From Segatella copri (lineage in GTDB: Bacteria; Bacteroidota; Bacteroidia; Bacteroidales; Bacteroidaceae), in NCBI RefSeq assembly GCF_009494395.1, contig NZ_VZCB01000076.1:62001-126000 (forward strand): a stretch of 64,000 bases of DNA, read 5' to 3'. Shown in pieces: positions 1 through 64,000 of the stretch. Within the stretch, counting starts at the first letter, position 1, and the number at the start of each line of letters is the position of its first letter. The notes beneath the pieces were generated by a model, which saw nothing but the letters and a program-made list of their open reading frames with translations, made no database searches and had not been told where the DNA came from. The position numbers and the translations under genes were made by a program.

Positions 1-29
1 GAAAGTATCCGTTCTTGCGGGTTACTTTC

Positions 30-144
30 TTGCCGTTATCGGCAAAAAATAGGGAGGATAATCGCTTTTTTCGTTGTTTCCTTGCCGTTATCGGCAAAAA
101 GTGTTATATTTGCAGTCGAAATACAAATGTAAACTTGCCGATAA
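30..144. promoter_or_regulatory. Phased operator-like palindromes upstream of the Fic gene
   Basis: Two identical inverted repeats TTGCCG-TTAT-CGGCAA lie at 30-45 and 82-97, and a half site TTGCCGATAA at 135-144 sits just before the Fic start codon. The centres are about 52-53 bp apart, close to five helical turns, so the sites would face the same side of the DNA. The second palindrome covers the likely -33 element. Since the Fic protein itself begins with a DNA-binding domain, autorepression is a reasonable inference, not shown. Confidence 0.6.
82..113 (+). promoter_or_regulatory. Promoter of the Fic gene
   Basis: A Bacteroidota-type -7 box TATATTTGC is at 105-113 and a TTG -33 element at 82-84, with 20 bp between them. 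The -33 element lies inside the palindrome at 82-97, so a repressor bound there would block sigma factor access. Transcription would begin near 119. Confidence 0.6.
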
Positions 145-147
145 AAT

Positions 148-1041
148 ATGGATTATATATCAGTGAAAGAGTTTGCGCAGAAGTATGGGGTATCAGAACG
201 AACTGCGCGTAATTATTGTGCTTCCGGGAAAATAGAGGGAGTAGTGTTGGTGGGAAAGACATGGAATATTCCTGCCGATGCAACCTTGCCTATGCGTAAA
301 TCCAAGAAACAACAGGTTTCTCCACTTCTTTCTATCCTTCGGGAACAGAAGGATATGAAGCTGAAAGGAGGCATTTATCATCGTACTCAAATAGATTTAA
401 CCTATAATTCCAATCATATCGAAGGAAGCAGGTTGTCGCATGAGCAGACCCGTTTTATTTTTGAAACCAATACGATAGGCATTACAGACCAAAGTGTAAG
501 GGTGGATGATATCATTGAGACAACCAATCACTTCAGGTGTATCGATTTGATTATCGAACAGGCTGATGAGAAGTTGACCGAAGAGTTCATCAAGAAACTT
601 CATCTTATTCTCAAGTCAGGAACTTCTGATAGCACAAAAGATTGGTTTATGGTGGGAGATTACAAGCGCTTTCCAAATGAAGTGGGGGGCATTGATACTT
701 GTGAACCGAAAATGGTACACAAGGAGATGGTAAGATTGCTGAAGGAGTATAATGCCAAGAAAGAAAAAAAACTGGAGGATATTATCGATTTCCATCAGCG
801 CTTTGAGTCTATTCATCCTTTCCAAGATGGTAATGGAAGAGTGGGGCGACTGATTATGTTCAAGGAGTGCCTAAGCAATGGTATCGTTCCGTTTATCATC
901 ACAGATGAATTGAAGATGTTTTATTATAGAGGATTGCATGAGTGGAATCACATTAAAGGTTATCTGATGGATACTTGTCTTACTGCACAGGACTTCTATA
1001 AGCGTCTGCTCGATTACTTCCAGATTAAATATCAGGACTAG
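148..1041 (+). CDS. Fic family protein (class II) with N-terminal DNA-binding domain
   Basis: Fic proteins transfer AMP or a related group from a nucleotide to a target protein, and some remove it. The 297-residue product begins with a small helix-turn-helix of the excisionase/MerR type (residues 1-50). It then has the inhibitory motif S88-x3-E92-G93, which marks class II Fic proteins whose active site is blocked in cis. The catalytic motif HPFQDGNGRVGR starts at H223 and is complete, so activity is expected. There is no neighbouring antitoxin gene, in keeping with self-inhibition in cis. The upstream palindromes suggest that it controls its own promoter. The target is unknown. The Fic assignment is firm; the regulatory role of the head domain is inference. 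Confidence 0.93.
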   Translation: MDYISVKEFAQKYGVSERTARNYCASGKIEGVVLVGKTWNIPADATLPMRKSKKQQVSPLLSILREQKDMKLKGGIYHRTQIDLTYNSNHIEGSRLSHEQTRFIFETNTIGITDQSVRVDDIIETTNHFRCIDLIIEQADEKLTEEFIKKLHLILKSGTSDSTKDWFMVGDYKRFPNEVGGIDTCEPKMVHKEMVRLLKEYNAKKEKKLEDIIDFHQRFESIHPFQDGNGRVGRLIMFKECLSNGIVPFIITDELKMFYYRGLHEWNHIKGYLMDTCLTAQDFYKRLLDYFQIKYQD

Positions 1042-1129
1042 TCTTAGGCTAGGGATATGTATAGTATGTTATTCTCTTGCTATATCTTTTGTTAAATCCG
1101 GGAATAATCTTGTTGAATTCAAGAAGAAA

Positions 1130-1165
1130 AAGGTGGAAATGCTTGGCGTTTCCACCTTATTTTAT
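1130..1165 (+). terminator. Rho-independent terminator of the Fic gene
   Basis: The arms AAGGTGGAAA (1130-1139) and TTTCCACCTT (1149-1158) pair perfectly and are followed by a T-rich run. The loop contains the TTG that appears to be the -33 element of the next promoter. Confidence 0.75.
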
Positions 1166-1174
1166 TAAATTTGC
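1143..1174 (+). promoter_or_regulatory. Candidate promoter of the GH3 gene
   Basis: A -7 box TAAATTTGC at 1166-1174 and a TTG at 1143-1145 are spaced by 20 bp. The -33 element falls inside the loop of the upstream terminator. The leader to the GH3 start would be about 90 nt. Confidence 0.5.
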
Positions 1175-1271
1175 AGCAAGTTTTTGAAGAAATGCTGTAA
1201 CTTCTGAGTACTGCATGAACCTGATGAAACGACTAACAGAACAGAAAAGTAATAACTAAATAAACGACAAA

Positions 1272-3629
1272 ATGATGAACTGCAAGAAATTGGCTCTTAC
1301 CATTGCGGCTGGAGCGGTAGCAACAACAATGATGGCGCAGTCAGCACCTCAGCTGAATGCCAACAACATCGACGAAGTAATCAAGGCGATGACCTTGGAA
1401 GAGAAAGCCCAAATCTTGGTGGGCGGTGGTAACGATGGATTCGTGGGCAGTGGCGCTATGCTCGGACACCAGAAGAAGTTCGTGCCGGGTGCTGCGGGTA
1501 CTACTGTAGCCATCCCTCGTCTCGGCATTCCTACAACTGTTCAGTGTGATGGGCCTGCCGGTGTTCATATCGATGCTCATCGCGAAGGTGACAGCCGTAG
1601 CTACTTTGCTACCGGTTTCCCTATCGGAACCTGTCTGGCTTCTACCTGGAACACCGACCTGGTGCGCAAGGTGGGCGAGGCTATCGGTAACGAAACCCTG
1701 GAGTATGGCTGTGATGTTGTGCTCGGACCGGGTATGAACCTGCATCGCAATCCGCTCTGTGGCCGTAACTTTGAGTATTATTCAGAAGACCCAATCGTAA
1801 CGGGTCTTATCGGAACTGCCTTTGTACAGGGTGTACAGAGCCAGGGCGTGGGTGTAAGTGCCAAGCACTTTGCCGTGAACTCTCAGGAAACTGACCGTAC
1901 CAAGGTGGATGAGCGATTGAGCCAGCGTGCTCTCCGTGAGTTGTATCTGAAAGGTTTTGAGATGATGGTTCGCAAGAGCAATCCTTGGACTATCATGTCT
2001 GCCTATAATAAGATTAACGGTGTTTATGCCCAGGGCAACAAGGGCCTCCTTACTGATATTCTCCGCAACGATTGGGGATATAAGGGAATCGTGGAGACCG
2101 ACTGGATTGGTAAGCGTGCCGACCTTCCTCTGGAACAGGAAGTTGAGGCTGGCAACGACCTGATGATGCCAGGTTATCCAGCACAGGTGCAGGATATTGT
2201 TGATGCCGTAAAGAATGGCAAGCTGGATATCAAGGATGTGGACCGCAATGTTCGCCGTATGCTCGAATATATCGTGAAGACTCCTCGATTCAAGGGATAT
2301 AAATATAGTGGTGAGCCAGACTTGAAGGCTCATGCAGCCATCACCCGTCAGAGTTCTACCGAGGGTATGGTACTTCTGAAGAATGATGCCGCTCTTCCTA
2401 TCCAGGGCTTGAAGACCGTGGCGCTCTTTGGTGTCAACTCTTACGACTTCATGTCGGGTGGTCTTGGCAGTGGAGCCGTTAATGTAGGCTATTCTGTAGA
2501 TATGGTTACCGGTTTGAAGAATATCGGTGTGGCAACTACTCCTCAGCTTACAGAAATCTATCAGAATTATGTGAAGTATGCCAAGGCTAAGTTGAAGGCA
2601 GACAAGAATCCGATGATGTGGTTCCTGGATCAGGGTCAGCCTAAGCTCGATGAAATCGAGATTACCGAGCGTTGTGTGGCAAGCGAGGAGCCAAAGGCAG
2701 ACGCAGCCATCATCACCATCGGCCGTCAGGCAGGTGAGGGAATGGATCGCCAGATCAATGGTGAGTTCAACCTCAGTCAGATAGAGCAGGATATGATTTT
2801 CCGTGTATCTGATGCTTTCCATGCCAAGGGCAAGAAGGTGATTGTCATCATCAACTCTGGTTCTGTGATGGAGACTGCCAGTTGGAGAGACCGTGTGGAT
2901 GCTATTCTCGTAGCTTGGCAGCCAGGTATCGAGGGCGGTAACTCTGTTGCTGATATCTTGACCGGTAAGGTGAATCCATCAGGTAAGTTGACCATGACCT
3001 GGCCTATCGCTGCTATCGATCATCCATCTACTGCCAACTTCGCCATGGATTACGATATGTACACCTATAAGAATCTGCAGGATTGGAGCAAGGGTAATAT
3101 CAAGGGTTACGACTATAGCAACCATGAGGAGGATATCTATGTAGGTTATCGCTACTTTGATACCTTCAAGAAGAATGTGGCTTATCCATTCGGTTATGGT
3201 TTGAGCTATACTACCTTCGAGTTTGGCAAGCCATCTGTTAAGGCTAAAGGCAACAATATCGAGGTAAGCGTAACCATCAAGAACACTGGTAAGGTTGCCG
3301 GCAAGGAAGTTGCTGAGGTTTATGTCACCGCTCCAAAGGGCGCTTACGAGAAGCCAGCCAAGGAACTCAAGACCTTCGGCAAGACCAAGTTGCTGAATCC
3401 AGGTGAGAGCCAGACTTTGAAGATGACCCTCGAAAAGCGCGATCTTGCCAGCTTCGATGAGGCCAACAGCCAGTGGAAGGTAGATGCAGGTAACTATCTC
3501 TTCAAGGTAGGTAGTGATGTAGAGAACATCAAGGGTACTGCTACATTGAAGGTGGCAGAATACACCGAGAAGACAAGCAATGCCTGCGCTCCTAAGGTTC
3601 AGTTGAACTATCTGAAGCAGAATAAATAA
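1272..3629 (+). CDS. Secreted glycoside hydrolase family 3 beta-glucosidase
   Basis: GH3 enzymes remove beta-linked glucose (or xylose) from the non-reducing end of oligosaccharides. The 785-residue protein has a cleavable signal peptide (residues 1 to about 23, ending MMAQ), a GH3 N-terminal TIM barrel with the conserved KHF motif and the nucleophile D277 in ETDW, a C-terminal alpha/beta domain, and a fibronectin-III-like domain from about residue 650. The length is normal for periplasmic enzymes such as BglX. No transporter or SusCD pair is adjacent, so it appears to be monocistronic between a terminator on each side. Substrate is not settled by sequence: beta-glucan or other beta-glucosides are most likely. 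A broken fragment related to its 3' half lies at 4279-4377. Confidence 0.92.
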   Translation: MMNCKKLALTIAAGAVATTMMAQSAPQLNANNIDEVIKAMTLEEKAQILVGGGNDGFVGSGAMLGHQKKFVPGAAGTTVAIPRLGIPTTVQCDGPAGVHIDAHREGDSRSYFATGFPIGTCLASTWNTDLVRKVGEAIGNETLEYGCDVVLGPGMNLHRNPLCGRNFEYYSEDPIVTGLIGTAFVQGVQSQGVGVSAKHFAVNSQETDRTKVDERLSQRALRELYLKGFEMMVRKSNPWTIMSAYNKINGVYAQGNKGLLTDILRNDWGYKGIVETDWIGKRADLPLEQEVEAGNDLMMPGYPAQVQDIVDAVKNGKLDIKDVDRNVRRMLEYIVKTPRFKGYKYSGEPDLKAHAAITRQSSTEGMVLLKNDAALPIQGLKTVALFGVNSYDFMSGGLGSGAVNVGYSVDMVTGLKNIGVATTPQLTEIYQNYVKYAKAKLKADKNPMMWFLDQGQPKLDEIEITERCVASEEPKADAAIITIGRQAGEGMDRQINGEFNLSQIEQDMIFRVSDAFHAKGKKVIVIINSGSVMETASWRDRVDAILVAWQPGIEGGNSVADILTGKVNPSGKLTMTWPIAAIDHPSTANFAMDYDMYTYKNLQDWSKGNIKGYDYSNHEEDIYVGYRYFDTFKKNVAYPFGYGLSYTTFEFGKPSVKAKGNNIEVSVTIKNTGKVAGKEVAEVYVTAPKGAYEKPAKELKTFGKTKLLNPGESQTLKMTLEKRDLASFDEANSQWKVDAGNYLFKVGSDVENIKGTATLKVAEYTEKTSNACAPKVQLNYLKQNK

Positions 3630-3663
3630 TTTTTTCCGCAATTAAGGATTGTGTGTTAATAAG

Positions 3664-3704
3664 AAAGCCTATCACTTGATTGATTGTCAAGTGATAGGCT
3701 TTTT
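3664..3704. terminator. Bidirectional terminator between convergent genes
   Basis: A perfect 16-bp stem, AAAGCCTATCACTTGA with its complement, has a 7-nt loop and a T run on the plus side. It sits between the GH3 gene and the convergent lipoprotein gene and can serve both. Confidence 0.85.
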
Positions 3705-3705
3705 A

Positions 3706-4146
3706 CTAATTAGGAATCCCATTAACGACTAAGTTTACTTTGGCGTTGGATGGTATTTTCGGTTTAACCTTGATAAAGTAACATAAAGGTAATGCCATTT
3801 CATTGTGCATGCCGCATTCACAGTAAACAGTAATATTATTGTTGTCTTCTGTATATTCTATTTTCTGAGGTTTGATGCTTGTATAATAACAATATGAAAT
3901 TATACTATAATTTGAAAAGTCGCCTTCAAGTTCCTTGTTTAGGGTACTTTCCCAGGTGACCAGGTATTGTTGTATGTAATTCTTTAACTCTTCCTTGCTG
4001 TTAATAACAGTTTCTGGTGTACTTAAATCTCTGTAGTGGGTCGTTTCGTACACCCCTGTAATTCTGTAATCTTCTTCATCACTGCTACAACTTGTCAGAC
4101 AAAAAATGGCAATGATTGCGAAAAGTGTGGATAATGTTCGTTTCAT
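3706..4146 (-). CDS. Small lipoprotein of unknown function
   Basis: The 146-residue product has a lipoprotein signal peptide with lipobox LTSC (Cys at about residue 19) followed by SSDEED, the acidic stretch typical of surface or outer-membrane lipoproteins in Bacteroidota. The remaining 120 residues show no family I recognise; several beta-strand-like stretches suggest a small beta fold. It is monocistronic and AT-rich compared with the neighbouring GH3 gene. Function is unknown. Confidence 0.7.
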   Translation of the reverse strand: MKRTLSTLFAIIAIFCLTSCSSDEEDYRITGVYETTHYRDLSTPETVINSKEELKNYIQQYLVTWESTLNKELEGDFSNYSIISYCYYTSIKPQKIEYTEDNNNITVYCECGMHNEMALPLCYFIKVKPKIPSNAKVNLVVNGIPN

Positions 4147-4278
4147 ATGCTTTGTTATTTAAAAATTATTGCAAATATATCATTTATTTCATAAGAATGT
4201 ATCTTTTTGTGATGTTTTTTAAGGAAAATTATATTTTTATTTATAATTATAGTATTGCGTTAATAAGGTTCTAGAAAT

Positions 4279-4377
4279 CTGTACCCCTATAGGAATCTGG
4301 AAGATTGGAGAAAGGGGCAATATCAAGGGAACTGCTACATTGAAGGTGGCAGAATATACGGAGAAGACAAGAAGACT
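4279..4377 (+). pseudogene. Internally deleted remnant of a GH3 gene
   Basis: Two stretches resemble separate parts of the GH3 gene just upstream. The left part matches 3058-3105 (encoding YTYKNLQDWSKGNIKG) and the right part matches 3526-3585 (encoding NIKGTATLKVAEYTEKT). They join at the shared word AA(T/C)ATCAAGGG, which occurs at both places in the intact gene. One extra G in the left part puts it out of frame. It is best read as a GH3 copy that lost about 430 bp by recombination between short direct repeats and then decayed. Confidence 0.7.
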
Positions 4378-4399
4378 GGCAAAACACCAACAGAATGGC
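4378..4399 (+). repeat. Left copy of a 22-bp direct repeat flanking the ATPase gene
   Basis: The word begins GGCAAAACACC and ends CAGAATGGC. An almost identical copy, differing by one base, lies at 5941-5962, just after the ATPase gene. The pair brackets the hairpin, the promoter and the gene. Confidence 0.7.
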
Positions 4400-4415
4400 G
4401 CATAGAATGCCCCTA

Positions 4416-4478
4416 AAAGTGCTTATAATAGCCCAAAAGTTGTTTTTTTTAGGACTTTTGGGCTGTTATAAGCACTTT
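4416..4478. repeat. Long 25-bp inverted repeat at the ATPase promoter
   Basis: The arms at 4416-4440 and 4454-4478 (AAAGTGCTTATAATAGCCC... and its complement) match at 24 of 25 positions, with a 13-nt T-rich loop. The right arm ends in a T run, so it could act as a terminator. It also abuts the -7 box TATCTTTGC at 4484-4492 that probably drives the ATPase gene, so it may instead be an operator. No good -33 element is seen at standard spacing. Confidence 0.65.
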
Positions 4479-4511
4479 TTTATTATCTTTGCACGCAAAA
4501 AGCAATAAAAT

Positions 4512-5933
4512 ATGTTGATAGGAAGAGAACAAGAGCAAGAGATGCTGCATAAAGCTTACGAGTCAGATAGCTCACAGTTTGTTGCAGTGTATGGTAGAAG
4601 ACGTGTGGGCAAGACCTATCTAGTCAGAGAGTGTTTTGCGGATAAATTCGTTTTTCAACATTCTGGTGTTGCAAAAGCAAGTACAAAATTGCAATTGCGT
4701 TATTTTAAGGAGTCGCTACTAAAGAGCGGATTCCCAAAGGCTCGTTTGCCCAAAGATTGGATAGAGGCTTTTTCGATGTTGGAGCAATTGATAGAGCAAT
4801 CAGAAGCTGAGAAGAAAGTAGTTTTCATAGATGAAATACCTTGGATGGATACTCCTCGCTCAAATTTCATTACAGCATTGGAATACTTTTGGAATAGTTT
4901 TGCCTCTGCACGCAAGGATGTCCTTTTGATTGTTTGTGGCTCTGCTACATCCTGGATTATTAATAAGGTGTTGAAAAATCATGGCGGTTTGCATAATAGA
5001 GTAAACCTCCGTATATCTTTACAACCTTTCACTTTGCACGAATGTGAACTGTATGCCAAAAGCATCGGTATGCGCACAACCCGTTATGAATTGCTGGAAT
5101 ATTATATGGTATTGGGTGGTGTTGCTTTCTATTGGTCTTTGTTGGACAAAGGAAAGAGCGTGGCTCAAAATATAGATAGCCTATTGTTCTCAATAACAGG
5201 TCAACTACACAATGAGTTTAACGAGTTGTATGATTCTTTGTTCAACAATCCTGAACCTTACCTGAAAGTTATCAACGTCTTGGGAACCATCAAGGTGGGA
5301 ATGCCTCGTACAGAACTGCTAGAAAAGATAGGATTGTCGAGTGGTGCCAATATCACTCGAATTCTTGACGACTTGGAAGCATGTGGCTTCATCCGTAAAT
5401 ACAATGCTTTTGGCAAGAAGCGGAATGATACTATTTATCAGCTGATAGACAACTTCACATTGTTCTACTTCAAGTTTATGAAAGACAATAAAGGTGGCGA
5501 TGAGCATTTCTGGTCGCATAGTTATTTGTCGCCTGTGAGATACACATGGGTTGGCTTGGCGTTTGAGCGAGTATGTATGCAACATGTAAATCAAATCAAG
5601 CACAAGTTAGGCATTAGTGGTGTCTTGACAAGTGTTTCTTCCTGGTCTGTCAAAGATGACCCTGTTTATGGTCAAGGTGCGCAAATTGACCTGTTGATAG
5701 AACGTGCAGATAATGTAGTGAATGTTTGCGAGATTAAGTTCTCGCAAGATAAATATGTCATTAGTCAGGACTATAGTCGGAATTTAGCACATAAGATAGA
5801 GCGTTTCTTGCAGACCACGAAGACCAGAAAGACTTTGCATCTCACAATGATAACAGTAAATGGTCTTGCTCATAATGAGTATTGGGGGATGGTGCAGAGC
5901 GAAGTCGTGGCAGATGACTTGTTTCATGAATAA
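4512..5933 (+). CDS. AAA-type ATPase with DUF234-like nuclease-fold C-terminus
   Basis: This 473-residue protein belongs to the archaeal-type ATPase_2 family, which occurs in many copies in Bacteroidota and whose role is unknown. It has a Walker A motif GRRRVGKT (28-35), a Walker B motif ending FIDE (D107, E108), a winged-helix middle region (about 250-310), and a C-terminal DUF234-like domain. That last domain carries QIDLLIER (D393) followed by E407-x-K409, the pattern of PD-(D/E)xK nucleases. It is a single gene between 22-bp direct repeats and next to a GH3 remnant, which suggests arrival as a small module. No signal peptide or membrane segment is seen. DNA binding or cleavage is inference from the fold. 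Confidence 0.85.
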   Translation: MLIGREQEQEMLHKAYESDSSQFVAVYGRRRVGKTYLVRECFADKFVFQHSGVAKASTKLQLRYFKESLLKSGFPKARLPKDWIEAFSMLEQLIEQSEAEKKVVFIDEIPWMDTPRSNFITALEYFWNSFASARKDVLLIVCGSATSWIINKVLKNHGGLHNRVNLRISLQPFTLHECELYAKSIGMRTTRYELLEYYMVLGGVAFYWSLLDKGKSVAQNIDSLLFSITGQLHNEFNELYDSLFNNPEPYLKVINVLGTIKVGMPRTELLEKIGLSSGANITRILDDLEACGFIRKYNAFGKKRNDTIYQLIDNFTLFYFKFMKDNKGGDEHFWSHSYLSPVRYTWVGLAFERVCMQHVNQIKHKLGISGVLTSVSSWSVKDDPVYGQGAQIDLLIERADNVVNVCEIKFSQDKYVISQDYSRNLAHKIERFLQTTKTRKTLHLTMITVNGLAHNEYWGMVQSEVVADDLFHE

Positions 5934-5940
5934 AAAAAAC

Positions 5941-5962
5941 GGCAAAATACCAACAGAATGGC
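5941..5962 (+). repeat. Right copy of the 22-bp direct repeat
   Basis: This copy matches 4378-4399 at 21 of 22 positions. The rest of 5963-6090 shows no gene; it is AT-rich and leads into the terminator of the next gene. Confidence 0.7.
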
Positions 5963-6090
5963 TGTTTTTTCTATAAGGTTAAAAGATAGCGTGATTTTAC
6001 AAAAAAGTGGCGATATCTTTTACCACAATTAATCTGTAAAGATATCTCTTTGTAGATTTCTCGGCATCTCTTTTCCTATCCTCAAAAGCA

Positions 6091-6126
6091 AAGAACTCCC
6101 GTCTCTTTTCTGAGATGGGAGTTCTT
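6091..6126 (-). terminator. Terminator of the TonB receptor gene
   Basis: The arms AAGAACTCCCGTCTC (6091-6105) and GAGATGGGAGTTCTT (6112-6126) pair with one G-U. The hairpin lies directly after the stop codon of the minus-strand receptor gene. Confidence 0.75.
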
Positions 6127-6128
6127 GT

Positions 6129-8681
6129 TTAGAAGGAATACTGGGCGGAAATCATCAGTTCGCGAGGGCGAAGATAATAGCTGTCAGTCAATGTACTGAT
6201 GCCGCTATAGATGGTTTCCATATAGTTCTTCTTGTTGAAAAGGTTTCGAAGCTCTGCAGAAAGGCGGAGCTTTTTCATTCTCCAAACTGCCGATGCATCG
6301 CCAAGGAGGGTGTTTAGGTGGTTGCCCTCTTGCAGTTCATTGCGATAATGTACGAGCGAGAAGGAGAGGTCTACATGGCTGATGGTAGCGGTGGCAGATA
6401 CGCTTTGACGCCAATTAAATAACGATGAGTTCGCCATTTTTTGACGTTTCGAGTTGTAAAAAGAGAATTCTCCCTCATAGCTAAAGGCACACCAGGACGG
6501 CGAGAAGTCGATGCTAGGCTTCACAGTATAGTTGTCGGCGGTGTAGCTGATGGCTTTGCCGCTGCTGTATTGCTCACCCTTGCTGTAGTTGTAACTGCCC
6601 TCCAGGCGGGTCTTCAGATGAAGGTCGTAGAAACCCTTGGAGATATAGAGCGAACCTCCGATGTTGTTGCTCTTGCTGTCCTGCTTATATAATGAGGTAT
6701 AGTATTTGCCATCCACGATGCGTAGGTCGGATGCCGTGTTCATCCAGTTTTTGCTGGCATTGACCGATGCGCTGAAGAAGATTTCCTTGATAGGGCGCTT
6801 GTAGTCGTAACTCAACTTACCATAAAGAGAGCGGGTTATCGGAATGATGTCGCTCGAAGTGTACCAAGAGCGATAACTTTTGCGATATTGCTTTATGGCG
6901 TAGTTGGTGGCATTGCCTGTTCCTGTACTGTATCCTGTGTAGATAGTCAACTCTCTACGGAAATCCAATTTCTTATATAAGTAAAGGTAGGGTGATATGG
7001 TAAGTAGAGTTTTCTGTGGATAGGTGAAGCGTTCCCAGATGAAATCGGGAGAGAACGACATACGGAACGTCTCGGTCTTGTATTGCCAGTAAGGGGTGAA
7101 CTTCCCTGTGATGTTAAGGCTGTTTTTGCCGATTTCATCGTGGCTGTTTCCGATGAATCCGTTGTTTTTGCCGATTTTATCGCTTCTTTCCTGATATTTC
7201 GCATAGATGTTGTTGAGGTCGATACTCATTCTATATTCCTGTGTCCAGTGGAAGCGATTCCTCATCCACTGTAAGGCGTGGGCAGTATGCCAAAGGTTGG
7301 TGCGGATACGATTGCGGTCGTCATTAACGTAAAGGTCTGCCACACCATGGTGATAGTCGGCAGTGCTGCGCCAAGAGAGTTGGCTTTTCTTGAAGACGAA
7401 GAGGCGGTAGATACTTGCCGAGAGGTCGAGCTTTGGGATGCGGACACGTTGGGTAAGCGTGTCGTTGATGTTTGACAAACCATCGTTTTGTGCTGCGCTG
7501 AGGCTGATGCTCTCGTTGCCATAATGCTCAGCCTTGTTTACCTTGTTCTCCCATTGCAGATTGAAGGCATCGCTGATCATCGTCTTGTGGTTGTGCTCCG
7601 TGGTAACTGTGGGAGCTTCGCCGCCGAGGTCGTAGATACTCATGTTCTCTCGCTCTTGTCTGGTTACCGTACGAAGATAGTTGGCTTCTATGCGAGTCTC
7701 TGCATCGTCCTTGTTCTTCTTGATATGGTTGATGGAGTATTTTTGCGAGGTGTTGAAGCGCAGGCGTTCTTCATCGATAGGAGCGTCAAGCGATGGTACT
7801 GATATCCATGATGGAAGGGAGGCAGGAGCCAGACGATTGCTGTAAGATGCAAGTTGGTTAAGTGCATAGCCGAGATTTTTGCCTGTTCTGTCGTATTCTG
7901 CATCATACATCATCTGTTTCTTCTTGCCAATTTGCATGATATTGATGCTTCCGCCTACGTGGGACGGATGCCCTACGAGCATGTAAGGCTTGAGGGTGGG
8001 CATCAGTTTGTCGCGAGCACTATCTTTCAGGGCGATGTTCATCGCTACATTATCTGTAAAGGTCTTGTTCTGGAGCGCCTTGATAGGCTGGTCATGCTCG
8101 ATGACTTCGGCCTTTTTCACATCTTTTGCCTTGATGTTTTCTTCTAGCTGGTTGTATTTGCCACCAGTCAGGTCGAGTCCTTCCACGGTGAATCTATTGA
8201 TAGGTTTACCATTGTAATTGATACGGCCATTCTTCTCTATATCCACGCCTGGCAGCTTTTTCAATACATCCTTCAGACTGTTGTCTCGTTCGTTGGCAAA
8301 GCGGGTGAGATCGAAAGATATGGTGTCTCGACCTGTGATGCGAGAGCCTTTCACCTGTACTTCCTTCAAGACAAAAGCTGTTGAAGCCATACTGATGATG
8401 GTTTCTTTTCCCGATGAAACCGCCGTTTTTTGCTTTTTATAGCCCATATAGGAAGCTTGCAGCATATCGCCAGTTTGCTTTTGTGCTATGGGAATCAGGA
8501 AAGTTCCGTCTTCCTTGCTGCGTGTAAACTTCAAGGGCTTTCCATTGCGCAGCAGAGTAACTGATACGTTGGCCAGGCGGTTGTGTGTAAGTGAATCTTC
8601 CACATAACCGCTAATCTTCTCTTGGGCAAACGCATGGCAAGCCATGAATAGAATGGTGAAAAGAACTATTATTTTCTTCAT
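6129..8681 (-). CDS. TonB-dependent outer-membrane receptor-like protein with carboxypeptidase-regulatory-like domain
   Basis: The 850-residue protein has a signal peptide (to about residue 20, AFAQ), a carboxypeptidase-D regulatory-like domain (about 22-100), a plug region (about 110-220, with DVLKKLPGVDIEKNG), and a long beta-barrel ending in aromatic Phe (QYSF), as outer-membrane barrels do. It is the non-SusC type: there is no SusD partner, and a GLPGLI gene lies 88 nt upstream on the same strand. In Bacteroidota such pairs are recurrent and are thought to handle a small ligand, metal or peptide; the substrate is unknown. Probably co-transcribed with the GLPGLI gene and possibly controlled by the divergent regulator at 9837. 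Confidence 0.85.
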   Translation of the reverse strand: MKKIIVLFTILFMACHAFAQEKISGYVEDSLTHNRLANVSVTLLRNGKPLKFTRSKEDGTFLIPIAQKQTGDMLQASYMGYKKQKTAVSSGKETIISMASTAFVLKEVQVKGSRITGRDTISFDLTRFANERDNSLKDVLKKLPGVDIEKNGRINYNGKPINRFTVEGLDLTGGKYNQLEENIKAKDVKKAEVIEHDQPIKALQNKTFTDNVAMNIALKDSARDKLMPTLKPYMLVGHPSHVGGSINIMQIGKKKQMMYDAEYDRTGKNLGYALNQLASYSNRLAPASLPSWISVPSLDAPIDEERLRFNTSQKYSINHIKKNKDDAETRIEANYLRTVTRQERENMSIYDLGGEAPTVTTEHNHKTMISDAFNLQWENKVNKAEHYGNESISLSAAQNDGLSNINDTLTQRVRIPKLDLSASIYRLFVFKKSQLSWRSTADYHHGVADLYVNDDRNRIRTNLWHTAHALQWMRNRFHWTQEYRMSIDLNNIYAKYQERSDKIGKNNGFIGNSHDEIGKNSLNITGKFTPYWQYKTETFRMSFSPDFIWERFTYPQKTLLTISPYLYLYKKLDFRRELTIYTGYSTGTGNATNYAIKQYRKSYRSWYTSSDIIPITRSLYGKLSYDYKRPIKEIFFSASVNASKNWMNTASDLRIVDGKYYTSLYKQDSKSNNIGGSLYISKGFYDLHLKTRLEGSYNYSKGEQYSSGKAISYTADNYTVKPSIDFSPSWCAFSYEGEFSFYNSKRQKMANSSLFNWRQSVSATATISHVDLSFSLVHYRNELQEGNHLNTLLGDASAVWRMKKLRLSAELRNLFNKKNYMETIYSGISTLTDSYYLRPRELMISAQYSF

Positions 8682-8769
8682 CTTTTTTTCTCTCTTTTCT
8701 ATTTTACCTTAGACACTTATCTTGCTGATGTCTTTAAGACGTTTGTCTGGCAAAAAAGTAAACTGCTAA

Positions 8770-9633
8770 TTATCTTTCAATCGGATTGTATGGCTCAGCA
8801 CGCTTGGAATGCTTCAGGATATTTCCTTTTTCATCCTTGATCTTTACAATTGCAGCATACTTGGCATCTTGAAGCAGATAGCCGATAGGGTCGGCATAGT
8901 ATTTTTTGTAAATGGAGGTCAATGATTTGCGGTCGATAGGCTCGAAAGTCTTACCTTTATAATAGATAGGTATGGAGCCTTTGCCTGTTGTGAGTCCTAC
9001 AGCTGTAAATCCATAATCGTTCTCGGAGTCGTGAACCTTGAGAATCAATCCCGGCAGTCCGCTCAGCTTCCAGGGACCATTGTCAATAGGGATGTCTTCC
9101 GTGTACCATGCAATCCATGTTCTACCCTTAAACTTGGCAATAGCCTGGTGGCACTCGTAACCGCAGATGGAATCGATGCTGTCAGTGAGTTGCCAGTCTA
9201 TCGGTTCCATCGGTTCAATGCACACATATCTGTCGGCTGCAAAGAAATCGAGATAGGCAGTCTTGCCCTGTTCTGGATAGTTCTTATATACTTTCCAATT
9301 AATCTGTCCGCCATTACCGGAGAAATTGACTGGTATTCCTTTTGCCATATTTGCGGAGATGGTAGAGTCTCTTTGGAATATCGGATAACTGTAGAATGCG
9401 GAATACTTGTTGCCAATCTGCAAGAGCATTTTCTCTTCGATGCGGCCAATGAGGGTGTCGGTCTTGGTATATTTCTTTTCGTAAATATACTCGGCATTAT
9501 ATACTACCTGATACTTTACCTGATCAATGGAATCTCCCATGCCAATGCTTGATTCATCGAACAGGTTTACTGTTTGAGCTTGGAGCATGCAAGCATATAA
9601 TGCAAGCCATGCTATTAATAATACCTTTTTCAT
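8770..9633 (-). CDS. GLPGLI family protein
   Basis: The 287-residue secreted protein (signal peptide to about residue 19, MLQAQ) contains the family's name motif in LSGLPGLILKVHDSENDYGF at about residues 192-211. GLPGLI proteins are specific to Bacteroidota, are exported, and usually sit beside TonB-dependent receptors of the type found here. Their function is not known. A -7 box TACCTTTGC on the minus strand (plus 9684-9692) lies about 50 nt before the start and likely drives this gene and the receptor; its -33 element is weak. Confidence 0.9.
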   Translation of the reverse strand: MKKVLLIAWLALYACMLQAQTVNLFDESSIGMGDSIDQVKYQVVYNAEYIYEKKYTKTDTLIGRIEEKMLLQIGNKYSAFYSYPIFQRDSTISANMAKGIPVNFSGNGGQINWKVYKNYPEQGKTAYLDFFAADRYVCIEPMEPIDWQLTDSIDSICGYECHQAIAKFKGRTWIAWYTEDIPIDNGPWKLSGLPGLILKVHDSENDYGFTAVGLTTGKGSIPIYYKGKTFEPIDRKSLTSIYKKYYADPIGYLLQDAKYAAIVKIKDEKGNILKHSKRAEPYNPIER

Positions 9634-9836
9634 AATCTTCGTCTATTATTCATTATTTTATCTGTTTCTTTCGTTTTTGTGATGCAAAGGTACTGAGATC
9701 ATCCGATGAAATCGATGATTTCTGTTACTGAGTTATTACTTTTGCTTCTTTTCGCCTATTATTATTTTATTACTCTTGCCTTTGTTTACGGATTTTTCAG
9801 TAACTTTGCCGTCAAAATTCAAAAGATTAGGAAAGT
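9634..9836. promoter_or_regulatory. Divergent promoter region between the GLPGLI operon and the membrane regulator
   Basis: The minus strand has TACCTTTGC at 9684-9692 for the GLPGLI/receptor pair. The plus strand has TAACTTTGC at 9801-9809 for the regulator gene, with a TTTG at 9781-9784 that is closer than usual (16 bp). The DNA between the two boxes is where a regulator of both units would be expected to bind. I see no clear dyad there. Confidence 0.55.
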
Positions 9837-10916
9837 ATGAACAGTAACAGTAAGCTGAAAATAGTATGGATGGTATGTGGAGTAGCAATCGCATTGTTGT
9901 TCTGCACGCAGGCTTATTGGCTCCATCTTCAATGTCAATATAGCTTAGACCAGCAGGTAGAGCAATTCAAGAGGGATTGTGATGAGGTGTTGGCGCAAGA
10001 TTTGAAGAATAGGAAAAAACTGCAGGAGAATTCATCTACAAAAGGTAGAAGAGATACGGTTATGCTCAAGGTAGAAACTCAATTTGATATGAAGAAGGGA
10101 TGTAGTCGTAATACGCTTTCTTTTTGGAACAATCATCGTTTTCTTGTCCGTTTGAATGATCCTGATCTTACGGGTGATGATGCTTATCTCATCATTAGCA
10201 GATATCTGGCTAATATAGGTAAGCATCCTTCCTTGGCTGCCTATCAAAGATTGCTGGATGATAAGGGATATGGAAAGATATCCTCTTTTCGACATCTGGA
10301 TTATAAGACTGTCTTCCTGGATGCAAGATATGATGTCGAAGGTAGATGGTCACGTCTAGTGACAGTGAAATATCAGACGAACCCAATGTTTCGCCAAGGT
10401 ATTTCCTTTCAGGTGCCCATTCCTATTACTCGAACGCTCAAAGCCATGATGTGGCAATTGATAGGAAGCATCTTTCTCTTTTTCATCTTGATAGAATGTC
10501 TGTATTATCTGGTTAAGACCATAGTCTTCCAGAAACGCATTGATGGCATTCGCCATGAGTTCCTGAAGAATATGATTTATGAGTTGAAGCAACCGAAAGA
10601 AGACGACAAAGGTGAAGAAACTGCTGTTTTTATCGGTTCCATAGCTTTCTACTATGCGCAGAATGAACTGCAATGTGGTAATTCCAGAGTAGTCATCACA
10701 TCTCGTCAAGCTGAAATTCTGAAGCTTCTTGCCGAGAACCAGAACCAGCTTGTAGAGCGGGATTTCATACTGAATGAAGTATGGGGTGATGACTCATACT
10801 CCAATTCCCTTGCCCTGAACGTGCAGATTACCTATCTTCGCCGGGCATTGAACCTGGATGAAAAGGTAAGTATCGAAGCTGTCATCAAGAAGGGATATAT
10901 CCTGCGAACCTGTTGA
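9837..10916 (+). CDS. Membrane-anchored winged-helix regulator derived from a histidine kinase
   Basis: The 359-residue protein has a first membrane segment (about 9-27), a periplasmic region (about 28-200) and a second membrane segment (about 204-226). A dimerisation-helix remnant HEFLKNMIYELKQP (about 240-253) follows, then an OmpR-type winged helix (about 283-357, with LKLLAENQNQLVERDFIL and the wing KKGYIL). The first part resembles sensor kinases of the RprX type, but the position of the phospho-accepting His (NMTHELKTP in relatives) is Y248, and the ATP-binding domain and the receiver are absent. It is therefore a ToxR-like one-component regulator in the inner membrane. Divergent placement suggests that it controls the GLPGLI/TonB pair. 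Confidence 0.8.
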   Translation: MNSNSKLKIVWMVCGVAIALLFCTQAYWLHLQCQYSLDQQVEQFKRDCDEVLAQDLKNRKKLQENSSTKGRRDTVMLKVETQFDMKKGCSRNTLSFWNNHRFLVRLNDPDLTGDDAYLIISRYLANIGKHPSLAAYQRLLDDKGYGKISSFRHLDYKTVFLDARYDVEGRWSRLVTVKYQTNPMFRQGISFQVPIPITRTLKAMMWQLIGSIFLFFILIECLYYLVKTIVFQKRIDGIRHEFLKNMIYELKQPKEDDKGEETAVFIGSIAFYYAQNELQCGNSRVVITSRQAEILKLLAENQNQLVERDFILNEVWGDDSYSNSLALNVQITYLRRALNLDEKVSIEAVIKKGYILRTC

Positions 10917-10926
10917 TCTTGTTATC

Positions 10927-10960
10927 AACTCTCATCTTTTTAGAAAGGTGGGAGTTTTTT
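10927..10960 (+). terminator. Terminator of the membrane regulator gene
   Basis: The arms AACTCTCATCTTT and AAAGGTGGGAGTT (10927-10956) pair with a 4-nt loop and end in a T run. Confidence 0.75.
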
Positions 10961-10973
10961 TATCTTAATTTAT

Positions 10974-11005
10974 TTTGTCCTTCACCTATTTTGTTGTAAC
11001 TTTGC
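10974..11005 (+). promoter_or_regulatory. Promoter of gpmI
   Basis: TTTG at 10974-10977 and TAACTTTGC at 10997-11005 are separated by exactly 19 bp, a consensus match for the housekeeping promoter of Bacteroidota. It lies 36 nt before the gpmI ATG, which argues against a start codon further upstream. Confidence 0.8.
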
Positions 11006-11040
11006 AGTCGAAATTCGAATTTAAATTATTTTATGTAATT

Positions 11041-12564
11041 ATGGCAAAAAAAGCTCTTTTAATGATTCTCGACGGATGGGGAATCGGTAAGCATGATAAG
11101 GGTGATGTTATCTTCAAGACTCCAACTCCTTATCTCGATTATTTGACAGCAGTTTCAGCACATTCTACTCTCCAGACTTGTGGCGAGGACGTTGGTCTTC
11201 CTAACGGTCAGATGGGTAACTCAGAGGTAGGTCACCTCAACATCGGTGCTGGTCGTGTGGTATATCAGGACCTCGTTAAGATTAACAAGGCTTGCGAGAG
11301 CGGTGACATCTTGAAGAATCAGGAGATCATCAACGCTTACAGCTATGCTCAGAAGACTGGTAAGAAGCTCCACTTGATGGGCTTGACTTCTACCGGTGGT
11401 GTTCACTCTTCTTTGGATCACCTCTTCAAGTTGATTGAGATTGGTAAGGAATATGGTTTGAAGGAGACATACGTTCACTGCTTCATGGATGGTCGTGATA
11501 CAGACCCTAAGAGCGGTAAGGGCTTCATCGAGGAGGTTCAGGCTTGCTGCGACAAGAACGGTGCACATATCGCAAGCATCGTAGGTCGTTTCTATGCTAT
11601 GGACCGTGACAAGCGCTGGAACCGTGTGAAGGAAGCATACGACTTGCTCGTTGAGGGTAAGGGTAAGCAGGCTGACGATATGGTGAAGGCAATGCAGGAG
11701 AGCTATGATGAGGACGTAACAGACGAGTTCATCAAGCCAATCAATAACTCTAAGGTTGACGGTACTATCCAGGAGGGTGATGTTGTTATCTTCATCAACT
11801 ACCGTAACGACCGTGCCAAGGAGTTGACACAGGTATTGACTCAGCAGGATATGCCAGAGGAAGGCATGCACACCATCAAGGACTTGCAGTACTACTGTAT
11901 GACTCCATACGATGCAAGCTTCCAGGGCGTTCACATCCTCTTCCCTAAGGAGAATGTAATGAACACCCTCGGTGAGTACTTGAGCGCACAGGGCAAGAAG
12001 CAGCTCCACACTGCAGAGACAGAGAAGTATGCTCACGTAACATTCTTCTTCAACGGTGGTCGTGAGACTCCATACGAGGGTGAGGACCGTATCCTGGTTC
12101 CTTCTCCAAAGGTGGCTACATACGACTTGAAGCCAGAGATGAGTGCTTACGAGGTAAAGGATAAGTTGGTGGGTGCTATTAACACACAGGAGTACGACTT
12201 CATCGTTGTAAACTTCGCTAATGGTGATATGGTAGGTCACACTGGTATCTACAACGCTATCGCTAAGGCTGTTCACGCTGTTGATAACTGTGTAAAGGAC
12301 GTTATCGAGGCTGCCAAGGCTAACGATTATGAGGCTATCATCATTGCTGACCACGGTAATGCAGACCACGCTATCAACGAGGACGGTACACCAAACACCG
12401 CTCACTCTTTGAACCCAGTTCCATTCATCTACGTAACTGACAACAACTCAGCTACAGTTAAGGATGGCCGTTTGGCAGACGTTGCTCCTTCTATCCTCCA
12501 CATCATGGGCTTGGAGCAGCCAGCTGATATGACTGGTGAGAACTTGATTTCTGACAACAAGTAA
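11041..12564 (+). CDS. gpmI: 2,3-bisphosphoglycerate-independent phosphoglycerate mutase
   Basis: This enzyme interconverts 3- and 2-phosphoglycerate in glycolysis and gluconeogenesis, with two metal ions and a phosphoserine. The start is set at 11041 because the family begins [11 protein letters not shown]; longer reading would place the promoter inside the gene. The catalytic Ser is S61 in [10 protein letters not shown]. Metal ligands are visible in DGWG, in [12 protein letters not shown] and in IADHGNADH near the C-terminus. The length of 507 residues is standard. Its codon choice is strongly biased (TAC, AAC, GAC, TTG) compared with neighbours, as expected for a highly expressed gene. Confidence 0.97.
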
Positions 12565-12587
12565 AAACGATTTTATATACCTCAAAA

Positions 12588-12649
12588 AAGTATCCTAAGA
12601 TACTTGGCTAAGTATCTTAGGATACTTGCGTAAGTATCTTAAGATACTT
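12588..12649. repeat. Three tandem 18-bp palindromes between gpmI and ung
   Basis: Units AAGTATCCTAAGATACTT (12588-12605), AAGTATCTTAGGATACTT (12610-12627) and AAGTATCTTAAGATACTT (12632-12649) are spaced by 4 bp and repeat every 22 bp. Units 1 and 2 are exact reverse complements, so they can form one long 18-bp hairpin; each unit is also a near or perfect palindrome. The array ends 17 bp before the ung start. A transcription terminator or attenuator, or a protein-binding array, is possible. Confidence 0.85.
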
Positions 12650-12666
12650 TTGAATTTATATTAAGC

Positions 12667-13332
12667 ATGAACGTAAAGATAGAAGAAAGTTGGAGACTGC
12701 ATATAGGAGAAGAGTTCGACAAGCAGTATTTTGTTGACCTCACAAACTTCGTGAAAGAGGAATACCTGCGTACGCCCTGTTATCCTCCGGGCCGCTTGAT
12801 TTTCAATGCCTTCAATCTCTGTCCTTTTGATGATGTGAAGGTAGTGATTATCGGACAGGACCCTTACCATGAGCCGGGTCAGGCGATGGGACTGAGTTTC
12901 TCTGTGCCGGACGGAATCACTTTCCCACCATCATTGATTAATATATTCAAGGAGATTCAGATGGATCTCGGCACTCCGATGCCAGCCACGGGCGATTTGA
13001 CCCGCTGGGCAAAGCAGGGAGTCTTGTTGCTCAACGCCACCCTTACCGTTCGTGCCCATCAGGCAGCGAGCCATCAGCGCAAGGGCTGGGAGCAATTTAC
13101 AGATGCAGCTATCCAGGCGCTCAGCAAGGATAAGGAACACCTGGTGTTTATCCTCTGGGGCGGTTATGCCCGAAGCAAGGCAAAGCTCATTGATACGAGC
13201 AAGCATCTGATATTGGAAAGCGTTCATCCTTCGCCATTATCAGCCAACAGAGGCGGATGGTTTGGCAATCATCATTTCTCCCGCTGCAATGCGTATCTGC
13301 AGCAGAATGGTATTTCGCCTATCCAATGGTAG
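12667..13332 (+). CDS. ung: Uracil-DNA glycosylase (family 1)
   Basis: It removes uracil from DNA, the first step of base-excision repair. Both family signatures are intact: the water-activating GQDPYH with D65 and the C-terminal HPSPLSANRGG with H187. The 221-residue length is normal. It follows the palindrome array by 17 bp and may be partly co-transcribed with gpmI if that array does not terminate. dut, another guard against uracil in DNA, lies far downstream at 40.6 kb. Confidence 0.97.
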   Translation: MNVKIEESWRLHIGEEFDKQYFVDLTNFVKEEYLRTPCYPPGRLIFNAFNLCPFDDVKVVIIGQDPYHEPGQAMGLSFSVPDGITFPPSLINIFKEIQMDLGTPMPATGDLTRWAKQGVLLLNATLTVRAHQAASHQRKGWEQFTDAAIQALSKDKEHLVFILWGGYARSKAKLIDTSKHLILESVHPSPLSANRGGWFGNHHFSRCNAYLQQNGISPIQW

Positions 13333-13348
13333 GTACACCTAATTATAT

Positions 13349-13374
13349 ATAGCTATCCACCCATGGGTAGCTAT
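13349..13374 (+). terminator. Weak hairpin after ung
   Basis: ATAGCTATCC and GGGTAGCTAT pair with one G-U and a 6-nt loop. Only a short T-rich tail follows, so termination would be partial. Confidence 0.45.
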
Positions 13375-13419
13375 CATTATTTAATATATCAAAGACATTT
13401 ATTCATCTCAAGAAACATT

Positions 13420-14055
13420 ATGAAGAAAGACGAACTGCGTATTCTGCAGGTGGGCAACGTATTGGTTTCACCTGATATTATCACCGAAAAATTCTGTTGC
13501 GACCTTGATGCCTGCAAGGGTGAGTGCTGCATCGAAGGCGATGCGGGAGCTCCTGTAACCCTGGATGAAATCATGGAGATAGAGGATGCGCTCGATGTGG
13601 TTTGGGATGATCTCTCGGCTTCTGCCCAGGCCATCATTGACAAGCAGGGCGTGGCTTATACCGATATTGAAGGCGATTTGGTGACGAGCATCGTGAATGG
13701 TAAGGATTGTGTGTTTACCTGCTACCAGGATTTGAAAGACCTGGGCGATGGACATACGATTCCGAATTGTTGTCTCTGTGCCTTGGAGCGTGCTTATCGC
13801 GAAGGAAAGTCGAAGTTCAAGAAGCCTATCTCTTGTGCTTTGTATCCAATCCGTGCCAAGGATTTCGGCAACGAGGTGTATGGCATCAACTATAACAAGT
13901 GGCGCATCTGCAAGGATGCCATCAAGAAGGGAGAGGAGTTGAATCTTCCTGTTTATAAATTCCTGGAGGGTCCGTTGGTAGAGAAGTTTGGCAAAGAATG
14001 GTATGATGAACTTTGCGAAGTAGCAGAGCAGTTGCTTGCCGATTTGGAAGATTAA
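13420..14055 (+). CDS. DUF3109 family cysteine-rich protein
   Basis: The 211-residue protein matches the DUF3109 family, common in Bacteroidota and of unknown function. It has conserved cysteines near the N-terminus (FCCDLDACKGECC, about residues 25-37) and a second group (CYQD and NCCLC, about 100-125), plus ISCALYPIR. The cluster suggests binding of zinc or an iron-sulfur centre. The start at 13420 (MKKDELRI) is preferred over an in-frame start 57 nt upstream because the upstream part is poor coding sequence overlapping the ung hairpin. No signal peptide, so cytosolic. Confidence 0.85.
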   Translation: MKKDELRILQVGNVLVSPDIITEKFCCDLDACKGECCIEGDAGAPVTLDEIMEIEDALDVVWDDLSASAQAIIDKQGVAYTDIEGDLVTSIVNGKDCVFTCYQDLKDLGDGHTIPNCCLCALERAYREGKSKFKKPISCALYPIRAKDFGNEVYGINYNKWRICKDAIKKGEELNLPVYKFLEGPLVEKFGKEWYDELCEVAEQLLADLED

Positions 14056-14070
14056 ATTCAGTTTAGTTTG

Positions 14071-14106
14071 AGACTTTGGAAGATATGATTTCCAAAGTCT
14101 TTTTTA
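14071..14106. terminator. Terminator of the DUF3109 gene
   Basis: The perfect 11-bp stem AGACTTTGGAA/TTCCAAAGTCT is followed by six T. It may also serve the convergent gene ending at 14167. Confidence 0.85.
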
Positions 14107-14166
14107 TTTGGTGCAACAAAGTCTTTTTGGCATAATGAAAAAAGAGATTTCGAATAGCTTGGTAGC

Positions 14167-15060
14167 TTATTCCGAAATCTCTAATCCTTCAATATTTACG
14201 ATATTGCTTTTTTTGAATCTGCCATTCCATGTGAGGGTATAGATTCTTTGATTTTGAAATCTGAAGCGGAAGAAAGCCTGTTCATCCAATTCTCCGTTGC
14301 AAACGTATTGAAACCCATTGATGTTCAGTTTTTCTCCTCTGTGGGCCTCTCTGATGGTAATACGGATGGTGCCATAGAAGGGACGACCAAAGTCAATATT
14401 GTAGCCTAAAGAGTCGTTATAGGTACGAATGGGTTTGAGGATTTTTCCTAATTTATTCTCAGATTGACACACCTTGAATTCTTCTGTAGAAAGACTTCTG
14501 TCAATGTCCATGCTTCCTATAGGACGATGCCAACCATACGGTTGATACTCTTCTGTTTTCCAATCAATGATGTTGGTACGCGCATCAAAACGCTCACTTT
14601 CTCCTGAATAGCAATCCTTGGGTTGTCGACAGAGCCAGGAGCCATCAGTTTGGTGGTGGAAAGGAACGCTGTCCTGATCCCAACCGTATATCTCCAGTGA
14701 AAGCTGTTTGCCATGGCTAGGTTTGCCCTGAGGTGCATACCAGACAGCAATGACGTTGTCACCGGCTTTCAGATATCGGGTTATATCAAAAGTGCGTGAT
14801 TGGAGTACATCATTCTTGATGCCTTCGAATTTTAAGCTTCCCGTTACGTTTCTTTCATTTATAAATATCTTGTAGTCGCCTGTACTGGCAACATTTGCGA
14901 ATGCCTGTAGTGGGCGATGGGGCATGATATAGCTTTTTCTAAACCATACTTCTGCTGATTCATCGGGGAGTGGATATGAAATCCAATGGGTACCGAACTC
15001 TTGTGCATTGGAGCTCAGTACCCATAGTAATGAAAATATGAGAGAAGTTATATATCTCAT
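14167..15060 (-). CDS. Secreted protein resembling the N-terminal domains of GH78 alpha-L-rhamnosidases
   Basis: The 297-residue product has a signal peptide (to about residue 20, SSNAQ). A beta-sandwich-like region follows (EVWFRKSYIMP...DYKIFINERNVTG...FDITRYLKAGDNVIAVWYAP) that resembles the rhamnosidase N domain, and then a second beta region. The (alpha/alpha)6 catalytic barrel of GH78 is missing and the protein ends cleanly at a stop before a terminator. It is thus a stand-alone carbohydrate-binding-type protein or a degenerate enzyme. Its ATG directly abuts the GH95 stop codon (TAA-ATG), so the two genes are translated from one mRNA. Family assignment is by eye. Confidence 0.6.
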   Translation of the reverse strand: MRYITSLIFSLLWVLSSNAQEFGTHWISYPLPDESAEVWFRKSYIMPHRPLQAFANVASTGDYKIFINERNVTGSLKFEGIKNDVLQSRTFDITRYLKAGDNVIAVWYAPQGKPSHGKQLSLEIYGWDQDSVPFHHQTDGSWLCRQPKDCYSGESERFDARTNIIDWKTEEYQPYGWHRPIGSMDIDRSLSTEEFKVCQSENKLGKILKPIRTYNDSLGYNIDFGRPFYGTIRITIREAHRGEKLNINGFQYVCNGELDEQAFFRFRFQNQRIYTLTWNGRFKKSNIVNIEGLEISE

Positions 15061-17436
15061 TTATTTAATCAATTTTGTTTCTCCAGCCTTGAAGTTGAGG
15101 ACTTTCTGCTTTCCGTTGTAGTTGACGGTCAGACTTCCTGCATTCTTGCTGGTAATAATAGCTTTCTTAACTTGTCCTTTATTCCATGATAGTGCAATCT
15201 CGTAATTGCCGCGAGCCTTGATACCCTTTATCTCTCCTGCAGACCATTCTTTAGGAAGGGCAGGGAGTAAATCCATCGTCTCGCCATCACATTGCATCAG
15301 CATCTCGCATACACCTGCTGTGCCACCGAAGTTGCCATCAATCTGGAATGGTGGATGGGCATCAAAGAGGTTAGGGTAGGTGCCACCGCTATGGTGCTTG
15401 CTATCCTTGTAAACTTCAGGGCTTACGTAGGTGAGCAGCTTGCGGTATATCTGGTAGGCCTTGTCGGCACGATGCAGGCGCGCCCAGAGGTTGATTCTCC
15501 AGCCAGTACTCCAGCCGGTGGAATTATCGCCCTTGATTTCAAGAGTCTTGGTTGCGGCAGCAGCAAGCTCCGGAGTCTTATCTACCGAAATCTGATGGAA
15601 CGGATACAGTCCCAGCAGGTGTGACTGGTGGCGATGATGCCAATCCTGGTCTTCCCAATCGTGATACCACTCCATCAGATTGCCTCGCTTACCGATGTGG
15701 TAAGGGCGCAGGCGATTGAGGGCCGATTGCAACTGCTGCTGGTAATCGTTGTCGATACCCAGGGCTTTTGCTCCCTTGATGGTGTTCTTAAAGAGCTCGC
15801 GGATGATGGCGAGATCGGCGGTTCCGCCATAGAAACTGCTGCCGCGGTAGCCCTTATCGGTGATGTAATCTGCCTCTGGCGATGTGCAAGGGGCTGTAAT
15901 CAGTTCGTTTGGATTGTGTGGATTCGGGATAAGCCACTCCAGTAGGAAGTCGGCAGCGCCCTTCATCAAAGGATAGGCTGTATTGCGAAGATATTCGGTA
16001 TCTCGCGTATAGTCGTAGTGATCCCAAAGGGTTTCTACGAGCCAGGCTCCACCCATCGCCCAGTTGCTCCATTGTGGACTCTCGTTTCCGGTTCCCACAG
16101 GATTGCTCATCGCCCAGGCATCTGTGTTGTGTCCGGCGCACCATCCCTTATCGATGCCATAGAAGTGCTGGGCATTGTGTCGGCCTGTTACCGACATGCC
16201 TTCAACCAATCCGTCTACCGGGGCCACCAGTTCTGGGAGGTTGGTGACTTCTGCCGGCCAGTAATTCTCTTCCAGGTTGATGTTGATGGTATAGTTGCCG
16301 CGCCATGGCGAACGGAGGACTGGTGCCCAGAGTCCCTGCAGGTTGGCTGGCACGCCCTTGGTTCTACTGCTGCTGATGAGCAGGTATCTGCCATATTGGA
16401 AGTAGAGCTGTTCCAGATAAGGATTGCTCTCGTGGTTGTCGCTGTAGGCGAGCAACTGCTTGTCGGTAGGGCGGGTGGCATCATATTTGGCTCCTTTCAG
16501 GTTCAGGCTTACTCTGTCAAAGAGCTTCTTGTAGTCGGCGATGTGGCGCTGCTTGAATTCATCGTATGTAAAGTTGGCGAGATGCCAGGCATCATCGGCT
16601 ACGTTCTCGATGTATGGAGCTCCTTCCTTCACGGGATGCTTGTCGAAGCCATTGTAACTCGTTTCGTTGATGAGATAGATGATAGCCTCGCTCACATCCT
16701 TCAGATGGAGAACTGAATCGCTTGCCCACACTTTTCCGTCGGTGTTCTTCACCTGAAGCATGGCACAGTAATGCGTACTGTTGGCTTCGTCACCGAGCAC
16801 ATGTCCCGTCATGGTGAGCTGTCCTCTAGATGCTTTCACCTGATGGGGAATGAGGGAGGTGAGGGAGATGTCGCTGTTGATGGCTCTCTTTTGGGAAGAA
16901 CTCAGCTTGATGGCAATCATCTTATCGGGATGAGAAGCAAAATACTCTTTGGTATATTGAATGCCGTTGCGCCTGTAATGAACAGTAGCCAGAGAGTTGT
17001 CGAGGCTCAGTTCGCGGTAATAATCCGTAAACTCGCCCAGGTTGCAGTCTTTGATGTTGATCATGCCCAGCGGCTGATAGAACTCCGAGTTGTGACCTTG
17101 TACATAGTGCTGCAGGGAATCGGCAGTTTTGTAATCCTCTTTAAACAACGCCTCTCTGATTTTTGGAATCCACTTGAAGGCATCGCCACCTTCGTTGGGA
17201 TTTACAGGAACGCCCGTCCAAAGGGTGATGTCATTGAGCTGGATAGAGTCATTATTGGCTCCACCATAAATTAGCGCACCCAGTTTGCCATTGCCTATCG
17301 GAAGTGACTCTTCGAAGGCGTATGCAGGTTTGTTGTACCACAATTTGTTGGGTTGCGGTATTTTGCTAACAGTTGCCGCCTGGCAGTTCAAAAGACCTGA
17401 GGCTGTTAGTGCAAGCGTAAAAAGCAGATGCTTCAT
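15061..17436 (-). CDS. Secreted GH95 glycosidase (alpha-L-fucosidase or alpha-L-galactosidase)
   Basis: GH95 enzymes are inverting exo-enzymes that remove terminal alpha-L-fucose, or alpha-L-galactose, from plant or host glycans. The start at 17436 gives a signal peptide directly (MKHLLFTLALTASG); an in-frame start 51 nt upstream would add a hydrophilic leader. The N-terminal GH95 domain is typical (KLWYNKPAYAFEESLPIGNGKLG). Key catalytic regions are present: ININLEENYWPAE with the paired Asn residues, the acid Glu in CTSPEADY, and the Asp in QIDGNFGG (D700). The length of 791 residues is normal. It lies upstream of the rhamnosidase-N-like gene with abutting codons. Together they may act on a fucose- or galactose-capped pectin side chain. 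Confidence 0.9.
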   Translation of the reverse strand: MKHLLFTLALTASGLLNCQAATVSKIPQPNKLWYNKPAYAFEESLPIGNGKLGALIYGGANNDSIQLNDITLWTGVPVNPNEGGDAFKWIPKIREALFKEDYKTADSLQHYVQGHNSEFYQPLGMINIKDCNLGEFTDYYRELSLDNSLATVHYRRNGIQYTKEYFASHPDKMIAIKLSSSQKRAINSDISLTSLIPHQVKASRGQLTMTGHVLGDEANSTHYCAMLQVKNTDGKVWASDSVLHLKDVSEAIIYLINETSYNGFDKHPVKEGAPYIENVADDAWHLANFTYDEFKQRHIADYKKLFDRVSLNLKGAKYDATRPTDKQLLAYSDNHESNPYLEQLYFQYGRYLLISSSRTKGVPANLQGLWAPVLRSPWRGNYTININLEENYWPAEVTNLPELVAPVDGLVEGMSVTGRHNAQHFYGIDKGWCAGHNTDAWAMSNPVGTGNESPQWSNWAMGGAWLVETLWDHYDYTRDTEYLRNTAYPLMKGAADFLLEWLIPNPHNPNELITAPCTSPEADYITDKGYRGSSFYGGTADLAIIRELFKNTIKGAKALGIDNDYQQQLQSALNRLRPYHIGKRGNLMEWYHDWEDQDWHHRHQSHLLGLYPFHQISVDKTPELAAAATKTLEIKGDNSTGWSTGWRINLWARLHRADKAYQIYRKLLTYVSPEVYKDSKHHSGGTYPNLFDAHPPFQIDGNFGGTAGVCEMLMQCDGETMDLLPALPKEWSAGEIKGIKARGNYEIALSWNKGQVKKAIITSKNAGSLTVNYNGKQKVLNFKAGETKLIK

Positions 17437-17500
17437 AAATTCTGTTTTGTTAGTTGTTAAAATATGATGCTTGGAAGTGATGCCCATAGGATGAGCTTAT

Positions 17501-17537
17501 CTAAAAAAGGGGGTAGACTCTTGCCTAGTCTGCCCCC
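17501..17537 (-). terminator. Terminator of gyrB
   Basis: On the minus strand GGGGGCAGACT and AGTCTACCCCC pair with one G-U and a short loop, then six T. It lies 18 bp after the gyrB stop codon. Confidence 0.85.
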
Positions 17538-17555
17538 AATATGTTCGTGTTAACT

Positions 17556-19526
17556 TTAAGCGTCGATATTGGCATAAGTAGCGTTCTGCTCAATGAACTC
17601 GCGACGTGGCTCCACATCATCGCCCATCAGCATAGAGAAAATCTCGTCAGCCTGAGCTGCATTATCGATAGTTACCTGCTTGAGCAAGCGGGTAGATGGG
17701 TCCATAGTGGTTTCCCAAAGCTGCTCTGGGTTCATCTCACCCAAACCTTTGTATCGCTGAGTGTGAATATTCTTGTCTTCCAACCCCTCGCCATACTTGT
17801 CGATGAATGCCTGGCGCTGCTGCTCTGTATAGCAATACTCGCTCACCTTGTTACGGTAAGTACACTTGTAGAGAGGTGGAGTAGCGATATACAGGTGACC
17901 TTCCTCGATAACCTTTGGCATGAAGCGATAGAACAAAGTCATAATCAATGTGTCGATGTGTGAACCATCGACGTCGGCATCGGTCATGATAATAATCTTG
18001 TCGTAACGCAGCTTGTCTGTGTTTGCCTCCTTGCTGTCTTCACCGTCTACACCGAAGCGAACTCCGATACTCTGGATAATGTTCATGACAGATTCAGCTT
18101 CGAATACTTTATGCCACTGAACCTTTTCTACGTTCAGAATCTTACCACGCAATGGGAGAATAGCCTGGCGGAAACGGTCGCGACCCTGCTTGGCTGAACC
18201 ACCAGCGGAATCACCCTCGACAAGAAAAATCTCGCATTCCTTAGGATCCTTCATGGAACAGTCTGCAAGCTTACCAGGCAGACCACCACCTGTCATGAAG
18301 TTCTTGCGCTGTACGCTTTCACGTGCCTTGCGGGCTGCAATACGTGCAGTAGCAGCCAATACTACCTTCTCGCAGATGCGCTTAGCTTCGTCTGGATGCT
18401 CCTCCAGGTAATCAGCCAAAGCTTCATTTACCGCCTGCTGGACGGCTCCCTGAACCTCGCTGTTACCGAGCTTGGTCTTGGTCTGTCCCTCAAACTGAGG
18501 TTCTGCCACCTTGATAGAGATGACGGCTGTAAGACCCTCGCGGAAGTCCTCTGGTGCAATCTCTACCTTTGCCTTCTCTATTTGCTTAGAGATGGTCGGG
18601 TCGGCTTCTGCGTAAGCCTTCAGAGTACGAGTCAACGCCATGCGGAAACCAGTCAGATGGGTACCACCCTCAATGGTGTTGATGTTATTGACGTATGAGT
18701 GGATATTCTCTGAATAGTCTGTGTTGTACATCACAGCAATCTCGATAGGAATACCCTGCTTCTCGGTCTTCAGATAGATAACATCATCGAAGAGGTGAGT
18801 GCGGTGACGGTCTACGTAACGGACGAATTCCTTCAAACCATCCTTGGCATGGAATACCTCCTCCTTGGTCTTACCTTCCTCGTCAGGGCGCAAATCTTTC
18901 AAGGTAATCTTGATGCCTGCATTAAGGAAAGCTAACTCGCGCATACGGTTGGCGATGATATCCCATTTGTAGACGGTGTGAGTAAAGATGGTTGGATCTG
19001 GCCAGAACTGCTGGCGTGTACCGCGCTTGTTGGTTTCACCTACCACCTTAACCGGATAGAGAGGCTTACCCTTCTCATATTCCTGCTGGTAGATTTTGCC
19101 GCCACGGAACACCTGTGACAACATGTGGGTAGAAAGTGCATTCACACAACTTACACCCACACCATGCAAACCACCGGAAACTTTGTAAGAACCCTTGTCG
19201 AACTTACCACCTGCGTGAAGCACGGTCATTACGACTTCAAGGGCTGATTTATGTAGCTTCGCGTGCATATCCACAGGGATACCACGTCCATTATCTTCTA
19301 CAGTGATAGAGTTGTCTTCGTTGATGGTAACTTCAATGTCTGTACAGTAGCCAGCCATTGCTTCATCAATAGAGTTGTCAACAGTTTCGTTGACCAAGTG
19401 GTGAAGACCTTTTTCAGAGATGTCACCAATGTACATCGCTGGGCGCTTGCGAACAGCTTCCAAGCCTTCAAGGACCTGAATGTTACTCGCAGAGTAATTA
19501 TTTGCGTTGTTTTGATTATCTGCCAT
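17556..19526 (-). CDS. gyrB: DNA gyrase subunit B
   Basis: GyrB is the ATPase subunit of gyrase and drives negative supercoiling with GyrA. The 656-residue protein has the GHKL ATPase domain (about 15-230, with NETVDNSIDEA and the GGLHGVG loop), a transducer domain, the Toprim domain (EGDSAGGSAKQGRDR and DADVDGSHI) and the C-terminal QRYKGLGEMNPEQLW. It is the short form, without the large insert of enterobacterial GyrB. On the minus strand a -7 box TATCTTTGC (plus 19549-19557) lies only about 23 nt upstream of the start codon, so the leader is very short. gyrA is not in the window. Confidence 0.98.
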   Translation of the reverse strand: MADNQNNANNYSASNIQVLEGLEAVRKRPAMYIGDISEKGLHHLVNETVDNSIDEAMAGYCTDIEVTINEDNSITVEDNGRGIPVDMHAKLHKSALEVVMTVLHAGGKFDKGSYKVSGGLHGVGVSCVNALSTHMLSQVFRGGKIYQQEYEKGKPLYPVKVVGETNKRGTRQQFWPDPTIFTHTVYKWDIIANRMRELAFLNAGIKITLKDLRPDEEGKTKEEVFHAKDGLKEFVRYVDRHRTHLFDDVIYLKTEKQGIPIEIAVMYNTDYSENIHSYVNNINTIEGGTHLTGFRMALTRTLKAYAEADPTISKQIEKAKVEIAPEDFREGLTAVISIKVAEPQFEGQTKTKLGNSEVQGAVQQAVNEALADYLEEHPDEAKRICEKVVLAATARIAARKARESVQRKNFMTGGGLPGKLADCSMKDPKECEIFLVEGDSAGGSAKQGRDRFRQAILPLRGKILNVEKVQWHKVFEAESVMNIIQSIGVRFGVDGEDSKEANTDKLRYDKIIIMTDADVDGSHIDTLIMTLFYRFMPKVIEEGHLYIATPPLYKCTYRNKVSEYCYTEQQRQAFIDKYGEGLEDKNIHTQRYKGLGEMNPEQLWETTMDPSTRLLKQVTIDNAAQADEIFSMLMGDDVEPRREFIEQNATYANIDA

Positions 19527-19755
19527 TTTAGTATTGTCTTATTTCTGTGCAAAGATACTAAAAAAAGCTGAGATACAGAAGGTTTTCTTTGTGAAAAATA
19601 GCGAAAAAAGAGATAAAAACAGAAGTTTTTTGAGAAGTGTAAGAAATAGCTGGAAAAAGTGCGGAAAACGTTGTGCTTACGATAGCAAAATGATAGGTAG
19701 ATAGAGCGGTGAAATAGATGGGGAATCGTGAAAATGTTAAGGTGGTGATAAAAAG

Positions 19756-19799
19756 AATAAGGCTGCCACCCTTCTTGAAGGATTGCAGCCTTATTTATT
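19756..19799 (-). terminator. Terminator of rpsT
   Basis: The arms AATAAGGCTGC and GCAGCCTTATT (19756-19795) pair perfectly around an 18-nt interior, and the minus-strand transcript continues into a short T run. The remaining part of the gyrB-rpsT gap (19558-19755) shows no gene. Confidence 0.75.
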
Positions 19800-19818
19800 T
19801 TTTGCTTCGACTTATAAG

Positions 19819-20073
19819 TTAGGCCAACTTAGCGATGTGCTGTGTAAGACCAGACTTCAAGTTTGCAGCCTTGTTCTCGTGGATAACGTTGATCTTAGCC
19901 AACTTGTCTAAAAGCTTCTGAACTGTAGGATAGAGCTTTACAGCCTCTTCCTTGTCAGACATGTTGCGCAACTTGCGGACAGCATTGCGCATAGTCTTTG
20001 CATAATACTTATTGTGCAAAGCCTTCTTCTTGTCCTGACGGATTCTCTTGATTGATGATTTATGATTTGCCAT
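19819..20073 (-). CDS. rpsT: 30S ribosomal protein S20
   Basis: S20 binds 16S rRNA early in 30S assembly. The 84-residue, very basic protein begins [16 protein letters not shown] and has the helical pattern and C-terminal [12 protein letters not shown] of the family. It lies 40 nt downstream of tRNA-Glu on the same strand with no promoter-like box between them, so it is probably co-transcribed with that tRNA. A terminator follows. Confidence 0.97.
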
Positions 20074-20113
20074 CTTCTTTTTTTATGTTATTTTTTTATA
20101 TTCTTGTTATTTG

Positions 20114-20185
20114 TAGTCCCTAGCAGAGTCGAACTGCTCTTTAGAGAATGAAAATCTCTCGTCCTAACCGATAGACGAAGGGACC
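20114..20185 (-). tRNA. tRNA-Glu (anticodon TTC)
   Basis: The minus strand folds as a cloverleaf. The acceptor stem is GGTCCCT/AGGGACT, the D arm carries TCGGTTAGGAC, the anticodon stem is AGAGA/TCTCT with loop TTTTCAT, and the T arm contains GTTCGAC. The anticodon is TTC (Glu). CCA is not encoded. Confidence 0.95.
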
Positions 20186-20202
20186 ATCGCTGTTTTGCGG
20201 GT

Positions 20203-20235
20203 GCAAAGTTACTACTTTTATTTGATTCCTGCAAA
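20203..20235 (-). promoter_or_regulatory. Promoter of tRNA-Glu and rpsT
   Basis: On the minus strand TTTG (plus 20232-20235) and TAACTTTGC (plus 20203-20211) are separated by 20 bp, a very good match. The start point would fall about 10 nt before the tRNA. Confidence 0.75.
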
Positions 20236-20270
20236 TTTTTTACTGAAAATTTTCTCTAAATGCGCTTTTT

Positions 20271-20303
20271 TTTGTAATTTTGCCCTGTTTTTTAGTATAT
20301 TTG
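20271..20303 (+). promoter_or_regulatory. Candidate recO promoter(s)
   Basis: TTTG at 20271-20274 and TATATTTG at 20296-20303 are 21 bp apart. Use of this box would start the mRNA almost at the recO ATG (20309). An overlapping box TAATTTTGC at 20275-20283 would give a leader of about 20 nt but lacks a -33 element. The choice is unresolved. Confidence 0.45.
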
Positions 20304-20308
20304 ACAAA

Positions 20309-21034
20309 ATGGAAGTTAAAACCAGGGCAATCGTGTTGCAAACTATCAAGTATGGGGATGCTCAACTTATCGTGGATTTTTTCACAGAAAAGTTGGGTAG
20401 ACTGTCTTTTATGGTCCGTATCCCTAAGTCTTCTAAGGGAAGGTTGAAGCGTCAGTTGTTTCAGCCCTTGATGTTATTGCAATTGGAATTTGATTATCGT
20501 CCCAAGTCTAATCTTCAACGTATCCGGGAGGCTTCCATCGGTTATGCCTTTATTGATATTCCTTTCTCTCCTTACAAATTGGCTATTTCCATGTTCTTGG
20601 CTGAGTTGTTGTCTTATACCACGAAAAATGAGCAAGCCAATGCCTCGCTATATCTCTTTATGCAGGATAGTATTGAATGGCTGGATAGAGTGGAGGGGAG
20701 TTTTTCCAACTTTCATATTGTCTTTATGATTCGCCTGACTTTCTTTTTAGGTTTTTCGCCTAATATTGAAAGTGGAATGAGCGGTGATTATTTTGATTTG
20801 GTTGATGGATGTTTTGTATCCTATGTTCCTACGCACGTACATTATTTAAATAGGGAGGATTCTTTGCGGTTGGTTGCCCTGCTTCGTTTGGAGTATAAAA
20901 CAATGCACCTCTACACAATGTCTCGTATGGAAAGAAACAGATGTGTAGAGGTGATTCTGGAATATTTTAAACTTCATGTTCCTGGTTTCCCGGAAATGAG
21001 GAGTTTTTCAGTTCTCAAAGAGCTGTTCGCTTAG
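20309..21034 (+). CDS. recO: DNA repair protein RecO
   Basis: RecO works with RecR to load RecA onto SSB-coated single-stranded DNA in gap repair. The 241-residue protein begins MEVKTRAIVLQTIKYGDAQLIV, the usual OB-fold start, followed by the helical domain. The start at 20309 is chosen because the family begins here and the promoter boxes lie just upstream; a longer reading would run through them. The C-terminal zinc-binding cysteines found in some RecO proteins are not seen, which is usual for Bacteroidota. It converges on ftsZ with 17 bp between the stop codons. Confidence 0.93.
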   Translation: MEVKTRAIVLQTIKYGDAQLIVDFFTEKLGRLSFMVRIPKSSKGRLKRQLFQPLMLLQLEFDYRPKSNLQRIREASIGYAFIDIPFSPYKLAISMFLAELLSYTTKNEQANASLYLFMQDSIEWLDRVEGSFSNFHIVFMIRLTFFLGFSPNIESGMSGDYFDLVDGCFVSYVPTHVHYLNREDSLRLVALLRLEYKTMHLYTMSRMERNRCVEVILEYFKLHVPGFPEMRSFSVLKELFA

Positions 21035-21051
21035 TTGTCAACGGTTATTGC

Positions 21052-22386
21052 TTAAGCAAAACTGATGACTCCCTGTACAGCTGCTGCATCTCCGTTGTTA
21101 TCGTCTTTAGGTTCTGTATTGCCTGAAGCGATGTTTCGGATTTCTTCGAGGGTCTGGCGTGTACGCTTATAGGTAGGTGTATTTTCTACCTGCAGGATAA
21201 CGTCTTCGTTGTCAAGATCTTCCTGGCGGAACAGGAAGATGTGAGGATGGCGTTTGTACTGTGTTGTATTACCGTCAGAACCGTAATAGCGCTTACGTCT
21301 GTCTTCTCTTTCAGCTCTCTTTTCTTCTTCCTCAGCAAGTCGACGTGATTCTTCTTCTGTATGTTTCTTGAGATGGCGGTTCATGCCTTCTACATCCTCG
21401 AGACCGAATCCTGTTGCCAAAACGGTAACCTTAACCCTGCTACCCAATTCTGGGTCGATGGCCAATCCCCATTTCAATTCGAAGTCGTCTCCAAACTTCT
21501 CCATGAAATCGTTGACGTCGTTCATCTCGTCCATTGTCAAGCCAGGATTGTCCTTCTTTTCGCTGGCAAAAGCTATGCTCAAAAGGATTTTCTTAGAGTT
21601 GAATACATCATTATCATTGAGCAATGGTGAATTCAATGCATCTTCGATGGCCTTCTTGACACGACCTTCTCCCTCACCATAACCTGTACTCATGATAGCA
21701 ACGCCACCATCTTTCAATACAGTCTTCACATCGTTGAAGTCAAGGTTGATAAGTCCGTGAACGGTAATGATTTCAGCGATACTCTTGGCAGCAACACTCA
21801 ATGTATCATCGGCTTTACCGAATGCATCGAGTACAGCGAGGTCTGGATAAATCTGGCGGAGACGCTCGTTGTTGATAACCAGCAATGCATCTACATGTTT
21901 AGACATTTCCTCAACGCCATCGAGAGCCTGGTCGATTTTCTTAGGACCCTCAAAGCGGAAAGGAATGGTAACGATACCTACAGTAAGAATACCCAGTTCC
22001 TTACTTACTCTGGCGATGACTGGAGCAGCACCGGTACCGGTACCACCACCCATTCCGGCAGTGATAAATGCCATTTTAGTACCATCGTTGAGCATATTCT
22101 TGATGTCTTCCAATGTCTCTTCTGCTGCTTGGCGGGCTTTTGCAGGCTTGTTGCCGGCTCCAAGTCCTTCTTTTCCTAACTGCAGGTGTACAGGTACAGG
22201 GGAATCGTTGAGTGCTTGATTGTCTGTATTACAGAGCACAAAACTCACATCGTGAATGCCTTCTCGATACATATGGTTTACAGCGTTACCGCCGCCACCA
22301 CCAACACCAATCACCTTGATGATGCTGTTTTCTTTCTCTGGCTCACCAAAGTCGAGAATATGTGGTGAATTGTTATTATCTAGCAT
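21052..22386 (-). CDS. ftsZ: Cell division protein FtsZ
   Basis: FtsZ is the tubulin-like GTPase that forms the division ring. The 444-residue protein has the nucleotide-binding start VIGVGGGGGNAVNHMY, the tubulin signature GMGGGTGTGAAPV, and the T7 loop NLDFNDVKTVL. A charged linker from about 340 (EEEKRAEREDRRKRYY) leads to a C-terminal region with NTPTYKRTR, a candidate FtsA-binding peptide, followed by about 40 extra residues. It is the last gene of the dcw cluster, 43 nt after ftsA. Confidence 0.98.
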   Translation of the reverse strand: MLDNNNSPHILDFGEPEKENSIIKVIGVGGGGGNAVNHMYREGIHDVSFVLCNTDNQALNDSPVPVHLQLGKEGLGAGNKPAKARQAAEETLEDIKNMLNDGTKMAFITAGMGGGTGTGAAPVIARVSKELGILTVGIVTIPFRFEGPKKIDQALDGVEEMSKHVDALLVINNERLRQIYPDLAVLDAFGKADDTLSVAAKSIAEIITVHGLINLDFNDVKTVLKDGGVAIMSTGYGEGEGRVKKAIEDALNSPLLNDNDVFNSKKILLSIAFASEKKDNPGLTMDEMNDVNDFMEKFGDDFELKWGLAIDPELGSRVKVTVLATGFGLEDVEGMNRHLKKHTEEESRRLAEEEEKRAEREDRRKRYYGSDGNTTQYKRHPHIFLFRQEDLDNEDVILQVENTPTYKRTRQTLEEIRNIASGNTEPKDDNNGDAAAVQGVISFA

Positions 22387-22429
22387 AGTTGTATAATCTT
22401 AATATTATTTATTGTAATAGTCACTCTTT

Positions 22430-23872
22430 TTATTCTTCCTCAGAGATGGTGTCCTTAACGAAGCTCTTGATGCCTCTCATCATCTTGTGGAGGAGGCTGT
22501 TTTCTTTTCTTTCTTTTGCCTGTTTAGCAGCTTCTTCTTCTGCAGCCTTTCTTGCTTCTTCCTCTTCCAACTCTTTCTTGCGCTTGGCTTCTTCCTCTGC
22601 CTTCTGTTTTTCTGCAGCGGTTAGGACAACACCCGTACCTACAGTTTCGTTTGGATTTCTTGGTGTCTTATGCAAGTCATTGACAGGTGTCGTCTCTGCA
22701 TTGGTGAAGAGATCTGTACCAATTTCGTTGCCTGCACAATTCATGTTACCCTTAGCCAACAATCCCAATACAGTATTCATCATACCGTTGTGATTGGTAA
22801 TCTTTGGGTCTTTTGAGTTCACGGTCTGGCTGACAAATTTAGCAATGCGAATCTTTTCGATATGGGTATGTGTCTTGAATACCTTATCGATTTCAGGCAT
22901 GTTGCTGCCGCCGCCAGTCAGAATAATACCGCCCATCAGCTTGTCAGAGTACTCTACAGGAACCTGGAACCAGGCGTTCTCTACAATTTCCTCAACACGA
23001 GCCTCTACGATTTCGATAAACTTCTTGCTTTCTACGTATCGGTCTCGGTCTATCTGATAGTTGAGGGTAGGGTCAATATTACTGATGTCTGTATATGCTT
23101 TGGCATATTTCAATTTCATGTTTTCAGCATCAGTCTCTTCTATCTGCAGGCATGTAAGGTCCTTTGTAATGTTGCTGCTACCCAATGGGATGACAGACAA
23201 GTGACGGAGGATACCTTTATAATATACAGAGACCGTTGTTGTGTCGGCACCTAAATCTACCAACATACATCCAGCGCGTTTTTCCGAGTCGTTGAGAACG
23301 CTGTCAGCCATAGCCAAAGGTGCGAGATACATCTCAGCGATAGGGATGTTGGCATTTTCGAAGCATGTATTGATGTTATTGTAGAAATTCTTGCGCCAAA
23401 GAATGTTCAGGAAGATACCTTCCAGATGGTTGCACTGTATGCCGACTGGGTCAGTCTGGAATTGGTTATCTATTTTATATTCTTGTGTTGCTGCATCTAA
23501 AATCTCCTGATCAGGGTATGTCATGTTGCGGTTTACGTCCATGATTTCGTTGATCATTTCCTGAGATATGATGGAGTTGCCTGGCAAGTCTTTTACGATC
23601 ACATTCTTGATGCTTCGTATTGATCGTCCTCCTACGCCCACATAAACTTGAGCAATATCTTGCTTCAAGATATTCTTCAATTTCTTGATGATGCTTGTTA
23701 GGCACTGGCAGGTCTTGTCGATGTTGTAGATGACTCCCTTTCTGATGCAAGAAGATGAGTTCTCCTCGACGATAGCAAGTACGGTAATGCTACCATCTAA
23801 ATTCTTCTGACCTGCTATACCTGTCATCTTGGATGAACCAAGTTCGATAGCTACAATAAATTCCTTTGGCAT
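22430..23872 (-). CDS. ftsA: Cell division protein FtsA
   Basis: FtsA is an actin-like ATPase that tethers FtsZ to the inner membrane. The 480-residue protein shows the phosphate-1 region (AIELGSSKMTGIAG), LVDLGADTTTVSVY and ILTGGGSNMPEI. The tail is unusual: a highly charged Glu/Lys/Ala-rich segment (about 415-455) that should be helical, then a short amphipathic helix (LLHKMMRGIKSFVKD) which fits the membrane-targeting sequence. The charged stretch makes the protein longer than E. coli FtsA (420) and acts as a spacer between the body and the membrane helix. Confidence 0.97.
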   Translation of the reverse strand: MPKEFIVAIELGSSKMTGIAGQKNLDGSITVLAIVEENSSSCIRKGVIYNIDKTCQCLTSIIKKLKNILKQDIAQVYVGVGGRSIRSIKNVIVKDLPGNSIISQEMINEIMDVNRNMTYPDQEILDAATQEYKIDNQFQTDPVGIQCNHLEGIFLNILWRKNFYNNINTCFENANIPIAEMYLAPLAMADSVLNDSEKRAGCMLVDLGADTTTVSVYYKGILRHLSVIPLGSSNITKDLTCLQIEETDAENMKLKYAKAYTDISNIDPTLNYQIDRDRYVESKKFIEIVEARVEEIVENAWFQVPVEYSDKLMGGIILTGGGSNMPEIDKVFKTHTHIEKIRIAKFVSQTVNSKDPKITNHNGMMNTVLGLLAKGNMNCAGNEIGTDLFTNAETTPVNDLHKTPRNPNETVGTGVVLTAAEKQKAEEEAKRKKELEEEEARKAAEEEAAKQAKERKENSLLHKMMRGIKSFVKDTISEEE

Positions 23873-23907
23873 AGTTCTTATATTATCTTTTCTGTTTCAA
23901 TTTTAAA

Positions 23908-24702
23908 TTAGCTATTGTGATGCTTTGTGCAAATAATCTGGTTGTCGAACTCGATGTTTATATATGAGTACTTGTTCCAACCTGCTTGTGAGAGGCCATA
24001 CTTGTAGAATTTCTCCAACCTATCCATCTTTTTCTTGACGAATTCATTGATGTTTTCTTCTCTCTTGTCAATGTGATTGGTCTCCGGCAAGCAGCCTAGA
24101 TATACAATGTGGTTGCCCACTCGTGGCACTAGCTCAATGCCTCTGTCGGGCAGTACATTTATCTGTTCTATCTGGTTTCTCCACAATTCACTAGTCATCA
24201 GAGCCTTGCTTAGTAATGAGATGTATTTCTTGGCAAACCACTTGTTGATATACCCGGTAGCGATGATGATATCGCTGGTATAGTTGGTGTTGGGCATAAT
24301 CTGATAGTGATCATCTATGTAATAATCTTCATTGTTGATGCTCTTGATTCTTACGATTGGCATGCGTTGGGTGAGGTAGATATCTACCAGACCTTCTTGG
24401 GTCTTATAGCATTCTGCCGTCTTTACGAAAGGACTGGTCTTCAACGATTCTTCTATCTTTCTGGCATTCACGTCGTTCAGTGGTTTTGCCAGCGGATAGA
24501 GCTTGTTTATCTCCAGTCGTTTCTTGATTTCCTTCGCATTCAGAAAACCATTGGTCATCTCGTCTTGTATGTTGATGTTCACCTTAGTGCATACCAGGTT
24601 TGCTTCATCAGGTTTGTTAAACTTGGTGAAGGCAAACACTAGATATGTACCTATGATAAGGTCTAGTGTGATGATTGTGATTTTCTTCCAATTGATATGC
24701 AT
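23908..24702 (-). CDS. ftsQ: Cell division protein FtsQ
   Basis: FtsQ is a bitopic inner-membrane protein that links early and late division proteins. The 264-residue product has a short cytosolic N-terminus, one membrane segment (about 9-26) and a POTRA-like periplasmic region (about 38-110, with the FLNAKEIKKRLE and SPFVKTAECYKTQEG elements). A beta domain follows with IEQINVLPDRGIELVPRVG. Its ATG is immediately preceded by the stop codon of an 8-codon mini-ORF (TAA-ATG), so translation is probably coupled to the upstream genes. Confidence 0.9.
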   Translation of the reverse strand: MHINWKKITIITLDLIIGTYLVFAFTKFNKPDEANLVCTKVNINIQDEMTNGFLNAKEIKKRLEINKLYPLAKPLNDVNARKIEESLKTSPFVKTAECYKTQEGLVDIYLTQRMPIVRIKSINNEDYYIDDHYQIMPNTNYTSDIIIATGYINKWFAKKYISLLSKALMTSELWRNQIEQINVLPDRGIELVPRVGNHIVYLGCLPETNHIDKREENINEFVKKKMDRLEKFYKYGLSQAGWNKYSYINIEFDNQIICTKHHNS

Positions 24703-24729
24703 TTATTTTCTTATGTTATGGATATGCAT
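24703..24729 (-). other. 8-codon mini-ORF between murC and ftsQ (tandem duplication)
   Basis: The minus strand reads murC-TAA, then ATG for MHIHNIRK-TAA, then the ftsQ ATG, with each stop directly abutting the next start. The words around both starts are nearly identical (AAATAAATGCATATC occurs twice, 27 bp apart). This suggests that a 27-bp tandem duplication moved ftsQ away from murC and left this short in-phase leader. Translation is inferred. Confidence 0.55.
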
Positions 24730-26106
24730 TTATTTCTTTTCAAGAATCTCTGTAATTTGTGGTACGTAGTTGTCTAAGTCGCCAGCTCCTAATACAACAA
24801 GTACATCGAAATCCCTGTTCTTTACCAAGTCAAGTACATCTTCCTTGTGAATCATGCTCTTTTCAACACCAGGCTTCAAGTTGTCGTAAATCAACTTGGA
24901 AGTTACTCCTGGAATTGGCTGTTCGCGAGCAGGATAGATATCGCAGAGTATCACTTCGTCAAGAAGACTCAAACTATTGGCAAAGTCCTTGTAGAAGTCA
25001 CGGGTGCGCGTATAGAGGTGTGGCTGGAAGATAGCCGTAATCTTGCGATCTTTGTAAAGCTCACGAATACTCTTGGCGCTCTGGTAAATCTCCTTTGGGT
25101 GATGAGCGTAGTCTGAGAGGAATACAAGCTTGTCGTTCTTGATCTTGAAGTCGAAGCGGCGATCCACTCCACCGTAGGTCTTCATGCCGTAACGAAGCTC
25201 ATCGGCCGTGCAGCCGTTCAACTGCGCCATAGCCATGGCAGCCACACCGTTTGTGATGTTGATTGGCACAGGCTGACCAAGTTCTACGCCTGTTACGTTC
25301 TCGATAGGAGAGATGAAATCGAATGTGATTCCGCCATTCTCTATCTTGATGTTTTCTGCGTGGAAGTCGCCTTCGTCCTGACTGTATTCATATATCTTGA
25401 CGCCGTTCTGTACGTGCTGCTTCATTTCCAGATTCTTGTGGATGATAAGCGCACCGCCGGGCTGAATCAATTCTGTATAGTGGCGGAAACTTTCAAGATA
25501 AGCCTCCTTGGTGCCATAAATATCCAGGTGGTCAGGGTCTGTAGATGTGATGACGCTCATCCATGGACGTAACCAATGGAAGCTGCGGTCGAATTCATCT
25601 GCCTCGATTACTACGTAGTCGCTCTTGTCGGAGAGGATGTAGTTGGTGCCGTAGTTCTTTGAGATACCTCCCAGAAAGGCATTGCAGTCAACGTGACTCT
25701 GGTGCATGATATGGGCACACATGGTAGAAGTTGATGTCTTGCCGTGAGTACCTGCTACGCACAATCCTTTGTGAGTACGTGTCAATGTTCCTAAAACCTG
25801 TGCACGCTTCTCGATGGTGAAGTTGTTCTCATGGAAGAAAACCAGTTCCTTGTGTTCTGCTGGAATAGCTGGTGTATAGACGACCAATGTAGTCTTGGCA
25901 TCCTTGCAAGCTTCAGGAATCAGGTCTACGTTTTCCTCATAGTGGATGAGCATTCCCTCTTTCTCCAACTCATGAGTCAGATTGGATGGAGTCTTGTCAT
26001 ATCCTGCTACTACCAACTTCTTGTTGAGGAAGTATCTTGCAATGGCACTCATACCTATGCCACCTGCTCCTACAAAATAAACTGCTTTAATATCTTTGAT
26101 TTCCAT
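24730..26106 (-). CDS. murC: UDP-N-acetylmuramate--L-alanine ligase
   Basis: MurC adds the first amino acid, L-alanine, to UDP-MurNAc in the cytoplasm. The 458-residue protein has the Rossmann start YFVGAGGIGMSAIAR, the ATP loop VAGTHGKTSTS at about 117-127, and the ligase motifs EADEFDRSF and SDYAHHPKEI. Its ATG overlaps the murG stop by one base (TAATG), and its stop abuts the mini-ORF before ftsQ. Confidence 0.97.
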   Translation of the reverse strand: MEIKDIKAVYFVGAGGIGMSAIARYFLNKKLVVAGYDKTPSNLTHELEKEGMLIHYEENVDLIPEACKDAKTTLVVYTPAIPAEHKELVFFHENNFTIEKRAQVLGTLTRTHKGLCVAGTHGKTSTSTMCAHIMHQSHVDCNAFLGGISKNYGTNYILSDKSDYVVIEADEFDRSFHWLRPWMSVITSTDPDHLDIYGTKEAYLESFRHYTELIQPGGALIIHKNLEMKQHVQNGVKIYEYSQDEGDFHAENIKIENGGITFDFISPIENVTGVELGQPVPINITNGVAAMAMAQLNGCTADELRYGMKTYGGVDRRFDFKIKNDKLVFLSDYAHHPKEIYQSAKSIRELYKDRKITAIFQPHLYTRTRDFYKDFANSLSLLDEVILCDIYPAREQPIPGVTSKLIYDNLKPGVEKSMIHKEDVLDLVKNRDFDVLVVLGAGDLDNYVPQITEILEKK

Positions 26107-27218
26107 TACTTTGTTGCTAATTTGATGACTTCGTCGGCGATGACGTCGGCTGAGTTCTTTAATCCTAATTTCTTAATATTCTCACAGAGTGAAGCGAGCT
26201 TGGCTTCGTCCTTCACTGTTTCAACGGCTTTCTTCAGCAATACCTCAGGTGCGTCTGCGTCCTTGACGTAGATGGCAGCATCCTTGTTGACCAATGCCAT
26301 GGCATTCTTGGTCTGGTGATCTTCTGCTACGTTAGGGCTTGGAACCAGGATGACGGCTTTGCCGATGAGGCAGAACTCGCTGATGCTGCTTGCCCCGGCA
26401 CGGCTGATAACCAGGTCGGCTGCCTTGTAAGCTGCGCCCATGTCGCTGATGAAGTCTGTTACCTTGAGCATAGGCAATTCCTTACCTTTAAGTTGCTCCA
26501 TGATAGCAGCATTGTAGTATTTACCAGTCTGCCAGATGAACTGTACACCGCTTTCCTTCACCAGGTCGAGGTGCTGAAGTATGCTCTCGTTAATGGTTCT
26601 GGCTCCGAGGCTACCACCTACGAGCAGGATGGTCTTCTTTTCCGGATCGAGTCCGAATTGCTTTCTAGCCTCTTCCTTGCTGATAGTAGAATCAAGTACA
26701 TTCTGTCGGACTGGGTTACCCGTCATAATAATCTTGTCGGCAGGGAAGAAACGCTCCATTCCTTCGTAAGCCACGCATATCTTTTCAGCCTTTTTAGCCA
26801 AAAGCTTATTGGTGACACCTGCGTATGAGTTCTGTTCCTGAATGAGACAAGGAATACCTTTGCTGGCGCAAACATTGAGAGTTGGTCCACTGGCATAACC
26901 GCCTACTCCCACAGCTGCCATTGGCTTGAAGTTCTTGATGATGTTCTTAGCCATGTGCTGACTTTTCCATATCTTGAAGAGTACAGCGACATTTTTGAGC
27001 AGATGCTTTCTGTCGAAGCCGCAGATTGGCAATCCTTTAATTTCATAACCTGCAGCAGGAACACGCTGCATTTCCATTCTGCCGAGTGCTCCTACGAACA
27101 AAATTTTAGCATCAGGGCGTTTCGCCTTGATGGCATTTGCGATGGATACAGCAGGGAATATATGACCACCTGTACCGCCTCCGCTTATGATAATTCTTAG
27201 TTCATTATTCATATCCAT
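26106..27218 (-). CDS. murG: UDP-GlcNAc--undecaprenyl-pyrophosphoryl-MurNAc-pentapeptide GlcNAc transferase
   Basis: MurG makes lipid II from lipid I on the inner face of the membrane. The 370-residue GT28 protein has the loop ISGGGTGGHIFPAV, the second G-loop LLVGGSLGARTIN, and the UDP-GlcNAc site SRAGASSISEF. It is separated from ftsW by 95 nt in which a minus-strand box TACCTTTGC (plus 27253-27261) could be an internal promoter; the -33 match is weak. One-base overlap with murC. Confidence 0.97.
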   Translation of the reverse strand: MDMNNELRIIISGGGTGGHIFPAVSIANAIKAKRPDAKILFVGALGRMEMQRVPAAGYEIKGLPICGFDRKHLLKNVAVLFKIWKSQHMAKNIIKNFKPMAAVGVGGYASGPTLNVCASKGIPCLIQEQNSYAGVTNKLLAKKAEKICVAYEGMERFFPADKIIMTGNPVRQNVLDSTISKEEARKQFGLDPEKKTILLVGGSLGARTINESILQHLDLVKESGVQFIWQTGKYYNAAIMEQLKGKELPMLKVTDFISDMGAAYKAADLVISRAGASSISEFCLIGKAVILVPSPNVAEDHQTKNAMALVNKDAAIYVKDADAPEVLLKKAVETVKDEAKLASLCENIKKLGLKNSADVIADEVIKLATK

Positions 27219-27313
27219 TCTAGTTTGCTGACCCGAAGGTCATAAATCCAACGCAAAGGTAAGCAAAAAAATCCATTTAATGGCATTTTTTGCTTAATTA
27301 ATTATACTTTTTT

Positions 27314-28591
27314 TTATGCAACAGCTATTTTGTCAGAATTTGGCATGTTTTGAGCCCCTTCTTTCTTTTTTGCAGTACGGCTGATGCTCAGAATGATGCC
27401 AAGATATAGACAGTTGATAACGGTGGATGTTCCACCTCGGCTGATAAGTGGCAGAGGCTGTCCGGTTACCGGTGCAAGCCCCACTGCTACAAGCATGTTG
27501 AACAAAGCCTGTATTACCAGCAATATCGCCAGTCCCATGCATAGGAATGCCGGGAAATTATTCTCGCATCTGTTTGCTATTCTTCCTGCTCTGAACAGTA
27601 GGAAGATATAGAGCAGAGCCACGAAGATGGCTCCTTCTATACCCATTTCTTCGATGATGATGGCATAGATGAAGTCAGAGTAGGCTTGCGATAGAAAATC
27701 TCGTTCTACAGAGTTGCCCGGTCCGTTTCCTGCGATGTTGGAAGAGGCGATGGCGATGTTGGCATGTGCCACCTGAGCATCCTTGTCCAGGTCTACATCC
27801 TCCGGTGCAATCGTTTTGGAACTTGTCCATTTATCGATACGTGCCTTCCAGGTGTCGGCTCTATGGAACAGCTTGTCTACTACGCCCGTTTCTTCCTTTT
27901 CGTCTTGCACAACCTTCTCTGTAAGAGAATTTTCCGGCTTAGCCGTATCGCCCTTGTCTTTACCTACTATCATGATGCTGGCAAAGATAATACAGATGGC
28001 TATAAGTGCAGTTCCCACCAGCTTGCCTATCTGCCGCATTGGTACTCTGCCTATGATCATCATGCATAAGATGGTGAAACATAGCAGCATGGCGGTAGAG
28101 AGGTTTTCCAGTCCGATGAGAGTGACGAAAATACCGGAGACAATCAGAATGTATTTGAACGCTCTTTTTTCGGCTCCATGTTCTGTCTGCATTGCACTCA
28201 GAATCTGTGCTACGGCTAGGACGACGGCTCCTTTGGCTATCTCTGATGGCTGGAAATTGATACCTGCCAGACTTATCCATCTGGAAGCACCGTTGGTAGA
28301 CTGACCTGCCACGAGCACCCAGAGGAGTAAGATGAAGGATAGGCCTAGCATGAACGGCGTCACAATCTTGAAGAACTTACACTTCACCTTGAGCATACAT
28401 ATCATGGTAAGCAAGCCGAGTCCCAGCAGACCTATATGTCTGATGACAGGTGCCATATAGTTGCCGGTCTTATATGTCAAAGAGCTGGAGGCAGAATATA
28501 CCTCTATGATACTTATCATGCAAAGGAAGAAGAATATCATCCAGATAACCTTGTCTCCCTTGAATATGTTGCCTATGGTTTTATTGTTCAT
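27314..28591 (-). CDS. ftsW: SEDS-family peptidoglycan glycosyltransferase FtsW
   Basis: FtsW polymerises lipid II at the septum with its partner transpeptidase FtsI. The 425-residue protein has about ten membrane segments and the SEDS signatures FQPSEIAKGA and GLAPVTGQPLPLISRGGTS. The large extracytoplasmic loop (about 208-285) is longer and more charged than in E. coli. The position beside murG and in the same cluster as ftsI supports ftsW rather than rodA. Confidence 0.95.
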   Translation of the reverse strand: MNNKTIGNIFKGDKVIWMIFFFLCMISIIEVYSASSSLTYKTGNYMAPVIRHIGLLGLGLLTMICMLKVKCKFFKIVTPFMLGLSFILLLWVLVAGQSTNGASRWISLAGINFQPSEIAKGAVVLAVAQILSAMQTEHGAEKRAFKYILIVSGIFVTLIGLENLSTAMLLCFTILCMMIIGRVPMRQIGKLVGTALIAICIIFASIMIVGKDKGDTAKPENSLTEKVVQDEKEETGVVDKLFHRADTWKARIDKWTSSKTIAPEDVDLDKDAQVAHANIAIASSNIAGNGPGNSVERDFLSQAYSDFIYAIIIEEMGIEGAIFVALLYIFLLFRAGRIANRCENNFPAFLCMGLAILLVIQALFNMLVAVGLAPVTGQPLPLISRGGTSTVINCLYLGIILSISRTAKKKEGAQNMPNSDKIAVA

Positions 28592-28632
28592 TTCCTAATT
28601 GTCCTATCTCTAAATTCCTGCAAAATAAAAAG

Positions 28633-29970
28633 TTATTCTCCGATAGCTCTTGCCAATGCCTTGAACTGCTCGCCACGGTCTTCCATGTTCTTGAACAGGT
28701 CGAAGCTGGCGCAGCATGGGCTGAGCAATACGGTATCGCCTGGCTTTGCCAGTTCCTGGCAGGCTGCCACGCAGTCTTTCATGCTGTGGGTGTCGCGGAC
28801 TGGGATGCCGAGTGCATCGAAGTTGTCGTGCAACTTCTGGTTGTCAGCTCCCAGGTATACGATACCTGTGCATTTCTCCTTCACCAGGTCCTTGATCTGG
28901 TTGTAATCATTTCCCTTGTCCTTACCACCGATGATGAGGATGGTAGGGGTGGTCATGCTCTCCAGTGCATACCAGCAGGCATCCACGTTGGTTGCCTTTG
29001 AGTCGTTCACATAGTAGACGCCCTGGAACTTGCCCACCTTCTCCAGACGATGCTCTACGCCAGGGAAGTCACTGAGCCCCTTGTGCAGGGTTTCATGGTC
29101 GATGCCCACGATGTTGCAAGCCAGACCAGCAGCCAGACTGTTGTAGATGTTGTGCTTGCCGCGGAGGCTCATGTCAGCCTGTGGCATTTCGAAGGTTGAT
29201 GGGAAGTTGAGCTTGTACTTGCCGTCTTCGATGTAGCCCACGCAACCCTCCTCCTTGAACTCAGAGAATGGGCAGAGGTGTGACTTGAGGTTGTACTTAG
29301 CCAACTCCTTAGTAACGATAGGGTCGTCGTTCCAGAAGATGAAGCTGTCTTCCTCTGTCTGGTTCTGTGTGATGCGCATCTTGGCATCGGTATAGTTCTG
29401 CATCTTGAACTCATAGCGGTCCAGATGGTCTGGAGTGATGTTGAGCAGGATAGCCACGTTGGCACGGAACTCATACATGTTGTCGAGCTGGAAACTGCTC
29501 AGCTCGATGACATAATACTTGTGAGGAGTCTCTGCCACCTGAAGTGCCAGACTCTTTCCAATGTTGCCAGCCAAGCCTACATCATAGCCAGCCGACTTGA
29601 TGATGTGATATATCAGAGAAGTTGTGGTAGTCTTGCCGTTGCTGCCGGTGATGCAGATCATCTTGGCGTCGGTATAACGACCGGCAAACTCTATTTCGCT
29701 GATGATAGGAGTGCCTTTCGCCATCAGTTTCTGAATCATAGGTGCTTCCTTAGGAATACCCGGACTCTTGATGACCTCATCGGCATCTAAGATTTTCTCT
29801 TCAGTGTGATGACCCTCTTCCCACTCGATATTGTGGTCGTCCATCAACTTCTTGTAGTTGTCCTTGATCTTCGACATATCAGATACAAAGACTTCAAATC
29901 CCTCTTTCTTGGCCAGCACGGCAGCACCTGCTCCGCTCTCGCCAGCTCCTAAAATTACAATTTTACTCAT
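28633..29970 (-). CDS. murD: UDP-N-acetylmuramoyl-L-alanine--D-glutamate ligase
   Basis: MurD adds D-glutamate, the second residue of the stem peptide. The 445-residue protein has the Rossmann start VILGAGESGAGAAVLAKK, the P-loop TGSNGKTTTTSL at about 108-119, LNITPDHLDRYE and NDSKATN. Length and motifs are standard. It lies 42 nt downstream of mraY. Confidence 0.97.
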   Translation of the reverse strand: MSKIVILGAGESGAGAAVLAKKEGFEVFVSDMSKIKDNYKKLMDDHNIEWEEGHHTEEKILDADEVIKSPGIPKEAPMIQKLMAKGTPIISEIEFAGRYTDAKMICITGSNGKTTTTSLIYHIIKSAGYDVGLAGNIGKSLALQVAETPHKYYVIELSSFQLDNMYEFRANVAILLNITPDHLDRYEFKMQNYTDAKMRITQNQTEEDSFIFWNDDPIVTKELAKYNLKSHLCPFSEFKEEGCVGYIEDGKYKLNFPSTFEMPQADMSLRGKHNIYNSLAAGLACNIVGIDHETLHKGLSDFPGVEHRLEKVGKFQGVYYVNDSKATNVDACWYALESMTTPTILIIGGKDKGNDYNQIKDLVKEKCTGIVYLGADNQKLHDNFDALGIPVRDTHSMKDCVAACQELAKPGDTVLLSPCCASFDLFKNMEDRGEQFKALARAIGE

Positions 29971-30012
29971 TGTTTTTGTTTTTATCTGTTCAGGCTGATA
30001 AGAGCCCGTGTA

Positions 30013-31281
30013 TTATCTAATCTTCAATGTGATGATGGTCAATGCCGCCAGGATGATGGTCACAATCCAGAAACGGATGGTAATTTTCGACTCGTGGTAG
30101 CAGTTGCGAGGCTTCTTCCACAGGTACTTGCACTCAGGGTCCAGCTGGCTGTCCTGCGTACGGAAGTTGTCATGGATAGGAGTGCGCTTGAAGATGCGCT
30201 GCTTGATGCCCTTGCGCTTACCCAGCTTGTAGTAATAAACCTGCATCATTACGCTGAGGCTTTCTACGAAGAAGATACCGCAGAGAATAGGCAACATCAG
30301 CTCCTTGTGGATGATGATGGCACCCACGGCGATGATACCGCCGATGGTCAATGAACCGGTATCGCCCATGAAAACCTGAGCTGGGTAGGCATTGTACCAG
30401 AGGAAGCCGATGAGGGCTCCGATGAAGGCGCAGAAGAATACCACCAGTTCCTCAGAACCAGGGATATACATGATGTTGAGGTAGGCGGCAAACTCGATGT
30501 GCGAAGACACATACGCAAGTATGCCTAGTGCCACACCTATGATGGCAGAGTTGCCGGCGCACATTCCGTCCATACCATCGTTGAGGTTGGCACCGTTTGA
30601 AACTGCGGTCACTACGAAGATGGTCATGATGACGAAGAGAATCCAGCCTGCTGCTACCTTGTACTTACCGCAGAAACTGGTGATGCTGGAATAGTCCAGG
30701 TTGTGTCCCTTGACGAATGGAATGGTGGTCTTCAGCGATTTTCTTGCTTCCGTACGATGCTTTACCACCGTTTCCTGTCCTTGTTGCTCGATGGCGAGGT
30801 TCTCGTTCATCTTTACATCCGGTGAAGACCAGAGCACCAGACCCACGATGAGTCCGATACCTATCTGGCCTACAATCTTATATTTACCCTTCAAGCCCTC
30901 CTTGTCACGCTTGAAAATCTTGATGAAGTCGTCCATGCCACCGAGGAAACCGAGCCATACAGTGGTGATAATCATCAGGATAAGGTAGATGTTGCGCAAT
31001 CTTCCGAGCAGCAATACCGGTACGAGAATGGCCAGGATGATGATGACGCCACCCATGGAAGGTACGCCGATTTTCTTTACGCCGAACGGGTCGATGCTGG
31101 CGTCGCGTTGAGTCTCTGTGATTTGCTTGCTTTTGAGATACTTGATGAATTTCTCTCCGAACCAGGCAGAAATAACCAGTGACAATATCAGTGCGAGCAG
31201 GGCACGGAACGAGATGTAACCCCACATGTGAGAACCTGAGATGCCCCACTGTTCCAGAAATCTAAAAAGATAGTATAACAT
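30013..31281 (-). CDS. mraY: Phospho-N-acetylmuramoyl-pentapeptide transferase
   Basis: MraY transfers phospho-MurNAc-pentapeptide to undecaprenyl phosphate and forms lipid I. The 422-residue membrane protein has GVPSMGGVIII, the catalytic Asp regions MDDFIKIF and NLNDGMDGMCAG, and the histidine-rich loop FKRTPIHDNF. It is about 60 residues longer than E. coli MraY because of a charged insert (about 155-210, containing NENLAIEQQGQETVVKHRTE), a feature I associate with Bacteroidota MraY proteins. Confidence 0.96.
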   Translation of the reverse strand: MLYYLFRFLEQWGISGSHMWGYISFRALLALILSLVISAWFGEKFIKYLKSKQITETQRDASIDPFGVKKIGVPSMGGVIIILAILVPVLLLGRLRNIYLILMIITTVWLGFLGGMDDFIKIFKRDKEGLKGKYKIVGQIGIGLIVGLVLWSSPDVKMNENLAIEQQGQETVVKHRTEARKSLKTTIPFVKGHNLDYSSITSFCGKYKVAAGWILFVIMTIFVVTAVSNGANLNDGMDGMCAGNSAIIGVALGILAYVSSHIEFAAYLNIMYIPGSEELVVFFCAFIGALIGFLWYNAYPAQVFMGDTGSLTIGGIIAVGAIIIHKELMLPILCGIFFVESLSVMMQVYYYKLGKRKGIKQRIFKRTPIHDNFRTQDSQLDPECKYLWKKPRNCYHESKITIRFWIVTIILAALTIITLKIR

Positions 31282-31314
31282 TGTTCTTTTCTTTTTTTCT
31301 AATTGATGATGTTA

Positions 31315-32775
31315 CTACTTGTTGATACCGAAGATTTCGCGAATCACTTCCTTGTCATCAAAGTGGTGCTTCACGCCCTTAATCTCCTGATAGTCTTCAT
31401 GTCCCTTGCCGGCAACGAGGATTACGTCGCCCTTCTTTGCCATCATGCAGGCTGTGCGGATGGCTTCCTTGCGGTCTACGATGCTGATTACCTTCTTCAT
31501 CTGCTGGGCATTGAGTCCGGCAAGCATGTCGTTGATGATGTCCTGTGGCTCTTCGAAACGTGGGTTGTCGCTGGTGATGATTACCTTATCGCTCTGCTTT
31601 ACAGCCTCCTGTGCCATCAATGGGCGCTTGCCCTTGTCACGGTTTCCACCGGCACCGCATACGGTGATTACTTCGCCGCCCTTGCCGTCGAGTACCTCGT
31701 GGATGGCGTTCAATACGTTCTCTAGTGCATCTGGTGTATGGGCATAGTCAACGATGGTTGTATAGCCTTCTGGTGACTGGATAGGCTCCAGACGTCCGTT
31801 CACGCTGTGGAGGGTGCTCATCACTACGAGTACATCCTCTGGCTTCTTGCCGAGCATGATGGCTGCACCGTAAACGGCGAGCAGGTTGCTCACGTTGAAC
31901 TTACCGATAAACTGTACGCCAACTTCTCTGCCGTCTATCTCCAGATACATGCCGCCGAAGTGGCACTCCAGGATTCTTGCCTTGAAGTCTGCCATGGAGC
32001 GGGTAGAGTAGGTCTTCACGGTAGCCTTGGTGTTCTGCACCATGATCATGCCGTTCTTGTCGTCCGCATTGGTGATGGCGAAGGCAGTCTTAGGCAGACC
32101 GTCGAAGAATGCCTTCTTGGCATTGCGGTAGTTCTCGAATGTCTTGTGATAGTCCAGATGGTCACGGGTCAGGTTGGTGAACAGACCACCGGCAAACTGC
32201 AGACCACCGATACGCTTCTGAGCGATGGCGTGGGATGAGCATTCCATGAACGCATATTCGCAGCCTGCCTCTACCATCTTGCCCAGGAGCATGTTCAGCT
32301 CGATAGGGTCTGGAGTAGTATGGTCAGCAGGGATAGCTTCGTCTTCGATGTAGTTGCATACGGTAGAGAGCAAGCCACATTTATGACCGAACTTGCGGAA
32401 CATATTATATAATAAGGTGGCGATGGTGGTTTTTCCATTGGTACCAGTAACGCCAACCAATTTCAGCTTTCTCGATGGGTCGCCATAGAAGAGAGTAGCC
32501 ACTTTTCCTACAGCGTCTTCGGTAGATTCTACCTGAATGTAAGTTACGCCCTCTGTCTTGTCCTCAGGCATATCCTCGCACAATACCGACTTGGCACCGA
32601 GCTCTATCGCCTTAGGAATAAACTTGTGTCCATCTACCTGTGTACCCTTCATGGCAACAAACAGGTGACCTTCCTTAATCTTTCGAGAGTCGATGTTAAT
32701 GCCCGACACCTCTACTTCTGCATCGCCGATAATCTGAACCGGCTGGATGTTTTTGAGCAATTCTTGTAACTTCAT
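31315..32775 (-). CDS. murE: UDP-MurNAc-L-Ala-D-Glu--meso-diaminopimelate ligase
   Basis: MurE adds the third residue of the stem peptide. The 486-residue protein has the P-loop [14 protein letters not shown] (about 110-123), [14 protein letters not shown] with the carbamylated-Lys region, and the specificity motif [12 protein letters not shown] indicates meso-diaminopimelate rather than lysine. It follows ftsI by 85 nt. Confidence 0.97.
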
Positions 32776-32860
32776 ATAATGTTTTTTGTTTTATTACACC
32801 TTATTATATATAATAGAGCAGAGCCGCACCCTGATGGTGCAGCCATGTTCCCATGTTTCT

Positions 32861-35017
32861 TTATTCCAGATAAATGGCGCAAACCATGCCTTTCTTCACT
32901 GGCAATCCTGGCGCAAGAGTTTGTTTGACGACCTTGCCTCTACCATATATCTTGGTCTTGATGCCTCGGCTTTCCATCATGAAGATGGCATCTCTGGCTC
33001 CCATGTCGCTTACGTCTGGTACCGCTCTTTTGCTATATTGCTTTTCTTTGATCATTCGTATGCTCCGGCTGCCTGCGTGTTCGGTTCTTCCCCATATAGG
33101 ATTGCCGTTGGCATAACTGCCCGACCAGTTTACGTTGGTCTTGATGCCCAGATGGGTCAGGACATAGTCGGCTGCCAGGATGTTGCCGTCCTTTACGTCT
33201 GGTACGAATACGGATGCTGAGTCTTTGGCATCTTTCACGTCGAGTTTCAGGCTCTGTGCCATGATACCTTCGGCAATGTCGTGGAACACCTTACCGCTCA
33301 TGCTGCCTCCTGATGCTGGAAGACCTGATTTCTGGATGCAGACGATGCAGCTGTAGCGAGGATTGTCGGCAGGGAAATATCCTGCGAAACTTACCAGATA
33401 GTTGGTTCCTCCAGCCTTATAACCTCCGGCTCCCTTTGAAACCTGTGCCGTACCTGTCTTGCCGGCTACCTTGAAGTTTGGCGATCCTGCCTTTCTTCCG
33501 AGACCCACGCTTACGACCTGCTCCAGGATAGTCTGCAGTTCCTTGATGCTTTTCTCCTTGGCTATCTGCGGGCGCATCACCTCCGGTGGAAATTCCATGA
33601 TGGTTTCTCCGTTCTTTACTACCTTGCTCACAAATCGTGGACGCATCATCTTGCCATTGTTGGCGATGGTGTTGTAGAAGGTGAGGGTAGAGATAGGTGG
33701 CACCTGTGTCTCATATCCGATACTCATCCAAGGCAAAGAGGTCTTCGCCCAGTTGTCGTATTGTCCGTGACTGTTCTTGTGCGGCATTCTGATTCTCGCC
33801 GAAGTTGCTCCCACCAGTGGTATCTTCAGGTCGTCATGCAGACCCGTGCGATAGATTCCCTTCACGAATTTCTCCGGGTTGTTCCTGTAATGATCGTCTA
33901 TGATGCGGCTCACACCGATGTTGGAACTGTACCACAGGGTCTGTGCCAGGGTCAGCATTCCATATCCGCCCTTGCGCCAGTTGTGGTCCTTCATGTCTCT
34001 GCCGTACATCGGCCAGACACCTCCTGCCGTCTCTACACGGTATGTAGTGTCAACCACTCCGTCGTCAAGTGCCACGAGGATAGAGGCAGGCTTGAACACC
34101 GAACCCGGTTCCAGCAGGTCGCTCACGGCATGGTTGTGTATCTCTCGATATTCGCCGTCGAAACATTTCTCCATGTTTACGATGGCCTTGATGTCGCCCG
34201 TAGGCACATCCATCACGATGGCTACACCCACGTTGGCATTGATTTCTTTCAATTCTTCTATCAGCGAGCGTTCTGCCAGGTCCTGCATGCTCACGTCGAT
34301 GGTTGTCACGATATCAGCTCCGTCGATAGGAGGCGTATCGGTGATGTTCAGGAACTTGTCGCGCACCTTTCGGCGGTGTACGATGCCGTTGGTTCCGCGG
34401 AGGATGGAGTCATACGACAACTCCAGTCCGAATCTCGCCGTATCCTTGGCGCCAAACATGGCACCGATGGTACGTCCGGCTAAAGAGCCGTAGGTACGTG
34501 TTCGGGCATTGAATTCTTCCCAGTGGAAGCCTCCCTTGTTGGATTTCAGGCGAAAAACAGGAATGGCTTTAATCTCTGTGAATGTATTGTAGTCTACACG
34601 CTTGTCGTATACCGCCCAGTGTCGGCTTTCCTTGGCACGTCCTTCCGTGAGGTTACGCTTGAACTCCTCGATGCTTCTCTCCGGAAAGATTTTGTGGAGA
34701 CAGAGGCAGATGGAGTCCTGCTTGGCATCCCAAAGAGAGTCGTTGTTGGCAATCTTCAGGGCCTTGAAGTCCATGAATACCTTGAATTCAGGCAGTGAAC
34801 TTGCCATCAGCTGCCCGGTGCAGCTTAATATGTTGCCTCGGTTTGGCTTCACGGTCACTGAGTCTTTCTTCTGTCGCTCAGCCACCTTCAGCCAGTAGTC
34901 GCGCTTGGCAGTCATGATGTAGAATGACTTGGCGATGACAGCCAGCGCCAGGAGTGACATCACGATGGCGATGGCGCTGAAGCGGGGCATTACTTTCTTA
35001 TGGTCGAATTTACTCAT
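32861..35017 (-). CDS. ftsI: Septal class B penicillin-binding protein with PASTA repeats
   Basis: FtsI cross-links septal peptidoglycan. The 718-residue protein has one N-terminal membrane segment (about 13-32), the pedestal domain with RGNIL and RTYGSLAGRTIG, and a transpeptidase domain with the nucleophile S306 in EPGSVFKP, the SSN motif in WYSSNIG and KTGTAQ. Two C-terminal PASTA domains are present (from VFVPDVKDGN and from RAVPDVSDMG), which is unlike E. coli FtsI but common in Bacteroidota. Its first codons overlap the ftsL-like stop by 4 nt. Confidence 0.96.
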   Translation of the reverse strand: MSKFDHKKVMPRFSAIAIVMSLLALAVIAKSFYIMTAKRDYWLKVAERQKKDSVTVKPNRGNILSCTGQLMASSLPEFKVFMDFKALKIANNDSLWDAKQDSICLCLHKIFPERSIEEFKRNLTEGRAKESRHWAVYDKRVDYNTFTEIKAIPVFRLKSNKGGFHWEEFNARTRTYGSLAGRTIGAMFGAKDTARFGLELSYDSILRGTNGIVHRRKVRDKFLNITDTPPIDGADIVTTIDVSMQDLAERSLIEELKEINANVGVAIVMDVPTGDIKAIVNMEKCFDGEYREIHNHAVSDLLEPGSVFKPASILVALDDGVVDTTYRVETAGGVWPMYGRDMKDHNWRKGGYGMLTLAQTLWYSSNIGVSRIIDDHYRNNPEKFVKGIYRTGLHDDLKIPLVGATSARIRMPHKNSHGQYDNWAKTSLPWMSIGYETQVPPISTLTFYNTIANNGKMMRPRFVSKVVKNGETIMEFPPEVMRPQIAKEKSIKELQTILEQVVSVGLGRKAGSPNFKVAGKTGTAQVSKGAGGYKAGGTNYLVSFAGYFPADNPRYSCIVCIQKSGLPASGGSMSGKVFHDIAEGIMAQSLKLDVKDAKDSASVFVPDVKDGNILAADYVLTHLGIKTNVNWSGSYANGNPIWGRTEHAGSRSIRMIKEKQYSKRAVPDVSDMGARDAIFMMESRGIKTKIYGRGKVVKQTLAPGLPVKKGMVCAIYLE

Positions 35018-35460
35018 TCTTCTGGAACGTTAATAATGTATGGAGGTTGGGTCGCAATGTGCAAGGTGCTGTCCTTGTTGGTCTTCAACATGTCGAGTAC
35101 GTTGCTCTCGCGGCTTTTCTCTGTTATCTGGCTGCTGGCTGACAAGGCTTTATACTTGGTCTCCTGCAACTCTGTCTGTAGTTTGTCTAACTCGATGATA
35201 TCATTCTGGATGCTATATCGGTTAGAGATATAGATGATGATGAAGAACACGACGAGTATGACGAGCCATATCTGCCGGCGGATAATCTGAGTGGTCAGGA
35301 TGTCGCCACCCAGAATCTTGCGCAGCGTGAAGTTGGAAGAGCCGGAAACCTCCTCTTCGATGGCCTGCTTTGCTATCGCCTCCTTGAGTGACTCCTGCGG
35401 TTCTTCTACCTTGGCATTGTCTGCTTTCTGTTCTATATCCTTGTTTACTTCGTTATTCAT
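35014..35460 (-). CDS. ftsL: FtsL-like bitopic division protein
   Basis: The 148-residue protein has an acidic cytosolic N-terminus of about 65 residues, one membrane segment (about 72-88, LVILVVFFIIIYI) and a periplasmic coiled-coil stretch (IELDKLQTELQETKYKALSA). This topology and the place between rsmH and ftsI identify the FtsL-type subunit, which activates FtsWI with FtsQ and FtsB. The N-terminus is longer than in E. coli FtsL. It overlaps both neighbours by 4 nt (ATGA), so translation is coupled. Confidence 0.85.
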   Translation of the reverse strand: MNNEVNKDIEQKADNAKVEEPQESLKEAIAKQAIEEEVSGSSNFTLRKILGGDILTTQIIRRQIWLVILVVFFIIIYISNRYSIQNDIIELDKLQTELQETKYKALSASSQITEKSRESNVLDMLKTNKDSTLHIATQPPYIINVPEE

Positions 35461-36371
35461 TTCTTTTCTGCTATTCTTAGTTTGGCACTTCTGCTTCTTG
35501 GGTTTCTTTCCTGCTCCTCATCGTCAGGTATGATCACCTTGTTGTTGATGAGTTTGAAAGGGGTTTCTATTCTTCCGAAGAAGTCCTGTTCCACCTTGCC
35601 CTCCGGGTTTCCTGCCTTCATCATGTTCTTCACGATGCGGTCTTCCAGCGAGTGATAGGTGATGACAGAGAGTCTTCCGCCTGGTTTCAGCAGTTCGGTA
35701 GCAGAACGTAGCATTTCCTTCAGGGCGTCCATTTCGTGGTTCACCTCGATGCGTAGTGCCTGGAAGAGCTTAGCCATGTCTTTCTTTTCACGCTCTCTCT
35801 TGAAGAGCGGTTCCACGGCAGCCATGAAGTCTTTCGTGGTTTCTATCTTCTGTGCTGCTCTTGCCTTGACCAGGGCAGCTGCGATGCGGCGTGCATTCTT
35901 CAGCTCTCCGTAGAGATAGAAGAGGTCGGCAAGGGCTGCTTCGTCATATTCGTTGACGATGTCGGCAGCAGTTTTGCCGGCACGCTTGTTCATGCGCATG
36001 TCTAAAGGGGAATCGAAGCGGAAAGAGAAACCACGGCTCTCGTCATCGAAGTGGTGGCTTGACACGCCGAGGTCTGCCAGGAGTCCGTCCAGCCCGTCTA
36101 CTCCATAATAGCGCATCCAGTTCTTCAGATATCTGAAGTTGGAACATACGAAGGTGAAGTTGGGGTTGGCTACCACGTTGCGCTCCGCATCGGCATCTTG
36201 GTCGAAGCTGTAGAGATGGGCTCCCTCGCTGAGTCGCGATAGGATTTCACGGGAGTGTCCGCCTCCGCCGAAGGTTACGTCTACATAGATTCCGCCAGGT
36301 TGAATATTCAACCCGTCAACGCTCTCCTTGAGGAGCACTGGTACGTGGTATGTTTCTGCTGTCTTTATCAT
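35457..36371 (-). CDS. rsmH: 16S rRNA (cytosine1402-N4)-methyltransferase
   Basis: RsmH (MraW) methylates the 16S rRNA decoding centre. The 304-residue protein has the start TYHVPVLLKESVDGL, the SAM site VDVTFGGGGHSREIL, LADLGVSSHHFDDESRGFSFR and VITYHSLEDRIVK. It is the first gene of the dcw cluster here; a minus-strand -7 box TACCTTTG (plus 36421-36428) lies about 50 nt upstream, with a weak -33 element. mraZ, usually before rsmH, is not present. Confidence 0.96.
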   Translation of the reverse strand: MIKTAETYHVPVLLKESVDGLNIQPGGIYVDVTFGGGGHSREILSRLSEGAHLYSFDQDADAERNVVANPNFTFVCSNFRYLKNWMRYYGVDGLDGLLADLGVSSHHFDDESRGFSFRFDSPLDMRMNKRAGKTAADIVNEYDEAALADLFYLYGELKNARRIAAALVKARAAQKIETTKDFMAAVEPLFKREREKKDMAKLFQALRIEVNHEMDALKEMLRSATELLKPGGRLSVITYHSLEDRIVKNMMKAGNPEGKVEQDFFGRIETPFKLINNKVIIPDDEEQERNPRSRSAKLRIAEKK

Positions 36372-36687
36372 ATTTCCTTATTTATTACGCACATGTACAT
36401 ATTTAATGTAAAATCGGGTTCAAAGGTACACAAAATTCCCCACATTCACTCTATTTTAACCTACAAATTTTATTAAAGGGGATAAAAAACTTGCTTTTAG
36501 TCAAATTTCGCCTTCTCGGGATGAATCCTGGTTGGATGTATGAAAACGGCTGAAAATGCCCGGATTTCTCTCCTTAGGAACCGAAAAAGTAGCAAATTTG
36601 CTTGTTTTTGATAAATTTTCGTAAAAAATGGCACGTATTTGAAAAAGTTGAGTTATTTTTGCACCTACTTATATAAGTTTACTTGAC
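36372..36687. promoter_or_regulatory. Divergent promoter region between the dcw cluster and glsA; no mraZ
   Basis: This 316-bp AT-rich stretch has no plausible coding frame. It holds the dcw box TACCTTTG on the minus strand (36421-36428) and a box TATTTTTGC on the plus strand (36654-36662) 26 nt before glsA. Neither has a strong -33 element. No MraZ-binding type direct repeats (TGGGN) were recognised. Confidence 0.5.
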
Positions 36688-37515
36688 ATGAGCATTTCTA
36701 TAGAGAAAACGATAGACATAGATAAGATACTGAAGAGCAAGATGGGAAGCAAGGCAAAATACGTTCCGCGATTCCTCGTTTCCTGGCTCAAGAAGATTGT
36801 TCACGAGGACGAGGTCAACAAGTTCTTGTGGGAAAGTCGTAACCTTTCGGGAACGGAATGGCTCACCGAATGCGTACGTTATCTGAAGATGGATGTGGAA
36901 ATCGTGGGACAGGAAAACTTGCCCGACAAGAATGACGGCAAGCTCTATACCTTCGTTTCCAATCATCCGTTGGGAGGACAGGACGGAGTATGTCTCGGTT
37001 CCATCATCGGACAGCATTATGACGGCAAGTTCCGTTACCTGGTCAACGACCTCCTGCTCAATCTCCCTGGCTTGAAGCCTGTCAGCATCGGAATCAACAA
37101 GACCGGCCGACAGAGCCGCGACTTCCCTCGCATGGTAGAGGCTGGTTTCCAGAGCGATTGCCACATGCTGATGTTCCCTGCCGGCTTGAACAGCCGCAAG
37201 CAGGAAGACGGAACCATCCGTGACCTGCCTTGGAAAAAGACGTTCATCTCCAAGAGTGTGGAGTATCATCGTGATGTTGTGCCTATCCACTTTGGCGGGC
37301 GCAACTCTGAGCGATTCTATCGCATAGCCCGTTTCAGCGACAAGCATCTGCCGTTCAATCTCGCCATGCTCTTCTTGGTAGACGAGATGTATAAGAACGT
37401 GGGCAAGCATTTCCGTATTGCGATTGGCAAGCCGATTCCATGGCAGACTTTCGACCACAGCAAGTCGGCTACCGAGTGGGCGCAGTATGTGAAGGATAGT
37501 GTTTATAAACTGTAA
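36688..37515 (+). CDS. glsA: Lysophospholipid-type O-acyltransferase, probably glycine lipid synthesis (GlsA-like)
   Basis: The 275-residue protein is a PlsC-like acyltransferase: the acyl-transfer motif is NHPLGGQDG (about 92-100, His with five residues before Asp) and the acceptor-site motif is FPAGLNSR, followed by VVPIHFGGRNS. In Bacteroides thetaiotaomicron a pair of this kind, GlsB and GlsA, makes N-acyloxyacyl glycine lipids: GlsB N-acylates glycine and GlsA adds the second acyl group. The adjacent GNAT-type gene supports that pathway over ordinary phosphatidate synthesis. Assignment rests on pairing and motif; the gene symbol is by analogy. Confidence 0.72.
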   Translation: MSISIEKTIDIDKILKSKMGSKAKYVPRFLVSWLKKIVHEDEVNKFLWESRNLSGTEWLTECVRYLKMDVEIVGQENLPDKNDGKLYTFVSNHPLGGQDGVCLGSIIGQHYDGKFRYLVNDLLLNLPGLKPVSIGINKTGRQSRDFPRMVEAGFQSDCHMLMFPAGLNSRKQEDGTIRDLPWKKTFISKSVEYHRDVVPIHFGGRNSERFYRIARFSDKHLPFNLAMLFLVDEMYKNVGKHFRIAIGKPIPWQTFDHSKSATEWAQYVKDSVYKL

Positions 37516-37586
37516 AGTTAGTAGTATCAAGTAGAAAATTGTAGAAATCATATCGTAATTATATAGAATATATAGAGAAGAGTAGT

Positions 37587-38579
37587 ATGGAAGAAGAAAT
37601 CATCCAACCGATTGATAAGGAGCTGCTTAAGAGCGAACTGACTCCCGAAAAGCAACTTCGAATGACAAACAAGAGCCACAATGAGATTTACATTGTGACA
37701 GCCAATGATTCGCCTAATGTCTTGAAAGAGATTGGACGTTTGCGTGAAATCGCTTTCCGTGAAGCGGGAGGTGGTACTGGTAAGTCGATGGACCTTGATG
37801 AATTCGATTTTGGTGACAACTGCTACAAGCAGCTCATCGTTTGGAATCCGGAGGCTGATGAGATTATCGGTGGTTACCGTTATCTCCTGGGCAAAGACTG
37901 GCAGCTCGACGAGAAGGGCCAGCCTAAGCTAGCCACCAGTCACATGTTCCATTTCTCAGACAAGTTCCTGAAGGAATACATGCCTTATACGGTAGAGTTG
38001 GGCCGTTCGTTTGTATCATTGGAATATCAGAATGTGCGCACCAACACCAAGAGCATCTTTGCCCTTGATAATCTGTGGGATGGTTTGGGCGCCTTGACGG
38101 TTCTCTATCCGGAAGTGAAGTATTTCTTCGGCAAGATGACGATGTATCCATCTTACATCCGTCGTGGCCGCGACATGATTCTCTATTTCCTGAAGAAGCA
38201 CTTCGATGACAAGGAAAACCTCGTCATTCCGATGAAGCCATTGAAGTTGGAGACTCCTGAGAGTGAGCTTGCTGCCATCTTTACGGAAGATGATTTCCGT
38301 GCTGACTATCGCATTCTGAATCATGAGATTCGCCAGCTCGGTTTCAATATTCCTCCTCTGGTAAATGCCTACATGAACCTCAGTCCTACCATGAAGCTCT
38401 TTGGTACAGCCATCAATTATGGCTTCGGCGATGTAGAGGAGACGGGCATTCTCATTGCCGTGGATGAAATTCTGGAGGAGAAGCGTATCCGCCACATCAA
38501 CAGCTTTATTGAGGAACATCCTGAGGCGCTGAAGATTACAAGCGGTGCCAACAAGATTTTCTACAAGGAAAAAGAATAG
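37587..38579 (+). CDS. glsB: GNAT-family N-acyltransferase, hemolysin/OlsB type (GlsB-like)
   Basis: The 330-residue protein resembles OlsB and the so-called hemolysin acyltransferases: an N-terminal GNAT core with FREAGGGTGKSMDLDEFDFGD-like elements, QLIVWNPEADEIIGGYRYL, and ELGRSFVSLEYQ. These enzymes transfer a 3-hydroxyacyl group from acyl carrier protein to an amino acid. It lies 71 nt after glsA in the same direction. The likely product is N-acyl glycine, the first step of glycine lipid synthesis in Bacteroidota. It has no hemolytic role that I can infer. Confidence 0.75.
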   Translation: MEEEIIQPIDKELLKSELTPEKQLRMTNKSHNEIYIVTANDSPNVLKEIGRLREIAFREAGGGTGKSMDLDEFDFGDNCYKQLIVWNPEADEIIGGYRYLLGKDWQLDEKGQPKLATSHMFHFSDKFLKEYMPYTVELGRSFVSLEYQNVRTNTKSIFALDNLWDGLGALTVLYPEVKYFFGKMTMYPSYIRRGRDMILYFLKKHFDDKENLVIPMKPLKLETPESELAAIFTEDDFRADYRILNHEIRQLGFNIPPLVNAYMNLSPTMKLFGTAINYGFGDVEETGILIAVDEILEEKRIRHINSFIEEHPEALKITSGANKIFYKEKE

Positions 38580-38581
38580 TA

Positions 38582-38927
38582 TTTTACTCTTCACTCTTCA
38601 CAGATGTGGTTTAACGGTCTATTAGTTAGGTAGTTATAGCGGTGAAGAGTGGAGACTCACTCTTCACCACTCTTCACCCATATTATTTTAGAGGAAAGAA
38701 TATCAGAGAGGCAATGGTTCCGTCATCAATGAAGACTAGGCTTTGTCATCAATGAAGACCAGGCCCTGTCATCAATGAAGACCAGATCTTGGAATAAATG
38801 ATAGCTGAACCTCGCGATAAGTGAAGAGTGGTGAAGAGTGGTGAAGAGTGAACCACCACTCTTCACCGCCCACACCCCCAGTGTTTATAGGGGTTTCAGC
38901 CGATTTGGTGAAGAGTGAAGAGTAAAA
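38582..38927. repeat. MITE-like element built from GTGAAGA heptamers
   Basis: The ends form a perfect 20-bp inverted repeat: TTTTACTCTTCACTC... at 38582-38601 and its complement at 38908-38927. Inside are further GTGAAGAGTG words in both orientations: a dyad at 38641-38678, and three direct copies at 38821-38850 answered by CCACTCTTCACC at 38856-38867. The repeat phase at the ends is 7 bp. No ORF, no transposase and no clear target duplication. Downstream, 38928-39130 shows no gene. Confidence 0.7.
38722..38790 (+). repeat. Three 23-bp tandem repeats inside the heptamer element
   Basis: Each unit begins GTCATCAATGAAGAC and differs only in its last eight bases. They start at 38722, 38745 and 38768. 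There are no spacers, so this is not a CRISPR array. Confidence 0.8.
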
Positions 38928-39130
38928 ACGAAAGTAGGTTTTATACCAGCAGAAACAACTCTTACAGCAGCAGGAATACAGCCTGCAAACGGTTGTGGTA
39001 GACCTGTCAAAAACTTTCTCCCGACGTATCTTTTTGTGTCTGGTTACGGCAAAAAGTTGCCCGCCAAGGGGCAATAATTTGCCATAGTAAGATAAACTTT
39101 TCTCTGTGCACGCCTACCTGTACTAGCTCC

Positions 39131-40468
39131 TTATACGATAGGCAGGCTGATGCCGTTTATCTTCTGATAGATATCTAAGGCATAGATGTCTGTCATGCCG
39201 CTGATGTAATCCAATACAGCCATGATTCTCTCTTCCAGATTCTCGTTCTCTATGTCGTACTGACTGCTTACCCGGCGCAGGAGCTGCTTGGAATAGAAAC
39301 GGGACGGGTTGACGGCTGCTTCGACGAAAACCTCCATCAGGGTAGCCATGATTTGATAACCCGAAAGTTCGATGTCGAGCACCGGCTTGCTTTGGTAAAT
39401 CTTAGAGTAGGAGATCTTCTCGCATTCCTTGTATGCCTTTTTCTGGCGCTCGGAAATGCGGTCGATGAGACTACCTTCGAATGTTCCGGCTAGGATTTCC
39501 TCCTCGTGAGCCAGGAAGGCTGCCACACATTCGTTTTCCAGTTTTCCGATAACGCTGGCTCTCATGTAAACCACTTTCTCGTTTTCGTCAGTCAGTTCTT
39601 CGTCGATGATTCGCTGGCGTATCTTCTGCTGGATATCTTCATCGAAGAAACTCAGCAGCAGGTGCTCCGTCTCAGCATAGGAAAGAATCTTGAGCTTGTG
39701 GGAGTCTTCGATGTCCATGATTTCGTAGCAGATGTCATCGGCAGCTTCTACCATATAAACAAGTGGATGTCGGGCGTATTTGAGGGGCTCACCCGGTGCA
39801 GACTTGCAGGAAATGCCCAATTCATCGGCAATTTTCCTGTAAGATTCCGCTTCGGAAGCAAAAAAGCCGAATTTTCCGTGATTCCCGGCAAGACTGCTGG
39901 CAAACGGATATTTCACGATGGATGCAAGCATGGAATAGGTCATCACGAAGCCACCCTGACGGCGTCCCTTGAAACGGTGGGTCAGGATTCTGAAGGCATT
40001 TGCGTTACCTTCGAAATGCGTGATGTCATCCCAGAACTCCGATGAAACCATTGATTTTATCTTCAGTCCCGGTCCTTCGCTGAAGAAAGTCTGGATGGCT
40101 TTCTCGCCGGAATGACCGAAAGGAGGATTGCCCAGATCATGAGCCAGACAGGCTGCACTTACGATGGTTCCTATCTCTTCTACGAGCGTATCCTTCAGGT
40201 CAGGCTGTTTCTGGATGACCCGTCGGGATATGTCGTTACCTATCGACATGCCCACACTAGCCACCTCCAGACTGTGGGTGAGGCGGTTGTGGACGAAGAT
40301 GCTGCCCGGAAGAGGGAAGACCTGCGTCTTGTTCTGCAACCGGCGGAATGCCGAAGAGAATATGAGACGGTCGTAATCGCGCTTGAATTCAGAGCGGTCA
40401 TCGTGGCGCTCTGCATGCTTGTGTTCCTGTCCGAAACGCTTGTTTGAAATGAGTTGTTTCCATTCCAT
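39131..40468 (-). CDS. dgt: Deoxyguanosinetriphosphate triphosphohydrolase
   Basis: Dgt-type HD enzymes split dGTP (or several dNTPs) into deoxynucleoside and triphosphate. The 445-residue protein has the family start with SAFRRLQNKTQVFPL, the first metal His in NRLTHSLEV, and the HD motif in CLAHDLGNPPFGHSGE. Substrate range cannot be set from sequence. It is divergent from dut, another dNTP-pool enzyme. A consensus promoter lies upstream. Confidence 0.93.
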   Translation of the reverse strand: MEWKQLISNKRFGQEHKHAERHDDRSEFKRDYDRLIFSSAFRRLQNKTQVFPLPGSIFVHNRLTHSLEVASVGMSIGNDISRRVIQKQPDLKDTLVEEIGTIVSAACLAHDLGNPPFGHSGEKAIQTFFSEGPGLKIKSMVSSEFWDDITHFEGNANAFRILTHRFKGRRQGGFVMTYSMLASIVKYPFASSLAGNHGKFGFFASEAESYRKIADELGISCKSAPGEPLKYARHPLVYMVEAADDICYEIMDIEDSHKLKILSYAETEHLLLSFFDEDIQQKIRQRIIDEELTDENEKVVYMRASVIGKLENECVAAFLAHEEEILAGTFEGSLIDRISERQKKAYKECEKISYSKIYQSKPVLDIELSGYQIMATLMEVFVEAAVNPSRFYSKQLLRRVSSQYDIENENLEERIMAVLDYISGMTDIYALDIYQKINGISLPIV

Positions 40469-40517
40469 AATCCGTTGATTCTTATATTTTAATATTGCAC
40501 ATTTATCGTTCTGTAGC

Positions 40518-40549
40518 GCAAAAATACAGGAATCTGCGCATAATTCAAA
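40518..40549 (-). promoter_or_regulatory. Promoter of dgt
   Basis: On the minus strand TTTG (plus 40546-40549) and TATTTTTGC (plus 40518-40526) are separated by 19 bp. The divergent dut gene has a -7 box TATTTTTGC at 40612-40620 without a clear -33 element. Confidence 0.75.
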
Positions 40550-40636
40550 ATAAAAATAGATAAATTATATCATTTTTACTTATAAAATGCGATTATTCGC
40601 CTAAAAAGCAGTATTTTTGCAGAAAAATAGAAAAAT

Positions 40637-41074
40637 ATGCTGAAAGTACAGATTATCAATAAGGGGCATCAGCCTCTCCCTGCGTTTGCCACACCTCAGA
40701 GTGCGGGCATGGATTTGCGTGCTAATATCGATGAGGCTATCGTGCTTCATCCTATGGAGCGTAGACTCGTTCCTACGGGGCTTTTCATGGCATTGCCGGC
40801 TGGTTATGAAGCGCAGATAAGACCTCGCAGCGGACTGGCACTGAAGCATGGCATTACCGTGCTCAATACGCCGGGTACCATCGATGCCGACTATAGAGGC
40901 GAAATCATGGTGCTGCTCATCAACTTCTCACAGCAGGACTTCGTCATCAATGACGGCGAGCGCATTGCACAAATGGTGCTTGCCAAGCATGAACAATGCG
41001 ACTTCATCGAGGTAGAAGAACTCGACGAGACAGAGAGAGGCGCTGGTGGCTATGGTCATACGGGAGTAAAATAA
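40637..41074 (+). CDS. dut: dUTP diphosphatase
   Basis: Dut hydrolyses dUTP to dUMP, which keeps uracil out of DNA and feeds dTMP synthesis. The 145-residue trimeric-type enzyme shows all five motifs: [36 protein letters not shown] and the C-terminal [11 protein letters not shown]. It heads an operon with the TPR gene starting 18 nt downstream. Confidence 0.97.
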
Positions 41075-41092
41075 AAAGAAAGGAATCGAATC

Positions 41093-42952
41093 GTGAAATT
41101 CAGTTTGAGAAATACTGCTATCTGGATGGTCGTGGGGCTGATAGGCTCTGCGGCTTTGCCGTCTATGGCCCGTAAGGTAAAAGTGAAACACGTGGCGCAG
41201 CAGGCGGTAGCGGTGAAGGACTCGCTCAGTCCTAACGACCGCAAGCGTTTTGAATACTTCTTCCTGGAAGCGGGAAGGCAACATGCAGCCAACAACTATT
41301 CTGCTGCGATGGACCTCTTTGAGCATGCCCGACAGATAGATCCGAATGCCGCAGAGACATACTTCTATCTCTCGATGTATCACTCTCAACTGAAGCAAGA
41401 TTCGCTCGCCCTTCACTATATGGAGAAGGCAATACAGCTGGCTCCGGAAAACCAGACCTATGCCGAGAATCTTGCCCAGCATTATATCGGCAAGCAGCAG
41501 TATGACAAGGCGATAGATGCCTACGAAGACCTCTATGCCCGCAATCATGGCAATACCGATGCCCTGCATATCCTGGTGCAGCTGTATCAGCAGCAGAAGA
41601 ACTTCCCGATGATGCTGAAGACCATTTCGCGTCTGGAAACCGAGGAGGGTGAGAGCGAGCAGTATACGCTTTCCAAGATGCGCATCTACGAAATGATGGA
41701 CGACAAGAAGGCTGCCTATAAGGAATTGAAGTCGCTGGTAGATGCCCATCCGCTCGACATGGTTTACAAGACGATGCTGGGCAACTGGCTCATGCAGCAT
41801 CACCGCCAGAAGGAAGCCTTCAAGATGTTTACGGATGTGCTGAAGGAGGAGCCGGAGAATTCCTATGCCCAGATGTCGCTCTACGACTATTACAAGGCAA
41901 CCCAGCAGGAAGACCAGGCTCATCAGATGCTGGATAAAATACTGCTCAGTCCGAAGACGGATCTGGAAACCAAGGTGATGATGTTCCGTTCGTTTATCCA
42001 GGACAATGAGACCCATGGTGGCGATTCCACCCAGGTGGTGGCGCTCTTCGACAAGGTGCTCGATGTGCCGCAGCCATCGGCTGATGTAGCAGAAATGCGT
42101 GCTGCCTATATGAGTCTGAAGAAGATGCCGGACAGCATCATCGGCAAGGCTTACGAGAAGGTGCTTGCCATCGCACCGGACAATGTCAATGCCAGACTGC
42201 AGCTGGTGCAGCTGCTCTGGAATCAGAAAGATTATACATCGGTAATCGCCCAGAGCAAGGCGGCTCATGCGTATAATCCGGAAGAAATGGTGTTCTATTA
42301 CTTCGGTGGAATGGCGCATTATCAGAAAAATGATGAGGATGCGGCGCTCCATGAATTCCGTCAGGGCGTGGCACAGGTAAGAGCCGATGCTTCTCCTGAC
42401 CTGGTTTCTGATCTCTATGCCGTCATGGGCGACATCCTTTACAAGAAGAAGGACAAGCAGGCGGCTTATGCGGCTTACGACTCCTGTCTGCAATGGAAGG
42501 ATGACAATGTGATGGCGCTGAACAACTATGCTTATTACATGAGCGAGGAAGGCATCGACCTGCATAAGGCAGAATCGATGAGCTATAAGACCGTGAAGGC
42601 GGAACCTAACAACGGCACTTATCTGGATACCTATGCATGGATCCTGTTCAAGGAAGAGCGCTATGCCGATGCCAAGACTTATATCGATGCTGCTCTCAAG
42701 AACTGCGATTCTACCGAGAATAACAGTACGATATTGGAACATGCCGGCGACATCTATGCCATGAACGGAATGATAGATGACGCCATGAAATACTGGAAGC
42801 AGGCGCTGGACGGCGATGGACAGAATGCCGTCCTGAAATGGAAAATAAACAATAGACAATATATTACCGAGGATGAACTGCTGCGTCGTAACAGACCGGC
42901 AAAGAAGGAATCGGTAACGAAGAAAATCATTAAGAAAGGTAGAAAGAGATGA
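41093..42952 (+). CDS. Exported tetratricopeptide-repeat protein
   Basis: The 619-residue protein starts with GTG; the next in-frame ATG would cut into the signal peptide. A signal sequence (MKFSLRNTAIWMVVGLIGSA) is followed by TPR repeats through most of the length, clearest at about 60-160 (ETYFYLSMYHSQLKQDSLALHYM) and 440-580 (MALNNYAYYMSEEGIDL). TPR arrays bind other proteins. Its fixed setting before a DUF4292 lipoprotein and an EnvC-like factor suggests a role in envelope assembly or cell-wall hydrolase control. The stop overlaps the next ATG by 4 nt. Confidence 0.85.
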   Translation: MKFSLRNTAIWMVVGLIGSAALPSMARKVKVKHVAQQAVAVKDSLSPNDRKRFEYFFLEAGRQHAANNYSAAMDLFEHARQIDPNAAETYFYLSMYHSQLKQDSLALHYMEKAIQLAPENQTYAENLAQHYIGKQQYDKAIDAYEDLYARNHGNTDALHILVQLYQQQKNFPMMLKTISRLETEEGESEQYTLSKMRIYEMMDDKKAAYKELKSLVDAHPLDMVYKTMLGNWLMQHHRQKEAFKMFTDVLKEEPENSYAQMSLYDYYKATQQEDQAHQMLDKILLSPKTDLETKVMMFRSFIQDNETHGGDSTQVVALFDKVLDVPQPSADVAEMRAAYMSLKKMPDSIIGKAYEKVLAIAPDNVNARLQLVQLLWNQKDYTSVIAQSKAAHAYNPEEMVFYYFGGMAHYQKNDEDAALHEFRQGVAQVRADASPDLVSDLYAVMGDILYKKKDKQAAYAAYDSCLQWKDDNVMALNNYAYYMSEEGIDLHKAESMSYKTVKAEPNNGTYLDTYAWILFKEERYADAKTYIDAALKNCDSTENNSTILEHAGDIYAMNGMIDDAMKYWKQALDGDGQNAVLKWKINNRQYITEDELLRRNRPAKKESVTKKIIKKGRKR

Positions 42953-43854
42953 AAAAGAATAAATGGATGTTGATGGGTGCCGGAGCTGCCATGATGCTGA
43001 TGGCTGCTTGCGGAACCAGCAGACAGGTACAGGGAACCGGCAAGGTTGATGCCGGCAAGCAACAGACATCTGTCAAGGCAGACGAGCAGGGTGAAAGCTT
43101 CAGCCAGCGTGCTTTCCTGCAGATGGTTTCGGATAATCAGGTCTACGCCAAGGATATTGTGGGCAAGATGGATTTCACTATCCTGATGGGAGACAAGGAA
43201 GTGAGCGTTCCTGCCAAGTTGAGCATGCGCAAGGACCAGCTGGTGCGTATCCAGATCTTCATGCCTTTCCTGGGCAGTGAGTTGGGGCGTCTCGAGTTTG
43301 CTCCTGATTATGTGTTGATTCTGGACCGTTATCACAAGCAGTATGTCAAGGCAGACTATACGCAGGTGGATTTCCTGAAGAAGCAGGGCATCTCGTTCTA
43401 TACCTTGCAGGCGTTGTTCTGGAATCAGCTGATTCTGCCGGGCGAAAAGGAGGTGACCAAGTCAAACCTCAAGAAGTTTGACGTCAACCTGAATGCTGCC
43501 GGCAACGAGGTTCCGGTAACCGTCAAGAATGGCTATATGACCTATGCCTGGAATACCAGCCGCGAGAACGGGCGCATCACATCGGCTGATGTCAACTATC
43601 AGAGCTCGCAGCATGGCACATCCCGTCTGCATGTAGACTACAGCAAGTTCAAGAGTGTGGGCGTGAAGATGTTTCCGGCAACACAGGTGATGTCGTTTAT
43701 GACTACTGCAACCCAGAAGAAGCAGGAAATGAAACTTATCCTCAATCTCAACGAGGTGAAGACAGATAGTAACTGGAGTACTCAGACCGAAATTTCAAAG
43801 AAATACAAGCAGGTTTCGCCTGAAGAAGCACTTCGCAAAATTATGAGTATCTGA
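42949..43854 (+). CDS. DUF4292 family lipoprotein
   Basis: The 301-residue protein has a lipoprotein signal with lipobox MAAC (Cys about residue 21) and a hydrophilic linker. The beta-rich body that follows (DFTILMGDKEVSVPAKLSMRKDQLVRIQIF) matches DUF4292, a Bacteroidota family without known function. It is translated from overlapping codons with both neighbours, which implies joint action with the TPR protein and the EnvC-like factor. A lipid- or lipoprotein-carrier type fold is possible but not shown here. Confidence 0.8.
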   Translation: MKKNKWMLMGAGAAMMLMAACGTSRQVQGTGKVDAGKQQTSVKADEQGESFSQRAFLQMVSDNQVYAKDIVGKMDFTILMGDKEVSVPAKLSMRKDQLVRIQIFMPFLGSELGRLEFAPDYVLILDRYHKQYVKADYTQVDFLKKQGISFYTLQALFWNQLILPGEKEVTKSNLKKFDVNLNAAGNEVPVTVKNGYMTYAWNTSRENGRITSADVNYQSSQHGTSRLHVDYSKFKSVGVKMFPATQVMSFMTTATQKKQEMKLILNLNEVKTDSNWSTQTEISKKYKQVSPEEALRKIMSI

Positions 43855-45599
43855 TGAAACGTATCCTATTATTAATGATGGCTCTGGTTTTCTCGCTGGC
43901 TCCCTATGCCCAGAAACAGGTGCAGAAGAAGCGACTGGTAAGAAAGACCGCAGTGGCTGCCAAGCCTCAGCACAGAAATAAAAGACCGGTGAAGCATTCT
44001 GCCCCTACAAGGGCAGAACGCAAGGCGGCTACCTACAGCAATGCTTCTATCCGAGGATTGCAGGGACAGCGTGCGTCTATCCAGAAGAAAATCAGGGAGC
44101 AGGAACAGGCACTCCGCAGGAATCAGGCAGATGTGAAGAAGCGACTGGAAGACCTGATGATATTGAACGGTGAGATAGACCAGAGTCAGAAGAAGATTGA
44201 TGGCATCCAGAAGGATATTCATCATATCGACGGAAATATCGGTATCCTGCAGGCGCAGCTGAAAACCCTTCAGCAGCAGTTGCAGGACAGAAAGAACAAG
44301 TATATCCGCTCCATGAGATATATGAGCCGTCATCATACGGTACAGGACAAGCTGATGTTCATCTTCAGTGCCAAAAATCTTACCCAGATGTATCGCCGAC
44401 TTTCCTTCATCCGCCAGTATTCTTCCTATCAGAAGGTGCAGGGCGAGGCTGTAAAGGCAAAGCAGAAGCAGGTGAACGAGAAGCATGTGCAGCTGCAAAA
44501 CGTAAAGGGACACAAGAACACCTTATTATATAAGGGCAAGCAGGAGAAGACTGCACTCGAAGGCAAGCAGACCCAACAGCAGGAGATGGTACACGGACTG
44601 CAGAAGCAGCAGAAGACCATTCAGGCTGTCATTGCTGACCAGCGTCAGAAGGATGCGGCAATCAATGCCCAGATTGACCGCTTGATTGCCCAGGAAGTAG
44701 CCAAGGCTCGTGCCCGTGCTGCTGCCGAGGCTAAGAAGAAGGCTGCTGCAGCTGCTGCCGCCAAGAAACGTGCTGAGGAATTGGCGCGTAAGAAGGCTGC
44801 TGCCGAGGCTGCTGCAAGAGAGAATGCACGTCGTATTGCTGAGGCGAAGGCTCGTGAAGCTGCTGCCGAGGCGGCAAGAAGAAAGGCTGCCGAAGAGGCA
44901 AGGCTGGCTGCTGAGGCTGCAAGAAAGGCTCAGGAAGAAGCGGCTGCTCAGGCTGAAGCGAAGGCTAAGGCCAAGGCGCAGGCTAAGGCGCGTGCTGCTG
45001 CCGAGGCTGCCCAGCGTGCTGCAGCAGAACAGGCTGCACGTCAGGCTGCTGCTGAACAGGCGGCAAGAAAGGCTGAAGCTGAACGAAGGGCTGCTGAGTT
45101 GAAGGCTAAGGCGGACGAGGAGCGCCAGGCTCGTGAGATTGCTGCTGCCAAGAAGGAGGCGCAGGAGGCGGCTACCTTGAGTTCGGTAGACCGTATGCTG
45201 AGTGGCGGATTCGAGGCAAACCGTGGTCGTCTGCCAATGCCTATCAGCGGCGGTTATCGCATCGTCAGCCACTTCGGACAGTATAATGTACAGGGTTTGA
45301 AGGGCGTAACGCTCGACAATAAGGGTATCAACATTCAGGGCAAGCCGGGTTGTGTGGCTCGCAGCATCTACGATGGTGAGGTGAGTGCCGTATTCGGATA
45401 CGGTGGCATGTGGAATGTACTGGTCCGTCATGGTGCCTACATCTCGGTATATTGTAACCTGAAATCGGTCAGCGTTCATAAGGGTCAGAAGGTAAGTACC
45501 CGTCAGGCATTGGGTGCCGTGGGTTCTGACAATATCCTCCAGTTCCAGCTTCGCAAGGAGACTGCCAAGCTCAATCCTGAGGCTTGGTTGGGAAGATAA
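43854..45599 (+). CDS. EnvC-like amidase activator with degenerate LytM domain
   Basis: The 581-residue protein has a signal peptide (to about residue 20, APYAQ) and a coiled-coil region (about 65-280) like EnvC. A long Ala/Arg/Lys/Glu helix (about 283-440) follows, then a C-terminal LytM (M23-type) domain (about 450-581). The metal ligands of active M23 peptidases are lost: the H-x-G-x-D region reads DNKGINI, the HxH region reads YCNL, and the following His reads LQFQ. It should therefore not cut peptidoglycan itself but activate an amidase, as EnvC and NlpD do. Its start overlaps the DUF4292 stop by one base. Confidence 0.85.
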   Translation: MKRILLLMMALVFSLAPYAQKQVQKKRLVRKTAVAAKPQHRNKRPVKHSAPTRAERKAATYSNASIRGLQGQRASIQKKIREQEQALRRNQADVKKRLEDLMILNGEIDQSQKKIDGIQKDIHHIDGNIGILQAQLKTLQQQLQDRKNKYIRSMRYMSRHHTVQDKLMFIFSAKNLTQMYRRLSFIRQYSSYQKVQGEAVKAKQKQVNEKHVQLQNVKGHKNTLLYKGKQEKTALEGKQTQQQEMVHGLQKQQKTIQAVIADQRQKDAAINAQIDRLIAQEVAKARARAAAEAKKKAAAAAAAKKRAEELARKKAAAEAAARENARRIAEAKAREAAAEAARRKAAEEARLAAEAARKAQEEAAAQAEAKAKAKAQAKARAAAEAAQRAAAEQAARQAAAEQAARKAEAERRAAELKAKADEERQAREIAAAKKEAQEAATLSSVDRMLSGGFEANRGRLPMPISGGYRIVSHFGQYNVQGLKGVTLDNKGINIQGKPGCVARSIYDGEVSAVFGYGGMWNVLVRHGAYISVYCNLKSVSVHKGQKVSTRQALGAVGSDNILQFQLRKETAKLNPEAWLGR

Positions 45600-45657
45600 A
45601 GAAAAAGTTTACCCTTTTGAGAATTGATTACTTCTTAAGGGGAAGCTTTATAAAGAG

Positions 45658-45700
45658 GAAACCCTCTTAGATGGTTGCTCCATCTAAGAGGGTTTCGTAT
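45658..45700. terminator. Bidirectional terminator overlapping the end of the M20 gene
   Basis: A perfect 17-bp stem (GAAACCCTCTTAGATGG and complement, loop TTGCT) lies at 45658-45696. The last ten codons and the stop of the minus-strand M20 gene are inside the hairpin. It can also stop plus-strand transcripts of the EnvC operon. Confidence 0.75.
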
Positions 45701-46731
45701 TTTGAAATGGCATCGCGAATCTCGCTTATTTTGATAAATTCATCGGCTGAATGGGAACGGGAAGACTCGCCAGGACCCAGTTTGAACGAAGGGAAGTGCA
45801 TCAGAGCCTGGTCGCTGAGGGTAGGACTGCCGAATGGCTTCATGCCCATCGCTACACATTTCCTGATAAGAGGATGCGCCGGGTCGATACGGGATGACTT
45901 CAGGCGGAAACTGTGGGCCTTTACCTCGCTCTTCAGGTGCTGGCAGATAAACTCGTAAACCTCCTCGTTGTCGTAAAACTCGTTGGTGCGGATATCCACA
46001 AGCATCGTACACTTATCCGGAATCACATTATGCTGGGTTCCGGCATTCACTACGGTAAGCGTCATCTTGGTAGGTCCCAGGAATTCGCTTACCTTCTCAA
46101 ACTTATAGTCACGAATCCATCGCATATCATCCAATGCCTCGTAGATAGCGTTTACTCCCTCGTTGCGGGCAGCATGACCGCTCTTTCCGTGAGCAATCAC
46201 ATCCAGTACCATCAGTCCCTTTTCGGCAACAGCCGGGTTCATGCCGGTAGGTTCACCTACGATGGCAAGGTCGATATGCGGAAGCAAAGGCAGGGCACGG
46301 GTAATGCCATCCTTTCCCGACACCTCTTCTTCGGCGGATGCCAGATAGATAAGATTATACTGCTGAGGCTTTGCGGTCAGCATTCTGAATATCTGGAGGA
46401 GCGAACAGAGTCCGCCGCCGCAATCGTTGCTGCCCAAGCCGTAAAGTACACCATCTTCTACATCCGGTGAAAACGGGTTGCGTGTCCATGAAGCCACAGG
46501 CTTCACGGTATCGATGTGAGCGTTGAGCAGCAGGGTAGGTCGGCTCTCATCGTAATGAGGGTCGATAATCCAGATGTTGTTCGCCTCACGATGAGGTTCG
46601 AAACCATATTTGCGGATGGTCTGCTCCATGATGTCGGCAGCCTCCTTCTCGTTTCTGCTTACAGATGGGGTGGCGATGAGCTTTTTCAGCAAATCCACGG
46701 CATCGCTTACATATTCTTCTTGTAGCATCAT
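45667..46731 (-). CDS. M20 family metallopeptidase (ArgE/DapE-like deacylase)
   Basis: M20 enzymes hydrolyse N-acyl amino acids or small peptides with two zinc ions. The 354-residue protein starts at 46731, where a good ribosome site GGGAG precedes ATG; the longer frame upstream reads through AT-rich promoter DNA. Metal and catalytic residues are visible: H72 and D74 in NAHIDTV, D in GSNDCGG, EE in SAEEEVSGKDG and the late HSADEFI. An arginine-pathway deacylase (N-acetyl- or N-succinyl-citrulline) is a likely role in Bacteroidota, but no arg genes are adjacent. Confidence 0.85.
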   Translation of the reverse strand: MMLQEEYVSDAVDLLKKLIATPSVSRNEKEAADIMEQTIRKYGFEPHREANNIWIIDPHYDESRPTLLLNAHIDTVKPVASWTRNPFSPDVEDGVLYGLGSNDCGGGLCSLLQIFRMLTAKPQQYNLIYLASAEEEVSGKDGITRALPLLPHIDLAIVGEPTGMNPAVAEKGLMVLDVIAHGKSGHAARNEGVNAIYEALDDMRWIRDYKFEKVSEFLGPTKMTLTVVNAGTQHNVIPDKCTMLVDIRTNEFYDNEEVYEFICQHLKSEVKAHSFRLKSSRIDPAHPLIRKCVAMGMKPFGSPTLSDQALMHFPSFKLGPGESSRSHSADEFIKISEIRDAISKYETLLDGATI

Positions 46732-46873
46732 AATCTCCCTATTTTTTGTTTTTTTCTGCAAAAAAAATGCAAACGAGGACAATGAAAGTTTACTTTCAAA
46801 TTGTCGAGTGCAGCTTTTTTTCTGCAAAGATACGAAAAAAAGAGCAGATAAAGTGGAAAAAATATCTTTTTAT

Positions 46874-46905
46874 TTTGTGTTCTTAACAAATTCTATTATC
46901 TTTGC
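46874..46905 (+). promoter_or_regulatory. Promoter of the acyl-CoA ligase gene
   Basis: TTTG at 46874-46877 and TATCTTTGC at 46897-46905 have a 19-bp spacing. The ATG follows 22 nt later. On the opposite strand a box TATCTTTGC (plus 46824-46832) may drive the M20 gene. Confidence 0.8.
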
Positions 46906-46927
46906 ATCAGAATATAAATATAAGCTT

Positions 46928-48736
46928 ATGCAAATTAATAGTCATCTTTCGGTACTGATTCACGACCTAGCTAAGAAATGGGGAGATAAGCCAGCGCTTA
47001 CCTTCAGAAAGTTTGGTAGTGACCAGTGGCAAACGGTTTCATTTAATCTCTTCTCGCTAAGAGTGAAACAAGTGAGCAACGCCCTCCTGAATCTTGGGGC
47101 TAAACCTCTTGACAAAATCGCTGTCTTCTCGCAGAACTGTGTGCATTATCTGTACACCGACTTCGGTGCGTACGGTATCAGAGTTACCTCTGTGCCTTTC
47201 TATGCCAACAGCAGCGAGCAGCAGATTCAATATATGATCAATGATGCGCAGATTCGCTTCCTCTTTGTTGGCGAACAGGAGCAGTATGACAAGGCTCATC
47301 GTATCTTTGCCCTCTGTCCATCTCTGGAACGTATCATCATCTTCGATTCAAGCGTGCGCATCAGTACCCACGACCCGGCAGCCCTCTATTTCAAGGACTT
47401 CCTGAAGCTGGGAGAGAATCTCCCTCGTCAGACGGAGGTAGAGGAACTCTACAAGCAGGCAAGTATGGATGACTTGGCTAATATCCTCTATACCAGTGGA
47501 ACAACTGGAGATAGCAAGGGCGTGATGCTGACCTATAGCCAGTATTATGCTGCTTTGAAGGCAAACAATGAGTGCATTCCTGTTACCGAAAAGGACCGTG
47601 TCATTGATTTCCTTCCATTCACCCATATCTTTGAGCGTGGATGGGCATATCTCTGCTTGAGCGAAGGTGCCGAACTCATCATCAATACTTATCCTCATGA
47701 AATTCAGGAGAGTATGCGAGAGATGCATCCTACCTGTATGTGTAGTGTGCCACGTTTTTGGGAGAAGGTTTATATCGCTGTAAAGGCTAAGATGGATGAT
47801 GCCGGTCCTATCCAGAAGAAGCTCTTCTACCATGCCTTGGCGGTAGGTAAGAAACGTAACATCGAGTATATTGCCAACTGCAAGCGTCCTCCTTTGGCTC
47901 TGGAGTTGGAATATAGAATTATCAACAAGACTGTCCTGAGCATGGTTCGCAAGCAGTTGGGCTTGGAAAAACCGAATATCTTCCCTACAGCGGGTGCTTA
48001 TGTAAGTCCGGAAGTAGAGGAATTTGTACATGCCATCGGTATCAATATGGTGGTGGGTTATGGTTTGACCGAGAGCCTTGCCACCGTATCTTGCGATCAT
48101 CTCGACAAGAAACGCAGTCTGGGTTCGGTGGGTCGTCCGATCTCCTGCATTCAGGTAAAGATAGGTGAGGATAATGAGGTGCTCCTCAAAGGTCCTACCA
48201 TCACTCCGGGATATTATCATCGTGATACCACCAATGCGAAGGCATTCGACAAGGATGGATTCTTCCATACCGGTGATGCCGGCTACTTGAAGGATGGCGA
48301 GCTTTATCTCACCGAGCGTATCAAGGACCTGTTCAAGACATCGAATGGTAAATATATCGCTCCGCAGCAGGTAGAATCGTTGCTCCTGGTAGATAAGTTT
48401 ATCGATCAGGTGGCTGTTATTGCCGACCAGCGCAAGTTCGTTTCTGCCCTCGTCGTTCCAGAGTTCCGTCTCGTGGAGGACTGGGCACGTGAGCATCATA
48501 TCGCCTTCACCTGCCGTGAAGATTTGTGTGCCAACGAAAAGGTGCAGAAGATGTTGATGGACCGTATTCAGATTCTCCAGCAGCATCTGGCTTATTATGA
48601 GCAGATCAAACGCATCACTCTCCTGGCTCACCACTTCTCAATGGAGTCGGGCGAGTTGACCAATACCTTGAAGATTCGCCGCCCTATCATCAACAAGAAC
48701 TATAAGGCGGAGATTGACAAGATGTATGAGGAGTAA
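46928..48736 (+). CDS. Long-chain fatty-acid--CoA ligase (AMP-binding)
   Basis: The enzyme activates fatty acids through an acyl-adenylate to acyl-CoA (or acyl-ACP). The 602-residue protein begins MQINSHLSVLIHDLAKKWGD. A much longer in-frame reading would start 318 nt upstream inside the divergent M20 gene and cross the promoter, so it was rejected. It shows the AMP-binding P-loop YTSGTTGDSKGVMLT (about 190-204), VVGYGLTESLA, and the hinge motif GDAGYLKDGELYLTERIKDLFKTSNGKYIAP. No membrane segment; likely peripheral to the inner membrane. Bacteroidota often keep this gene for recycling or uptake of fatty acids. Confidence 0.92.
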   Translation: MQINSHLSVLIHDLAKKWGDKPALTFRKFGSDQWQTVSFNLFSLRVKQVSNALLNLGAKPLDKIAVFSQNCVHYLYTDFGAYGIRVTSVPFYANSSEQQIQYMINDAQIRFLFVGEQEQYDKAHRIFALCPSLERIIIFDSSVRISTHDPAALYFKDFLKLGENLPRQTEVEELYKQASMDDLANILYTSGTTGDSKGVMLTYSQYYAALKANNECIPVTEKDRVIDFLPFTHIFERGWAYLCLSEGAELIINTYPHEIQESMREMHPTCMCSVPRFWEKVYIAVKAKMDDAGPIQKKLFYHALAVGKKRNIEYIANCKRPPLALELEYRIINKTVLSMVRKQLGLEKPNIFPTAGAYVSPEVEEFVHAIGINMVVGYGLTESLATVSCDHLDKKRSLGSVGRPISCIQVKIGEDNEVLLKGPTITPGYYHRDTTNAKAFDKDGFFHTGDAGYLKDGELYLTERIKDLFKTSNGKYIAPQQVESLLLVDKFIDQVAVIADQRKFVSALVVPEFRLVEDWAREHHIAFTCREDLCANEKVQKMLMDRIQILQQHLAYYEQIKRITLLAHHFSMESGELTNTLKIRRPIINKNYKAEIDKMYEE

Positions 48737-48743
48737 TGGTTTT

Positions 48744-48881
48744 ACTTTGAACTTTGGATTTTGAACTTTGAACTTTATGATAACTCTTTATGATGATGAC
48801 TCTTATCATATAGTTGGAGGGGATAAAGATGAAGTTCAAAGTAAACATAAAGTTCAAAGTTCAAAATTCAAAGTTCAAAGT
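48744..48881. repeat. Inverted-repeat element of TTTGAAC heptamers joined to the prfB start
   Basis: Arms of 35 nt at 48744-48778 and 48847-48881 match at 34 of 35 positions, each made of TTTGAAC heptamers; the interior is 68 nt and holds one more partial copy (48831-48840). The right arm ends two bases before the prfB ATG, so prfB has no normal ribosome-binding site and its leader would be double-stranded when the arms pair. Confidence 0.8.
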
Positions 48882-48883
48882 TA

Positions 48884-50008
48884 ATGATTACAGCTGACCA
48901 GTTGAAAGATGTGATGGACAGAGCTGACGCTCTGCATCACTATCTCAATATAGACCAGAAGAAAGTAGAATTTGAAGAGGAGCAGCTCCGTACCCAGGCT
49001 CCTGACTTTTGGGAAGACCCGAAGTATGCTCAGGAGCAGATGAAGAAGGTGAAAGGTATCCAGAAGTGGCTCGACGGTTATAAGACTGTACGTCTTTATG
49101 CCGATGAGTTGAAGCTGGCGTTCGACTTCTATAAAGATGAAATGGTAACCGAGGAAGAGGTGGATGCCGATTATGCCAAGGCAATCAAAGCCATCGAAGA
49201 CCTGGAGTTGAAGAACATGCTTCGCCAGAAGGAAGATCCGATGGACTGCGTACTCAAGATCAATTCCGGTGCCGGTGGTACCGAGAGCCAGGACTGGGCG
49301 CAGATGCTGATGCGTATGTATATGCGCTGGGCTGAGGCTCATGGCTACAAGGTAACCATCACCGATATGCAGGAAGGTGATGAGGCTGGTATCAAGAGCG
49401 TTACCATGACCATCGAGGGCGGCGAGTACGCTTATGGTTATCTGAAGAGCGAGAACGGTGTGCACCGTCTGGTGCGTGTTTCTCCTTTCAATGCCCAGGG
49501 CAAGCGAATGACCAGTTTCGCCAGTGTCTTCGTAACTCCGCTGGTAGATGATACCATCGAGGTGTATGTTGACCCAGCCAAACTTTCCTGGGATACCTTC
49601 CGTTCGAGTGGTGCCGGTGGTCAGAATGTGAATAAGGTTGAATCCGGTGTCCGTCTGCGTTATTGGTATACCGACCCTGATACAGGTGAGGAAGAAGAAA
49701 TCCTCATCGAGAATACCGAGACCCGTGACCAGCCAAAGAACCGTGCCAAGGCTCTGTTGCTCTTGAAGAGTCAACTCTACGACCGCGCCATGAAGAAGCG
49801 TCTGGAAGCTAAGGCTAAGATTGAGGCCGGCAAGAAGAAGATAGAGTGGGGAAGCCAGATTAGAAGTTATGTCTTCGACGACCGTCGTGTGAAAGATCAT
49901 CGTACCAACTATCAGACATCGGATGTTGATGGCGTGATGGATGGTAAGATAGATGATTTCATCAAGGCATACCTGATGGAGTTCCCTACGAATGATGAAG
50001 AACAATAA
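48884..50008 (+). CDS. prfB: Peptide chain release factor 2
   Basis: RF2 ends translation at TGA and TAA. The 374-residue protein has the stop-codon reading motif S200-P201-F202 (RF1 would have PAT/PVT), and the catalytic loop G245-G246-Q247 in GAGGQNVNK. The frame is continuous from the ATG. The programmed +1 frameshift near codon 25, used for autoregulation of prfB in many bacteria, is absent: the region reads HHYLNID with no internal TGA. Confidence 0.97.
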   Translation: MITADQLKDVMDRADALHHYLNIDQKKVEFEEEQLRTQAPDFWEDPKYAQEQMKKVKGIQKWLDGYKTVRLYADELKLAFDFYKDEMVTEEEVDADYAKAIKAIEDLELKNMLRQKEDPMDCVLKINSGAGGTESQDWAQMLMRMYMRWAEAHGYKVTITDMQEGDEAGIKSVTMTIEGGEYAYGYLKSENGVHRLVRVSPFNAQGKRMTSFASVFVTPLVDDTIEVYVDPAKLSWDTFRSSGAGGQNVNKVESGVRLRYWYTDPDTGEEEEILIENTETRDQPKNRAKALLLLKSQLYDRAMKKRLEAKAKIEAGKKKIEWGSQIRSYVFDDRRVKDHRTNYQTSDVDGVMDGKIDDFIKAYLMEFPTNDEEQ

Positions 50009-50029
50009 TAACCTAAAAAATATATAACT

Positions 50030-50182
50030 ATGGGTGGAAATAAAGATTTAAGAAGAGCTAAGCATGAAGCTTACCAGAAAAAACAGGCTGCAAAAGCAGA
50101 CAAAGTAGTGAAATGGATTTTTGGAGGATTGATCATCTTGGGTATCCTCTTCATGATTTATACAATGTGGCTTTCAGCTTAA
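50030..50182 (+). CDS. Small single-pass membrane protein (50 residues)
   Basis: ATG at 50030 opens 50 codons to TAA at 50180. The product begins MGGNKDLRRAKHEAYQKKQ, a very basic helical part, followed by a membrane helix (about 32-46, GLIILGILFMIYTMW). The basic half should stay in the cytoplasm, giving an N-in topology. It lies 21 nt after prfB and 18 nt before the CYTH gene, so it is probably in their operon. Codon use is like its neighbours. I do not recognise the family. Confidence 0.7.
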   Translation: MGGNKDLRRAKHEAYQKKQAAKADKVVKWIFGGLIILGILFMIYTMWLSA

Positions 50183-50200
50183 AGTTAAAGGTATAAGAAA

Positions 50201-50701
50201 ATGAGTGGATTGGAAATAGAAAGAAAATTCCTCGTTAAGAAGGGCGACGCTTATAAAAGCGCCGCCTTTTCTTCTAGTCATATTCAGCAGGGGTATATTC
50301 CGGCTGAAGGGGCTACGGTGAGAGTTCGCACGAGAGACGAGAAGGCTTATCTCACGATTAAAGGTAAGTCGGTAAACGGTGGTATGACCCGTTATGAATT
50401 TGAAAAGGAAATAACCATGGACGAGGCGCAGCATCTTCTGCAACTCTGTCAGGGGGGAGTCATCGATAAGCGCCGCTATCTTGTCAAGAGTGGAGACCAT
50501 ACCTTCGAAGTAGATGAATTCTACGGTGATAATGAAGGTTTGGTGATGGCAGAAGTGGAACTGGGAAGTGAGACGGAAGAATATGAGAAGCCTGACTTCA
50601 TCGGAATGGAGGTAACGGGTGATAAACGCTTCTACAATTCTCATCTTCTTGGAAATCCTTTCTCGAAATGGCGTGATACTTTGCCGGAAGAATATCGTTA
50701 G
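50201..50701 (+). CDS. CYTH domain protein (triphosphate tunnel metalloenzyme)
   Basis: CYTH proteins bind triphosphates in a beta-tunnel with a divalent ion; members include inorganic triphosphatases, thiamine triphosphatases and class IV adenylyl cyclases. The 166-residue protein has the signature EIERKFLV (ExExK) at residues 5-12, then VRVRTRDEKAYLTIKGK and EVDEFYGDNEGLVMAEVELGSE. Inorganic tripolyphosphatase is the most common activity in bacteria, but the sequence does not decide it. Confidence 0.88.
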   Translation: MSGLEIERKFLVKKGDAYKSAAFSSSHIQQGYIPAEGATVRVRTRDEKAYLTIKGKSVNGGMTRYEFEKEITMDEAQHLLQLCQGGVIDKRRYLVKSGDHTFEVDEFYGDNEGLVMAEVELGSETEEYEKPDFIGMEVTGDKRFYNSHLLGNPFSKWRDTLPEEYR

Positions 50702-50867
50702 AAGAGCATTTTAAAGCCTTTTTCTCTTGAAAATGTACGAAAAGTTGCATAAATATTACTAATTTTATATTTTTGCTTTCAAATGTTGCATATATCTCGG
50801 AATTATTTTATAATTTTGCAGGCTGTTATACGAAAAGTTAATGAAATTAGTAAGAAAGAAATAGAAA

Positions 50868-52232
50868 ATGGCAGAATCAAATAGAGGAAGTTTTGGTAGC
50901 AAGATAGGAATGATCCTTGCTACTGCAGGTGGCGCCGTAGGTTTGGGTAACGTATGGCGCTTCCCTTATATGGCTGGTCAGGAAGGTGGCGCAGCCTTTA
51001 TCTTGGTTTATATCGGATGCGTACTTCTGTTGGGCATCCCTTGTATGATTTCGGAGTTTATCATCGGCCGTCATGGTGCTTCCAATACGGCTCGTGCCTA
51101 TACCAAGCTCGCCAACGGAACGGCCTGGAAGTGGGTGGGCTACCTGGAGGTACTCACGGGCTTCCTGATTACCGGTTACTATGCGGTGGTTTCGGGCTGG
51201 TGCCTGCAGTATGTGTATGCCAGCATCATGGGCGAACTGCATGGCGACCCAACCTTCGTGGCTAATTACTTCAAGGAGTTTTCTGCCGATCCTATCCGTC
51301 CGGTGATGTGGACGGTGGCAATCTTCCTGATTTGTCACTTTGTGATTATCCATGGTGTGCGCGGAGGAATCGAGAAGGCATCCAAGGTGATGATGCCGCT
51401 TCTGTTCATCCTGCTTCTCATTATCGTGGTGTCTTCCTGTCTGTTGCCGGATGCGGGAAAGGGTATCGAGTTCCTGCTGAAACCTGATTTCGGAAAGGTG
51501 GATAGGAATGTATTCCTCAATGCTTTGGGACAGTCGTTCTATTCCATGAGCATTGGTATGGGTTGTATCTGTACGTATGCATCTTATTTCAGCCGACAGA
51601 CCAATCTCCTGAAATCTGCGATTCAGATTTCTGCCATCGACTTGATGGTAGCGGTATTGGCAGGATTGATGATTTTCCCTGCAGCTTTCTCGGTGGGTAT
51701 CTCTCCGGATAGTGGTCCGTCGCTTATCTTCATCACCTTGCCGAATGTCTTCAACGAGGCGTTTGCATCGATGCCGGTATTGGGATGGATTATCTCGCTG
51801 ATGTTCTACGTGCTTCTTTCTGTGGCTGCGTTGACATCGCTGATGTCGCTCCACGAGGTGAATACTTCTTTCTTCTATGAGGAGTTGAAGATTGACAGAA
51901 AGAAGGGTGCCATGATTGTTACGGTATCTTGTGCCATCATTGGTGCATTCTGTTCACTCTCTTTGGGAGCTACGGATAAACTGTCGTTCTGTGGTAAGAC
52001 TTTGTTCGATTGGTTTGACTTCGTAACGGGACAGTTGTTCCTTCCTACGGGAGGTCTTCTCACCTGTTTGTTCCTGGGCTGGTATGTTCCTAAGAAGGTG
52101 GTGAAGGATGAGTTTACTAACTGGGGAACCTTGAAGGGACAGGTATTTCATGTCTATCTCTTCCTGATCAAGTTCGTTTGCCCTGTCCTCATCTTCCTGG
52201 TATTCCTAAACCAGTTTGGAGTCTTCGGATAA
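50868..52232 (+). CDS. Sodium-dependent NSS-family transporter (first copy)
   Basis: NSS (LeuT-type) proteins move amino acids or similar solutes with sodium. The 454-residue protein has about 11-12 membrane segments. TM1 carries the family signature AVGLGNVWRFPYMAGQEGG, whose unwound part makes the sodium and substrate site. A -7 box TAATTTTGC at 50811-50819 lies upstream, with a TTG 22 bp before it. A closely related copy follows 86 nt downstream. Substrate unknown. Confidence 0.92.
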   Translation: MAESNRGSFGSKIGMILATAGGAVGLGNVWRFPYMAGQEGGAAFILVYIGCVLLLGIPCMISEFIIGRHGASNTARAYTKLANGTAWKWVGYLEVLTGFLITGYYAVVSGWCLQYVYASIMGELHGDPTFVANYFKEFSADPIRPVMWTVAIFLICHFVIIHGVRGGIEKASKVMMPLLFILLLIIVVSSCLLPDAGKGIEFLLKPDFGKVDRNVFLNALGQSFYSMSIGMGCICTYASYFSRQTNLLKSAIQISAIDLMVAVLAGLMIFPAAFSVGISPDSGPSLIFITLPNVFNEAFASMPVLGWIISLMFYVLLSVAALTSLMSLHEVNTSFFYEELKIDRKKGAMIVTVSCAIIGAFCSLSLGATDKLSFCGKTLFDWFDFVTGQLFLPTGGLLTCLFLGWYVPKKVVKDEFTNWGTLKGQVFHVYLFLIKFVCPVLIFLVFLNQFGVFG

Positions 52233-52318
52233 GCAATTCGCCCAGGACGGTGCCCTGGGAATCAAAGGAAATTAGTCATGCGCCCTGTAAAGGCAAAAGC
52301 ATAAAAATATAAGAAACA

Positions 52319-53674
52319 ATGGAGAGTAGAGGAAATTTCGGAAGTAAATTGGGCGTCATTCTCGCCACGGCAGGTTCTGCAGTAGGTTTGGGAAATGTTT
52401 GGCGCTTTCCTTATATGGCAGGTCAGAATGGAGGTGCCGCCTTCATCCTTATCTATCTGTTTTGTATCATCCTGTTGGGTTTGCCTGGCATGATGAGCGA
52501 GTTTATTATTGGTCGCCATTCGGCTTCCAATGCAGCGCGGGCTTATAGTAATTTGGGTAAGAACAAGGCTTGGGGAACCGTAGGCTTGATGGGTGTCATC
52601 ACCTCCATGATTATCCTTGGCTTCTATGCCGTGGTGGCAGGCTGGTGTCTGCAATATCTCTATGCCAGCATCATGGGTGGTGTGCATGGCGATCCGGAGT
52701 ATGTGAAGACCTACTTCCAGACGTTTGCTTCCGATCCTATTCGTCCTACCTTATGGGCTGTAGGTTTCATCCTGCTTACTCATGCAGTGGTGGTAAGAGG
52801 TGTTCGTAATGGTATCGAGAAAGCTTCCAAGATATTGATGCCGCTGCTTTTCGTGCTGCTGGTTGTCATCGTAATAGCTTCCTGTTCTTTGCCGGGAGCA
52901 ATGAAGGGCGTGCAGTTTCTGTTTCATCCTGATTTTTCAAAGGTTGATGAGAACGTATTGCTCGAAGCCTTGGGGCAGGCTTTCTTCTCTTTGAGTTTGG
53001 GTACGGCTTGTCTGTGTACATACGCATCTTACTTCAGCCGCCAGACCAATCTCTTGAAATCGGCAAGTCAGATAGTTGTTATCGACACGCTTATTGCAGT
53101 ATTGGCAGGCTTGATGATATTCCCGGCAGCCTTCTCGGTAGGTGTGCAGCCTGATAGTGGTCCGTCACTCATCTTCATCACTTTGCCTAATGTGTTCCAG
53201 CAGGCATTTGGCGATATGCCGGTGGTGAGCTACATCATTTCAGTATTGTTCTATGCATTGTTGGTATTGGCAGCTTTGACCTCTACGATTTCCATGCACG
53301 AGATTGGTACGGCGATGATTTATGAGGAACGCAAGATTACCCGTGCCAAGGGTGCGTGGATAGAGACCATTACCTGCAGCATCATTGCCGTATTCTGTTC
53401 TCTTTCTCAGGGAGCAGTTCCAGGATTGGGATTCTTCGGTAAGGATTTCCTTACGAATTGTGACAATTTCACGGCGCAGCTGTTGATGCCGCTTGCTTCG
53501 ATTGTCACCTGTCTGTTCCTGGGTTGGTATGTACCGAAGAAGATAGTGCGTGATGAGTTTACGAATTGGGGCACGGTGAGCGGTAAGTTGTTCCCCGTCT
53601 TCCTCTTCATGATTCGTTTCGTCAGTCCAATCTGCATTCTGCTCATCTTCTTGCATCAGTTTGGTGTTATCTGA
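52319..53674 (+). CDS. Sodium-dependent NSS-family transporter (second copy)
   Basis: The 451-residue protein is a paralogue of the preceding gene, alike along the entire length (for example FGSKLGVILATAGSAVGLG in TM1 and ASYFSRQTNLLKSA). TM1 has SAVGLGNVWRFPYMAGQNGG, so the core site is kept and the two may differ in substrate through outer residues. A tandem duplication is the simplest origin. A terminator follows. Confidence 0.92.
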   Translation: MESRGNFGSKLGVILATAGSAVGLGNVWRFPYMAGQNGGAAFILIYLFCIILLGLPGMMSEFIIGRHSASNAARAYSNLGKNKAWGTVGLMGVITSMIILGFYAVVAGWCLQYLYASIMGGVHGDPEYVKTYFQTFASDPIRPTLWAVGFILLTHAVVVRGVRNGIEKASKILMPLLFVLLVVIVIASCSLPGAMKGVQFLFHPDFSKVDENVLLEALGQAFFSLSLGTACLCTYASYFSRQTNLLKSASQIVVIDTLIAVLAGLMIFPAAFSVGVQPDSGPSLIFITLPNVFQQAFGDMPVVSYIISVLFYALLVLAALTSTISMHEIGTAMIYEERKITRAKGAWIETITCSIIAVFCSLSQGAVPGLGFFGKDFLTNCDNFTAQLLMPLASIVTCLFLGWYVPKKIVRDEFTNWGTVSGKLFPVFLFMIRFVSPICILLIFLHQFGVI

Positions 53675-53691
53675 TACCTATTTATATATAT

Positions 53692-53735
53692 AAAGCCAAA
53701 TGCGCTATCAGGCATAGTGCATTTGGCTTTTGCTT
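53692..53735 (+). terminator. Terminator after the NSS pair
   Basis: AAAGCCAAATGC-GCTAT and ATAG-T-GCATTTGGCTTT pair with one mismatch around a 5-nt loop, followed by TTTTGCTTTTT. Confidence 0.8.
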
Positions 53736-53772
53736 TTTAGAAAGACATATAGTTTTAAGGTGAGATGTTCCG

Positions 53773-54717
53773 TTAGAAAGAGATATAAGGTGTAAGTCTT
53801 TCTATTTCGGCTGGTGGAAAATCCTTTAATAGTTTCAGCTCTTCCAGACTTTTTATCGGACCTCTCTGTCGGCGGTAGTCACAGATTTCCTTGGCTTGAT
53901 AGAAGTTGAGATATGGATGTTTGCGGAGCTGGTTGAGGTTGAGCTTGTTGATGTCAAGCTTATGGATATGGTTGGCATCTATGTGGATAAACGCCAAGGC
54001 AGATTCTGGAATGCCATCTATTTCGTTCAACTGTTCGGCAGCAGCGAATCCACCTAGACGGTCTCTGTATCTTATAATCATTTTGGCATAATAACTGCCA
54101 ATTCCCGGTATCTTCTGCAGTTCGGTAGTATCGGCTGTATTTATATTAATGTGTTGCCCTGGGTTCAGCTTGTGTGGATAACTGTATACTTTTTCGTTTT
54201 CCGGTGTTGTAGAACGGGTGGTTGCAGTTATATCAGGTCTGTTGTATCGTTTCTGCTGACGGTATGGCTCGTTTCTGTAAAAATCGGAAGCAGGCTTGTA
54301 GTCATCTGCTATTCTTATGAATGGTGCCAAAGCCTCGTATTGTCTTTTCGTCATACCATAGACACGTGCAAAATCGGAAGGTCTACTATATACACCTCCT
54401 TTGGCACGGTAATGAAGAATGCTTCTTATCTGCCAAGCTTGCAGACCAAGACGTTTGAATTGGACAGAATCTGCCGTGTTCGGATCGAATGGAAAAGCTT
54501 CTTTGATTTGATATCCTTCTTTATAATATACAGGATTCTGACTAGTGGCATGTTCTGTCCGGTAAGTTTGAATAGAGTCGTTTTCTTTCTGGGCTGTTTC
54601 TGATGGTTCCCTATTGAAAAGAAAAATGAGTCCCATTAAAACAGTCATAGCTATTATGATCGCCAGTAAGGCATCGCGATCATTCTTTTGCAGGTAGAAG
54701 ATGTCTCTTAATATCAT
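53773..54717 (-). CDS. Helix-hairpin-helix protein of the ComEA type
   Basis: The 314-residue protein has a short cytosolic start, one membrane segment (about 17-34), a low-complexity linker, and three helix-hairpin-helix repeats: about 75-130 (RLGLQAWQIRSILHYRAKGG), 192-232 (ININTADTTELQKIPGIGSYYAKMI) and 250-312 (KLNLNQLRKHPYL). Such domains bind DNA without sequence preference. ComEA proteins take up DNA in competent bacteria, but no other competence gene is near. It is monocistronic and upstream of a tRNA. Confidence 0.85.
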   Translation of the reverse strand: MILRDIFYLQKNDRDALLAIIIAMTVLMGLIFLFNREPSETAQKENDSIQTYRTEHATSQNPVYYKEGYQIKEAFPFDPNTADSVQFKRLGLQAWQIRSILHYRAKGGVYSRPSDFARVYGMTKRQYEALAPFIRIADDYKPASDFYRNEPYRQQKRYNRPDITATTRSTTPENEKVYSYPHKLNPGQHININTADTTELQKIPGIGSYYAKMIIRYRDRLGGFAAAEQLNEIDGIPESALAFIHIDANHIHKLDINKLNLNQLRKHPYLNFYQAKEICDYRRQRGPIKSLEELKLLKDFPPAEIERLTPYISF

Positions 54718-54742
54718 ACGCCATTCTGTTGGTTTATATAGG

Positions 54743-54815
54743 TCGGGATTACTGGACTCGAACCAGCGACCTCATCGTCCCGAACGACGTGCGCTACCAA
54801 CTGCGCTAAATCCCG
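54743..54815 (-). tRNA. tRNA-Pro (anticodon CGG)
   Basis: On the minus strand the acceptor stem CGGGATT/AATCCCG, D stem GCGC/GCGC, anticodon stem CGTCG/CGATG with loop TTCGGGA, and T arm GCTGG-TTCGAGT-CCAGT make a regular cloverleaf. The anticodon is CGG. Confidence 0.95.
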
Positions 54816-54848
54816 ATGCCGATTTACTGTTTTTTACAGAATGACGAT

Positions 54849-54880
54849 GCAAAGGTACATGAAAATTGGGACAAAACAAA
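54849..54880 (-). promoter_or_regulatory. Promoter of tRNA-Pro
   Basis: On the minus strand TTTG (plus 54877-54880) and TACCTTTGC (plus 54849-54857) are separated by 19 bp. Confidence 0.75.
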
Positions 54881-54928
54881 ATAAAAATGCATTTTTTTTC
54901 ACTTTTGGGAAAGATTTTCTTGAAAAAA

Positions 54929-54961
54929 TTTGTTGGAACCAAAAAAAATGTGTACCTTTGC
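54929..54961 (+). promoter_or_regulatory. Promoter of tRNA-Phe
   Basis: TTTG at 54929-54932 and TACCTTTGC at 54953-54961 have a 20-bp spacing. It is divergent from, and has the same -7 sequence as, the tRNA-Pro promoter. Confidence 0.75.
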
Positions 54962-54996
54962 ACCCGCAAATGAGAAATCGTTTGTTATTCATAGTT

Positions 54997-55069
54997 GGTG
55001 CCATAGCTCAGTTGGTAGAGCAAAGGACTGAAAATCCTTGTGTCCCCGGTTCGATTCCTGGTGGTACCA
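54997..55069 (+). tRNA. tRNA-Phe (anticodon GAA)
   Basis: The acceptor stem GGTGCCA/TGGTACC has one G-U. The D stem is GCTC/GAGC, the anticodon stem AAGGA/TCCTT with loop CTGAAAA, and the T arm CCCGG-TTCGATT-CCTGG. The anticodon is GAA. CCA is not encoded. Confidence 0.95.
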
Positions 55070-55078
55070 CTTCTATTG

Positions 55079-55113
55079 AAGCTGAATCTTCGTAACAAGA
55101 TTCAGCTTTTTTT
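55079..55113 (+). terminator. Terminator of tRNA-Phe
   Basis: A perfect 12-bp stem AAGCTGAATCTT/AAGATTCAGCTT with a 6-nt loop is followed by a run of T. Confidence 0.85.
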
Positions 55114-55174
55114 GTTAATTTCCTGATCTATGATAACGTTTTCGTATAAAAGTTGTTCGGGTTCAAATATTTTC

Positions 55175-55344
55175 ATGGAGTCTAACTACTTCGAGGCAGT
55201 GAAGCGCCCAATCGTGAGTTCTCTGCAGAGAACTGATCAGTTATATTACTTACGCTGACAATCCTGCAAGCTTCGATGCTTATGAGGTAGCCAAGCCTTA
55301 TCCTGGATTCATACGAGTCGGGTGTTGTGAAAGTAATGGGTGTG
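55175..55344 (+). pseudogene. Possible decayed coding remnant
   Basis: ATG at 55175 opens 27 codons (MESNYFEAVKRPIVSSLQR...) to TGA at 55256. A neighbouring frame then reads YADNPASFDAYEVAKPYPGF without a stop. The composition looks like coding sequence with a frameshift. I do not recognise the family. Apart from this and the hairpins, 55114-55440 shows nothing. Confidence 0.3.
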
Positions 55345-55373
55345 GAATGAATTATGGACTGATATATATTACA

Positions 55374-55417
55374 AAACGGACAAAACCAGACATATTCTGG
55401 TTTCTTGTCCGTTTTTT
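55374..55417 (+). terminator. Hairpin before the SusC promoter
   Basis: AACGGACAA-AACCAG and CTGGTTT-CTTGTCCGTT pair with small bulges, and TTTTTT follows. It may insulate the polysaccharide locus from upstream transcription. Confidence 0.6.
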
Positions 55418-55441
55418 GTTTTCTTTTGGCAATTTTCAGTC

Positions 55442-55472
55442 TTGTACTTTTGATTGTATTTGATACTTTTGC
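55442..55472 (+). promoter_or_regulatory. Candidate promoter of the polysaccharide utilization locus
   Basis: TTG at 55442-55444 and TACTTTTGC at 55464-55472 have a 19-bp spacing, giving a leader of about 45 nt to susC. No regulator gene is adjacent in this window. Confidence 0.6.
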
Positions 55473-55524
55473 AACCACAACAAAATGTTAGATCAAATAA
55501 TAACCTGATTAAACAACTAGGCAA

Positions 55525-58494
55525 ATGAATGCAATCTTTAGTAAAGTAAGAAAGAGAGGTATCCTTCTCGCAGCTTTGTTACTCATGGGATGTTTGCAGC
55601 TTTTGGCGCAGACTCGCACCGTCAAAGGTGAGGTGACAGATGCTCAAAATGGTGAGGCTCTTATCGGTGCCACTGTTACGGTGGAAGGCGAAAAGGGTGG
55701 TACGGTTACCGATTTCGACGGTAACTTCAGTCTTCAAGTATCTTCTTCTGCCAAGAAGATCAAGGTATCTTATATAGGTTATATAGATAAGATACTGACA
55801 ATTTCTGATAACATGCAGGTGAAACTCGAATCGGATAGCAAGGCGCTTGCCGATGTCGTGGTCATCGGTTATGGTACAGCGCGCAAGAGCGACCTGACGG
55901 GTTCCGTGGCTACGGTAAAGGCAAAGGACTTCAACAAGGGTCTCGTTTCTTCTCCAGAGCAGTTGATCAATGGTAAGGTTTCGGGTGTACAAATCATGTC
56001 CAACAGTGGTTCTGCCTCAGCAGGTAGTACCATCCGTGTACGTGGTGGCGCTTCTCTGAATGCCAGCAACGACCCTCTTATCGTGCTCGATGGTGTGCCA
56101 TTGGAGCAGGGCGGTATCTCTGGTAACAGCAGCAACTTCCTCAGTATGATCAACCCTTCTGATATCGAGAGCATGACAGTGTTGAAGGATGCTTCTTCTA
56201 CAGCCATCTATGGTTCCCGTGCATCTAATGGTGTCATCATCATCACTACCAAGAAGGGGCAGCAGGGCGGTTTGAAGGTAAACTTCAATACCACCAACAG
56301 TATGCAGACCCGTGCGCAGATGGTGGATATGCTGAGCCATGATGATTTCGTGAATGTAATCAATCAGTTTGGTACCGATAACCAGAAGTCATTGCTCGGC
56401 AATGCCAATACCGATTGGAACGATGAGGTTTATCGCACAGCTTTCGGTACTGATAACAACCTTAGCTTGAGCGGAAGCATCGGTAAGTATTTGCCTTTCC
56501 GTGTTTCTGCCGGATATTACAACCAGAGTGGTCTGGTGCGTAAGGACAATGTGGAGCGCTGGACTGGTAACGTGGTGTTGACTCCTAGCTTCTTCCAGGA
56601 TCACCTGAAGTTGACCATCAATGCCAAGGGTACACTCAATAACAACTCTTTCAATAATGGTGGTGCAGTATGGGCAGCTGCCACATTCAACCCAACCATT
56701 CCTGTATATTCAGGTAATAACAGCTATGGTGGTTTCAATGAGGCTCTCGATGCTGATGGCTATCCAGTAAATGCGGGTGTAAGAAACCCACGTGGTCTGG
56801 TGGATCTTTATGATTCAAAGAGTAAGGTGAGCCGTTTCATCGGTTCGATGAATGTAGATTACAAGGTTCATTTCCTGCCAGACCTCAAGCTCCATGCTAC
56901 CATTGGTGCAGATTATGCCAAGGGTGATGGTACCATTTATGTTCCTGGCTATGCAGCACAGTCATTCAACAAGGATGAGTCCTTGAGCGGTAGCGATTAC
57001 AAGTATGGTCCTCAGAAGAACGAGAACCGTCTGCTTACCCTCTATGCCAACTATGCGAAGTATTTCGAGAATATCAAGAGCAATGTGGATCTTACTGCCG
57101 GTTACGACTATCAGTTCTGGAAGAGCACTACACCTCTTTATTATACCAAGAGTGCGGCAGGTACAACCCTTTCTACCGTGAAGGCTTCTGATTACCGCCA
57201 CGTGATGTTGTCATACTACGGTCGTGTCAACTATTCCTTCGATGGAAAGTATCTCCTGACAGCTACAGTCCGTCGCGATGCCTCTTCCCGTTTCTCTAAG
57301 GATACCCGCTGGGGTACCTTCCCATCTGTAGCTTTGGGATGGACCTTGACAGAGGAGCCTTGGTTGAAGGACAACAAGGTTATCTCTAACCTGAAACTCC
57401 GTGCCAGCTATGGTGTAACCGGTCAGCAGGAGGGTATCGGCAACTACAACTATCTGCCGGTTTATACATCCAGTGTAACAGGTGCCGAGGCACTCATCAA
57501 CGGACAGTATATTACAACTTATCGTCCTGAGGCATACGTATCAGACCTGAAGTGGGAGACAACTACCTCCTGGAACTTCGGTCTCGACTTTGGATTCCTG
57601 AATGGTCGTATCGGTGGTGCCATCGATTTCTATACCCGCAAGACCAAGGATCTGTTGGCTTCTGTTCCTACGGCGGCAGGTACCAACTTCTCAAAGACTA
57701 TCCTTACCAATGTTGGTAATGTAGATAGCAAGGGTATCGAGGTTTCCCTGAATGCAACTCCTATCCAGACCAAGGACTGGGAGTGGAACCTGAGCTACAA
57801 CTTCACCTGGCAGAACATGAAGGTGAAGAACCTTTCTCTTACCCAGGGTGGAAGTCAGACCAATGTGAAGGTAGGTCCATCTATCGATGCTTACCAGTTC
57901 CAGGTACTCTCCGAGGGATATGAGCCATATATGTTCTATGTATATCATCAGCTCTACGATTCAGAGACGGGCAAGCCGATCGAGGGCGCTTACGCAGACT
58001 TGAATGGTGATGGCGAAATCAATGATGGCGATCTCTACCGCTATCATTCTCCAGCCCCTAAGTACATCATGGGCTTGAGCACATCCTTGAGATACAAGCA
58101 GCTGACTCTCGGTATGAGTTTCCGTGCTAACATCGACAACTACGTATATAATGGCATGGGTATGAGCACAGGTGCATGGGAGACCGTGAGCTATAACAAC
58201 TCACAGCTCAACAACCTCAACGCCAGCTTCCTGAAGACCGGTTTCAAGACCCGTCAGTATCTTTCAGATTACTACGTAGAGAATGCTTCGTTCCTGAAGC
58301 TCGACAACCTGAGCTTGAGCTACAACGTAGGTAAGATCAACAAGTGGGCTTCACTCACCGTATCAGCGATGGTACAGAATGTATTCACCATTACCGGTTA
58401 CTCAGGCACAGACCCTGAGGTACCAAACGGAATGGACAACTCATTCTATCCACGTCCTCGCACTTACTCAGTAAGCCTCGGACTTCAGTTCTAA
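55525..58494 (+). CDS. SusC/RagA-type TonB-linked outer-membrane transporter
   Basis: SusC-type proteins form the barrel of the outer-membrane glycan importer, lidded by SusD. The 989-residue protein has a signal peptide (to about residue 28, LLAQ), a carboxypeptidase-regulatory-like domain (about 32-105, VKGEVTDAQNGEALIGATVT), and the plug with GYGTARKSDLTGSVATV and ASSTAIYGSRASNGVIIITTKKG. The large barrel ends in PRTYSVSLGLQF. Length is standard. It heads the operon susC-susD-susE-GH53-GH2. Enzymes next to it point to beta-1,4-galactan as substrate. Confidence 0.96.
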   Translation: MNAIFSKVRKRGILLAALLLMGCLQLLAQTRTVKGEVTDAQNGEALIGATVTVEGEKGGTVTDFDGNFSLQVSSSAKKIKVSYIGYIDKILTISDNMQVKLESDSKALADVVVIGYGTARKSDLTGSVATVKAKDFNKGLVSSPEQLINGKVSGVQIMSNSGSASAGSTIRVRGGASLNASNDPLIVLDGVPLEQGGISGNSSNFLSMINPSDIESMTVLKDASSTAIYGSRASNGVIIITTKKGQQGGLKVNFNTTNSMQTRAQMVDMLSHDDFVNVINQFGTDNQKSLLGNANTDWNDEVYRTAFGTDNNLSLSGSIGKYLPFRVSAGYYNQSGLVRKDNVERWTGNVVLTPSFFQDHLKLTINAKGTLNNNSFNNGGAVWAAATFNPTIPVYSGNNSYGGFNEALDADGYPVNAGVRNPRGLVDLYDSKSKVSRFIGSMNVDYKVHFLPDLKLHATIGADYAKGDGTIYVPGYAAQSFNKDESLSGSDYKYGPQKNENRLLTLYANYAKYFENIKSNVDLTAGYDYQFWKSTTPLYYTKSAAGTTLSTVKASDYRHVMLSYYGRVNYSFDGKYLLTATVRRDASSRFSKDTRWGTFPSVALGWTLTEEPWLKDNKVISNLKLRASYGVTGQQEGIGNYNYLPVYTSSVTGAEALINGQYITTYRPEAYVSDLKWETTTSWNFGLDFGFLNGRIGGAIDFYTRKTKDLLASVPTAAGTNFSKTILTNVGNVDSKGIEVSLNATPIQTKDWEWNLSYNFTWQNMKVKNLSLTQGGSQTNVKVGPSIDAYQFQVLSEGYEPYMFYVYHQLYDSETGKPIEGAYADLNGDGEINDGDLYRYHSPAPKYIMGLSTSLRYKQLTLGMSFRANIDNYVYNGMGMSTGAWETVSYNNSQLNNLNASFLKTGFKTRQYLSDYYVENASFLKLDNLSLSYNVGKINKWASLTVSAMVQNVFTITGYSGTDPEVPNGMDNSFYPRPRTYSVSLGLQF

Positions 58495-58512
58495 CAATCA
58501 AAATTGATAACA

Positions 58513-60180
58513 ATGAAACTTAAGAATATATTATATAGTATGATGTTGGGAACAGCAGTGCTGACCAGCGCTACCAGCTGTGTATCCGACCTCGACCAAT
58601 ATCCTCAGACGGAGACAACCTCTAAGGATGTTTATACCTCGCTTGCCAATTATGAGGCTGTGCTGGGTAAGATTTATGCTGCCATGGTGACCAGTGGTCA
58701 GGGTAAGGGCGGCGACAACAAGGATATGGAATCCGTATTGAACGGCGGCAGTGGTTTCGACTACATGCGTATGTTTATCAATATGCAGGAGTGTGGTACC
58801 GATGAATTTGCCTCTACCTGGCTGACTGGTGAGCAGACTACGGGGCTTACCTATCTCTCTTGGGATGCCAACGATGCTTGGGTATCAGATATGTACTATC
58901 GTATCTATTACAACATCGCCCTCTGCAACGAGTTCCTCCGCAATGCCAATAATGCCAATTTCTCGGGTGCTGATGCAGAGAAGATGAAGGAGTATAAGGC
59001 AGAAGTCCGTTTCATGCGCGCTCTGTTCTATTACCATGCGCTCGATTTCTATCGCAACATTCCGATGGTGACAGAGAACGACCCTGTGGGCAGCTACATT
59101 CCTCCTCGTTATACTCCACAGCAGACTTTCGATTACATCGAGAGTGAGTTGAAGGATTGTGTAGGTGATATGCTTCCTGCTTCTACCTGTCCTTACGGTC
59201 AGGCTTCTCAGGGCGCTGCCTACACCCTGCTTGCCAAGCTTTATCTGAACAGCGAGGTTTATACCGGCGTTGCCAAGTATGCCGAGTGCAAGGAGGCTTG
59301 CGAGAAGGTGATGAACATGGGTTACTCTCTCGAGTCTGATTACAGCAAGCTCTTCAATGCTGATAACGACAAGCGTACCAACGAGATTATCTTCGCCCTG
59401 CCGGTAAGCGCAGAGCATACCGTAAGCTGGGGATCATCTACTTATCTGGTCTGCGGACAGGTAAGTATGTCGAATGCCAACCAGAATGTTGCTGACTTCG
59501 GCGTAACCAGTGGCTGGAGCGAATTCCGTCTCCGTCCTGAGTTCGTAGATAAGTTTACCCAGACCGATATCGATGGCAATGGCGACAAGCGCTGCAAGTT
59601 CTTCACCAATGGTCAAAGCAAGGATGTAACCAGCATGACCGATGAAACCACCGGTTATCTCTCTGAGAAATGGAGTAACCTGAAGGACGATGGAACTACT
59701 GCATCCAATACTGCCAATGATGGTGTAGAAACAGACTATCCTCTCTTCCGCTTGGCTGATGTCTATCTGATGTATGCCGAGTGTGTGGCCCGTACCCAGG
59801 GTGCAAGTTGGGACCCATGGCCAGAAGGAAAGACTGATGCCGCTGATCCTGAGGTCATCGCTTCCCGCAAGCAGGGAGCCATCTATTGGATCAATCTCCT
59901 CCGCGAGCGTGCAGGTAATACCGATGTATGGGCTAACAACTTTGCCAACGATGATGAGTTCCTGCAGTTCATTCTCGATGAGCGTGCCCGTGAACTTTAT
60001 CATGAGGGTTATCGCCGCACCGACCTGATTCGTTTCGGCGAGTTCACTACCAGCAAGTATATCTGGCAGTGGAAGGGTGGCACACATGATGGTCAGGCTG
60101 TTGACAGCAAGTACAACATCTATCCAATCCCAAACACCGAGCTTACCGCTAATCCAAATCTTCATAACGACAACTATTAA
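58513..60180 (+). CDS. SusD/RagB family glycan-binding lipoprotein
   Basis: SusD lipoproteins bind the glycan at the cell surface and close over SusC. The start is set at ATG 58513, giving MKLKNILYSMMLGTAVLTSATSC with lipobox SATSC; a TTG three codons upstream is less likely. The body has the helical SusD fold with RFMRALFYYHALDFYRNIP and the C-terminal DERARELYHEGYRRTDLIRFGEF. The length is 555 residues. It is 18 nt after susC. Confidence 0.96.
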   Translation: MKLKNILYSMMLGTAVLTSATSCVSDLDQYPQTETTSKDVYTSLANYEAVLGKIYAAMVTSGQGKGGDNKDMESVLNGGSGFDYMRMFINMQECGTDEFASTWLTGEQTTGLTYLSWDANDAWVSDMYYRIYYNIALCNEFLRNANNANFSGADAEKMKEYKAEVRFMRALFYYHALDFYRNIPMVTENDPVGSYIPPRYTPQQTFDYIESELKDCVGDMLPASTCPYGQASQGAAYTLLAKLYLNSEVYTGVAKYAECKEACEKVMNMGYSLESDYSKLFNADNDKRTNEIIFALPVSAEHTVSWGSSTYLVCGQVSMSNANQNVADFGVTSGWSEFRLRPEFVDKFTQTDIDGNGDKRCKFFTNGQSKDVTSMTDETTGYLSEKWSNLKDDGTTASNTANDGVETDYPLFRLADVYLMYAECVARTQGASWDPWPEGKTDAADPEVIASRKQGAIYWINLLRERAGNTDVWANNFANDDEFLQFILDERARELYHEGYRRTDLIRFGEFTTSKYIWQWKGGTHDGQAVDSKYNIYPIPNTELTANPNLHNDNY

Positions 60181-60192
60181 TAGGATAAAAGA

Positions 60193-61581
60193 ATGAAAAA
60201 GATATTTAGAAACCTGATGATGCTTCTCTGCGCACTCACCGCCCTGGTGAGTTGCGACGAGAGTGGCGACAAGATATATCTGGATGGCTTCAAGGCATCC
60301 GATCTGATGGCATCGGCCAGCGATGTGGTCCTGTCTGTTGACAATACGAAGGGCATCGTACTCTCGATGGTTTGGAAGAATCCTACCTTGCTTTCGAGCG
60401 ACGAGACCAAGCCTGCGGGCAACGGTGTGTTGAAAACCTATCTGCAGGCATCTCCTTCAGAGAGCTTTGCTACGGTAAAGGAGTATTCCGTAACCGATCT
60501 CTCCAAGGCTTTCACCGGTGCTGATCTCAACACCCTTGCCAAGGATCTGGGAACGACTCCGGGTCAGAATGCGCCTCTCTATTTCCGCATCAAGAGTCAG
60601 ATGGGTAATAATCTCGAAGCAGCTTACAGCAATGTGTGTCAGGTGAACGTTACACCTTATATTATACACATGGACAAAATGACCATCTGGAATGCGAATA
60701 AGGACAAGGTGCTGACCTATCTCTATTCTCCAGACGAGGATGGCATCTACGCAGGATATATGAATGCTTCTTCCTGGCTCAACTTCTGGGGTAAGGAGAA
60801 TGATGGAACCATTTGGGGTAACGTAGGACAGGATGGACATGTATATGAAATGGATAATACAGAGTCGGCATGGAACTTCTGGTTCCCTGGTCAGACTGGT
60901 ATTTATTATACTGTGGTAGATACAAAGGCTAAGGAATTCAAGCCGACCTACATCAAGGCGATGCAGCTGAATGGTGAGGACATGACCTATGATGCTCCTA
61001 ACTATGCCTGGACCAAGGTGATTACAACCTCTGCTGATAATACACCTATCAGTATTGTTGCTACTGGTGCAGAGTACAGCAAGGCAACCGCAACTGATGA
61101 TGCTGCAGCCGTAGTCAAGACAATGAACTACACTCTTGCCGATGGCAAGATGACAGCTGCCGCAACTGCTGACAGCGTGAACATTGCCAAGGCGGGTACT
61201 TATACTGTTACCGTGAAGGTAGGTGAGAACAGCGACCTGACTTACTCTATCGAGTCAGGCAACCAGACTGCTCCTGAGCCAGAGGCTAGCAATACTCTCT
61301 GCATGTTCAGCAAGGATGGCAACACCCTTCTTGCCGTGATGAACAAAGTGAGTGATGGTGTTTATACCTGCAAGTACAAGCCAACTTCCTGGGAGAACTT
61401 CCGCTTCATCTTCGTTGGCGAGAACAAGGACGACAAGCAGAGCTGGTATGGCGCCGATGGTGAGCAGTTCAAGTTAACTTCAGGCGATGGTGCCTGGGAT
61501 ATCTGGTTTGGTGATGAAAATGGTGAAACTGAGTTTACGGTTACAGCCGATCTCAACACCATGACATGGAAATATGAATAA
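60193..61581 (+). CDS. SusE/SusF-type surface glycan-binding lipoprotein
   Basis: The 462-residue lipoprotein (lipobox LVSC, Cys about residue 21) has an N-terminal SusE-like Ig domain (VLSVDNTKGIVLSMVWKNPTLL) followed by repeated carbohydrate-binding-like beta domains. The latter are rich in Trp (ASSWLNFWGKENDGTIWGNVGQ, NTESAWNFWFPGQTG, TSWENFRFIF, GAWDIWFGDENG), which suits sugar stacking. It sits in the usual place after susD. It probably holds galactan on the surface. Confidence 0.88.
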   Translation: MKKIFRNLMMLLCALTALVSCDESGDKIYLDGFKASDLMASASDVVLSVDNTKGIVLSMVWKNPTLLSSDETKPAGNGVLKTYLQASPSESFATVKEYSVTDLSKAFTGADLNTLAKDLGTTPGQNAPLYFRIKSQMGNNLEAAYSNVCQVNVTPYIIHMDKMTIWNANKDKVLTYLYSPDEDGIYAGYMNASSWLNFWGKENDGTIWGNVGQDGHVYEMDNTESAWNFWFPGQTGIYYTVVDTKAKEFKPTYIKAMQLNGEDMTYDAPNYAWTKVITTSADNTPISIVATGAEYSKATATDDAAAVVKTMNYTLADGKMTAAATADSVNIAKAGTYTVTVKVGENSDLTYSIESGNQTAPEPEASNTLCMFSKDGNTLLAVMNKVSDGVYTCKYKPTSWENFRFIFVGENKDDKQSWYGADGEQFKLTSGDGAWDIWFGDENGETEFTVTADLNTMTWKYE

Positions 61582-61599
61582 TTAATAAGAAAAATAACA

Positions 61600-62676
61600 A
61601 TGAAGAATATTTTAGGAAAAGCCATATTGCTGGCTACAGCGCTCTTGTTTTCTATTACGGGCACGAGTTGCAGCAATGATGATAATACCACTCCCGAAAA
61701 GGAGAAGACATACGATATGAGTGGCTTCGCCAAGGGAGCCGATGTAAGTTGGATTACAGAGATGGAGCAGAACGGAAAGAAGTTCTATAATGCTAATGGC
61801 AAGGCTACTGAGTGCATGGCGCTTCTCCGCGACCTCGGCATGAACTCCATCCGTCTGCGTGTCTGGGTAAATCCGGAAGGTGGCTGGTGTGGCAAGGATG
61901 ATGTCATCGCCAAGGCTTGGCGAGCTCAGCAGCTCGGTATGCGACTGATGATAGACTTCCACTACTCTGATTCCTGGGCTGACCCAGGAAAGCAGGGTGT
62001 TCCTGCTGCCTGGAAGAACTATGACTTCAGTCAGATGAAGCAGGCGGTTGCCGATCATACCAAGGATGTATTGAATGCCTTGAAGGCAAGAGGCGTCAAC
62101 GTAGAGTGGGTACAGGTAGGTAATGAGACCACCGATGGCATGCTCTGGAATGATGAGGATGGCGATGCTGCCCTGAAGGTAACAGGCCGTGCGTCTAAAA
62201 ACATGGCAAACTTTGCCGCTTATATCAATGCCGGTTATGATGCCGTCAAGGCGGTTTATCCGGAGGCTAAGGTGATTGTGCATCTCGATAAGGGAAATAA
62301 CCTGAGCCAATATACCTGGATGTTTGACGGCTTGAAGCAGAATGGAGCCAAGTGGGATGTCATCGGTATGTCGCTCTATCCTGATTGGATTACTGACAAG
62401 ACCTGGGAGCAGGTTTCTGATGACTGCCTCGACAACATCAAGACCCTTTCCGGCAAATACAACTGCGATGTCATCATCTCAGAGATTGGTATGGTGTGGA
62501 ATTCTGAGAATGCCGCTCCATTCCTCAAGAAGATGGTGGATGGCTGCAAGGCAATCTCTACCTGCGAGGGTGTGTTCTACTGGGAGCCTGAATGCAACAG
62601 CGGCTGGAACGGCTACGACAAGGGAGCCTTCGACAACAGCGGCAAGCCTACCGCTGCACTCGATGCCTTCAAGTAA
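61600..62676 (+). CDS. GH53 arabinogalactan endo-beta-1,4-galactanase
   Basis: GH53 enzymes cut beta-1,4-galactan inside the chain, as in pectin rhamnogalacturonan I side chains. The 358-residue protein is a lipoprotein (lipobox GTSC) with the GH53 barrel start GADVSWITEMEQNGKKFYN, LRVWVNPEGGWCGKDD, the acid/base E176 in VGNETTDGM and the nucleophile E295 in ISEIGMVW. As a lipoprotein it probably works on the outer surface and feeds oligosaccharides to SusCD. It is 18 nt after the SusE-like gene. Confidence 0.95.
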   Translation: MKNILGKAILLATALLFSITGTSCSNDDNTTPEKEKTYDMSGFAKGADVSWITEMEQNGKKFYNANGKATECMALLRDLGMNSIRLRVWVNPEGGWCGKDDVIAKAWRAQQLGMRLMIDFHYSDSWADPGKQGVPAAWKNYDFSQMKQAVADHTKDVLNALKARGVNVEWVQVGNETTDGMLWNDEDGDAALKVTGRASKNMANFAAYINAGYDAVKAVYPEAKVIVHLDKGNNLSQYTWMFDGLKQNGAKWDVIGMSLYPDWITDKTWEQVSDDCLDNIKTLSGKYNCDVIISEIGMVWNSENAAPFLKKMVDGCKAISTCEGVFYWEPECNSGWNGYDKGAFDNSGKPTAALDAFK

Positions 62677-62694
62677 TCAGGTAAGTTAGCTTTC

Positions 62695-62724
62695 TTCGCT
62701 TCCTCTGGGAGCGATAGAAGCGAA
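62695..62724. promoter_or_regulatory. Small hairpin between GH53 and GH2 genes
   Basis: TTCGCTTC (62695-62702) and GAAGCGAA (62717-62724) can pair around a 14-nt loop. There is no T run, so it is more likely an mRNA processing or stability element than a terminator. Confidence 0.4.
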
Positions 62725-62764
62725 TTTTAAAATGGAATATTGTACTAACTTAGAAGAAAAAGAT

Positions 62765-64000
62765 ATGATCAAGAGAAGCATTACTTTCGTGTCTCTCGCC
62801 CTGGCGCTTTCTACCATGTGCCAGGCGCAGAGCCGAAAAATAATAAATTTGCCATCGTGGGATTTCTCCCGCGATGGCAAAGTGTGGTCTCAGGTAGCCG
62901 TGCCTCACGACTGGGCTATCTCGGGTCCTTTCGATAAGAAATGGGATCTGCAGATGGTGGCTATCGAGCAGAATGGCGAAAAGGAGAAGACCGAGAAGTC
63001 GGGACGCTCTGGAGCTCTCCCTTGGATTGGAGAGGGTATGTATAAGATGAATCTTCAGTTGCCGAAGGGCTACAAGCGTGCCGTCCTCGTATTTGACGGT
63101 GCGATGAGTCAGCCTGTCGTTAAGGTGAATGGCAAGGAGGCTGGCAGATGGGCTTACGGCTATAATGCCTTCCGCATCGACATCACACCTTACGTGCAGT
63201 TTGGCGGAAAGAAGAATCTCGTAGAGGTTCATCTCAACAATGTAGAGGAAAGCAGCCGATGGTATCCAGGCGGCGGTCTTTACCGTCCGGTTTCCGTGGA
63301 ACTTTACGGCAACGAGAACTTCTCTACCTGGGATACCTTCGTGCGTACCCTGAAAGCTGATAAGCAGGAAGCCGAAGTGGAAGTGAACGCCCTGCTGGAA
63401 GGAAAAATCGGTAAGTCGGGCAAGACGGTCATTGCCTTGCTCGATGAGGCTGGTACAAAGGTTGCTGAGCAGACTATCTCAGGTGCAACCCCAGCCATCA
63501 AGACTACCCTGAAGGTAGCAAATCCTCAGCTCTGGTCTCCGGAATCTCCTTATCTCTATCAGGTGAAGTTAACCCGATATGAAGGCAAGGAGGTAGCTGA
63601 TGTCCAGACGCTGAAGACCGGTATTCGTACCATCTCGGTATCCAAGAATAATGGCTTCCAACTCAATGGCATTACCCGGAAAATCAAGGGCGTCTGCCTG
63701 CACCACGACCTTGGTCCGTTGGGAGCTGCAGAGAATAAGGCGGCACTCATCCGTCAGATCAAGACGATGAAGGAGATGGGCTGCGACGCCATCCGTACAG
63801 CCCACAACATGCCTTCTACCATGCAGATGGAAATCTGCGACTCACTCGGTATGATGGTAATGGCTGAGAGCTTCGATATGTGGATTTATCCTAAGTGCAA
63901 GAATGGTTACGCCAAGTTCTTCAAGGAGTGGAGCGACAAGGATATCACCAACCTGGTGAAGCACCATCGCAACCATCCTAGCATCATTATGTGGAGTATC
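62765..64000 (+). CDS. GH2 glycosidase, probably beta-galactosidase (5' part, cut by window end)
   Basis: 412 codons are visible and the frame is open at the window edge. The protein has a signal peptide (to about residue 22, MCQAQ) and the GH2 sugar-binding domain (WSQVAVPHDWAISGPF, WYPGGGLYRPVSVEL). An Ig domain follows, then the start of the TIM barrel with LNGITRKIKGVCLHHDLGPLG and the arginine motif RTAHNMPS. The window ends right before the expected acid/base region, at SIIMWSI. In this locus it would trim galacto-oligosaccharides made by GH53. Specificity is inferred from context. Confidence 0.9.
   Translation, partial: MIKRSITFVSLALALSTMCQAQSRKIINLPSWDFSRDGKVWSQVAVPHDWAISGPFDKKWDLQMVAIEQNGEKEKTEKSGRSGALPWIGEGMYKMNLQLPKGYKRAVLVFDGAMSQPVVKVNGKEAGRWAYGYNAFRIDITPYVQFGGKKNLVEVHLNNVEESSRWYPGGGLYRPVSVELYGNENFSTWDTFVRTLKADKQEAEVEVNALLEGKIGKSGKTVIALLDEAGTKVAEQTISGATPAIKTTLKVANPQLWSPESPYLYQVKLTRYEGKEVADVQTLKTGIRTISVSKNNGFQLNGITRKIKGVCLHHDLGPLGAAENKAALIRQIKTMKEMGCDAIRTAHNMPSTMQMEICDSLGMMVMAESFDMWIYPKCKNGYAKFFKEWSDKDITNLVKHHRNHPSIIMWSI
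62848..62881. promoter_or_regulatory. Strong hairpin within the GH2 coding start
   Basis: Fifteen-base arms TTTGCCATCGTGGGA and TCCCGCGATGGCAAA pair fully except for one G-U, around a TTTC loop. It covers codons for LPSWDFSRDGK, just after the signal peptide, and adds no stop. Confidence 0.6.

Follow-up and report, generated by a model that had tools for sequence, protein, structure and literature searches.

A kinase sensor half joined to a response-regulator DNA-binding half in Segatella copri: probable collapse of a two-component system into one membrane-anchored regulator

Introduction

What kind of regulator is a membrane protein that begins like a sensor histidine kinase (HK) and ends like a response regulator (RR)? 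The question is raised by the open reading frame at 9837-10916 (+ strand) of a 64,000-nt stretch of Segatella copri DNA, which is called the window below. The frame encodes a fused membrane transcription regulator of 359 aa (hereafter the fusion), in which a kinase input half (residues ~1-253) precedes an RR linker and an OmpR/PhoB winged helix (residues ~264-358). A sequence-only reading of this DNA had taken the protein for a histidine kinase turned into a membrane-bound transcription factor, with kinases of RprX type as its comparison, and had considered its architecture poorly described. Two-component descent of membrane-bound transcription factors is stated as a possibility in a 2023 census, which cites one kinase-regulator chimera (PMC10269533). 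We consider it probable that a two-component system has collapsed at this locus into a single membrane-anchored, one-component regulator, which would act on a divergent operon for a GLPGLI family protein and an outer-membrane protein, as well as on itself.

Architecture of the fused protein

The sole Pfam match in the fusion of the window is Trans_reg_C at residues 284-356 (59.2 bits, cut-off 26.2), a domain found by Pfam scan in all 20 aligned members of the fusion family, none of which matched HisKA, HATPase_c or Response_reg. Since HisKA does not reach its gathering score in the three scanned relative kinases either, although all of them carry HATPase_c, the loss of HisKA rests on the alignment of the H-box (see below). 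An AlphaFold model computed on the 20-member alignment (pLDDT 81.9, pTM 0.56; a monomer model, which carries no information on dimerisation) contains, in order, a helix at residues 3-67, an alpha-beta domain, a continuous helix at residues 199-251, a linker and a winged helix. The first predicted membrane segment (residues ~7-33; 9855-9935, + strand) is recognised by its hydrophobic sequence and lies within helix 3-67. It is followed by the alpha-beta periplasmic domain (residues ~34-198; 9936-10430, + strand), which is homologous to the input domain of kinases found at the same locus in other genomes, and then by helix 199-251 (10431-10589, + strand), which the model and the alignment identify as the second membrane segment (TM2) running into a stub of DHp helix 1. 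The joint between the two halves (residues ~254-263; 10596-10625, + strand) appears in the alignment and the model as a variable linker from the H-box remnant to the RR-derived linker, with pLDDT below 50 at residues 255-260. Beyond it, the RR linker and OmpR/PhoB winged helix (10626-10910, + strand) are identified by Pfam, by the model and by structure comparison of the model, in which the winged helix matches the heads of SaeR, CadC, PhoB and ToxR (Z 13.9-14.7).

Much of this had been read from the letters alone. Hydrophobic sequence and AlphaFold helices agree on the two membrane segments flanking a periplasmic domain, the proposed lack of ATPase and receiver domains holds for all 20 members, and the proposed direct join to an OmpR-type winged helix is seen in the RR linker that stands right after the H-box remnant; structure prediction of residues 1-359, which the same reading had suggested, returns the anatomy that it described. 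With a DNA-binding domain and membrane segments (hydrophobic helices in sequence and model) in one polypeptide, the protein is by composition a transmembrane transcription regulator in the broad sense of PMC10269533. It has the input domain and transmembrane helices of a sensor histidine kinase and lacks the H-box His and HATPase_c; likewise, it has the Trans_reg_C winged helix of an OmpR/PhoB response regulator and lacks the receiver domain.

Conservation of the fusion family

Among 200 genomes of the genus, 6 have a full-length relative, and 5 of 399 genomes in a family sample have the fusion, its own genome being included in both counts. Named genome contigs were scanned as well, with the best 80 of 119 relatives kept. 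The 20 strongest (L081-L100) are fusions, which together with the window and L043, from another genome of the genus, make 22 distinct fusion loci; their hosts belong to Segatella, Prevotella, Hoylesella, Xylanibacter, Marseilla, other Prevotellaceae/Bacteroidales and, for one Phocaeicola, Phocaeicola paurosaccharolyticus. The closest relative among the best 80 of 119 comes from S. copri strain Indica (95% identity). The reading frame is intact in 21 of the 22 loci, across several genera, and frameshifted in L100, which was kept in the locus, repeat and H-box counts and left out of the trees, the 20-member alignment and the Cys48 count; L043 was left out of the 20-member alignment, and L050 (a partial HK) and L178 out of the trees. 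Many rows are near relatives, and the counts are therefore not independent. The search for the same fusion in other Bacteroidota genomes, called for by the earlier reading, yielded 21 further loci. Both a chance open reading frame or assembly artefact and a truncation at this locus only were rejected, because the architecture is shared by these 21 loci, one of them frameshifted.

The H-box of the fusion reads NMIYELKQP, and sequence and alignment place Tyr248 (codon TAT, 10578-10580, + strand) at the phospho-His position. The replacement of the phospho-accepting His is present as it had been stated, and it extends to the whole family: 15 of the 22 distinct loci have Tyr at this position, and the other 7 have Phe. 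Relative kinases, of which 23 out of 23 keep the His, read MIHELKRP, whereas the fusions mostly read MI[YF]E[LM]KQP, with exceptions in L085 (MIYDMKKP), L096 (KRP) and L098 (KQS). No family member examined retains a His at 248 with a kinase domain. Tyr248 as a phospho-tyrosine switch was also considered, and rejected because Phe stands there in the seven loci just mentioned.

Between the window and L081, dN is 0.024 and dS 0.171 (Nei-Gojobori), a whole-gene dN/dS of 0.14; by part, the ratio is 0.30 in the DNA-binding part, 0.12 in the rest and ~0.12 in residues 31-200. These values indicate that the fusion is held under purifying selection, which is weaker in the DNA-binding part. In the same comparison (9837-10913 of the window), dS is ~0.24 in residues 1-257 and 0.04 in residues 258-359, a pattern that could reflect a recombination or conversion event affecting the DNA-binding half. 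Four residues (C48, R59, N182 and P183) are invariant in 20/20 fusions, and the recognition-helix region is nearly so.

Descent from a neighbouring kinase-regulator pair

In 11 genomes of the family sample, the family profile matches a kinase with its residues 1-257 and the adjacent RR with its residues 256-357, each at E 1e-37 or better; in the two pairs worked out, the two matches are separated by 996 nt (G420) and 1002 nt (G278). A GLPGLI gene is divergent to the fusion in 22/22 fusion loci and to the kinase in 14 of the 18 two-component loci fetched. From the latter, 13 loci (L161-L173) in which GLPGLI is present and both halves are close were taken as the comparison set, leaving outside it the more distant L176 (which has both GLPGLI and the outer-membrane gene), L174 and L175 (without GLPGLI), L177 (an outer-membrane match only) and L178 (an RR only). 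Since the set was picked with GLPGLI in view, its 13/13 is not independent evidence, which the 14/18 and the fusion loci are; the outer-membrane gene is also found in all 13 loci of the set. Thirteen genomes of the same family that are without the fusion carry an intact HK-RR pair in the same place beside GLPGLI.

The N half, queried by hhalign without TM2 and the DHp stub, matches the 13 same-locus kinases with a probability of 99.9% (E 9.8e-36), another Bacteroidales kinase group with 99.4% (E 2.4e-21) and C29-type kinases, named after a contig of the fusion's own genome, with 98.7% (E 2.2e-16). Queried by itself, the periplasmic part again finds the same-locus kinases (98.1%, E 1.1e-13), and its match to the two other kinase groups tried is poorer. 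Across the joint, the alignment passes from the H-box to the post-receiver linker of the RR (IG.T.F.Y..NEL..ITSRQAEIL) and then to the winged helix. In the N-half tree (43 rows) the fusions form one clade (100/99), the backbone is unresolved and no single branch separates the chosen outgroup from the remaining rows. The tree of the C half (45 rows) likewise has them in one clade (98/98), and fusions, the 13 same-locus RRs and two C29-type RRs stand together (98/95) with the other RRs outside; the RR group opposite the fusions has a support of 92/76 only, and long branches were flagged. Given this backbone, this sister support and these branches, it is mainly synteny and profile scores that connect the fusions with the same-locus pair.

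Collectively, these data support one neighbouring HK-RR operon, RprY-like and not RprXY, as the probable donor of both halves. The simplest reading, and the most likely one, is that a deletion of ~1 kb inside such an operon created the fusion, because synteny is shared at the locus, the fusions form a single clade in either half and their DNA-binding half clusters with the RRs of the pair. The ancestral operon would have encoded a sensor kinase and, after it, an OmpR/PhoB RR, and would have stood divergent to the genes for GLPGLI and the outer-membrane protein. The deleted segment would have reached from just past the kinase H-box to the end of the RR receiver, and its loss would have joined the periplasmic sensor, the membrane helices and the DHp stub to the RR winged helix.

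The proposed kinase ancestry of the N half is thus upheld by homology, synteny and trees, with the N half aligning with sensor kinases. The kinship to the RprX type has to be narrowed: descent from a sensor kinase stands, but the direct relatives, with their MIHELKRP H-box, are not RprX/RprY proper. RprY is the best curated match for the fusion head and for three relative RRs, which score 61.9 bits and 155.7-166.0 bits, respectively, below the RprY equivalog cut-off of 370 bits; strict RprX/RprY descent was rejected on these scores, and the pair found here belongs to the superfamily as a separate member.

Divergent operon and intergenic repeats

The probable target of the fusion starts with the gene for a GLPGLI family protein (8770-9633, - strand; TIGR01200, 187.5 bits, cut-off 50). 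The second gene of this probable operon (6129-8681, - strand) encodes an 850-aa predicted outer-membrane protein, whose N-terminal CarboxypepD_reg-like match (30.5 bits) is below the cut-off of 32.2. The TIGR01200 check covers the GLPGLI protein of the window only; in relatives, GLPGLI and outer-membrane genes were called with profiles of eight and four neighbours, respectively, some from the same loci. The outer-membrane gene was detected in 21 of the 22 fusion loci, L083 stopping at a contig edge; it is split into two open reading frames in L098 and short in L096, through either assembly error or decay. In S. copri Indica (L040:14452-18089), the outer-membrane gene is succeeded by at least one additional GLPGLI-like gene, and in the same place the window has a 473-aa ATPase-like open reading frame (4512-5933). 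Three cysteine columns of the GLPGLI proteins are occupied in 0, 1 and 0 of the 22 fusion loci vs 11, 11 and 9 of the 13 two-component loci, and a single cysteine is left in the GLPGLI proteins of L093, L094 and L097. A conserved GLPGLI partner cysteine for the fusion was dropped, and no pairing is claimed, because C164 occurs in fusion and two-component loci alike.

The intergenic region of the window (9634-9836) and those of its relatives hold a tandem repeat, TATTAC-N5-TATTAY, with an 11-bp period. The repeat was first spotted by eye, and the motif and threshold were set after the sequences had been seen. A pair with at most one mismatch is present in 16 of 22 fusion regions, vs 0.07 expected from dinucleotide shuffles, and in 9/9 two-component regions tested, vs 0.01 expected; these nine are the comparison set minus L161, L162 and L164, which have mis-set starts, and L171, which repeats L170. 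A score matrix was then derived from the 13 two-component sites, with the threshold set at the score that the best site reaches in 1% of shuffled regions. With this matrix, exactly one pair is found in each of the 13 loci of the comparison set, and in the fusion loci at least two pairs in 16 of 22, one in five and none in L097, which has two diverged TCTTAC pairs.

The position of the pairs relative to putative promoters is also conserved. In the window, matches to the -7 promoter consensus TAnnTTTG, known from the available text of PMC7366714, provide a putative GLPGLI -7 box (TACCTTTG, 9685-9692, - strand) and a putative regulator -7 box (TAACTTTG, 9801-9808, + strand), a second match at 9737 lying within repeat pair 1. 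Pair 1 (TGTTACTGAGTTATTAC, 9723-9739, + strand), a putative operator in a position common to two-component loci, is 38 bp from the GLPGLI -7 box. Pair 2 (TATTATTATTTTATTAC, 9757-9773, + strand), also a putative operator, is 44 bp from the regulator -7 box and represents the extra pair of most fusion loci. Where the GLPGLI gene has a strict -7 box, the GLPGLI-side pair starts 38-39 bp away from it in 11/11 two-component and 15/18 fusion loci; two two-component and four fusion loci have no strict box, and L082, L083 and L084 have the box and show no over-threshold pair on the GLPGLI side. A pair starting 44-45 bp from the regulator -7 box is found in 16 of the 22 fusion loci. In two-component loci, by contrast, the distance from that box to the single pair is 66-68 bp (13/13). 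Since the spacing on the GLPGLI side is shared and that on the regulator side differs, it appears that the original site has mostly not moved and that another arose near the promoter of the fusion itself. A doubled repeat exclusive to fusions was rejected, as four half-sites stand in a row in L176, the more distant two-component locus with GLPGLI.

TATTAC-N5-TATTAC also adjoins the kinase gene in related pairs with other sensors (L046, L047, L048 and L174-L177), and the repeat therefore seems to mark the whole regulator family. In the own genome of the fusion (3.93 Mb), the strict pattern, which covers pair 1 of the window and not pair 2, has 6 matches vs 5 for a reversed control, so that no regulon is visible beyond the locus. 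A large regulon on this repeat was rejected on these counts, and because the strict repeat is no commoner than its control, the fusion is suggested to be a local regulator. A GATGAAA element recurs in 13 of the 22 fusion intergenic regions and was seen in one of the 13 two-component regions, that of L162; as judged by eye, it mostly sits between the first repeat pair and the -7 box of GLPGLI. Contig C29 of the same genome (L039:9045-11184) holds a paralogous kinase-regulator pair divergent to a 761-aa outer-membrane-like open reading frame, with the repeat variant CATTACTGAAACATTAC in its promoter region; this variant perhaps keeps the two regulators apart.

Periplasmic domain and Cys48

Modelled separately, the periplasmic domain (pLDDT 87.4, pTM 0.82) gave no Foldseek match at E ≤0.001, the top rows being MHC class II chains with TM-scores near 0.18; no weight is attached to this lack of a match. 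The best match of a second structure search was a dCache ligand-binding domain (Z 5.1), at most a weak Cache-like resemblance. Cys48 (9978-9980, + strand) lies in the periplasmic helix after the first membrane segment. It is present in 21/21 intact fusions, as well as in the first piece of the frameshifted L100, and in 0/13 same-locus kinases and 0/10 other kinases, although L050, one of the latter, is a partial sequence that lacks this region. The periplasmic part of L083, L085, L090 and L095 has no other cysteine, so that Cys48 could pair there only with another molecule. This pattern would fit a covalent or redox-gated dimer, but it reflects a single evolutionary event.

Cys48 and the extra repeat pair may be two gains, fixed in the fusion lineage, that offset the loss of the phosphorelay: the cysteine would make or gate a covalent dimer, replacing dimerisation driven by phosphorylation, and the second tandem operator would offer the tethered head a cooperative platform and the fusion's own promoter a site. 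We put this forward as a tentative and rather doubtful proposal, and we rate it slightly lower because the two-component locus L176 also has four half-sites. If true, it would show how nature can convert a two-component system into a one-component regulator gated by redox state or ligand.

Proposed mechanism and alternative explanations

On the reading that we prefer, a membrane-anchored one-component regulator, the fused protein would remain membrane-bound, and the TM2/DHp helix would probably hold two copies together as a dimer. TM2 would transmit a signal from the periplasm by mechanical means, changing how the two winged helices are placed relative to each other or their affinity, and phosphotransfer would play no part. 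The winged helices would act on the tandem TATTAC-N5-TATTAY repeats, whose spacing is mostly conserved as described. From the site upstream of its promoter, the GLPGLI/outer-membrane operon would most likely be activated, and the second repeat pair would allow the fusion to control its own promoter. Additionally, a disulphide at Cys48 may lock or gate the dimer.

Alternatively, the fusion could be a membrane-tethered repressor or decoy that is blind to signals, with the sensor half as an anchor only and constitutive operator binding that blocks or titrates a promoter; binding to the pair 44-45 bp from the regulator's own -7 box (16/22 loci) could indeed hinder that promoter. However, the GLPGLI-side pair keeps its two-component spacing in 15/18 loci, the invariant C48, R59, N182 and P183 (20/20) exceed the needs of an anchor and the periplasmic domain is under purifying selection (dN/dS ~0.12 for residues 31-200, in one sequence pair), so that we regard this explanation as unlikely. 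Somewhat less likely still is a co-regulator that works with an intact RR or kinase elsewhere, such as the C29 pair. The RR of that pair is the best match in the own genome after the fusion itself (50% identity over 251-357), and its locus bears the related repeat CATTACTGAAACATTAC, but each half-site differs (CATTAC vs TATTAY), which looks like target separation, and the C29 pair has a divergent outer-membrane gene of its own; moreover, among the matches listed, which extend down to much weaker ones, none in the fusion carriers G186, G160, G075 and G137 has the strength of the C29 RR.

The preferred reading also has to be weighed against loss of function. The patchy spread of the fusion (6/200 genus genomes, 5/399 in the family sample) and the frameshift in L100 would suit a degraded two-component remnant without function that drifts towards loss, and a comparable case is offered by the Neisseria nps/npa locus, which is fused in the gonococcus and contains genes in truncated form in the meningococcus (PMC6528607). 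Against such drift, the frame is intact in 21/22 loci of several genera, whole-gene dN/dS is 0.14, the recognition-helix region is nearly invariant and the repeats are kept, which makes a remnant very improbable. We give as little weight to signal-triggered cleavage, by which the cytoplasmic head (after residue ~250) would be freed as a soluble regulator: a joint of low confidence (pLDDT <50 at 255-260), variable in sequence and length, would accommodate it, whereas the linker has no conserved motif that could be recognised by eye.

Relation to known regulators

ToxR and CadC have an N-terminal winged helix, a single membrane helix and a C-terminal periplasmic domain. Like them, the fusion carries a membrane-anchored OmpR-type winged helix that would work without phosphotransfer, and its head matches theirs at Z 14.0 (ToxR) and 14.5 (CadC). 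Its layout is different, however, with the sensor first, the winged helix at residues 284-356 of 359, two membrane helices and a kinase-derived sensor. The hybrid two-component regulators of Bacteroides also combine sensor and DNA-binding parts in one membrane polypeptide. These hybrids hold HisKA, HATPase_c and a receiver in the same polypeptide, whereas HisKA, HATPase_c and Response_reg are absent from the fusion by Pfam scan. In ChiS of Vibrio cholerae, the kinase and receiver domains are kept, and the DNA-binding domain is of another type. Like the fusion as proposed here, ChiS is reported to combine sensing with DNA binding in one protein, a hybrid sensor kinase, and to exert its regulation while in the membrane (original paper cited in PMC11856585).

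The nearest precedent is Rsp of Neisseria gonorrhoeae, the nps/npa fusion, described in two papers as a chimera of the receptor half of PilS and the DNA-binding half of PilR (PMC10269533; PMC6528607). The two differ on its role: one has Rsp repress pilA (PMC10269533), and the other finds no apparent action on pilE transcription (PMC6528607). Like the fusion, Rsp, as described there, unites the membrane receptor half of a kinase with the DNA-binding half of the adjacent RR, and relatives have the intact pair; the fusion likewise consists of a kinase input and the DNA-binding half of the adjacent regulator, and replaces the pair at the locus. The fusion and Rsp differ in the head, an OmpR/PhoB winged helix in the fusion and a PilR-type activator in Rsp, and in the membrane part, which has two segments around a periplasmic domain in the fusion and six helices with short loops in Rsp. 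Also unlike Rsp, the fusion is a family that spans several genera, with conserved repeats and partner genes, and the likeness is one of architecture, with no homology claimed. The earlier view that such an architecture is poorly described needs correction in part: it is rare, but it has a described precedent in the gonococcal chimera (PMC10269533; PMC6528607). In the open-licence literature, no description of this fusion family was found.

Thus, we place the fusions as a family of OmpR-headed transmembrane regulators derived from two-component systems and matched by a syntenic intact counterpart. The family offers the before and after states of a simplified circuit, in the same place, beside the same divergent genes and a recognisable repeat, and in many genomes. 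This makes it testable what is gained or lost when phosphotransfer leaves a circuit that keeps the same sensor, promoter and target.
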